From Myxococcaceae bacterium (GTDB taxonomy: Bacteria; Myxococcota; Myxococcia; Myxococcales; Myxococcaceae): a stretch of DNA of 32,727 bases. The position numbers and the translations under genes were made by a program. Shown piece by piece: positions 1-32,727 of the stretch. Numbering within the stretch: position 1 is the stretch's first letter; each line of letters opens with the position of its first letter. A model generated the notes under the pieces. The model was not told the origin of the DNA. It was given only the letters and a program-made list of their open reading frames with translations, and did no database searches. The stretch is taken from NCBI GenBank assembly GCA_016926755.1, contig JAFGNZ010000024.1, positions 1 to 32,727 of the forward strand, in the 5' to 3' direction.

Positions 1-1206
1 ATGGCCCACGACTTCAACATCGAGGGCTACCAGGGCCTGAAGAAGCAGGACCTCATCTTCGCGCTGCTGTCGGGCATCGCGGACAAGAAGTTCGAGGTGC
101 ACGCCGAGGGCGTGATGGAGCTGCTCAGCGACGGCTTCGGCTTCCTGCGCAGCTCGGACAGCGACTACCAGCCGAGCCCGGACGACATCTACGTGTCCCC
201 CTCGCAGGTGCGGCGCTTCAACCTGCGGCCGGGCGACACGGTGACGGGCCCCATCCGCCAGCCGCGCGAGGGCGAGCGCTTCTTCGCGCTGCAGAAGGTG
301 GACAAGGTCAACTTCGCGGACCCGCTGTCCGAGGCGGCTCGCGAGCGCATCCTCTTCGACAACCTCACGCCGCTCTACCCCACGCGCAAGCTGAAGCTGG
401 AGCACGAGGGGTCGGAGATGACCACGCGCATCATCGATCTGTTCTGCCCCATCGGCATGGGGCAGCGCTGCCTCATCGTGGCGCCGCCGAAGGCGGGCAA
501 GACGGTGCTGCTGCAGAACATCGCGCACGCGATCGCCAAGAACCACCCGGACGTCTACCTCATGGTGCTGCTGGTGGATGAGCGCCCGGAGGAAGTGACG
601 GACATGGAGCGCAGCGTGCGCGGCGAGGTGGTGTCCTCCACCTTCGACGAGCCGGCCACGCGCCACGTGCAGGTGGCGGAGATGGTCATCGACAAGGCCA
701 AGCGCCTGGTCGAGCAGAAGTACGACGTGTGCATCCTGCTGGACTCCATCACCCGCTTGGCGCGCGCCTACAACACGGTGGTGCCGGCCTCCGGGAAGAT
801 CCTCTCCGGCGGCGTGGACGCCAACGCGCTGCACAAGCCCAAGCGCTTCTTCGGCGCCGCGCGCAACATCGAGGAGGGCGGCAGCCTCACCATCATCGGC
901 ACGGCGCTCATCGACACCGGCAGCCGCATGGACGAGGTCATCTTCGAGGAGTTCAAGGGCACCGGTAACTCGGAGATCGTCCTGGACCGCAAGCTCTTCG
1001 AGAAGCGCATCTTCCCGTGCCTGGACATCAACAAGTCCGGCACGCGCAAGGAGGAGCTGCTGCTGTCCCAGGCGGACCTCATCCGCATCACCGCGCTGCG
1101 GCAGGTGCTCCACCCGTTCACGCCGATCGACGCGATGGAGTTCGTGCTCAAGCACATGCGCCCCAGCGCCTCCAACACCGAGTTCCTCGGCTCGATGAAC
1201 CGCTAG
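1..1206 (+). CDS. rho: Transcription termination factor Rho (5'-truncated)
   Basis: Rho is the hexameric RNA-dependent ATPase/helicase that ends transcription at C-rich, untranslated RNA. The visible 401 residues cover the end of the N-terminal helical domain, the cold-shock-like RNA-binding domain (about 30-105, with DGFGFLR at 44-50 and DDIYVSPSQ at 61-69), and the RecA-like ATPase domain. Walker A is APPKAGKT (161-168); Walker B ends at Asp248 in [14 protein letters not shown]; the Q-loop ([21 protein letters not shown] region, about 269-289) and R-loop (GTGN, about 320) are intact. Base 1 happens to begin an ATG, but aligned with E. coli Rho (from memory) about 16 N-terminal residues are missing, and myxobacterial Rho may carry a longer acidic extension. 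The Met at position 1 is therefore probably internal. The stop codon overlaps the Shine-Dalgarno of the next gene. Confidence 0.97.
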
Positions 1207-1216
1207 GAGCGCCCAC

Positions 1217-1525
1217 ATGTCCCGCCCCCGTCCTGGAGGCCTGGCTGCCGTGCTCCTGGGAGTCGTGCTCGGTCTCGGGACGGGGTGCGATCCGGTGGAG
1301 CTGATCGACGACATCCCCGTGGGGCTCTCGGATGAGATCTGCTACCAGAACAGCGACTGCGCGCCCAACGGGTGCTGCGGCGAGGGCACCCACCCCACGC
1401 ACGTCTCCGAGGCCCCGGACTGCTCGGGCGTGCGCTGTGATGGGACGTGCCCGCCCGACACCATCGACTGCGGGCGCTGCCTGGCGTTCTGCCGGGACTC
1501 GCGCTGCGCCGCCGCGTGCCAGTGA
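1217..1525 (+). CDS. Small cysteine-rich lipoprotein, function unknown
   Basis: 102 residues. It has a signal peptide with Arg at 3 and 5, a Leu/Val/Gly core at 9-21 and lipobox LGTGC, so the predicted lipidated residue is Cys24. The mature part has 12 further cysteines (42, 48, 53, 54, 69, 74, 78, 85, 88, 92, 97, 101), enough for six disulfides, in a compact domain of about 60 residues that includes a CGRC pair. This fits a disulfide-stabilised envelope protein; I do not recognise a family. The start is chosen because AGGAG (1205-1209), which overlaps the rho stop codon, lies 7 bases upstream. It may be co-transcribed with rho. Its stop is only 6 bases from the convergent permease stop, with no hairpin between them. 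Confidence 0.8.
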   Translation: MSRPRPGGLAAVLLGVVLGLGTGCDPVELIDDIPVGLSDEICYQNSDCAPNGCCGEGTHPTHVSEAPDCSGVRCDGTCPPDTIDCGRCLAFCRDSRCAAACQ

Positions 1526-1531
1526 GGCGGC

Positions 1532-2725
1532 TCAGTCCCTGGGCGGCGAGACGGGCTGTACCGCTGGCGCCGGCTGGGCCTTGAGGCGCGCGAAGTCGAA
1601 GCACGCCACGAAGGTGGCGGCGAGGGGCACCGCGAACAGGGCGCCCACCAGCCCGTAGAGGCGCTCTCCGGCGATCAGGCTGAAGGCCACGATGACCGGG
1701 TGGATGCGCGCGGCCTGCCCCATGATCTTCGGGTTGAGGAAGTACGCCTCCAGCGCGTGGATGCCGATGATCCACAGGAGGATCGCCAGCCCCTTCTGGA
1801 CGCCGTCCGCCAGCGCGATGAGGACGATGGGCACCGAGCTGAGGATGGTGCCGAAGATGGGGATGAGGCTGAAGACGGTGGCGATGGTGGCCAGCAGGAA
1901 GGCGAACTTCACCCCGAACAGCAGCAGCCCGATGGCGGTGAGGGTGCCGTTCACCACGCAGATGGTGACCTGGCCGCGCACCACGCCGGACAGCGAGCGA
2001 TCCAGGCGCTCCAGGAGCAGGCGCGCGTCGGCGGAGTACTCGGGCGGGATGAGGGTGCCGAAGTAGCCGCGGATGGCGTGCGCGTCGATGGAGAAGAACG
2101 CGGCCACCATCAGGATGAAGAACAGCATGAAGACGCCGGCGAGCACCCCGCCGATGATGTTGCGCGAGATGTGGACGATGTTGCCCAGGTTCTCCCGCGC
2201 CAGCACGGCCAGGCGCGCCACGGAGTCCTTGAGCAGCTGCCCCAGATCCAGCGCGAAGCTGAGAGAGCCGCCGGGGGCCACGTCCTCGCCCTGCACGGCC
2301 CGGTCGGAGAGCGCGATGGGGATGCCGTAGCCGCTCAGCCACTCCTCGGCGCGGTGCGCGAGCGACTGGAGGTACTCCGGGGTGAGCGAGTTGGCGAAGG
2401 CCAGCCCGTCCCGGCTGATGCGCGCCAGCTCCCGGTAGAGCTGCGGCAGCAGCGCGATGAAGAACAGGTACATGCCCACGAAGAAGAGGGCGTAGATGAG
2501 GAGGATGGCCACCCACCGGGGGATGGGGCGCCCGCGCACCTGCAAGCGCGTGATGCGGGCCACGAGCGGCTGGACGAGGTAGGCGATGAGGGCCGCGCCG
2601 GCGAACGGCATCACCACCGAGCGGAAGAGGATGAGCACCGCCGCGATCGCTCCCCACAGGCACGCGAGGATGACGAGCCGCTTCCGGCGCTCGGCAGGGG
2701 CGAAGGCATCGTGGGGCTGCAGCAT
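1532..2725 (-). CDS. AI-2E family (PerM/YdiK-type) membrane permease
   Basis: 397 residues of the PF01594 (AI-2E exporter-like / UPF0118) family. Two N-terminal membrane helices (about 18-50) are followed by a third near 70-92 and a soluble, amphipathic stretch at about 95-190. The helical C-terminal half has the family signatures SLIPIFGTILSSVPI and, after two more helices, NPKIMG. Members include autoinducer-2 exporters and Na+/H+-antiporter-like proteins, so the substrate cannot be inferred. No quorum-sensing gene lies nearby. The upstream gene on this strand starts 88 bases away, so a shared transcript is possible. No good Shine-Dalgarno precedes the ATG, so the exact start is less certain than the family call. 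Confidence 0.9.
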   Translation of the reverse strand: MLQPHDAFAPAERRKRLVILACLWGAIAAVLILFRSVVMPFAGAALIAYLVQPLVARITRLQVRGRPIPRWVAILLIYALFFVGMYLFFIALLPQLYRELARISRDGLAFANSLTPEYLQSLAHRAEEWLSGYGIPIALSDRAVQGEDVAPGGSLSFALDLGQLLKDSVARLAVLARENLGNIVHISRNIIGGVLAGVFMLFFILMVAAFFSIDAHAIRGYFGTLIPPEYSADARLLLERLDRSLSGVVRGQVTICVVNGTLTAIGLLLFGVKFAFLLATIATVFSLIPIFGTILSSVPIVLIALADGVQKGLAILLWIIGIHALEAYFLNPKIMGQAARIHPVIVAFSLIAGERLYGLVGALFAVPLAATFVACFDFARLKAQPAPAVQPVSPPRD

Positions 2726-2763
2726 GGGCGCGGCTTATGGCAGAGGCGTTCTTTCCTCACAAG

Positions 2764-2781
2764 CCTTCCCCCGCTGGAAGG
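2764..2781. repeat. Small inverted repeat between two minus-strand genes
   Basis: CCTTCC (2764-2769) pairs with GGAAGG (2776-2781) around a 6-base loop, in the gap between the hypothetical gene ending at 2814 and the permease starting at 2725. No T-run follows on either strand, so it is at best a weak attenuator or processing site. Confidence 0.25.
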
Positions 2782-2813
2782 GTGCGCCCGGTCGTTGGGC
2801 TCCCTACCAATCA

Positions 2814-3284
2814 TCAGAGGATGAGGCCGGAGGGGGGCGGCTGCACCAGGCGCATCCGCGCCTCCAGCTTGTCCAGGACCTGGCTCATGTGCGGCCGCTT
2901 CACGCGGCCCTCGGTGGCCTCGCCCAGCCCCAGCAGCTGCTCCACGAGCCAGCGGGTGAGGAAGAGCAGCGGCAGGCGATCCGTGGGGGCCAGCCCGCGC
3001 TCCAGGTAGCGCTTGTTGCGCATGTAGTCGTCGTAGGCGTCGAACTCTCGCGCCAGCTCCCAGCGAGACAGCCGCAGCGCCTCGTCATAGACGGCCTGGG
3101 AAGGGCGCGGCGGGGGCTCCAGGAAGAGGGGCGCGAACGTGCCTCCCATATCCAGGTCGATCTCCTGCACGGGCGGCGGCCAGCGGGACAGATCCTTGGC
3201 CAGCAGCTTCGACACCTCTTCCAGGAGGTGATCGATCAGGGGGACGGGCTTCGCCTCGAAGAGATGGTCCCAGCGCGAGGACAT
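2814..3284 (-). CDS. Hypothetical protein (156 aa)
   Basis: A soluble protein of 156 residues with no signal peptide or membrane helix. The N-terminal half is acidic and proline-rich (WPPPVQEIDLDMGG); the C-terminal half looks helical, with RWLVEQLLGLGEATEG and a closing amphipathic segment around 130-148. I recognise no domain. It starts 11 bases after the stop of the methyltransferase-like gene, with GAGGAG directly before the ATG, so the two are very likely in one operon. The context offers no firm function. Confidence 0.75.
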   Translation of the reverse strand: MSSRWDHLFEAKPVPLIDHLLEEVSKLLAKDLSRWPPPVQEIDLDMGGTFAPLFLEPPPRPSQAVYDEALRLSRWELAREFDAYDDYMRNKRYLERGLAPTDRLPLLFLTRWLVEQLLGLGEATEGRVKRPHMSQVLDKLEARMRLVQPPPSGLIL

Positions 3285-3295
3285 GGCTCCTCAAC

Positions 3296-4849
3296 CTAGC
3301 GCATCGCCGCGTCCGGGTGGAGCAGCCGCTCCCGGGCCTCTCGGGCGCGCGCGTGCGTCGGCTCCCGCGCCAGCACCTGCTCGAAGGACTCCAGCGCCTC
3401 GGCGCGCCGGCCCAGCGCCTCCAGGCTGGCTCCCAGCTCATAGCGCGCCTCGGTCCGCTCGCCGTACAGGGCCGTCGAGCGCTCCAGGTAGTCCACCGCC
3501 GCGGCGGGGCACTCCAGCTGCCGCAGCAGCGGCGCGAGCCTGACCGCCAGATCCTCCTCGGTCCTGAGGGGGTAGTCGTTGCGCCAGAGCTGCTCGAACG
3601 CTCGCAGGAACTCCTTCCGGAGCGGGAGGGGGGCGGAGCGCAGCAGCTGCGGCAGCTGCTCGTGGAGGCGGAAGATCAGCTCCGGCTCCCACCCGCTCAG
3701 GCGCAGCAGCGTGAGGAGCTGCTCCGGCCCCTGGTCCTCGAGGTGGGAGGAGACCATGTTGATGAGCGCGTGCCGCTCCAGCGGGGGCAGCGCGCGGATG
3801 GCCTCGTGGAAGGCCATGCTCGTGGCCGGCGCGGCCTCTCGGGGAGCGCCCAGCATCCACGCGGCCACGTTGAGCCGGGAGGGCGCCTCGGTGCCGCGGA
3901 GCCAGAAGCCTCCGCGCTCCTCCACCCACGCGCCCATGGCGTGGAAGTTGAGCATGAAGGAGACACACCCCTGGTGCCGGGCGATCCGAGGGCGCCGCTC
4001 GGCCCGCAGGTCCTCCTCGCTCAGGTAGCCCTTGTCCGCGGACAGCAGCAGCCACCGGCCCTGGGCCAGGCTGGAGAGGGCCTCCATGCAGCGCAGCGCG
4101 CCGACCGGGAAGGGGAGGGTCGCGCCCTCCAGCCGCTGCCGGTAGCACTCCAGCAGGCGGTTCCACTCCGGCTCCTCGTAGGCCTGGCCCTGCACGGGGT
4201 GGAAGCCCACGGTCATGGGGACTCCGTGCAGGAAGGTGAGCGCCTCGAGGCCCTCGTCGCCCTCGGGGGCGGGCTGGAGGCGCCCTTCGTGGAGCACGCC
4301 CCCTTCGACGCGGAAGAAGTCATGTTCGAGGCTGTCGAACAGGTAGTTGCCGAGCACCACCAGCGGGTTGCGGAGGGTGCCCGGCTCGATGCGCTCGCCC
4401 GAGGAGAGGAGCTCCAGCGGCTCGCGCGCCCCGGCGTCGCGGAGGGCGAAGGCGATCCGGCCGGAGGCGATGAGCGGCTGCAGCAGCGGGTGGGCCATCG
4501 AGGCGCGGATGTTGCTCGCGGCCACGTCGGTCAGGATGAAGCGCACGGGTGGGCCCCCCGTGGGGGCGATCTCCTCGAGCGCGTCCAGCGTGCCGAGCAG
4601 CCTCCAGGCGAGGCGCGCCGAGCCGGCTCCCAGCTCGACGACGTAGAGGGGCGCTCGCGGATCTCCCAGGCGGAGGCAGTCCTGCTGCAGGCCGCGGATG
4701 ATGCGCGCGTAGGCCGCGGCGATGGCCGCGCTCGTGGTGACGTGCGAGGGCACGGCCCCTGAGGTGAAGGCGGCGGTGCCCTGCTCGTTATAGAACTGCT
4801 GCTGCGTGCTCCACAGCGAGGAGCGGGAGAGGCGAGGGTGATCGTCCAT
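3296..4849 (-). CDS. SAM-dependent methyltransferase-like protein with C-terminal TPR repeats
   Basis: 517 residues. A Rossmann SAM-binding motif I, VVELGAGSARL, is at 70-80, and an acidic motif II, FILTDVA, at 104-110 (Asp108). NPLVVLGNYLFDSLEHD at about 162-178 recalls the arrangement in the MidA/NDUFAF7 (DUF185) group. The last 100 residues contain two or three TPR-like helix pairs (AAVDYLERSTALYGERTEARYELG, then ALESFEQVLAREP), which suggests binding to a protein partner. The methyl acceptor is unknown. No convincing Shine-Dalgarno precedes the ATG at 4849; just upstream is the amidotransferase gene remnant, so the promoter of this gene may have been acquired or shortened in the same event. 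It leads the unit continuing to 2814 and perhaps to 1532. Confidence 0.75.
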   Translation of the reverse strand: MDDHPRLSRSSLWSTQQQFYNEQGTAAFTSGAVPSHVTTSAAIAAAYARIIRGLQQDCLRLGDPRAPLYVVELGAGSARLAWRLLGTLDALEEIAPTGGPPVRFILTDVAASNIRASMAHPLLQPLIASGRIAFALRDAGAREPLELLSSGERIEPGTLRNPLVVLGNYLFDSLEHDFFRVEGGVLHEGRLQPAPEGDEGLEALTFLHGVPMTVGFHPVQGQAYEEPEWNRLLECYRQRLEGATLPFPVGALRCMEALSSLAQGRWLLLSADKGYLSEEDLRAERRPRIARHQGCVSFMLNFHAMGAWVEERGGFWLRGTEAPSRLNVAAWMLGAPREAAPATSMAFHEAIRALPPLERHALINMVSSHLEDQGPEQLLTLLRLSGWEPELIFRLHEQLPQLLRSAPLPLRKEFLRAFEQLWRNDYPLRTEEDLAVRLAPLLRQLECPAAAVDYLERSTALYGERTEARYELGASLEALGRRAEALESFEQVLAREPTHARAREARERLLHPDAAMR

Positions 4850-5204
4850 CGCCGCGCAGGGTAGAAGGCGCGGCCCCGCGGATCCACTTCGCCCGGTGGC
4901 GGCCGAGCACGCCCGGTGTCAGCCGCCGCGCGCGCGGGCAGCTTCGCGCCCTGGTGGGCGTGGGCCACCTCGAATCGATAACCGGACAGTCCCAGGGCCT
5001 CCAGAAGCCACCGGTCGTAGTCGCCCACCGAGAGGCGCACCGAGGCCGCGGCCTCTCCTGCTTTCAGCAACAGAACGTTCTTCACCAGGCGCCTCGCTGC
5101 TCCGGGTTGCCACCGCTGGGAGCCAGCCCTACCGTTCTGCGCCGATCCCGAGCCGGTGCCCACGCCTTTCGCGCTCCCGCGCCCGGATCCTCGGAGGTGT
5201 CTCC
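4850..5204. other. Divergent intergenic region (355 bp) holding a gene remnant
   Basis: This gap separates the minus-strand methyltransferase-like gene from the plus-strand aldehyde dehydrogenase. It is not empty: 4927-5085 on the minus strand codes for the start of a glutamine-amidotransferase-like protein. The remaining 5086-5204 should carry the aldehyde dehydrogenase promoter, but I see no consensus -35/-10 pair there. GGAGG at 5193-5197 is the ribosome binding site for the ATG at 5205. Confidence 0.6.
4927..5085 (-). pseudogene. 5' remnant of a class I glutamine amidotransferase gene
   Basis: A GTG at 5085 preceded by GAGG with 6-base spacing opens a frame of about 53 residues with strong protein character. 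It begins with a VKNVLLLKAGEAA strand, followed by VGDYDRWLLEALGLSGYRF and an AHAHQG segment. That order matches the N-terminus of GMP-synthase-like class I glutamine amidotransferases, where a GDY..(F/W)...LG helix precedes the strand leading to the oxyanion loop. The expected continuation (Asp-Ala-Val...Thr-Gly-Ser, then the catalytic Cys, His and Glu) is absent. From about residue 54 the frame turns into Arg/Pro-rich sequence and runs into the methyltransferase gene in another frame. The family assignment is from memory and should be checked. It lies beside a gamma-glutamyl ligase operon, where such a hydrolase would fit. Confidence 0.55.
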
Positions 5205-6695
5205 ATGAATGACGCTCGCTCGCTCACTCCTCAGCTCCCCGCCCTCAAGCTGCTCATCGACGGCCAGCCCGTGGACCCCGTGGAGGGGGGGACGCTTCCG
5301 GTGGTGAACCCCGCCACCGGGCAGAAGATCTGCGACGTGCCCTCCGCCACCGGCGCGGACGTGGACAAGGCGGTGAGGGCCGCGCGCCGCGCCTTCGAGT
5401 CCGGCCCCTGGGGGCGGATGAACGCCAGCGAGCGGGGCAGGCTGATCCGCAAGCTGTCGGACCTGCTCTGGCAGCGCCGCGAGGAGTTCGCCCTCGTCGA
5501 GTCGATGAACAACGGCAAGACGTTCAAGGACGCCATTCGCGGGGACGTGGCCCCCGGCGCCGCGACGCTGGCCTACTTCGCGGAGCTGTCCAACAAGATC
5601 ACCGGCGAGGTGCTGCCGGTGGACGGCCCCTTCCTCACCTACTGCCTCAAGGAGCCGGTGGGCGTGGTGGCGGCCATCATCCCGTGGAACTACCCCACGT
5701 CCCTGCTGTGCTGGAAGCTGGGGCCCGCGCTCGCGGCGGGGTGCACCGTGGTGGTGAAGCCCTCGGAGCTCACGCCGCTCACCGCCCTCAAGCTGGGAGC
5801 GCTCGCCCTGGAGGCGGGCTTCCCGCCGGGCGTGCTCAACGTGGTGACAGGCTATGGCGATCCGGCCGGCGAGGCGATCGCCCGGCACCCGGACGTGGAC
5901 AAGATCTCCTTCACGGGCTCGGGGCGCACGGCGCGCCGGCTCCTGCAGGCCTCCGCCAGCAGCAACCTCAAGAAGCTGACGCTGGAGCTGGGCGGCAAGA
6001 GCCCGCAGATCATCCTCCCGGACGCGGACTTCGACAGCGCCGTGGAGGCGTGCTTCTGGGGCATCTTCGGCAACAAGGGAGAGACGTGCAACGCGGGCAG
6101 CCGCGTGCTCGTCCACGAGAAGGCCTATGACGAGCTCGTCGGTCGGCTGGCCGAGCGCGCGCGGAGGATGCGGGTGGGGGATCCGCTGGATCCCGAGACG
6201 GAGATGGGCTCGCAGATCAGCGCGCGCCAGCTCGAGACGATCCTCGGCTACATCGACAGCGGCCGGAAGCAGGGCGCCCGGCTGCTCACCGGCGGCGAGC
6301 GGGACACGCAGGGCGCCAAGGCGAAGGGCTTCTTCGTGAAGCCCACCCTCTTCGGGGACGTGCAGCCGGAGATGAAGATCGCCCAGGAGGAGATCTTCGG
6401 CCCGGTGCTCAGCTGCATCCGCTTCCGGGACGAGGCGCACGCGCTGGAGATCGCCAACGGCACGCCCTACGGCCTGGCCGCCTCGATCTGGACGCGCGAC
6501 GTGGCCAAGGCGCACGCGATGGCGCGCAAGGTGAAGAGCGGCGTGGTGTGGATCAACTGCTTCAACGAGTTCGACGATGCCGCGCCCTTTGGTGGCTACA
6601 AGGAGTCCGGCTGGGGCAGGGATCTGTCCCATCACGCCCTGGAGGGTTACCTCCAGTACAAGGCGGTGTGGACGAAGCTGCCCGAGGGGCTGTGA
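5205..6695 (+). CDS. NAD(P)-dependent aldehyde dehydrogenase
   Basis: 496 residues, the usual length for the ALDH superfamily, oxidising an aldehyde to its carboxylic acid with NAD(P)+. The oxyanion Asn162 is in IIPWNYP, the cofactor-site FTGSG is at 236-240, the general base Glu261 is in LELGGKSPQI, and the nucleophile Cys295 is in GETCNAG. The C-terminal PFGGYKESG signature is present. The start at 5205 is chosen because GGAGG lies 7 bases upstream and residues 15-25 form the normal family beginning; the frame is open further upstream but that part is Arg/Pro-rich noise. It is followed 27 bases later by the glutamine-synthetase-like gene and then an iron alcohol dehydrogenase. In this setting the likely substrate is a gamma-glutamylamino-aldehyde, as for PuuC; this is inference. 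Confidence 0.95.
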   Translation: MNDARSLTPQLPALKLLIDGQPVDPVEGGTLPVVNPATGQKICDVPSATGADVDKAVRAARRAFESGPWGRMNASERGRLIRKLSDLLWQRREEFALVESMNNGKTFKDAIRGDVAPGAATLAYFAELSNKITGEVLPVDGPFLTYCLKEPVGVVAAIIPWNYPTSLLCWKLGPALAAGCTVVVKPSELTPLTALKLGALALEAGFPPGVLNVVTGYGDPAGEAIARHPDVDKISFTGSGRTARRLLQASASSNLKKLTLELGGKSPQIILPDADFDSAVEACFWGIFGNKGETCNAGSRVLVHEKAYDELVGRLAERARRMRVGDPLDPETEMGSQISARQLETILGYIDSGRKQGARLLTGGERDTQGAKAKGFFVKPTLFGDVQPEMKIAQEEIFGPVLSCIRFRDEAHALEIANGTPYGLAASIWTRDVAKAHAMARKVKSGVVWINCFNEFDDAAPFGGYKESGWGRDLSHHALEGYLQYKAVWTKLPEGL

Positions 6696-6722
6696 GCTCT
6701 CATGGAAGAAGGACGCGCACAC

Positions 6723-8180
6723 ATGGCAATCCGTCCCAAGGCGAAGGTCATCTCCCACCCAGTCATGGCGAGGCGCGCGCGCGCGAAGGAGCGCGGCGAA
6801 GTGGTGCGCCCGGTGGCGCGCGAGCCCGGCGGCGTGGACTTCCTGCGCAAGTGGTTCGAGGAGAAGGGCGTCCGCAAGGTGAAGCTGGGCGCGGTGGACA
6901 TCGACGGCGTCTGGCGCGGCAAGTACGTCTCCACCGACAAGTTCTTCTCCGCGGCGAAGAGCGGGCTGGGGTTCTGTGATGTCGTCTTCGGGTGGGATCT
7001 GGCGGACGAGCTGCTGGACAACACCCAGGTGACGGGCTGGCACACCGGCTACCCGGACGCGTGCGCGCGAGTGGACGTGTCCTCCGGCCGCATCATCCCT
7101 TGGGAGCCGGACACGGCGGCCTTCCTGCTGGACTTCGTGAACGCGGACGGCTCAGCCTATGCGGCCAGCCCCCGCCAGCTCCTCCAGAAGGTCGCGCGGC
7201 GCGCGAGGGACCTGGGCTTCATGCCGAAGTTCGGCGCGGAGTACGAGTTCTTCATCTTCAAGGAGACGCCGCACTCGCTGAAGGAGAAGGGCTTCCAGGG
7301 CCTCACGCCGCTCACGCCGGGCATGTTCGGCTACTCGTGGCTGCGCACGTCGCTGAACTCGGCGCTGGTGCACGCGCTCATCGACGGGTGCAACGCCTTC
7401 GGGGTGGACATCGAGGGCTTCCACACGGAGACGGGCCCTGGCGTCTTCGAGGCCGCCATCCGCTACGACGAGCTGGAGAAGGCCGCGGACAAGGCGGTGC
7501 TCTTCAAGACGGCGGTGAAGGAGCTCTGCGCGCGCCACGGGCTGACGGCGTGCTTCATGGCCAAGGTGAACGCGAAGCTGCCGGGGTGCTCGGGGCACGT
7601 GCACCAGTCGCTGTGGACGCTCAAGGGGGAGCAGAACACCTTCTACGACGAGTCCGCGCCGGACGGCATGAGCCAGACGATGCGGCACTACATCGGCGGG
7701 CAGGTGGAGCTGATGCCGGAGCTGACGGCGCTCTACTGGCCCACGGTGAACAGCTACAAGCGCAGCGTGGAGAACACGTGGGCGCCCACCACGGCGACGT
7801 GGGGCCGGGAGAACCGCACCACGGCCATCCGCGTCATCGGCGACAGCCCCAAGTCCATGCGGCTGGAGTACCGGCAGCTCGGCGCGGACATGAACGCGTA
7901 CATCGGCATGGCCGTCAGCCTGGCGGCGGGGCTGTGGGGCATCCAGAACGAGGTGGAGCCGCCGTCCATGTGCGCGGGCAACGGCTACGAGGCCAACGCC
8001 CGGCCGCTGCCGCGCAACCTGAAGGAGGCGGTGGCGCTGCTCGAGTCCTCCGAGTGCGCGCGGGAATTGCTGGGGGATGACTTCGTGGACCACTACGTGC
8101 GCACGCGCAAGTGGGAGGTGCGTCAGTACGAGCGCGCCGTCACCAACTGGGAGCTGGAGCGCTACCTGGAGCTCATCTGA
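6723..8180 (+). CDS. Glutamine-synthetase-family ligase, probably a gamma-glutamyl-amide (amine) synthetase
   Basis: 485 residues of the type I glutamine synthetase fold, joining glutamate to ammonia or an amine at the expense of ATP. The metal/glutamate-site motifs are GAEYEFFIF (171-179), Glu236 and Glu243 in ETGPGVFEAA, GHVHQSLW (291-298), NSYKR (343-347) and the ENRTTAIRV loop (363-371). The HVH motif lacks the Met of canonical GlnA (GMHxH), and the adenylylation-site region of enterobacterial GlnA is not apparent. These features and the neighbours (aldehyde and alcohol dehydrogenases, no nitrogen-regulation gene) point to a PuuA/GlnA3/GlnA4-like enzyme rather than the ammonia-assimilating one. 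The ATG at 6723 is preferred over 6702 because AAGGA (6709-6713) precedes it by 9 bases. The basic N-terminal 35 residues are an unusual extension. Confidence 0.88.
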   Translation: MAIRPKAKVISHPVMARRARAKERGEVVRPVAREPGGVDFLRKWFEEKGVRKVKLGAVDIDGVWRGKYVSTDKFFSAAKSGLGFCDVVFGWDLADELLDNTQVTGWHTGYPDACARVDVSSGRIIPWEPDTAAFLLDFVNADGSAYAASPRQLLQKVARRARDLGFMPKFGAEYEFFIFKETPHSLKEKGFQGLTPLTPGMFGYSWLRTSLNSALVHALIDGCNAFGVDIEGFHTETGPGVFEAAIRYDELEKAADKAVLFKTAVKELCARHGLTACFMAKVNAKLPGCSGHVHQSLWTLKGEQNTFYDESAPDGMSQTMRHYIGGQVELMPELTALYWPTVNSYKRSVENTWAPTTATWGRENRTTAIRVIGDSPKSMRLEYRQLGADMNAYIGMAVSLAAGLWGIQNEVEPPSMCAGNGYEANARPLPRNLKEAVALLESSECARELLGDDFVDHYVRTRKWEVRQYERAVTNWELERYLELI

Positions 8181-8192
8181 TCTACCTGCCTT

Positions 8193-8212
8193 CCTCTCCC
8201 TGGTGGGAGAGG
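8193..8212. repeat. REP-like perfect palindrome
   Basis: CCTCTCCC (8193-8200) and GGGAGAGG (8205-8212) form a perfect 8-bp stem with a TGGT loop, followed by GGCTGAGGG. It resembles the CTCTCCC...GGGAGAGGG-type extragenic palindromes common in many high-G+C genomes. There is no T-tract, so it is not a classical terminator. It lies in the 78-base gap before the alcohol dehydrogenase and could reduce read-through or stabilise the upstream mRNA. Confidence 0.5.
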
Positions 8213-8258
8213 GGCTGAGGGTTTCCCGCTACAGTACGGAAGGATCGGGTTCAATACG

Positions 8259-9443
8259 ATGCAGCCGTTCGATATGCCGACCGAAGCGCGCGTCTCCGAG
8301 ATGTCCTGGCCCACGAAGATCGTCCTCGGCGTGGGCGCCCTGCAGCGCCTGCCCGCCCAGGTGGCGCGGCTGAAGATGAAGCGCCCGCTGGTGGTGACGG
8401 ATGCGGGCGTGGTGAAGGCGGGGCTCGCCCAGCGCGTGTTCGATGTGCTGCGGGGCGCCGGGGTGGAGTACGCGGTGTTCGACCGCGTGGAGCCGAACCC
8501 CACGGAGAAGGACGTGTTCGCCGGGCTGGAGGCGTACCGGCACCACCAGTGCGATGGAGTCGTGGCGCTCGGGGGCGGCAGCCCGCTGGACGCCGCGAAG
8601 CTGGTGCAGCTGCTCACCACGCACGAGCCGCCGCTGTCGCGCTACGACGACGCCAAGGGCGGGGACCAGTACGTGCGCGACGATCTGCCGCCGCTCATCG
8701 CCATTCCGACCACGGCGGGGACGGGCTCGGAGGTGAGCCGCTCGGGCGTGGTGACGCTGCAGGACACGGGGCGCAAGACGGTCATCTTCAGCCCGTACCT
8801 GCTGCCCAAGGCGGCCATCTGCGATCCGGAGCTGACGCTCGGGCTGCCGCCGGGGCCCACCGCGGCCACGGGCATGGATGCGCTGACGCACTGCCTGGAG
8901 GCGTACATCGCCAACGGCTTCCACCCGCTGGCGGACGCGGTGGCCCTTGATGGCATTGCCCGGGTGGGGCGCTCGCTCGTCACCGCGGTGAAGGAGGGCA
9001 GCAACGTCTCGGCGCGCGCGGACATGATGGTGGCGGCGATGGAGGGGGCGATGGCGTTCCAGAAGGGCCTGGGGGCGTGCCATGCGCTGGCGCACGCGCT
9101 GACGCCCATCTCCGGAACGCACCACGGCCTGGCCAATGCGATCGTGCTGCCGGTGGTGATGGAGTTCAACCGGCCCATGTGCACGGCGCGGCTGGCGCGC
9201 GTGGCGGTGGCGCTGGGAGAGTTCGTCAACATGCGGGAGGACGTGCTGGCCGGCCACGCCATCGATCGGATCCGCAAGCTCAACGCGGCCATCGGGATTC
9301 CGGCGCGGCTGCGCGACGTGGGGGTGCAGGAGAAGGACCTGCCGCGCATCGCCGCGAAGGCCTTCGAGGACGCCTCGCACCTGACGAATCCGCGCAAGTG
9401 CACCGAGGCGGACCTGTTGGCGATGGCGCGCGAGGCGTTCTGA
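8259..9443 (+). CDS. Iron-containing (group III) alcohol dehydrogenase
   Basis: 394 residues, typical for the Fe-ADH family, which interconverts alcohols and aldehydes with NAD(P)(H). The dinucleotide site GGGSPLDAAK is at 105-114 and TTAGTGSEVS at 151-160. The four metal ligands have the spacing known from FucO: Asp207 and His211 in MDALTHCLEAY, His275 in GACHALAHAL, and His289 in GTHHGLANA (D-x3-H and H-x13-H). No strong Shine-Dalgarno lies at normal spacing before 8259; AAGGA is 15 bases away, and Met6 (8274) is an alternative start. As third gene of the aldehyde dehydrogenase-ligase group, it could oxidise the hydroxyl of a gamma-glutamylated amino alcohol. That would explain its presence where a putrescine pathway would instead have an amine oxidase. 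Confidence 0.92.
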   Translation: MQPFDMPTEARVSEMSWPTKIVLGVGALQRLPAQVARLKMKRPLVVTDAGVVKAGLAQRVFDVLRGAGVEYAVFDRVEPNPTEKDVFAGLEAYRHHQCDGVVALGGGSPLDAAKLVQLLTTHEPPLSRYDDAKGGDQYVRDDLPPLIAIPTTAGTGSEVSRSGVVTLQDTGRKTVIFSPYLLPKAAICDPELTLGLPPGPTAATGMDALTHCLEAYIANGFHPLADAVALDGIARVGRSLVTAVKEGSNVSARADMMVAAMEGAMAFQKGLGACHALAHALTPISGTHHGLANAIVLPVVMEFNRPMCTARLARVAVALGEFVNMREDVLAGHAIDRIRKLNAAIGIPARLRDVGVQEKDLPRIAAKAFEDASHLTNPRKCTEADLLAMAREAF

Positions 9444-9756
9444 GCTGTCGGGGATGCAGGCCGAGTGATCCCTGCCATTCTCCCAGTTCCTCAGCTGGAA
9501 GCGACCGGAACAGCGTACTGGGCTTCGTCACCGTCGACGTGGACAACCGGTTGGAGGCCCTGTGCATCTGCCAGCCTTGGGACAGTGCCGTAGTACAGCG
9601 AGAAACCCATCTCCCAGCTGAAGATGAGCGAAGCGTTGAAGTGCACGGCGGCGGCTCATGGTCAGCATTGAACGTGCGGCCACTCCTTCGAGCTTTCGGA
9701 ATTGCCCCCGGGCTGGTGCCGTGGAATCAAGGCCGACATCGCACGGGAGGCACACC
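9444..9756. other. Intergenic region (313 bp) with an antisense coding relic
   Basis: Lower G+C than its neighbours. The minus strand holds a short protein-like frame (9491-9646). GGGAGG at 9745-9750 is the ribosome binding site of the aldo/keto reductase. I see no clear terminator for the preceding operon and no consensus promoter. Confidence 0.5.
9491..9646 (-). pseudogene. Short orphan coding segment, probable 3' remnant of a lost gene
   Basis: A frame from GTG at 9646 to a TGA at 9493-9491 encodes 51 residues of convincing protein character. It begins with FNASLIFSWEMGFSLYYG (residues 3-20), passes VVHVDGDEAQYAV and ends at the stop. Aromatic and hydrophobic residues alternate as in beta strands, and codons favour G/C at the third base, though less than in neighbouring genes. 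An in-frame TGA lies four codons before the GTG, and no Shine-Dalgarno is visible. It is more likely the C-terminal remnant of a larger protein than a complete gene. I do not recognise the family. Confidence 0.4.
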
Positions 9757-10746
9757 ATGCAGCAGCGGCAGCTCGGCAATTCCAATCTTCACATCACCCC
9801 CATCGGCTTCGGCGCCTGGGCCATCGGTGGCGGAGGCTGGGCCTTCGCGTGGGGGCCTCAGGATGACCAGCAGTCCATCCGCGCCATCCGGCGCGCGCTC
9901 GATCTGGGCATCAACTGGATCGACACCGCCGCCGTGTACGGGCTCGGCCACTCGGAGGAGATCGTCGCCAGAGCCCTGGAGGGCCGCGCGAACCGGCCGC
10001 TCATCTTCACCAAGTGCGGCCTCGTCTGGGACGCCCAGGGCCGGGTCAGCAACGCGCTGAGCCCGGACTCCATCCGGCGCGAGTGCGAGGCGAGCCTGCG
10101 CCGGCTCAAGGTGGACGCCATCGATCTCTACCAGCTCCACTGGCCCCCGGAGGGGGACTCGCTGAAGGGCATCGAGGAGGCGTGGACGACCATGACCGAG
10201 CTTCAGCGCCAGGGCAAGGTGCGCTGGATCGGTGTCTCCAACTTCAACGCCGAGCAGATGGAGCTGGCGCACCGCATCGCTCCCATCACCTCGCTGCAGC
10301 CACCGTACTCACTCATCCACCGCGGCATCGAGGCGGACATCCTCCCGTTCTGCGAGCGGCAGAACATCGGCGTCATCGCCTACTCGCCCATGGCCTCGGG
10401 CTTGCTGACGGGGGCCATGACGCGCGAGCGCGTGGCCCGCTTCCCCCAGGATGACTGGCGGCGCCGCAGCCCGGACTTCCAGGAGCCGCTGCTCTCGCGG
10501 AACCTGGCGCTGGTGGAGCGGCTGCGTCAGATCGGCGCGCGGCACGGGCGCTCACCGGCCGAGGCCGCCATCGCCTGGGTGCTGCGGCTGCCGGTCGTCA
10601 CGGCCGCCATCGTGGGGGCCCGCAGCGCCGAGCAGGTGGAGGGCTTCACTGGTGCCATGGACTTCCGCCTCTCGCGCAGCGAGCAGCAGGAACTCGAGGA
10701 CTTCCTCCGCCAACAGTCGTCCCCTGGCGGCGAGGCGCACATCTAG
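9757..10746 (+). CDS. Aldo/keto reductase
   Basis: 329 residues forming the (beta/alpha)8 barrel of NADPH-dependent aldo/keto reductases, which reduce aldehydes and ketones. The catalytic tetrad is complete: Asp56 and Tyr61 in WIDTAAVYG, Lys86 in IFTKCG and His128 in YQLHWP. The cofactor-binding segments WIGVSNF, AYSPMASGLLTG and the C-terminal IVGARSAEQV region are present. ATG 9757 is chosen because GGGAGG lies 6 bases upstream and the family beginning QRQLGNSNLHITPIGFG follows at once; the open frame reaching back to 9658 has no homology-like sequence. It belongs to the YdhF/YajO/voltage-gated-channel-beta-like groups; the substrate is unknown. It sits alone between two minus-strand relics, suggesting local rearrangement. 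Confidence 0.94.
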   Translation: MQQRQLGNSNLHITPIGFGAWAIGGGGWAFAWGPQDDQQSIRAIRRALDLGINWIDTAAVYGLGHSEEIVARALEGRANRPLIFTKCGLVWDAQGRVSNALSPDSIRRECEASLRRLKVDAIDLYQLHWPPEGDSLKGIEEAWTTMTELQRQGKVRWIGVSNFNAEQMELAHRIAPITSLQPPYSLIHRGIEADILPFCERQNIGVIAYSPMASGLLTGAMTRERVARFPQDDWRRRSPDFQEPLLSRNLALVERLRQIGARHGRSPAEAAIAWVLRLPVVTAAIVGARSAEQVEGFTGAMDFRLSRSEQQELEDFLRQQSSPGGEAHI

Positions 10747-10747
10747 G

Positions 10748-10938
10748 TCAGGGGAGCTGGAACGACACCATCGCGCGAGTCGAGTGTCCCGGCGCGACGA
10801 GCTCCTCGAAGGGGATGTGGAAGGCATGGACCACGTTCCATGGCGTCCCCGTGGAGGATGCAGAGCGGCGGCCTGATCCTCGGGAACCTGCTGCAGGCCC
10901 TGGTAGTCTTCGCGCCGTTCATGAATGACATCTTCCAT
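10748..10938 (-). pseudogene. Frameshifted relic of an unidentified gene
   Basis: On the minus strand, ATG at 10938 opens a frame reading MEDVIHERREDYQGLQQVPE and onward. Around 10855-10865 protein-like character switches to the +1 frame, which continues PWNVVHAFHIPFEELVAPGH and ends at TGA 10750-10748. The spliced product would be about 63 residues; the total length of 191 bases is not a multiple of three. The C-terminal stretch is clearly protein-like and ends one base from the aldo/keto reductase stop codon, tail to tail. One indel, or a sequencing error, would explain the pattern. The family is not recognised. Confidence 0.38.
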
Positions 10939-11012
10939 ACGGCTCCCTTCAGCCTGAGCAAGTGGATCATCCGCTGGAGGGAGCGAGCCGCTCACGGAGG
11001 GAGCACGCGCGC

Positions 11013-12008
11013 ATGATCCACGTCCTTGCATTCCTCGCGGCAGGGCTCGTCGTCGTCTTCGCGGGGACGGCCCTCGCGCGCTACGGTGACGCGATCGCGG
11101 AGGCGACGAAGGTGGGCCGGCTGTGGATCGGCTCCGTGCTGCTCGCGGGCGCGACCTCCCTCCCCGAGCTGGCGACGGACATCTCCGCCGTGCGCCTGGG
11201 CGCGGTGGACCTGGCCGTGGGAGATCTCTTCGGCTCGAGCATGGCCAACATGCTCATCCTCGCGCTGATCGATCTGCTCCCCCCGCGAAGGCGGGTCCTC
11301 CAGCAGGTCAACCTCGATCACGCGCTCTCCGTGGCGCTCGCGATCTCCGTCAACGCGCTCGCCGCGGTGTTCATCCTCGTCCGCCCCGAGTTCACGATCC
11401 TGGGGATCTCGCCGGGCTCCGTGCTGCTCGTCCTTGCCTACGTGCTCGGCACGCGCGCGATCTACCGGCACGTGACCCGGGAGGGAGCGACGCTGAGCAT
11501 GGGGCTCGCGCAGGAGGAGGGCCCGTCGAAGCTCTCACTCCGCCAGGCCCTGCTGGGCTTCGGGGGGGCCTCGGCGGTCATCCTCGTCTCGGCCCCGCTC
11601 TTCGCCTGGGGCGCCAAGGGCATCGCGGAGATGACCGGCCTGGGCAACACGTTCGTGGGGACCTGGCTCGTCGGCCTTTCGACTTCGCTGCCAGAGCTCG
11701 TGGCCTCGGTGGCCGCCGTCCGGATGGGCGCCTTCGACATGGCCGTGGGCAACCTCTTCGGCTCCAACGCGTTCAACATGGCCATCCTCTTCCCCCTGGA
11801 TCTCGCCCAGCGCGGCAGCCTCTTCGCGGCGGTCGACCCGAGCCACGTCCTGTCAGCGCTCTTCGGGGTGATCCTGATGGCCCTGGGCCTTGCCGCGATC
11901 GCCTACCGGGCCCAGCGGCGCTTCGCGATGCTGGAGCCCGACAGCCTCTTGGTCCTCGCGGCCTATGTGCTGGGGATCTGGCTGCTCTACCTCCACGCGG
12001 TGCCCTGA
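11013..12008 (+). CDS. Sodium/calcium exchanger-type cation antiporter
   Basis: 331 residues, polytopic inner-membrane protein of the CaCA superfamily (YrbG-like), exchanging Ca2+ for Na+ or H+. The two inverted alpha repeats are plain: GATSLPELATDISAVRLG with GDLFGSSMANM (about 47-80), and GLSTSLPELVASVAAVRMG with GNLFGSNAFNM (about 222-255). Both have the ion-binding Glu in (S/T)SLPEL and the Asn/Ser region of the second half. About ten hydrophobic helices are visible, with a soluble loop at about 155-180. The start at 11013 is supported by GGAGGGAG at 10996-11003; upstream GTG codons in frame give only charged residues before the first helix. The gene stands alone, downstream of the frameshifted relic. 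Confidence 0.93.
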   Translation: MIHVLAFLAAGLVVVFAGTALARYGDAIAEATKVGRLWIGSVLLAGATSLPELATDISAVRLGAVDLAVGDLFGSSMANMLILALIDLLPPRRRVLQQVNLDHALSVALAISVNALAAVFILVRPEFTILGISPGSVLLVLAYVLGTRAIYRHVTREGATLSMGLAQEEGPSKLSLRQALLGFGGASAVILVSAPLFAWGAKGIAEMTGLGNTFVGTWLVGLSTSLPELVASVAAVRMGAFDMAVGNLFGSNAFNMAILFPLDLAQRGSLFAAVDPSHVLSALFGVILMALGLAAIAYRAQRRFAMLEPDSLLVLAAYVLGIWLLYLHAVP

Positions 12009-12151
12009 TCCCCAGTGGGCCGCTCTCCGCCCTTGACTGCAACTCCCCTACATTGCGGCAAAACGAGAAAAATATGACTTGACTGGAGTTCTAAATTTGT
12101 AAGAAAGTAGGGGAGCGTTCGGCCTTTCGCCGGACCGGAGGATCCCCCGCC
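12009..12151 (+). promoter_or_regulatory. AT-rich control region upstream of the M4 protease gene
   Basis: Bases 12060-12110 form an A/T-rich island in otherwise very G+C-rich DNA. CTCCCCTAC (12043-12051) and GTAGGGGAG (12107-12115) are a perfect 9-bp inverted repeat with a 55-base spacer. TTGACTG occurs twice, at 12033-12039 and 12079-12085. TTGACT at 12079 resembles a -35 box, but the matching -10 is poor; TAAATT at 12092-12097 is too close. CGGAGGA (12136-12142) is the ribosome binding site. The arms could be operator half-sites or the base of a long stem in the leader. Confidence 0.5.
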
Positions 12152-13942
12152 ATGCGTATTCGCCGTCTCGTCCCTCTCCTCCCCCTGCTCCTCGGGAGCG
12201 CCTGCGGCATCGACAGCCCAGGCCTCGACGCCGAGCAGGACAGCAGCCAGGTGTCCGACGTCTCGCAGACCATGAAGCTGGGCGCAGGGCAGGGCCTGCG
12301 TCAGCTCCAGGCGCAGCGGCCCGACTTCTTCCGCGGTGCGGGCGAGCTGGCGTTCAAGCGCGGCCTGGTCGACATGCGCGGCCAGGCGCACGAGCGCCTG
12401 GAGCAGCGCGTCAATGGCATCCCCGTCTTCGGGGGGCAGGCCATCCTCCACCTCAACGATGACGGCACCATCGCGTCCATCACGGATCGCCTCGTGCGCG
12501 ACCTCAAGGTCGACACCAAGGCGAAGCTCCGGGCCGAGGAGGCCATCCAGATCGCCGTCGACCATGCGGGCGGCCCGAGCCTCCTGGGCGCCGCGCCGAA
12601 GGCGGACCTGCTGATCCTCCCCGACAGCAAGGGCAGTGGGCTGGCCTGGCGGGTGGAGCTCGAGACCCTCTCCAGCGAGGGCGAGTTCGCGATGCCGAAC
12701 CTCTTCATCGACGCGCACACGGGCGAGCTGGTCCAGGAGTTCAACAACCTCAAGACCGCCCGAAACCGGAAGACCTACACGGCCAACAACCGCACGAGTC
12801 TCCCCGGGACGCTGGTGCGCTCCGAGGGGCAGGGGGCTGGGAGTGACGCCGTCCTGAACCAGGCCCACGACAACGCGGGCTACACGTATGACTTCTACTC
12901 CAGCACCTTCGGGCGTGACAGCTTCGACGATGCGGGCGCCACCATCACCTCGAGCGTTCACTACAGCAGGAACTACGTGAACGCGTTCTGGAATGGGACG
13001 CAGATGGTCTACGGCGACGGCGACGGCTCCCAGTCCGGCCCGCTGACGGTGCTGGACGTCGTGGGCCACGAGCTCACCCACGCCGTCACCGAATACTCCT
13101 CGGGCCTCATCTACGCGAACGAGTCCGGTGCCCTCAACGAGGCCATGTCCGACATCTTCGGCGCGTCCATCGAGGCCTACCGGGATGGCACGGTCAGCGC
13201 CAACACCTGGAAGATCGGCGAGGAGTGCTGGACCCCGGCCACCGCGGGCGACGCGCTGCGCTACATGAACGATCCGGCCGCGGCTGGCGACTACGACTAC
13301 TACCCCACGCGCTACACGGGCACCTCCGACAACGGCGGCGTGCACTGGAACTCGGGTATCGCCAACCTGGCCTTCAAGCTGATGGTCACCGGCGGCACCC
13401 ACCCGCGCGGCAAGACGAGCAACGTGGTGCCGGCGCTGGACGCGAACGCCTACACCAGCATCATGAAGGCCGCGGCCATCTTCTACCGCGCCAACACGGT
13501 GTACCTCACGCCGGGCAGCACCTTCTCCGAGGCGCGCGGGGCCACCGCGCAGGCCGCCGCCGACCTCTACGGCTCGGCCGCCGCCACCTCGGTGAACGAG
13601 GCCTGGACCGCGGTGGGCGTGGCCGCGCCTCCGACCTGGACCGTGATCTCCACCGTGAACAACCTGTCGGGCGGCAAGAGCAGCAACACGAACTACAACT
13701 ACGCCACGCCGAGCGGCGCGACGGCGATGCGGTTCGTGCTCGCCGGCGGCTCGGGTGACGCCGACCTGTACGTGAAGTTCGGCAGCGCGCCCACCACCAG
13801 CAGCTACGACTGCCGCTCCGCGGGCGCGACCAGCGATGAGAGCTGCACCATCAACGGGGCGAAGCAGGGCACGTACTACGTCCTGATCCGCGGGTACACG
13901 GCCTACTCGGGCGTCACCTACACGGTGAGCTCCGGCCAGTAG
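12152..13942 (+). CDS. Secreted M4 (thermolysin-like) zinc metalloprotease with PPC domain
   Basis: 596 residue preproenzyme. A basic N-terminus (RIRR) and Leu-rich core end at SAC, so Cys18 may be lipidated, or the peptide cleaved there. Residues about 35-215 are the FTP/PepSY propeptide (chaperone-inhibitor). The catalytic domain has zinc ligands His306 and His310 in GHELTHAVTEYSSGL, with catalytic Glu307, the third ligand Glu330 in NEAMSD, and the transition-state His398 in GGVHWNSG. The spacing His306 to Glu330 equals that of thermolysin (142 to 166). The last 100 residues are a bacterial pre-peptidase C-terminal (PPC) beta domain with GDADLYVKFG, usually removed after secretion. It fits the predatory, proteolytic lifestyle of myxobacteria. 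A strong terminator follows. Confidence 0.96.
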   Translation: MRIRRLVPLLPLLLGSACGIDSPGLDAEQDSSQVSDVSQTMKLGAGQGLRQLQAQRPDFFRGAGELAFKRGLVDMRGQAHERLEQRVNGIPVFGGQAILHLNDDGTIASITDRLVRDLKVDTKAKLRAEEAIQIAVDHAGGPSLLGAAPKADLLILPDSKGSGLAWRVELETLSSEGEFAMPNLFIDAHTGELVQEFNNLKTARNRKTYTANNRTSLPGTLVRSEGQGAGSDAVLNQAHDNAGYTYDFYSSTFGRDSFDDAGATITSSVHYSRNYVNAFWNGTQMVYGDGDGSQSGPLTVLDVVGHELTHAVTEYSSGLIYANESGALNEAMSDIFGASIEAYRDGTVSANTWKIGEECWTPATAGDALRYMNDPAAAGDYDYYPTRYTGTSDNGGVHWNSGIANLAFKLMVTGGTHPRGKTSNVVPALDANAYTSIMKAAAIFYRANTVYLTPGSTFSEARGATAQAAADLYGSAAATSVNEAWTAVGVAAPPTWTVISTVNNLSGGKSSNTNYNYATPSGATAMRFVLAGGSGDADLYVKFGSAPTTSSYDCRSAGATSDESCTINGAKQGTYYVLIRGYTAYSGVTYTVSSGQ

Positions 13943-13974
13943 TCCCGAGCCGCGCTGGAGGCTGAAGGAATGAA

Positions 13975-14009
13975 GGGGCTGGGAGGCGACTCCCAGCCCC
14001 GCTTTCTTT
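13975..14009 (+). terminator. Intrinsic terminator after the M4 protease gene
   Basis: GGGGCTGGGA (13975-13984) and TCCCAGCCCC (13991-14000) form a perfect 10-bp stem with a GGCGAC loop, followed by GCTTTCTTT. It lies 33 bases after the protease stop codon. The opposite strand is also fairly T-rich beyond the stem, so it may serve the convergent exporter gene too. Confidence 0.85.
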
Positions 14010-14044
14010 GCGGGGATGGCACGGCGTGGATGGAAGTGAGCCCT

Positions 14045-15505
14045 TCAGTGCATCACGGACTCGCCTGCCTCGGGCCTGGCGCCGGGCTTCACCCGGGGGA
14101 AGAAGAAGCTGAAGGCGAAGGCCAGCACCGCCATGGCGGACATGATCCAGAAGTTGGTGGAGAGCCCGTCGGCCAGCGAGCCGCTCAGCTGGCGCAGGAC
14201 GTCGTCGCCGAGCCCGCGCCCGTGCTCGGGCCCGAGCAGCTCATTGGCCGCGCTCACGGGGATGTGTGGGTCCGCGGTCAGCCGCTCCACCAGCACGCCG
14301 CCCATGACGCCCACGCCGAGCGCTCCGCCGATGGTGCGGAAGAACATGTTGCTCGCGGTGGCCACGCCCCGCATCTCCCAGCCGACGCTCGTCTGCACGG
14401 CGATGAGCAGCGCGGTGGCCGCGAACCCCAGGCCCGCGCCGAACAGGCCCATGGCCACCTCGGGGAGCAACAGCGGGGCGCCGGGCTCGAGCACCAGCGC
14501 CAGGAGCACCGTGGACAGGCCCGAGAGCCCCAGGCCCCCCAGGATGAGGGGGCGGAACCCCACCTTCACCAGCAGCTTCCCACAGATGACGGCGCAGACC
14601 GGCCACGCCACCAGCATGGGGGTGATCATCGCGCCGGCCCGCGTGGCCGTGCCGCCCAGGACACCCTGGACGAAGAGCGGGACGTAGGTGGTGGCACCGA
14701 ACATCGCCGCCGAGAACAGCGCCGACGTCACCGAGGCGATGGCGATGGCCGGGCGCGCGAAGATGCCCGGGGGCATGAGGGGCTCCTTCGCCTTGCGCTC
14801 GACGAGGACGAAGGCCACGAGCAGCACCGCCGCCAGCGCGAGCGGCACCAGGCGGTCGTCGTGGCGCTGTGCTCCCAGCAGGAGCGCCACCACGCCCAGG
14901 GAGAGCAGCAGGGCGCCGCCGACGTCCAGCGTACGCGGCTGCTTCTGGAGGTGCTCGTGGAAGAAGGTGAGGAGCAGCACCATCGTGCCCAGGCCCACCG
15001 GCACATTGATGTAGAAGACCCAGTGCCACGACAGCCACCGGACGATGAGGCCGCCGGCCAGCGGCCCCACCAGGCCCGAGACTCCCCACACCGCGCTGAA
15101 GAGGCCCTGCACGCGGCCGCGCTCCTCCAGGCTGTAGAGATCGCCGATCACCGTCAGCGTGGTGGGCTGGATGGCGCCCGCGCCCAGGCCCTGCAGCGTG
15201 CGGAAGGCGATGAGCCACTGCATGGACGGGGACAGGCCGCTGGCCACCGAGCCCACCAGGAACAGGGTGATGCCGAAGAGCAGGATGGGCTTGCGCCCGT
15301 AGAGATCCGCCAGCTTCCCGAAGATGGGGACGGTGACGGTGGAGGCCAGCATGTACGCGGTGAAGACCCAGGCGTAGTGCTCGATGCCGCCCAGATCGCT
15401 GACGACGGTGGGCATGGCGGTGGAGACGACGGTCATCTCCAGCGCCGCCATGAAGAGGCTGAGGGCGAGGGCGACGGTGGTGAGCGGACGGTGGGTCTTG
15501 CGCAT
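14045..15505 (-). CDS. MFS multidrug exporter, DHA2 (14-helix) type
   Basis: 486 residues from ATG 15505; the frame is open to a TTG at 15526, which would add 7. Major facilitator antiporter predicted to export drugs or toxic metabolites with proton influx. LEMTVVSTAMPTV in helix 1 is the DHA2 signature, FGKLADLYGRKP is MFS motif A, RTLQGLGAGAI is motif B, and GVSGLVGPLAGGLI in helix 5 is the antiporter motif C. About 14 hydrophobic helices are seen, with a periplasmic loop near the C-terminus (about 420-455) before the last helix. Neither start has a good Shine-Dalgarno. No regulator gene of the TetR/MarR type adjoins it, so its control is unclear. It may share transcription with the lipoprotein gene ending at 15633, but a hairpin lies between. 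Confidence 0.92.
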   Translation of the reverse strand: MRKTHRPLTTVALALSLFMAALEMTVVSTAMPTVVSDLGGIEHYAWVFTAYMLASTVTVPIFGKLADLYGRKPILLFGITLFLVGSVASGLSPSMQWLIAFRTLQGLGAGAIQPTTLTVIGDLYSLEERGRVQGLFSAVWGVSGLVGPLAGGLIVRWLSWHWVFYINVPVGLGTMVLLLTFFHEHLQKQPRTLDVGGALLLSLGVVALLLGAQRHDDRLVPLALAAVLLVAFVLVERKAKEPLMPPGIFARPAIAIASVTSALFSAAMFGATTYVPLFVQGVLGGTATRAGAMITPMLVAWPVCAVICGKLLVKVGFRPLILGGLGLSGLSTVLLALVLEPGAPLLLPEVAMGLFGAGLGFAATALLIAVQTSVGWEMRGVATASNMFFRTIGGALGVGVMGGVLVERLTADPHIPVSAANELLGPEHGRGLGDDVLRQLSGSLADGLSTNFWIMSAMAVLAFAFSFFFPRVKPGARPEAGESVMH

Positions 15506-15575
15506 GGCCGGGGAAGGCTCGCGCAATAGCGCACACCGCCATCAGGGGAGCAAGGGGTTGAGCCGCCGAGACGAG

Positions 15576-15612
15576 CGGGCCACCCTGCCCGAGGGTGCGG
15601 CAAGGTGGCCCG
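15576..15612. terminator. Hairpin between lipoprotein and exporter genes
   Basis: CGGGCCACC (15576-15584) pairs with GGTGGCCCG (15604-15612); inside, TGCC and GGCA extend the stem. It lies about 20 bases past the lipoprotein stop on the minus strand. There is no real T-run, so it may be a pause site or transcript end of the Rho-aided kind. Confidence 0.45.
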
Positions 15613-15632
15613 GGGACTTCATGCCCTGCGTG

Positions 15633-16316
15633 CTACGGCTTGCAGAGGAAGTCGTAGCTCACCGGTGTGATGCCCGTGACGATGGACGGATCACACCACG
15701 CCAGATCGTAGTTGTAGCGCACGGTCTTCACGGCGCGCCGCTCGACGCAGTAGCCGGTGCCCACGCCGCACTTCCAGGCCTCCCGGTACTGGAAGTTGTA
15801 GCTGCCACCCGAGCTGGTGTTGGTGCAGGCGCTCCAGCTCGCGCTCTGGATCTTCCGGTTGCACTTCGAGTTCTTCCAGATGCGGGTGTACGGATCCGAG
15901 TAGATGTTCGTCGGGCACACGACCCAGTTCGGAACGATCTGGCCGTTGGAGCAGATCTTCCAGATGAAGGGCCACCGGCTGATCGGATAGGGCACGAGCC
16001 GGAACTTGGTGAGCTCGCCCGTCAGCGGGTCCTTCGTCTGGAAGGTGCCGTCGGCCACCTTCACGGCCTCGAGCTGGGCCAGGGCGATCTCCTGCTCGGT
16101 GTCCACGACGTGCAGGGCGCCCTCGGTGCGGTCGAGCGCTCCGAGCAGATCCTCTACCTTGCGGGGCTCCTCCGCCTCCGCCTCCTGGGCCAGGACCTCG
16201 AGCTCCTGCGTGGGCTCCAGCTGCTCCTCGAGGGTCCCCCCACAGCCAGTCCCGAGCCCCAGCGCCGCGGTGATGATGACGAGGCTCCGCACGATCCTGC
16301 TCTTCATGTTCAGCAT
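15633..16316 (-). CDS. Lipoprotein of unknown function
   Basis: 227 residues. The signal peptide (MKSR then VRSLVIITAALGLGTGC) places the lipidated Cys at 25. It is followed by an acidic, Glu-rich linker at about 29-60. The C-terminal 110 residues have eight cysteines (in KICSNG, VVCPTN, KCNRK, ACTN, WKCG, YCVERR, AWCD and FLCKP) and many aromatic residues, which suggests a disulfide-bonded beta-rich domain exposed at the envelope. I do not recognise the family. Met4 at 16307 is an equally possible start; GGGGA lies a few bases before the ATG at 16316. A hairpin after the stop suggests a monocistronic message. Confidence 0.72.
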   Translation of the reverse strand: MLNMKSRIVRSLVIITAALGLGTGCGGTLEEQLEPTQELEVLAQEAEAEEPRKVEDLLGALDRTEGALHVVDTEQEIALAQLEAVKVADGTFQTKDPLTGELTKFRLVPYPISRWPFIWKICSNGQIVPNWVVCPTNIYSDPYTRIWKNSKCNRKIQSASWSACTNTSSGGSYNFQYREAWKCGVGTGYCVERRAVKTVRYNYDLAWCDPSIVTGITPVSYDFLCKP

Positions 16317-16448
16317 GACGTCCCCACTTTGAAAGGAGAGGTTGATCCGTCCACGCGAGGTGTGACGGTTGGGGACGTGCTCTGCAAGCCATGAACCAGG
16401 ATTCCCTGGGGTCTCCGCTCAGAGGGGTAAAGGCTGAATTCGGGCCCG

Positions 16449-16471
16449 CGTGTAGCGTCCGGCGCTACACG
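16449..16471. terminator. Hairpin after the M28 peptidase gene
   Basis: CGTGTAGCG (16449-16457) and CGCTACACG (16463-16471) form a perfect 9-bp stem with a TCCGG loop, extended by GCC/GGC outside a small bulge. It starts about 39 bases after the M28 stop on the minus strand. The following sequence is only mildly T-rich. Confidence 0.6.
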
Positions 16472-16509
16472 GGCGCCCGGTTCGTAGCAGGTTGCGCAAC
16501 AGCGGCGGC

Positions 16510-18246
16510 TCAGGAGCGGTTGGAGGCCAGCTGGATGACGTTGACCATCAGGTCCTTCACCCGGCGCGGCTTGTTGCCGCCGTTGTCACGGACGATCTTG
16601 TCGATGTCATCGGTGGTCTGGTGGTACTCGGGGATCAGGCCGCCGCCGCCGTTGGGGTTCGAGAGGCCCTCGAACATGAAGAGCACGTCCTCGCCCTTGC
16701 GCGTGAAGACGGCGCCGTCCTGCCGGTCGCGGTACTGGTTGATGTCCTGGTTGATCCGGTCGAACGGGTCGGCCATCTTCTGGTTCGCCTGGTTGAGGAC
16801 GTCCCGGAAGTAGCTGGCCTGGCCGCGCGAGTTGGTGTCGATGGCGGAGATCCGCTGGTCATCCCACCGGCCCACCATGTCCATGTTGATGACGCCGGTG
16901 ATCTCCTTGAGGCCCAGGCCCGGGATGGGGTTGTCCACGAAGTACTGGGAGCCGACCAGCCCCTTCTCCTCGGCCCCGGTCCACAGGAACAGCACCGAGC
17001 GATCCAGCTTGCCGGCCTTCTGCGCCTCCACCAGCTCCGGGATCGCGCCCAGCAGCACCCCGCTGCCCGAGGCGTTGTCGTCCGCCCCGTTGAAGACCTG
17101 CCCGTTGCGGTTCACGCCGACGTGGTCCAGGTGGGCCATCACGACGATCACTTCGTCCTTGTGCGGCCCGGTGCCCGGCAGCAGGGCCATGGTGTTCTGC
17201 GCCATGCCGTCGAACTGGGCGAGCTGCTTCAGCTCCTCCACGCTCATCGGCCCGCCGGAGCGCGGCGCCAGCGGCCTGCCGGCCGCCTTCATGCTCTCCT
17301 CGTACTTGCGGGTGAGCATCTCCCGGGTCTCCACCGGCATGCTCTCGTCGAGGTAGAAGCCCTCGTCGAAGAGCTGGTGGCCGAAGTCCTTGTGCTCCGC
17401 GTGGCCGGCCGAGGCGCCCTGCGCGGCCTCCTGGCCCTCTCCCGCGAAGGAGAACACGTTGAACTTCTGCTGGTACGGATCGCTCGGGTTGTTGGTGTTG
17501 GGGCCCAGCAGGCCGTACTTCTTGACGTGCTCCTCCACGTAGGCGGCGGCGGCGGTCAGCTCCGGCGAGGGGCTGTCACGGCCCCTCAGCTCGTCCGAGG
17601 AGAGCCATTCGATGTGCTTCATCGGATCCGAGTCATCCGAGGCGGGCGGCGGCGGCGGCTCCTCGCCCTTCGGGGTGATGGTCAGGCCCCAGCTCTCGAG
17701 GGTGCCGGTGTCCTGCCGCGCCGAGTCCTTCACGCTGAGCGTCCAGGCGCCGGCGGCCTTCTCGCCCGCGAACGCGGACAGATCGAAGGAGCCCTTGAGA
17801 TCGTCCGCGCTGCCGCCCTCCCTGTCGGCGATGACGGCGCTCTTGCCCGAGGGGCTGGTCAGGGTGACGGTCAGGTCCCCGCGGTAGGTGTGCTGGAGGT
17901 CCAGGTCCAGCTTCAGCGTGTCCACCGTCGCATCCTCGGTGAAGGTGACGGTGGAGGTGACGGTCTGGTTGTCCTCGATGGGGGCGTGGGGGGTGACGCT
18001 CTGGGAGAGGGGCGCCCCGGCCTTCGGGCTCGAGGGCTGGGAGCTCTGGGGCGGGGGAGCGCCGTCGAGCGCCACGCGTGCACCCGGGCCCCGCGCGGTG
18101 CTGGGAGCCCGCTCGAAGCCATCGTTCGCGAACTGGGGTACCCGAGGCCCTGGCACCGCCGCCGCCGTTCCGCCGCTCCGCTGGGCCGGACGCGGCTCAG
18201 CCCGAGGCGTAAAGGCTTGAAATCGCTCGGCAACTTTCGTGGACAT
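16510..18246 (-). CDS. M28-family zinc aminopeptidase-like protein with N-terminal P domain
   Basis: 578 residues. Residues 1-80 are a Pro/Ser/Ala-rich, low-complexity tail with an NDGFERAP motif (41-48) and no signal peptide. Residues about 81-191 are a proprotein convertase P domain (LDLQHTYRGDLTVTLTSPSG, ending GTLESWGLTI). After a proline linker comes the M28 peptidase domain: His372 and Asp374 in AHLDH, bridging Asp389 or 390 in NGADDNASG, Glu426/427 in TGAEEKG, Asp456 in NMDMVG and His542 in EYHQTTDD. All metal and catalytic positions appear intact, so it should hydrolyse peptides. The ATG at 18246 is preferred because GGAG precedes it by about 9 bases; an upstream open frame to 18531 crosses the promoter region and the neighbouring gene. 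How it leaves the cell, if it does, is unknown. Confidence 0.88.
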   Translation of the reverse strand: MSTKVAERFQAFTPRAEPRPAQRSGGTAAAVPGPRVPQFANDGFERAPSTARGPGARVALDGAPPPQSSQPSSPKAGAPLSQSVTPHAPIEDNQTVTSTVTFTEDATVDTLKLDLDLQHTYRGDLTVTLTSPSGKSAVIADREGGSADDLKGSFDLSAFAGEKAAGAWTLSVKDSARQDTGTLESWGLTITPKGEEPPPPPASDDSDPMKHIEWLSSDELRGRDSPSPELTAAAAYVEEHVKKYGLLGPNTNNPSDPYQQKFNVFSFAGEGQEAAQGASAGHAEHKDFGHQLFDEGFYLDESMPVETREMLTRKYEESMKAAGRPLAPRSGGPMSVEELKQLAQFDGMAQNTMALLPGTGPHKDEVIVVMAHLDHVGVNRNGQVFNGADDNASGSGVLLGAIPELVEAQKAGKLDRSVLFLWTGAEEKGLVGSQYFVDNPIPGLGLKEITGVINMDMVGRWDDQRISAIDTNSRGQASYFRDVLNQANQKMADPFDRINQDINQYRDRQDGAVFTRKGEDVLFMFEGLSNPNGGGGLIPEYHQTTDDIDKIVRDNGGNKPRRVKDLMVNVIQLASNRS

Positions 18247-18361
18247 GGGCTCAGCTCCAGGTGTGCGACGGTGTATGTACATGGTTATCGTAAGTAGGCA
18301 CGTGTAGGTTTCGTGTCTCCTCACCTTTTCCAGTGGCCGACAGGGAATTGACCCCTGAGCG
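18247..18361. promoter_or_regulatory. Divergent promoter region
   Basis: 115 bases between the M28 gene and the metallophosphoesterase gene, with reduced G+C content near 18270-18310. TACGAT and TACATA on the minus strand are possible -10 elements, but no matching -35 is clear. Both genes must be transcribed from here. Confidence 0.4.
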
Positions 18362-20113
18362 GTGCCGGGTGACGGTGAAACTCCTGTGACAGCACCGGAG
18401 AGCGATACCGCTACGAAGCCCCAGCGCCGAGCGGGCATGGTGCGCTGGCTGCACCCCGCGCAGTTCATCCGCACCAGTATGGACGCCATCGTCGCGGCCG
18501 TGTTCGGCGCCCGCGCCGACCAGCGGCTCATCGAGGCGGTGGTGCGTCCCCAGGAGCCCTACTTCGATTACTCGCAGGTCGAGGACGAGCAGGGCAGCTT
18601 CTGGCTGGACTACGTGGCGGACACGGGGGACGGCTGGGACTCCACCTACTGCATCGCCCGGCTGCTGGCGCTCCCGGCGCTGGAGGTAGGCGCCCAGGGG
18701 GGGCCCCAGCACGTCATCCCTCGTGGGCGTGTGCTCATCTTCGGAGGAGACGCCGTCTACCCGGGCGCGAGCCGGGACATGTATGAGGCGCGGCTGATCC
18801 AGCCGTACGAGGCGGCCATGCGCCGCACGCACCCGCCGAGCCCGGACCTGTTCGTCATCCCCGGCAACCATGACTGGTACGACGGGCTGGCGGCCTTCAT
18901 GCGCCTGTTCTGCGCGCACCGCTGGGTGGCGGGGCGGCGCACGCGGCAGAGCCGCAGCTACTTCGCCCTGAAGCTGCCGCAGGGCTGGTGGCTGCTGGGC
19001 ACGGACGTCCAGCTGGACAGCGACATCGACGTGCCGCAGGTGGAGTACTTCCGTCAGGTGGCGGCGCTGATGGGGCCGGAGGATCGCGTCATCCTCTGCA
19101 ACGCGGAGCCCGCGTGGATCCGCGCCACCAGCGCCACGCGCCGCCGGGGCTACCTGGAGAGCAACCTCGACTACCTGCAGGAGAAGGTGCTGGGCAAGCG
19201 CATCAGCGTCTTCATCGCGGGAGATCTCCACCACTACCGGCGCCACGAGGAGCCTGGAGGGCGGCAGAAGATCACCGCCGGCGGTGGAGGCGCCTTCCTG
19301 CACCCCACCCACGCGCCGCCGGCGAAGGAGCTGCTGGACGGCTACGTGGAGAAGAAGAGCTTCCCGGACGAGCAGGCCTCCCGGAGGCTGGCGCTCAACA
19401 ACCTGCTGCTCATCCGCTACAGCCCCCTCTTCGGGCTGATCACCGGCACGCTGTACCTGCTGCTGGCGCTGGCGGCGTACGCGGAGGTGGGCCACCTGGG
19501 GACCTCCCGGTTCCTGGAGGTGCTGTCGGCGGTGGGGCACTCGATGATTGCCCGGCCCTGGACGATGGTGCTGGGCGTGGCGACGATCGCGAGCCTCGCG
19601 GCCTTCGCGGACGTGGCGTTCGGGCGGTGGCGGTGGCTGATGGGCTCGCTCCATGGGTTGGCGCACATCGTGGCTGCGTTCTTCTGTGCCTGGGGCGCCA
19701 CCTACTTCACCGTCAGCGGGCTGGGCATCTGCCCGGAGGTGACGCCGGATGGCCTCTACTGCGTGGGGGGCTGGCTGCACCTGGCTGGAAGGTTCCTGCT
19801 CTCCACGCTCTTCACGTTCGTGTTCGGGTTCCTCGTGGGGCCCTTCGTGACGGGCTTCTACCTGTGGGTGAGCGTCAACGGCTTCCTCGCCCACTCGAAC
19901 GAGGCGTTCGGCTCGCTGGCATCGCCGGACTGGAAGAACTTCCTGCGCCTGCGCATCGATCCGGACGGTGGCCTCACCCTCTACCCCGTGGGCGTCGAGC
20001 GCGTGCCGCGCAACTGGAAGGAGACCCACGCCGGGCCCTACGCCCCCGCGTACGAGCCCGATGATCCGAAGGCCACCGGGCCCATCCTCATCGAGGAGCC
20101 CATCCGGCTCTGA
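18362..20113 (+). CDS. Membrane-bound calcineurin-like metallophosphoesterase
   Basis: 583 residues. The N-terminal domain (about 83-320) carries the two-metal phosphoesterase signatures: VADTGDGWD (85-93), FGGD (127-130), PGNHDWYDG (167-175), AGDLHHY (286-292) and a final GGGGAFLHPTH (307-317). The central part has four or five membrane helices (about 355-374, 402-420, 428-452, 473-506). A soluble conserved-looking tail with HSNEAFGSLASPDWKNFLR follows at 511-529. The substrate is unknown; a membrane setting would suit a lipid or cell-wall phosphate, but that is inference. The start is uncertain: GTG 18362 has no good Shine-Dalgarno, and GTG 18386 or ATG 18437 are possible. It converges with tesB, 8 bases apart. 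Confidence 0.82.
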   Translation: MPGDGETPVTAPESDTATKPQRRAGMVRWLHPAQFIRTSMDAIVAAVFGARADQRLIEAVVRPQEPYFDYSQVEDEQGSFWLDYVADTGDGWDSTYCIARLLALPALEVGAQGGPQHVIPRGRVLIFGGDAVYPGASRDMYEARLIQPYEAAMRRTHPPSPDLFVIPGNHDWYDGLAAFMRLFCAHRWVAGRRTRQSRSYFALKLPQGWWLLGTDVQLDSDIDVPQVEYFRQVAALMGPEDRVILCNAEPAWIRATSATRRRGYLESNLDYLQEKVLGKRISVFIAGDLHHYRRHEEPGGRQKITAGGGGAFLHPTHAPPAKELLDGYVEKKSFPDEQASRRLALNNLLLIRYSPLFGLITGTLYLLLALAAYAEVGHLGTSRFLEVLSAVGHSMIARPWTMVLGVATIASLAAFADVAFGRWRWLMGSLHGLAHIVAAFFCAWGATYFTVSGLGICPEVTPDGLYCVGGWLHLAGRFLLSTLFTFVFGFLVGPFVTGFYLWVSVNGFLAHSNEAFGSLASPDWKNFLRLRIDPDGGLTLYPVGVERVPRNWKETHAGPYAPAYEPDDPKATGPILIEEPIRL

Positions 20114-20121
20114 GCAGGGCG

Positions 20122-20991
20122 TCATTTCTCCTGCGCGCGCACGCGGATCAGGCCCTCCTGGGCGACAGAGGCCACCATGCGGCCGTCGCGGGTGAAGATC
20201 CGCCCCATCGCCAGGCCTCGCGCGTTGCCCGACCAGGGGCTCTCCATGGCGTACAGCAGCCAGTCGTTCATGCGCAGGGGGCCGTGGAACCACAGCGCAT
20301 GATCCAGGCTGGCGATCTGCAGGCCCGGCTGCATGACGCTCAGGCCATGGGGCTGCATCGCGGTGCTGATGAGGTTGAAGTCGGAGGCGTAGGCCAGCAG
20401 GTAGCGGTGCACCTGGGGATCCTCCGGGAGCTCGCCGTTGGCCCGGAACCACACGGACTTGATGGGCTCGGTGGGCTGGGGCGCGAACGGATTGTAGAGC
20501 GTCACCGGCCGCATCTCGATGGGCTTGTCGCCGAGGAACTTCTCCCGCACCCGCTCGGGGATGCGGTCGGCATGACGGCGCAGCAGCTCGATGTCCGTGG
20601 GCAGGCCCTCCGGGCCAGGGACTTCGGGCCGCTTCGCCTGATGGGTGGCGCCCGGCTCCTCGCCCTGGAAGGACGCCATCATGGTGAAGATGGGCTGGCC
20701 CTTCTGGATGGCCACCACGCTCCGGGTGGTGAAGCTGCCGCCGTCCCGCACCCGAGACACCGTGTAGACCACGGGCAGGGTGGCATCCCCGGGCCGCAGG
20801 AAGTAGCTGTGCAGCGAGTGCACGTGGCGCGCGGCCTCCACCGTCTTGCTGGCGGCCGACAGCGCCTGGCCGAGCACCTGGCCCCCGAACAGCTGGCGGA
20901 AGCCGAGGTCCTGGCTGCGGCCGCGGAACAGGTTCTCTTCGATGGGCTCCAGCTCGAGGAGCGCCAGCAGATCATCCAGGACTCGGCTCAT
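20122..20991 (-). CDS. tesB: Acyl-CoA thioesterase II
   Basis: 289 residues, close to the 286 of E. coli TesB, hydrolysing medium- and long-chain acyl-CoA to free fatty acid and CoA. It has the double hot-dog fold, with FGGQVLGQAL in the first half and SDFNLISTAMQPHG plus LQIASLDHALWFH in the second. The catalytic triad of E. coli TesB (Asp204, Thr228, Gln278) is matched at the same numbers by Asp204, Ser228 and Gln278; the Ser for Thr change is conservative. The ATG at 20991 begins the family N-terminus MSRVLDDLLALLELEPIEEN. It starts 13 bases after the upstream lipoprotein stop, which suggests co-transcription. The Shine-Dalgarno is weak. Confidence 0.95.
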   Translation of the reverse strand: MSRVLDDLLALLELEPIEENLFRGRSQDLGFRQLFGGQVLGQALSAASKTVEAARHVHSLHSYFLRPGDATLPVVYTVSRVRDGGSFTTRSVVAIQKGQPIFTMMASFQGEEPGATHQAKRPEVPGPEGLPTDIELLRRHADRIPERVREKFLGDKPIEMRPVTLYNPFAPQPTEPIKSVWFRANGELPEDPQVHRYLLAYASDFNLISTAMQPHGLSVMQPGLQIASLDHALWFHGPLRMNDWLLYAMESPWSGNARGLAMGRIFTRDGRMVASVAQEGLIRVRAQEK

Positions 20992-21004
20992 CTTCGTCGT
21001 CGGC

Positions 21005-21592
21005 TCAGGTGCCCGCATCCCCGGCGGGGACGCCTCCGTCCGCGCTCCCCGTCGCGCCCTCTTCCATGGGGGGAGCCTCCCCGGCGGCGCCATTCGCCGC
21101 AGGCGTCTCGCCTCCCGCGACCACCACGCTGCCGGTGACGGGCGCGCCGCCCTCCTCGGGAGTGAACGCCAGCATCTCCACGAAGGCCTGGCCCGGGAGC
21201 CGGAAGTCCATGCCGGTCACCCGCGGGCGATCCCGCAGCTCGTAGAGCTGCTGCGCCACCGAGCCCGCCTGGACGCGCTGGTCCGAGAAGATGATGTACA
21301 CCTTCACCGAGCCCTCCTGCACGGGCACGCGGAAGCTCGTGTTGGCGATGGGCCGGCCCGCGTCGCATCGGATGGAGCGGTTCTCGCGCGTCAGCGTGAG
21401 CTGCCGGATGATGCCCTTCTCCGACACCGTGTAGAGCAGGCAGTAGGGCAGCTGTCCTTCGCTGGGGACGACCTCCATCGTCGAACCGCTCACCTTGCGG
21501 ACCTGCGCGCGCGCGGGCGGCCTGCTCGGCTCTTCCTGGGTACAGCCCACTCCCAGCGCCAGCACCGCCACGACCCATGGCCATCGTGTCAT
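21005..21592 (-). CDS. Lipoprotein of unknown function, upstream of tesB
   Basis: 195 residues. The short signal peptide ends in lipobox ALGVGC, so Cys17 is the lipidation site. Residues about 30-145 look like a mixed alpha/beta domain with two further cysteines (51 and 76) and several beta-like stretches (VKVYIIFSD, AFVEMLAF). The C-terminal 40 residues are Gly/Ala/Glu/Pro-rich and probably disordered. No family is recognised. GGAGGGA stands 4-5 bases before the ATG. The gene ends 13 bases before tesB and is the likely first gene of that transcript; there is no evidence that it works with the thioesterase. Confidence 0.78.
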   Translation of the reverse strand: MTRWPWVVAVLALGVGCTQEEPSRPPARAQVRKVSGSTMEVVPSEGQLPYCLLYTVSEKGIIRQLTLTRENRSIRCDAGRPIANTSFRVPVQEGSVKVYIIFSDQRVQAGSVAQQLYELRDRPRVTGMDFRLPGQAFVEMLAFTPEEGGAPVTGSVVVAGGETPAANGAAGEAPPMEEGATGSADGGVPAGDAGT

Positions 21593-21638
21593 GTGTCCCT
21601 CCCTGCGTGAGGCGTGGAACTTCCGTCAGCTCCCTGTA

Positions 21639-21657
21639 GCCTACTCTGGGCGTAGGC
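21639..21657. repeat. Inverted repeat in the 21593-21709 gap
   Basis: GCCTAC (21639-21644) and GTAGGC (21652-21657) around a 7-base loop. It lies downstream of the glycosyltransferase gene and upstream of the lipoprotein gene, both on the minus strand, so it could be a weak terminator of the first or part of the promoter of the second. Confidence 0.3.
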
Positions 21658-21709
21658 CTTGAGGGAGGGAGGTTCGTCCTCAGGAGAACGTTGCAGGCGC
21701 GGCGGACTG

Positions 21710-23542
21710 TCAGGGGCGCTGATAGACGACAATCTGCGGCGTCTCGTCCAGGTAGAGCCCCGTCACCGGCGTCCTCGTGCCGAACGCCTGCCAGGTGTTG
21801 AACTCGTGCTCGCGGAACTCCTGGTGGTACTGGTACGCGACGATGTCCGCCTCGAACGGGCTCCACACCAGGCGGAGATCGGCCCGCAGCATCCCGTTCT
21901 GCTGGTAGTCCTGGAAGGAGTAGCCCGTCACCTCGTGCAGGTAGACGCGCGCGCCCGGCTTCGCGTGCTGGTTGATCCACGGCAGCACGCTCGTCACGTG
22001 GCTGGACCAGAACTGGCGCTGCATCCCCAGCGAGGCCGCCCCGGGGAGGCCGCCGGCCAGCTCCGAGTAGAAGGCCGTCCCGTACGGCATCACGCGCACC
22101 AGGCCGATCAGCGCCGGCGCCATCAGCAGCGCGAACACGGGCGCCGCCACCGCCGCGAAGGGCAGGGTGGGGCGGTGGGCCCGCAGCCGCTCCACCAGCG
22201 CCGCGCAGCCGCGCGTCACCGCCATCCCCGCGAGGATGGCCAGGAAGGGCATGGACGGCAGCCAGTGCTTCACCCCGCCGAAGTGCGGCACCCGCGGGTG
22301 GCTGATGATGAGGATGGAGGCCACCGCGTTCACCGCCACCAGCGCCTCGGTCGTGGAGGGCCGGCTCACCCACTCGCGCGTGCGCGCGGGCAGGCTGAGC
22401 AGCGCGCGGCCCACCACCGTGAGCCAGCCCAGCACCATCGGCACGAAGAGGCTCGTGGGCACGGTGAGCGCCGTCTTCACCACGACATAGGTCAGCGGGA
22501 AGGGTGGGGCGCGCAGGAGCTCGCCCAGGTAGAACCAGGCGTAGTGCTCGTGCGTGGCGTGGAAGCTCAGGTACCACGCCACCCGATCCACCGGGTGGTG
22601 CCAGAGGTAGGGCCAGTGCAGGTAGAAGATCACCGGCCCGAACGCCGCCATCGCCGCCACCGGGATCAGCGCTCGCGCGGTGGGCTCGCTGGCGCGGTAC
22701 AGCTCCCGCAGGAGCCAGAGCGCGCCCACCGCCAGCCCCACGAAGAGCAGCACGTGCGGGCTCAGCCACAGGAACCTCTTCTGGAAGCCGCTGGGGCCCA
22801 GCGCCACGAAGAGCAGCCCGTAGAGCAGCGCCACCGCGGCGAAGAGCGCCACGAAGCGCCACACCCCCTCGCGCGCCGCCGGCGTGGCCTCGCTCTCCTT
22901 CCACGCGCGCCACAGGGCGAACGGGAGGAGCACGAAGGGCAGGAAGAGCGCGTTGTGCTTGGTGGCGATGGCCAGCCCGAAGGCCACCCCGCACCACACC
23001 CCCCACCGGTGATCCTCCATCGCGCGCCAGAAGGCGTAGACGACGAGCAGCCACATCGCCGCCACCGGCATGTCGAAGGCCGCCAGCTCCGCGTTGAAGG
23101 AGTGGCGGGGCACGAGCAGGAAGGCGAGGGCGGCGAAGAGCCCCGCGGCGCGCCCATGGAGGGCGCTGCCCAGCAGGAACGTGAGCGCCGGCACCAGCGC
23201 TCCCATGGCCAGCGCGGGCAGCCGGAGGGCCGTGGCCGGCCTCAGCCACCCCAGCCCCTGGTGGAACAGCAGGTACGACCACCCGTAGAGCTGCTTCATG
23301 AGCGCCGGGTGCTCATGGTTGACGTCGAACGCGCGGACGATGCCCGCGTCCGTCAGCGCCCGCCCGGGGGCCTGGAACAGGAGCTTCCACCAGCTCGCGT
23401 AGCTCTCCGAGGCGGCGAAGTAGATGCCCTCGTCTCGCACGAAGCCCACCGAGCGCTCCGTCAGGAAGAGCGCGATGAAGGCCAGCGCCCACAGCGCCCA
23501 GGCGATGCGCCGCTCCTCTCGCGTCGGAGCCCGCCCCAGCAT
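21710..23542 (-). CDS. GT39-type integral membrane glycosyltransferase
   Basis: 610 residues with about 11-13 membrane helices, of the ArnT/PMT-like (GT-C fold) group that uses a polyprenyl-phosphate sugar as donor and works on the periplasmic face. The first periplasmic loop has ERSVGFVRDEGIYFAASESY with the acidic Asp-Glu pair typical of the catalytic site, followed by VNHEHPALMKQLYG, equivalent to the HPPL loop. A further family-like segment is SHPRVPHFGGVKHWLPSMPFLA. The C-terminal 110 residues are a soluble domain. The acceptor (protein, lipid A or polysaccharide) cannot be told. Its ATG shares one base with the stop of the upstream gene (TGATG at 23544-23540), so translation is probably coupled. 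A longer open frame upstream is Arg/Gly-rich shadow sequence. Confidence 0.87.
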   Translation of the reverse strand: MLGRAPTREERRIAWALWALAFIALFLTERSVGFVRDEGIYFAASESYASWWKLLFQAPGRALTDAGIVRAFDVNHEHPALMKQLYGWSYLLFHQGLGWLRPATALRLPALAMGALVPALTFLLGSALHGRAAGLFAALAFLLVPRHSFNAELAAFDMPVAAMWLLVVYAFWRAMEDHRWGVWCGVAFGLAIATKHNALFLPFVLLPFALWRAWKESEATPAAREGVWRFVALFAAVALLYGLLFVALGPSGFQKRFLWLSPHVLLFVGLAVGALWLLRELYRASEPTARALIPVAAMAAFGPVIFYLHWPYLWHHPVDRVAWYLSFHATHEHYAWFYLGELLRAPPFPLTYVVVKTALTVPTSLFVPMVLGWLTVVGRALLSLPARTREWVSRPSTTEALVAVNAVASILIISHPRVPHFGGVKHWLPSMPFLAILAGMAVTRGCAALVERLRAHRPTLPFAAVAAPVFALLMAPALIGLVRVMPYGTAFYSELAGGLPGAASLGMQRQFWSSHVTSVLPWINQHAKPGARVYLHEVTGYSFQDYQQNGMLRADLRLVWSPFEADIVAYQYHQEFREHEFNTWQAFGTRTPVTGLYLDETPQIVVYQRP

Positions 23543-24489
23543 CACGAGCCCTCCCCGGGAGCCCCGAGCGCGAACACGTCCAGGCACAGGTGCCGCAGAT
23601 CCGGTGAGTCCGCCCGCGTCCAGATCTTCACCGTGCGAGGCTCGCCCGGGGGGAGCTGGCGCTCCGCCTTCTGCACCCCCGGCACGCCCTGCGGAACCAC
23701 CACGTCCAGCAGCCGCTCGCCGCTCTTCGCGTCGTCCACCCCCAGGTGCACGTTGCTCAGGTGGGGACGGCTGAAGGTGACTTCCGAGGTGAGGCCTCCC
23801 TCGAGCCGCAGCCCCATGCCGCCGGGCACGCCATCGAACTCCGCCACCAGTCGCTCGGCGCCGCCCGGTGGGTGCATCCACAGGCAGTAGCGCGGCTCGT
23901 ACTGGATCTCATGCCACTCCGGAGCCACGTAGAGGTGCGGAGGCCCCGGGCAGCGGTGCGCCTTTCCATCGAACGGGCACGGCCGCTTCGAGCCATCCTG
24001 GGACTCCAGGTAGACGCGCGCGCGGGCGTACTCCCGGGAGGCCACGAAGCGGTGTGGCCGGTAGCGGCCATTCGCGTAGCGCGTCAGCGTGAGGTTCCCC
24101 GCCTGGAGCGGCTCGCCCGTCGCGGCGCGGCCCGGCAGGAAGGCCTCCAGGAAGGCCGCCTCGTCCGCCCGCGGCAGCCGCGGCTGGCCCAGCACCCAGA
24201 TGCGCGGGTGCGCCATCAGGTCATCCCGGTTCGAGCCGAAGTAGCCGTACACCGGCACCTCCGGCGGCAGGTACAGCCGCGCGCGCTCCGTCCACCAGGG
24301 GAAGAGGAGCACCGCGTCCCCGGGCCGCAGCTCCGCCTGGATCCGCTCGCTCACGGCGCGATAGTCCGCCTCGGTGGGGAGCCGCCCCGGCAGCCGCGCG
24401 TAGAACAGCAGGCACAGCAGCGCGACGAGGACCAGCACCCCGAGCTGTACCAGTGGGAGCGCCTGGAGGAGGGCTCTAGGACTTCGCAA
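23542..24489 (-). CDS. Membrane-anchored hypothetical protein coupled to the glycosyltransferase
   Basis: 315 residues from a TTG at 24489. It has one N-terminal membrane helix (about 10-30, QALPLVQLGVLVLVALLCLL) and a periplasmic remainder. The residues after it (PGDAVLLFPWW, VPVYGYFG, IWVLGQPRLP) resemble the soluble domain often found at the C-terminus of GT39 enzymes. The rest is beta-rich with four cysteines. It could be an accessory domain of the glycosyltransferase encoded as a separate chain; that is inference. The start overlaps the 3' end of carG by 14 bases, and the stop overlaps the next ATG by one base, so three genes are tightly linked. The TTG start has only a weak Shine-Dalgarno. 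Confidence 0.68.
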   Translation of the reverse strand: MRSPRALLQALPLVQLGVLVLVALLCLLFYARLPGRLPTEADYRAVSERIQAELRPGDAVLLFPWWTERARLYLPPEVPVYGYFGSNRDDLMAHPRIWVLGQPRLPRADEAAFLEAFLPGRAATGEPLQAGNLTLTRYANGRYRPHRFVASREYARARVYLESQDGSKRPCPFDGKAHRCPGPPHLYVAPEWHEIQYEPRYCLWMHPPGGAERLVAEFDGVPGGMGLRLEGGLTSEVTFSRPHLSNVHLGVDDAKSGERLLDVVVPQGVPGVQKAERQLPPGEPRTVKIWTRADSPDLRHLCLDVFALGAPGEGS

Positions 24490-24988
24490 GGCGGATCTTC
24501 TGCTCGCTCTTCTCGCGGCAGAAGGTGCAGAAGGTGGGCTCGCCCGCGGCGAACGAGGGGGTCCACGGCGGGTACATGGAGCAGCGCGGATCCAGGCAGT
24601 GGTGCAGCTCCCACAGGTGGCCGAGCTGGTGCAGCGCGTGCCTCGAGACGGGCTTGTAGCCCACCTCCAGATCCTTGTACCCGTGGCTGCTGATGATCGC
24701 CTTGTCCTTGCCGAAGCGCGCGAAGCCGAGCGTCGGCGCCGACCCGCTCGGCAGCTCCCGCTCCTTCAGCTTGCGCGCCGTCAGGTAGAGGACCTTGTCG
24801 TCCTTGTAGGCCCGCACGCCCTTCACCTGCTCCAGCACCTTCTCGGCGTTCAGCGGCTCGGACAGGCCCGCGGGCAGCTCCACCAGCCCGGAGTGCTCGC
24901 TGCCCACGCCGAACGCCGTGTAGAGCGTCCGGCTGAACTTGGCCAGCTGCTTGTCATCGTAGGGGTCCAGCGTCACGACGCGAATCAC
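24476..24988 (-). CDS. carG: CarG-like zinc-binding transcriptional co-factor (archaemetzincin-like, catalytic Glu lost)
   Basis: 170 residues. In Myxococcus xanthus, CarG acts with CarD in light-induced carotenogenesis and fruiting-body development; it does not bind DNA itself and has no protease activity (established work on CarD/CarG, from memory). Here the archaemetzincin motif HExxHxxGxxHCx4CxM is visible as His120, Gln121, His124, Glu127, His130, Cys131, Cys136 and Met138, followed by CTFC (Cys154, Cys157). All metal-binding His and Cys are kept, while the catalytic Glu is Gln and the conserved Gly is Glu. This and the position 66 bases after carD make the CarG call strong. GAGGTGA precedes the ATG. 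The end overlaps the next gene by 14 bases. Confidence 0.9.
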   Translation of the reverse strand: MIRVVTLDPYDDKQLAKFSRTLYTAFGVGSEHSGLVELPAGLSEPLNAEKVLEQVKGVRAYKDDKVLYLTARKLKERELPSGSAPTLGFARFGKDKAIISSHGYKDLEVGYKPVSRHALHQLGHLWELHHCLDPRCSMYPPWTPSFAAGEPTFCTFCREKSEQKIRLAKS

Positions 24989-25054
24989 GGAGCATCACCT
25001 CGGCGGCAGGGCCTGGCGGGGGCATGCCCGCCCGAGGCCCCGGGGTCGGCTCTA

Positions 25055-25981
25055 CTACTCGGTCTCTCCCTCGGGCTTCTTCTTCGGCGGACGGCCCCGC
25101 TTCTTCGGGGCGGCTGGCGCGGCGGCCTCCCCCTCGGGCTTCGGCTTGGGCGGGCGGCCCCGCTTCTTCGGCACGGCGGGCGCGGCGGCGGCCTCTCCCT
25201 CGGGCTTCGGCTTGGGCGGACGGCCCCGCTTGCGCTTGGGGGGCTCTCCCTCCGCTCCCGCCTCGGCGGCCGGGGCGGCCTTCTTGCGGCCCTTGGGCGC
25301 CTCCTCCTCCTCGCCGCCCGCCTCCTCGGCGGCCTCCTCCTCCTCGGGCGGGGCCTCCTCTTCCTCGGGCGGCAGATCGAGCTCTCCGTCCAGCCCCAGC
25401 AGCTCTCCGTCCAGCCCCAGCTCCTCTTCCTCACCCTCGCCCCGCGGCTTGAACTCCGCCACGGTGCGCTTGGGCCGCTCGCGGCCCGGCGGGAAGAGGA
25501 CGATGTCGATCGAGTCCTCGGCGTTGACCTCGGGGATGTTCAGCGCGGCGGCCACCTCGGACACCAGCAGGTGGCGCGCGTTGTCGTAGAGCTCGCGCTC
25601 CTTGGTGGGCAGCGGCCTCAGCTCGCTGAGCACCTGCAAGCCCTTCACCACCTCGGCCAGGCCGAGGATGCCTCCCTGGGTCATCCGGTCCAGGTTGGTG
25701 CGGGCGCGCTGCTTCCAGTCCAGATCCGCCTTGTCGCTGTCCGAGCGCAGGAAGCCGTAGATCTGTTCCACTTCCTCGGGGGTGGCCACCTTGCGCACCC
25801 CGATGGTCTGCACCTTGGCCTGCGGCACCATCACCACCGCGCCATCCTCTTCCCGGCGCATGGTGACGAAGGTGAGCCGCTGCCCAGCCACCTCCTTCAC
25901 GTCGATGGCCGAGACGAGGCAGACCCCCTGATTCGGGTAGACCACCCGGTCGCCGACCGCGATCTGGAGTCCTTCTGGCAT
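25055..25981 (-). CDS. carD: CarD, HMGA-like global transcription factor
   Basis: 308 residues. Residues 1-160 are the CarD/CdnL domain (VGDRVVYPNQGVC, 9-21; FVTMRREEDGAVVMVP; the helical SDKADLDWKQRARTNLDRM, 82-100), which in M. xanthus contacts the RNA polymerase beta subunit and CarG. Residues 181-227 are strongly acidic. The C-terminus is basic and HMGA-like, with three AT-hooks: RGRPP at 252-256, 274-278 and 295-299. M. xanthus CarD has four, as I recall; KGRKK at 230-234 may be the degenerate fourth. The ATG at 25981 is chosen because GAGGGGG stands directly before it and the domain starts at once; the open frame continues 16 codons upstream. It serves ECF-sigma-dependent genes together with carG downstream. 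Confidence 0.96.
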   Translation of the reverse strand: MPEGLQIAVGDRVVYPNQGVCLVSAIDVKEVAGQRLTFVTMRREEDGAVVMVPQAKVQTIGVRKVATPEEVEQIYGFLRSDSDKADLDWKQRARTNLDRMTQGGILGLAEVVKGLQVLSELRPLPTKERELYDNARHLLVSEVAAALNIPEVNAEDSIDIVLFPPGRERPKRTVAEFKPRGEGEEEELGLDGELLGLDGELDLPPEEEEAPPEEEEAAEEAGGEEEEAPKGRKKAAPAAEAGAEGEPPKRKRGRPPKPKPEGEAAAAPAVPKKRGRPPKPKPEGEAAAPAAPKKRGRPPKKKPEGETE

Positions 25982-26053
25982 GTCCCCCTCATGGGCGAGA
26001 GCAACGAGCGCAGCCGCCGGTCGTAGCACCGAGCGGCGCCGGACGCCACGAGT

Positions 26054-26254
26054 TTACCGGTGGAGTGCCGCCGTCCGGGCATTGGCGTCCTGTTTTGACA
26101 GGAGGGTATGCATCACCTCCCGCAGCCGCTCGTCCACCTTGGCGTGGACCTCAGCCTCGGTCGGCTCCCCCTCCGGCTGCGCGGCCACCCGCGAGGACAG
26201 CCCCGCCGTCGCCACCACTGCCCCCAGCACCATGAGCGTCAGCCACTTCTTCAT
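26054..26254 (-). CDS. Small exported protein upstream of carD
   Basis: 66 residues. MKKW followed by a hydrophobic core (LTLMVLGAVVATAGL) and SSRVAA gives a type I signal peptide, probably cut before QPEG. The mature 40 residues are charged and helical (EAEVHAKVDERLREVMHTLLSK). The start at 26254 has GGGAGG just upstream; the frame opens 13 codons earlier but with no signal-like sequence. It ends 72 bases before carD on the same strand, so it may share its transcript. The function is unknown. Confidence 0.65.
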   Translation of the reverse strand: MKKWLTLMVLGAVVATAGLSSRVAAQPEGEPTEAEVHAKVDERLREVMHTLLSKQDANARTAALHR

Positions 26255-26361
26255 TCCTGCCTCCCGTCGCGCCCGCCAGGCAGCGGGCCTCATGAGCGAC
26301 AGGGTAGGGAAGGCGCGCGGTTGATCAATTTTTCGGCTACAGGATGCTCCACATTGCTACA
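26255..26361 (-). promoter_or_regulatory. Region upstream of the small exported gene with phased direct repeats
   Basis: GCTACAGG occurs at 26336-26343 and 26356-26363 (CCTGTAGC on the minus strand), 20 bases apart start to start, or about two helical turns. An A/T run with TTGATCAATTTTT (26321-26333) lies next to the proximal copy. This arrangement suits an activator or repressor site ahead of the transcript reading into carD, but no -35/-10 pair is clear. Confidence 0.35.
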
Positions 26362-26380
26362 GGGGGCCACACGGCTCCCC
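26362..26380. terminator. Hairpin after the Ser/Thr kinase gene
   Basis: GGGGGCC (26362-26368), loop ACAC, then GGC, a bulged T and CCCC (26373-26380) form a G+C-rich stem beginning 7 bases past the kinase stop on the minus strand. No T-run follows directly. Confidence 0.5.
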
Positions 26381-26386
26381 CCCGGC

Positions 26387-28588
26387 TCAGCAGCCAGGCG
26401 GGCGGGGGCCGGGGACGGGCTTCACCTCCACCGCGAGCGCGCCGGCGTTGTCCTCGAGATCCTCGTCCGGGAAGGTGAAGCGCAGCCAGGACACGCCGGC
26501 GAAGCGGGTCGTCCGGCCCGCCTCCACCACGCGCGCGGGGCCCGGCTTCCACGGGCCTCCCTCGTCCGCGCCGCACCCGCCATCCTGGAGGACGAGCACC
26601 CGGCCCACGGCCTCTCCCTGGATGCCTCGGGTGAGCGCGGGGCGGGCCGTGTCCCGGAGGCGCACCTCATAGGTGGCCGCGGCGTCCAGGCCATGCAGGG
26701 TGAAGCTCTCTCTGGGGCGCGGCGTGAGCGCGTGCTGGCGCGCATCCACCATCACGGTGGCGCCGGTGCCGCTCTGCGTCTCGCGCACGTGCACCCGGAG
26801 GCTGCCCGCGTTGTCCTGGCCCGAGGTCTCCGGCACGAAGAGGTAGAGCGCGAACGCCTGGCTCACCCGCCGCTCCTCGGGCCCCAGCAGGCCGAAGGAC
26901 TCGCGCGCCAGCAGCCCCGGGCCGCCCTCCAGGTAGTAGACGACCGCGTCGACGGAGGCTCCGGCCGCCGGCCCATGGGCCAGGGTGCCCTCGGCGCGCA
27001 GCGAGTAGGTGCGCGAGGGATCCAGGCGAAGCCGCGCCGCGGAGGAGCGCGGGACGAGGAAGGCATGCTGCGCGGGCCGCACCTCGAAGCCCGGGAGGGG
27101 GAAGCGGGCCTCGTTGGGGATCTGCGCGAGCGGCGCCGGGGCGGACGCGCCCGCCTGGGTGGGGGCGGCGGGGCGGCGCGGGCGCGCGGGGCGGAGCTGG
27201 GCGCGGACGGCCAGGGTGGCGCCCTCCTCGGCCCGGACGCGCTGGCTCCAGGACTCCATCCCAATGGCGTGCACCTCGATCAGGTGCTCGCGGTCGGCCG
27301 AGAGGGGGATGAGGGTGGGCGTGTGGCTCATCAGCAGCTGCCCATCCACCCAGACGGAGGCGCCTTGGGGCGTGGAGGTGAGCTCCACGGAGAACGTCTT
27401 GGCGTCCTCCCCCGTGAAGAGGAGCACCGCGGCCAGCAGCGCGGCGGCCACCGGGGCGCCGAACAGCACCCACGCCACGAGCACGGACCGCTTGCGCGGC
27501 GGCTCCGGAGGCGTGGGCGGGGGCCGCAGGGCCGGCTGCGAGCGCGAGGGCGTACGGGGGCGCGCGGCCTCCTCCGGGAGGCCCCTGCTCCACTGCTCGA
27601 GCTGGCCCAGGAAGTCCGGCGGTAGCCGCACCGGGCGCCCCTCCGCCACCAGCTCCGACTCGAAGAGGTAGCCCATGAAGTGGGCCAGGGCGCTGGCGGG
27701 GAAGTCCGGCGCCGCCGTGTGCAGGTACGTCTCGAGCACCTCGCCGAAGCGCTCCGCCGAGGGGTAGCGCCGCTCCCGCTCCACCGCCATCGCGGTGAGC
27801 AGGATGCGCTCCAGCTCCGGCGAGATGCTGGGGTTGAGGGAGCGCGGGGGAGGGAAGTCGCCGAGGGTGATCGCCTTGAGCACCTCCATCCGCTCCCCCT
27901 CCCAGGGGAGCCGCCCGCAGAGCATCTCGTAGAGCACCACGCCCGCGGCGAAGATGTCCGCGCGCGCATCCAGCTCGCGGCCTCGCGCCTGCTCCGGCGC
28001 GAAGTACAGGTACTTGCCCTGGGCCGCCGTCTCCTCCGGCTCGATGCGGCTGGCCATCCGCGCGCGGGCGATGCCGAAGTCCACCAGCTTGACCTGGCCC
28101 GCGTAGCCGACCAGGACGTTCTGAGGGCTGACGTCCCGGTGGATGATGTTGAGCGGTCGCCCGCTCTCGTCCAGCTGGTTGTGCGCGTACGCCAGGCCGC
28201 GGAGCATCTCGGTGACCACCCGCAGCGCCAGCGGCACCGGGAGCGTGGCCAGGTTCTTCTCCCTTGCGCGGCGCACCACTTGCGAGAGCGGCTGGCCGTG
28301 CACCCACTCCAGGGCCAGGTAGTACTCGCCCTCCACCTCCCCGAAGTCGATGACCTGGGAGATGTTCCCGTGGCTCAGCCCCGCGGCGATGCGCGCCTCG
28401 TTGATGAACATGGAGACGAAGGCGTCATTGCCGGCGTAGTGGGGGAGGATCTTCTTGATGACCACCTGCTTGGTCACCCCCGCGGCCGCCGTCATGCGCG
28501 CGCGATAGATCTCCGACATCCCGCCCACCGCGACCCGGTCGAGCAGCAGGTACTTGCCGAACTCCTGGCCCTCCGCAGGCAGCAGCAC
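26387..28588 (-). CDS. Receptor-type Ser/Thr protein kinase with PEGA and two lectin-like C-terminal modules
   Basis: 733 residues from a GTG. The kinase domain (about 11-290) has glycine loop VAVGGMSEIYRA (19-30), ATP-anchoring Lys45, Glu64, catalytic loop HRDVSPQN (150-157), DFG (170-172) and APEQ (197-200). The catalytic-loop Lys of most kinases is Ser154; the HRDVSPQN form recurs, as I recall, in myxobacterial kinases. A proline-rich linker precedes one membrane helix (369-391). Outside the cell are a PEGA domain (398-466) and two similar modules (about 505-601 and 612-722), each ending in DNAG(S/A)L.V.V, which recall the calcium- and galactose-binding LecA/PA-IL fold. It is thus likely a sensor kinase with an envelope-facing ligand domain. 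AAGGAG lies about 11 bases before the GTG. It is divergent from the phosphatase gene. Confidence 0.9.
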   Translation of the reverse strand: MLLPAEGQEFGKYLLLDRVAVGGMSEIYRARMTAAAGVTKQVVIKKILPHYAGNDAFVSMFINEARIAAGLSHGNISQVIDFGEVEGEYYLALEWVHGQPLSQVVRRAREKNLATLPVPLALRVVTEMLRGLAYAHNQLDESGRPLNIIHRDVSPQNVLVGYAGQVKLVDFGIARARMASRIEPEETAAQGKYLYFAPEQARGRELDARADIFAAGVVLYEMLCGRLPWEGERMEVLKAITLGDFPPPRSLNPSISPELERILLTAMAVERERRYPSAERFGEVLETYLHTAAPDFPASALAHFMGYLFESELVAEGRPVRLPPDFLGQLEQWSRGLPEEAARPRTPSRSQPALRPPPTPPEPPRKRSVLVAWVLFGAPVAAALLAAVLLFTGEDAKTFSVELTSTPQGASVWVDGQLLMSHTPTLIPLSADREHLIEVHAIGMESWSQRVRAEEGATLAVRAQLRPARPRRPAAPTQAGASAPAPLAQIPNEARFPLPGFEVRPAQHAFLVPRSSAARLRLDPSRTYSLRAEGTLAHGPAAGASVDAVVYYLEGGPGLLARESFGLLGPEERRVSQAFALYLFVPETSGQDNAGSLRVHVRETQSGTGATVMVDARQHALTPRPRESFTLHGLDAAATYEVRLRDTARPALTRGIQGEAVGRVLVLQDGGCGADEGGPWKPGPARVVEAGRTTRFAGVSWLRFTFPDEDLEDNAGALAVEVKPVPGPRPPGC

Positions 28589-28711
28589 GTTCTTCTCGGC
28601 TCCTTCGGGCAGGCCCGCGCAGCGCTTGCCTCATCGGATGGTCCTCGCGCGGAGCCGGCAGAAGCTATCATGCAGCGCCCACGATCCTGCCCCGAGAGAC
28701 TCCTGGTGAAC
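28589..28711. promoter_or_regulatory. Divergent region between kinase and phosphatase genes
   Basis: 123 bases holding the promoters of both genes. I see no consensus elements. An ATG at 28670, in frame with the phosphatase, is a possible longer start but would place 14 charged residues before the signal peptide. Confidence 0.35.
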
Positions 28712-29692
28712 ATGCCCGCCCGCCTCCTTTCCACCTTCCTCCTGCTCGCGTCCTCCGCCGCGCTCGCGGGCCCCGCCGTCCTGCTCTCCCCGGCGCTGGG
28801 CCGGGGGGATGGGATCTTCATCCAGGGCCGGGTGCTGAAGGAGGCCCCCACCGCGGGCAGCTCCGTGCTCTCTCGCAACCTGCGCCGGCTCACCGCGCCC
28901 AACTGGAAGGGGGCGAAGGTGGAGGTGTCCTTCCTGGGCTCCACCGCCACCGTGACGAGCGGACACGACGGGGCCTTCGAGGTGAACCTCCTGCCCCCCC
29001 AGGGCACCACCTTCCCCCCAGGCTTCGCCCTGGTGGAGGCGAAGGTGGCGGGCGCGACCGCCCAGGCCCGCGTTGAGGTCGTTGCTGACACCACCCCGTT
29101 CCTCGTCATCTCCGACTTCGACGACACGCTGGCCCTCACCCACGTCGTCAAGCCGACGAAGATGATGGAGACCGCCTTGCTTCGGGACTCGGACACGCAG
29201 CAGGTGGTGCCCGGCATGGCGGCCTTCTATGGCTGCCTGAAGGCCCCAACGGCGCCGGCCTTCGCCCTGGTGAGCGGATCGCCCGTCCAGTTCGGCCCGC
29301 GCGTGTCCTCCTTCCTCGGGCGCCACGGGTTCCCGCCCTTCGGGTTGTACCTGCGCGATCTCGGCCCGGGGACGCTCTCCAACTACAAGCAGCCCGCCAT
29401 CCGCCGCCTGCTGAGCCAGTTCTCCCTGCCGGTGGTGCTGGTGGGCGACTCGGGTGAGAAGGACCCGGAGATCTACGCGCAGATCCGCGAGGAGTTCCCC
29501 GGGCGCGTGAAGGCCATCTACATCCGCGACGCCGGCCGCTCCGAGAAGGCCAGCCGCTTCACGGACATGCTGCTCTTCAAGGAGGCGAGCGAGGCCGCCG
29601 CGCACGCCGCGAAGAGCGGGCTGGCCAACGCCGCCTGCGTCTCCGGGGCGTTCCCGGCCCAGGCGCCCACCCAGGAGGAGACCGCGCCATGA
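28712..29692 (+). CDS. Exported App1-family (DUF2183) phosphatase
   Basis: 326 residues. A signal peptide (MPARLLSTFLLLASSAALAG) is followed by a beta-rich segment (about 33-125) and a HAD-like catalytic domain. The nucleophile motif DFDDT is at 135-139 (Asp135 and Asp137), SGSP at 188-191, Lys226 provides the conserved basic residue, and GDSGEKD is at 245-251. This set is that of the catalytic domain of yeast App1 phosphatidate phosphatase (PF09949). Dephosphorylation of phosphatidate or a similar phosphate in the envelope is likely, but the substrate is inferred. ATG 28712 is chosen because the signal peptide starts there. The stop overlaps the ATG of the next gene (ATGA), so the two are translationally coupled. 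Confidence 0.85.
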   Translation: MPARLLSTFLLLASSAALAGPAVLLSPALGRGDGIFIQGRVLKEAPTAGSSVLSRNLRRLTAPNWKGAKVEVSFLGSTATVTSGHDGAFEVNLLPPQGTTFPPGFALVEAKVAGATAQARVEVVADTTPFLVISDFDDTLALTHVVKPTKMMETALLRDSDTQQVVPGMAAFYGCLKAPTAPAFALVSGSPVQFGPRVSSFLGRHGFPPFGLYLRDLGPGTLSNYKQPAIRRLLSQFSLPVVLVGDSGEKDPEIYAQIREEFPGRVKAIYIRDAGRSEKASRFTDMLLFKEASEAAAHAAKSGLANAACVSGAFPAQAPTQEETAP

Positions 29693-30510
29693 GAGGGATC
29701 GCACCCGGGCTGCTCCTGGGGGCGCTGGTGCTGGGGGTGGGGTGCCGGGAGGAGAAGCCGGCGGAGCCGCTCACCTCGCTCGCGCCCGCGCCCCTGGCGC
29801 CGCTGGCCGCGGAGGCGGTGGAGGCGGTGGAGGCGGGGGGCGGGGACGACTCCCTGTTTCAAGTCCAGCCCGCGGAGGTGTTTGGCGAGGAGGTGCCGGC
29901 CGAGGCGCTGCGGCTGGAGCTGGCGGGGGAGTCCGTGCGGCTCGGCGGGGAGAGCTTCACGCCGGTGCGGCCCGGGGAGGCCGCGCGCGTGGCCGAGCGC
30001 GCCAGGGGGAAGGCCGTGCTCCTGGTTCCGGACGCGGACACCTTCCTCGCGCAGACCTCCGAGCTGCTGGAGGCGCTGCGGGACGCGGCCGGCGAGGTGT
30101 GGCTCCAGCATCCGGACGCCGAGGTGGCCTACCCGCTCGTCCTGCGGGACGAGGAGGGCTTTCGCGCCTGGCTGGCGGAGGTGGCGCCCGGCAAGCTGCG
30201 CATCATCCAGCGCGCGGACGGCTTCGAGCTGTCCACCAGCGTGGGCAAGCTGCCAGGCGCGGACCCGAACGGGCCCTCCGTCCCGGTGCGGGGGGGCAAG
30301 CAGGATCTCGCCACGCTGCGCAAGGGGCTGGGGCGGCTCAAGGGGCGTTTCAAGACGTCCGAGGATCTCTGCCTGGTCCCCTCCTTTGGCACCGAGGTGG
30401 CCCAGGCGGCCAGGGCCCTGAGCGCCGTGTACACCGCGCCGGGCGAGCCCCTCTTCGAGACGCTCTGTCTCATATACCCCACGCCTCCCCGCCGCTCGGC
30501 CGAGCCCTGA
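29689..30510 (+). CDS. Lipoprotein of unknown function coupled to the App1-type phosphatase
   Basis: 273 residues. The signal peptide ends at VLGVGC (Cys19), followed by an Ala/Pro/Glu/Val-rich flexible linker (about 24-52) and a mixed alpha/beta domain. The pattern VRLGGESFTPVRPGEAARVAERARGKAVLLVPD (about 82-116) weakly recalls the periplasmic part of ExbD/TolR-like proteins, but I would not assign that. The two late cysteines (in EDLCLV and LCLIYP) could pair. Its ATG at 29689 overlaps the phosphatase stop codon by four bases, so a joint role at the envelope is plausible. Confidence 0.75.
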   Translation: MRGIAPGLLLGALVLGVGCREEKPAEPLTSLAPAPLAPLAAEAVEAVEAGGGDDSLFQVQPAEVFGEEVPAEALRLELAGESVRLGGESFTPVRPGEAARVAERARGKAVLLVPDADTFLAQTSELLEALRDAAGEVWLQHPDAEVAYPLVLRDEEGFRAWLAEVAPGKLRIIQRADGFELSTSVGKLPGADPNGPSVPVRGGKQDLATLRKGLGRLKGRFKTSEDLCLVPSFGTEVAQAARALSAVYTAPGEPLFETLCLIYPTPPRRSAEP

Positions 30511-30601
30511 CTGGCACCCCGCCGCGGCGCTCCCTACCTTGCCTCGCGGGGTGACTTCATCTCGCGTGTCAGGTGCGCCGTGCACGCGCCGGAGGTTCCA
30601 G

Positions 30602-32410
30602 ATGGTCGATGGTCTCGAGGCCGTACAGGCCGCCGAGCTGCCCACGGGCGGCGCCTTCCTCCTCCAGGAGGTGGGTAGCTCCCGCATCGTCAGCCCGGAG
30701 ACATTCACCGAGGAGCAGCGCCTCTATCTGAAGACGGCCCTGCAGTTCAGCCAGGAGCAGGTGCTCCCCCTGGCCGAGCGCATCGAGTCCAAGGACAGCG
30801 TGCTGCTGAAGGAGCTGCTGCGCCGCGCGGGTGAGCTGGGCCTGCTGATGATCGACATCCCGGAGGCCTACGGCGGGCTCGGGCTGGACAAGACGACCTC
30901 CCTGCTGATCGCGGAGGCCATGAGCCCGCTGGCCTCGTGGTCCGTCACCTTCAGCGCGCACACGGGCATCGGCACGCTGCCCATCGTCTGGTTCGGCAAC
31001 GCGCGGCAGAAGGCGAAGTACCTGCCGAAGCTGGCCACGGGCGAGTGGGTGTCCGCGTACGCGCTCACGGAGCAGGGCAGCGGCAGCGACGCGCTGGGCG
31101 CGAAGACGAAGGCGGTGCTCTCACCGGACGGCCGGCACTACGTGCTCAACGGCTCCAAGCTCTACATCACCAACGCGGCGTTCGCGGACGTGTTCATCGT
31201 CTTCGCCAAGGTGGACGGGGAGCGGTTCACGGGCTTCATCGTGGAGCGGGGCACGCCCGGGTTCACGGTGGGGCCGGAGGAGCACAAGATGGGCATCCGC
31301 GGCTCCTCCACGTGTCCGCTCTTCTTCGAGGACGCGCGGGTGCCCGTGGAGAACGTGCTGGGGGAGATCGGCCGGGGGCACAAGATCGCCTTCAACATCC
31401 TCAACTACGGCCGGCTCAAGCTGGGCGCGGCGGTGCTCGGCGGGATGAAGCTCCAGCTCGGCAACGCGCTGCGCTTCGCCCAGGAGCGCAAGCAGTTCGG
31501 CACGCCTGTCGCGAGCTTCCCGCTCACCCGGGAGAAGTTCGCGCGGATGGCCACGCTCATCTACGCGGTGGAGACGATGACGTACCGCACGGCGGGGCTG
31601 GTGGACGCGCGGCTGGCCGGGCGCGCTCGGCAGGCGGCGGACTACGACGAGCACGTCATCGCCGCCATCGAGGAGTACGCCATCGAGTCCTCCATCATGA
31701 AGGTGTTCGCCTCCGAGGCGACCGGGCAGCTCGTGGATGACGCGGTGCAGATCCACGGGGGCGCCGGCTACATCGAGGAGTTCCCGGTGGAGCGGGCCTA
31801 CCGGGACGCGCGCATCAACCGCATCTTCGAGGGCACCAACGAGATCAACCGGATGCTGATCAGCGGGCTGTTGCTGAAGCGCGGAGTGAAGGGAGAGCTG
31901 CCGCTGTTCGCGGTGGCGCAGTCGGTGGAGGAGGAGCTCACCTACGGGGGGCTGCCTCGGGCGCGCGGGGAGGATGCGCTCGCGGCGGAGGAGCGGATGG
32001 CCGAGTGCCTCAAGCGCCTGGCGCTGTATGGCCTCAAGGTGGCGGCGGAGGCGTTCGGCACGGAGCTGGAGCAGCACCAGGAGGTGCTCGCCGGACTGGC
32101 GGATGTGGTGATGGACGCCTACGCGCTGGACTCGATGGTGACGCGCACGCGCCAGAGCGCCTCCAACGGGGAGCTGGACGCCGCGCGCGTGGCGATGACG
32201 CGCCTGTACGCCATGGAGGCCATGCCGCGCTCCTTCGAGCGCACCCGGCGCGCGCTGTGCGCCTCGACGAGAGGGGAGGCGCTCGGGGCGCACCTGGCGA
32301 GGGTGGCACCGCTCCAGCTCTTCACGCCGTACAACCCGGCGGAGCTGCGCGAGGTGGTGGTGAGCGCGGTGGAGCAGGCCGGCGGCTACCCGCTGTCCGT
32401 GGTGTGTTGA
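30602..32410 (+). CDS. Acyl-CoA dehydrogenase (long form, about 600 aa)
   Basis: 602 residues. A FAD flavoprotein of fatty-acid beta-oxidation that makes the trans-2-enoyl-CoA. The usual three-part ACAD domain covers about 30-435: YALTEQGSGSDA for FAD/substrate binding, NGSKLYITNA, and the C-terminal helical domain with QIHGGAGYIEEFPVERAYRDARI. The catalytic base Glu410 lies in RIFEGTNEI, at the same place as in MCAD. About 165 further residues form a C-terminal helical domain as in VLCAD/ACAD9-like enzymes, which suggests long-chain substrates or a membrane role. ATG 30602 has GGAGG 6 bases upstream; the open frame begins 21 codons earlier without support. It stands alone, with a hairpin after the stop. 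Confidence 0.94.
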   Translation: MVDGLEAVQAAELPTGGAFLLQEVGSSRIVSPETFTEEQRLYLKTALQFSQEQVLPLAERIESKDSVLLKELLRRAGELGLLMIDIPEAYGGLGLDKTTSLLIAEAMSPLASWSVTFSAHTGIGTLPIVWFGNARQKAKYLPKLATGEWVSAYALTEQGSGSDALGAKTKAVLSPDGRHYVLNGSKLYITNAAFADVFIVFAKVDGERFTGFIVERGTPGFTVGPEEHKMGIRGSSTCPLFFEDARVPVENVLGEIGRGHKIAFNILNYGRLKLGAAVLGGMKLQLGNALRFAQERKQFGTPVASFPLTREKFARMATLIYAVETMTYRTAGLVDARLAGRARQAADYDEHVIAAIEEYAIESSIMKVFASEATGQLVDDAVQIHGGAGYIEEFPVERAYRDARINRIFEGTNEINRMLISGLLLKRGVKGELPLFAVAQSVEEELTYGGLPRARGEDALAAEERMAECLKRLALYGLKVAAEAFGTELEQHQEVLAGLADVVMDAYALDSMVTRTRQSASNGELDAARVAMTRLYAMEAMPRSFERTRRALCASTRGEALGAHLARVAPLQLFTPYNPAELREVVVSAVEQAGGYPLSVVC

Positions 32411-32711
32411 TCCTCCTTCGAGATTGAGACGCACCTCGGGCGGGGGGCATGGGCTGATGCCCACGAACCTCAAACTCGCGATGTGCTCATTGTTGAGGTT
32501 GGAGGAGACACCTGGTCGGAATTGGGTCCAAGGGCTTCGCTCGTCGAGGCTCGCCGCTAAGCGGAACTGCTGAGCTAGGCCCGTAGAGAAGGAGCATGGC
32601 TAGGCCTGACAGGTGCAGGCCTGCTTTGCCACCCCTGGCTTCCTGTGGTACCTAATGCGTCCAGTCTTGGAAGCCCTCTGATGCCGGGGCCCCTTCACGC
32701 CTGGAGAGCCG
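32411..32711. other. Intergenic region (301 bp) rich in inverted repeats
   Basis: Of lower G+C than the rest. Three hairpins can be drawn: GGGCAT/ATGCCC (32445-32462), AACCTCAA/TTGAGGTT (32466-32473 with 32493-32500) and AGGCCTG/CAGGCCT (32602-32608 with 32616-32622). TTGCCA (32626-32631) and CCTAAT (32651-32656), 19 bases apart, are a possible weak promoter for the next gene. Short frames here (19 and 38 codons) do not look like real proteins. Confidence 0.45.
32445..32462 (+). terminator. Possible terminator hairpin of the acyl-CoA dehydrogenase gene
   Basis: GGGCAT (32445-32450), loop GGGCTG and ATGCCC (32457-32462), 34 bases past the stop. There is no T-run, so function is uncertain. Confidence 0.3.
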
Positions 32712-32727
32712 ATGAGCGACGCAGAGA
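32712..32727 (+). CDS. Start of a gene cut by the window end
   Basis: An ATG at 32712 with GGAGAG (32703-32708) just upstream opens MSDAE before the sequence ends. Only five codons are visible, so no function can be given. Confidence 0.4.

Follow-up and report, generated by a model that had tools for sequence, protein, structure and literature searches.

We report that the window, the whole 32,727-nucleotide stretch of DNA analysed here, carries on its minus strand (4924..5085) the first 53-54 codons of a class I glutamine amidotransferase (GATase) gene, identified by similarity to intact relatives. Judged from its sequence, this fragment is a genuine pseudogene, and the kind of event behind it is an ordinary one. 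We suggest an explanation that we hold, as a whole, to be highly probable: the pseudogene arose by replacement of DNA, the lost enzyme was an optional hydrolase, and the route to which it belonged is kept up by another hydrolase. In this explanation, the ancestor would have had a whole GATase gene of ~245 codons, divergent from a set of ligase and dehydrogenase genes as in six congeners. In this lineage, ~1.0 kb was then exchanged, as the comparison shows, for ~1.6 kb of DNA with a gene for a methyltransferase-TPR protein, leaving 53 codons. The lost enzyme would be a gamma-glutamyl-amide hydrolase of the route encoded next to it, in which an amine would be converted to a gamma-glutamyl amine, the alcohol would be oxidized to an aldehyde and then to an acid, and glutamate would be released last. 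Because another hydrolase, for instance a PuuD-like peptidase C26, could carry out this last step, the route is most likely still in operation, perhaps less strongly constrained than before.

The translation of 5085-4927 on the minus strand, VKNVLLLKAGEAAASVRLSVGDYDRWLLEALGLSGYRFEVAHAHQGAKLPARA, begins at a GTG codon with the weak Shine-Dalgarno sequence GAGG six bases upstream. The window comes from a soil myxobacterium of the genus Hyalangium, and each of the six other genomes of this genus has an uninterrupted gene that matches the translation with 73-83% identity across 51-53 residues (E 1e-20 to 1e-25 per genome). The homology to GATases ends at codon 50-54. The GVCFGHQ and QFHPE motifs of these relatives, of which we take the Cys and the His-Glu, respectively, to be the catalytic residues of the GATase family, both lie beyond the end of the remnant at residue 54. 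Thus, the original prediction of an amidotransferase N-terminus of ~53 codons, with a GTG start and a Shine-Dalgarno sequence and with the catalytic part missing, agrees with the comparison, as does its divergent orientation relative to the neighboring genes for an aldehyde dehydrogenase (ALDH), a glutamine-synthetase-like (GS) ligase and an alcohol dehydrogenase (ADH). With a remnant of 53 codons left, the comparison shows that no active enzyme can come from this locus. The reading frame of the remnant stays open down to 4531 (184 codons, with a stop codon ending there), and no similarity to intact GATases was found in this frame beyond codon 54. A Pfam search with a 79-residue reading of the remnant returned no family because the remnant is too short to have a match of its own.

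In all six congeners, the GATase gene is present at the same place and is free of internal stop codons over the piece, as had been anticipated for close relatives. The protein from one of them (G005) has 245 residues and scores 214.8 bits against NF006562 (PRK09065; cut-off 205) and 83.7 bits against PF00117 (cut-off 22.8). Matches to the GATase at E 1e-20 are found in 74 of 96 genomes of the family, and these cover at least 240 of the 245 residues in 65 genomes; a match that ends at residue 54 is found in the window's genome alone. We also considered, and rejected, that the assembly contains the lost part or another copy of the gene elsewhere. A search with the intact GATase protein identified other amidotransferases and no second orthologue (next best match by E value, 30% identity, 2.4e-12), and a 1035-bp segment of a relative spanning the lost part matched the 9.59-Mb assembly at just two places, over 26-36 bases, with 40 of 447 first-look candidates scored. 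In the search for a second full copy that had been proposed together with the prediction, none was thus found in the assembly.

To define the break, the window was aligned to the corresponding loci of G005 (L018) and G006 (L019). The window is collinear with L018 at 87-88% over positions 1-3328 (L018 2768-6130) and again over positions 4923-9452 (L018 7145-11632). The left flank contains rho (1..1206, plus strand; 97-98% amino acid identity to L018 and L019), a conserved gene that we call an AI-2E-type transporter after its counterpart in L018 (1532..2725, minus strand) and the conserved gene gD (2814..3284, minus strand), which codes for 156 amino acids without a Pfam match. Between the flanks, L018 has 1014 bases and the window 1594 bases. 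The L018 interval comprises ~190 GATase codons, including those of the catalytic motifs, as well as the greater part of a small lipoprotein-like gene, while the window interval comprises the methyltransferase-TPR gene at 3296-4849 and 74 bases; the comparison with L019 gives the same picture. Thus, with ~1.0 kb and ~1.6 kb of different DNA between collinear flanks, the event is a replacement and not a plain deletion. As a consequence, the original idea of a deletion is right in that part of the amidotransferase gene is lost, but the lost part was replaced by methyltransferase-TPR DNA, and the downstream lipoprotein-like gene was lost too. The end of the deletion had been placed just before the methyltransferase-like gene, and this position needs adjustment: in the alignment, the right break is at ~4923, 74 bases before the ATG at 4849, and the 74-bp join between remnant and methyltransferase gene (4850..4923) could not be aligned with the corresponding DNA of relatives. 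In the left break region (3285..3328), the alignment resumes collinearity at the end of the lipoprotein-like gene that is lost here.

The gene that took the place (3296..4849, minus strand) codes for a protein of 517 amino acids that is methyltransferase-like (Methyltransf_28, below its cut-off) and has a C-terminal TPR region. The sequence before its start codon, CCTTCTACCCTGCGCGGCG-ATG, has no Shine-Dalgarno sequence that can be recognised by eye, which fits the earlier remark that this gene lacks one of its own. Relatives of the methyltransferase-TPR protein have a patchy distribution (18 of 96 family genomes) and are distant, with full-length matches at most 38% identical (best 37-38%) and partial matches at most 41%, and no such gene is present at this site in the loci compared, which are among the best 80 of 567. 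The protein has no match in phage records and one match, at 29%, in plasmid records. It is from the distribution that we infer that the new DNA with the methyltransferase-TPR gene arrived from outside; the G+C content of the gene is only slightly higher than that of its neighbors (73% vs 66-71%).

None of our observations spoke against the pseudogene as such. Two further explanations concern the remnant itself. In a draft genome of 409 contigs, in which the window is one whole contig, the remnant could have been joined to the methyltransferase gene by an assembly error. However, the window contains no N, and a search of the rest of the assembly did not recover the displaced DNA among the scored candidates (40 of 447). 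Because both outer flanks come from the same ancestral locus, such an error would moreover require two misjoins, one on each side of a single inserted gene, in addition to the loss of 1 kb. We therefore rejected a contig misjoin as the main explanation and regard it as extremely improbable. The other explanation is a translated fragment, i.e. a functional short protein or a leader controlling the methyltransferase-like gene. In its favor, the fragment retains the start codon, the weak Shine-Dalgarno sequence and the 184-codon open frame, and no Shine-Dalgarno sequence is visible for the gene downstream. However, the similarity to the GATases stops at codon 54. Moreover, the pairwise omega of the remnant is 0.46-0.47 to two of three relatives and 0.30 to the third, as compared to 0.10-0.36 for the five intact pairs computed, with few sites in these comparisons, and a scan of the stretch for promoters and terminators, which used the sigma-70 consensus only, gave no match. 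We consider this explanation very unlikely and continue with a pseudogene generated by replacement.

The three genes that adjoin the remnant on the plus strand are intact and encode the ALDH (5205..6695), the GS-like ligase, a predicted gamma-glutamyl ligase (6702..8180), and the ADH, which is of the iron type (8259..9443). The clustering of a GS-like ligase with alcohol and aldehyde dehydrogenases resembles that of a gamma-glutamyl ethanolamine-type route, and the putative amidohydrolase of the cluster would be the GATase that is truncated in the window. The ligase matches four NCBIfam GS-type models but does not reach the cut-off of any of them, and it is far below that of gamma-glutamylputrescine synthetase (GGputSyn). 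The solved structures nearest to it are mostly named glutamine synthetases, and one is a glutamate-methylamine ligase. In a comparison of the best 80 of 567 GS loci, a set from which the records of the window genome itself may have been omitted, the GATase is beside the GS in 24 loci. Among the 27 loci of these best 80 in which the GS is at least 69% identical, the GATase lies divergently beside it in 23, with or without the ALDH between them, and is absent in four (L068, L072, L074 and L089). Based on this conserved neighborhood and on the analogy to Streptomyces, the lost GATase would be the glutamate-releasing hydrolase of the neighboring route. The ALDH is missing between GATase and GS in four of the six congeners and in several loci from Myxococcus and Pyxidicoccus, the loci concerned being L020-L023, L054, L058, L070, L073, L075 and L078; thus, the cluster occurs both with and without ALDH, which counts against the link between GATase and route. 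L070, which is deposited publicly as Comamonas sp. KCTC 72670, is a Myxococcaceae locus with a rho that is 94% identical, and the deposit is apparently contaminated or carries a wrong label.

Searches of the open-access literature on gamma-glutamyl ethanolamine utilization, myxobacteria included, listed no publication that deals with this locus. The closest described arrangement is that of Streptomyces coelicolor (SCO1610-SCO1615, including glnA4), for which the steps after the ligase are worded with "may" or "predicted" and the amidohydrolase is the predicted last step (PMC6529630). As in the window, a GS-like gamma-glutamyl ligase, an ALDH, an alcohol-type dehydrogenase and a glutamine amidotransferase (orf5) are described together in this ethanolamine cluster; however, its dehydrogenase is of the short-chain type and not of the iron type, and the GATase of the window is truncated and divergent (PMC6529630). 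A regulator gene is drawn in the Streptomyces cluster and a permease gene is part of it in Streptomyces other than S. coelicolor, while neither was recognised among the window neighbors examined (PMC6529630). A marine set of ethanolamine glutamylation genes, ETAGA/GAADDH/GETADH/GGAH (MED193_10026 to 10056), has the same four activities attributed to nearby genes; it differs in having TRAP transporter genes in between and in coming from another organism group (PMC10132767). We liken it to the window by assigned activities and not by sequence.

The same GATase appears to have been lost independently in three lineages of the family with the ALDH, ligase and ADH genes kept. In the genus Citreicoccus, C. 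inhibens M34 (G020, locus L089) and a second genome (G021) keep rho, the transporter, gD, the lipoprotein-like gene, ALDH, GS and ADH, and no GATase match lies between these genes. The loci of the two genomes are L089, L198 and L200. Both L089 and L198 contain a 34-base scar derived from the 3' end of the GATase gene. In crude shuffles of base pairs, 0 of 200 shuffles reached the score of the L089 scar for three of six GATases (1, 13 and 30 of 200 for the others), and 0 of 200 reached that of the L198 scar for four of six (12 and 37 of 200 for the others). In the Archangium MAG SZUA-606 (G080, L068), gD is 128 bases from ALDH, the GATase is absent and ALDH-GS-ADH are kept. The score of a weak 24-base scar of the GATase 5' end in this MAG was reached by 1 of 200 such crude shuffles against the closest relative L066 and by 12 and 17 against L055 and L054; three other GATases match best at other places (144, 11 and 0 of 200). 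The GATase is also absent beside gD and ALDH in L072 and L074, which are from MAGs. The genomes of L089, L068, L072 and L074, of which three are MAGs and may be incomplete, gave no match closer to the GATase than 39% identity (residues 48-244). The 39% match (E 1e-20) comes from the Archangium MAG and, by similarity, could be a stand-in GATase there. In a tree that left out L072 and L074, L068 clusters with Archangium violaceum, L089 clusters with G021, and both are away from the window genome; the losses therefore look independent. Because the two Citreicoccus genomes and the Archangium MAG keep ALDH-GS-ADH without the GATase, this enzyme seems to be dispensable.

A PuuD-like peptidase C26 encoded on another contig of the window genome (C146:13624-14388) is the best candidate for a protein that could take over the hydrolase step. 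It scores 228 bits (cut-off 20.5) as a peptidase C26 and is below the cut-off of the PuuD equivalog model NF008471 (130.7 vs 266 bits), and its gene adjoins apparent thiamine genes, as read from the translations. The score below the PuuD cut-off and the position on another contig count against it as the backup. A peptidase C26 is present in 87 of 96 family genomes, including all seven Hyalangium genomes and the GATase-less G020, G021 and G080. Another candidate hydrolase is a PRK07053-like amidotransferase (C138) that is 30% identical to the lost GATase. The Puu pathway is a gamma-glutamyl-putrescine route with an amine oxidase, and its hydrolase PuuD belongs to the peptidase C26 family. The window system is similar to this pathway in the logic of ligase, aldehyde dehydrogenase and hydrolase and in having a PuuD-like C26 peptidase elsewhere in the genome. 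By contrast, it has an alcohol dehydrogenase and not an amine oxidase, and its lost enzyme resembles PRK09065-type GATases more closely than it resembles PuuD.

The loss of the hydrolase could also mean that the gamma-glutamyl route as a whole is undergoing decay in this lineage and that ALDH, ligase and ADH are only weakly selected. We regard this as a possibility, albeit a doubtful one. It would account for an excess of nonsynonymous changes on the window branch: ALDH, GS and ADH have 40 nonsynonymous and 62 synonymous changes that occur on this branch alone, as compared to 54 and 202 for the branches of G005, G006 and G042 pooled (odds ratio (OR) 2.4, Fisher p 0.0008), while 12 control genes gave 110:194 vs 309:607 (OR 1.1, p 0.44). 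However, a ratio as large was observed for 11 of 220 control trios, and for GS and ADH alone the excess over the sister branches (OR 2.1, p 0.027) was reached by 6.8% of random control trios. Inside the window genome, the pathway genes behave like control genes, both for the three genes against four controls (OR 1.4, p 0.25) and for GS and ADH against nine controls (23:40 vs 94:160, OR 0.98). In the branch test, codons with multiple changes were counted once, G042 is from another genus, and the node joining the window genome to G005 and G006 has weak support (0.33). The 12 control genes passed stricter filters (three from L201, six from L210 and three from the left flank of the window); these filters dropped one gene of the four-gene control set (62% identity), L214 gave no usable gene, and the ALDH counts are from a separate earlier count and were not part of this gene choice. 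Also arguing against decay, the frames of all three genes are unbroken, their pairwise omega is 0.13-0.24 against three relatives, i.e. far below 1, and ALDH-GS-ADH are kept in other genomes that lack the GATase. Thus, these genes are still constrained and have somewhat more amino acid changes on the window branch, which is suggestive of relaxation but no proof of it. Given the apparently independent losses, the route could also have shifted from the complete degradation of an amine to the synthesis of a gamma-glutamyl compound, for instance gamma-glutamylglycine, that is retained or exported, or the GATase could always have been a side player with peptidase C26 as the true last enzyme in myxobacteria; we consider this unlikely.

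Replacement of the GATase gene next to a route that continues, as we favor, is of wider interest because the role of the GATase beside GlnA4-type clusters is only predicted in Streptomyces (PMC6529630). The gene loss is a clean one, flanked left and right by collinear DNA, and represents a natural test of the need for a GATase in these clusters, and strains with and without the enzyme exist for comparison, i.e. the other Hyalangium, Citreicoccus and the strain of the window. Past the right end of the operon, DNA similarity to L018 stops at 9452. Beyond it, positions 9658-13942 of the window encode an aldo/keto reductase, a Na/Ca exchanger and a thermolysin-type protease, and a protease with 41% identity is encoded nearby in L019.
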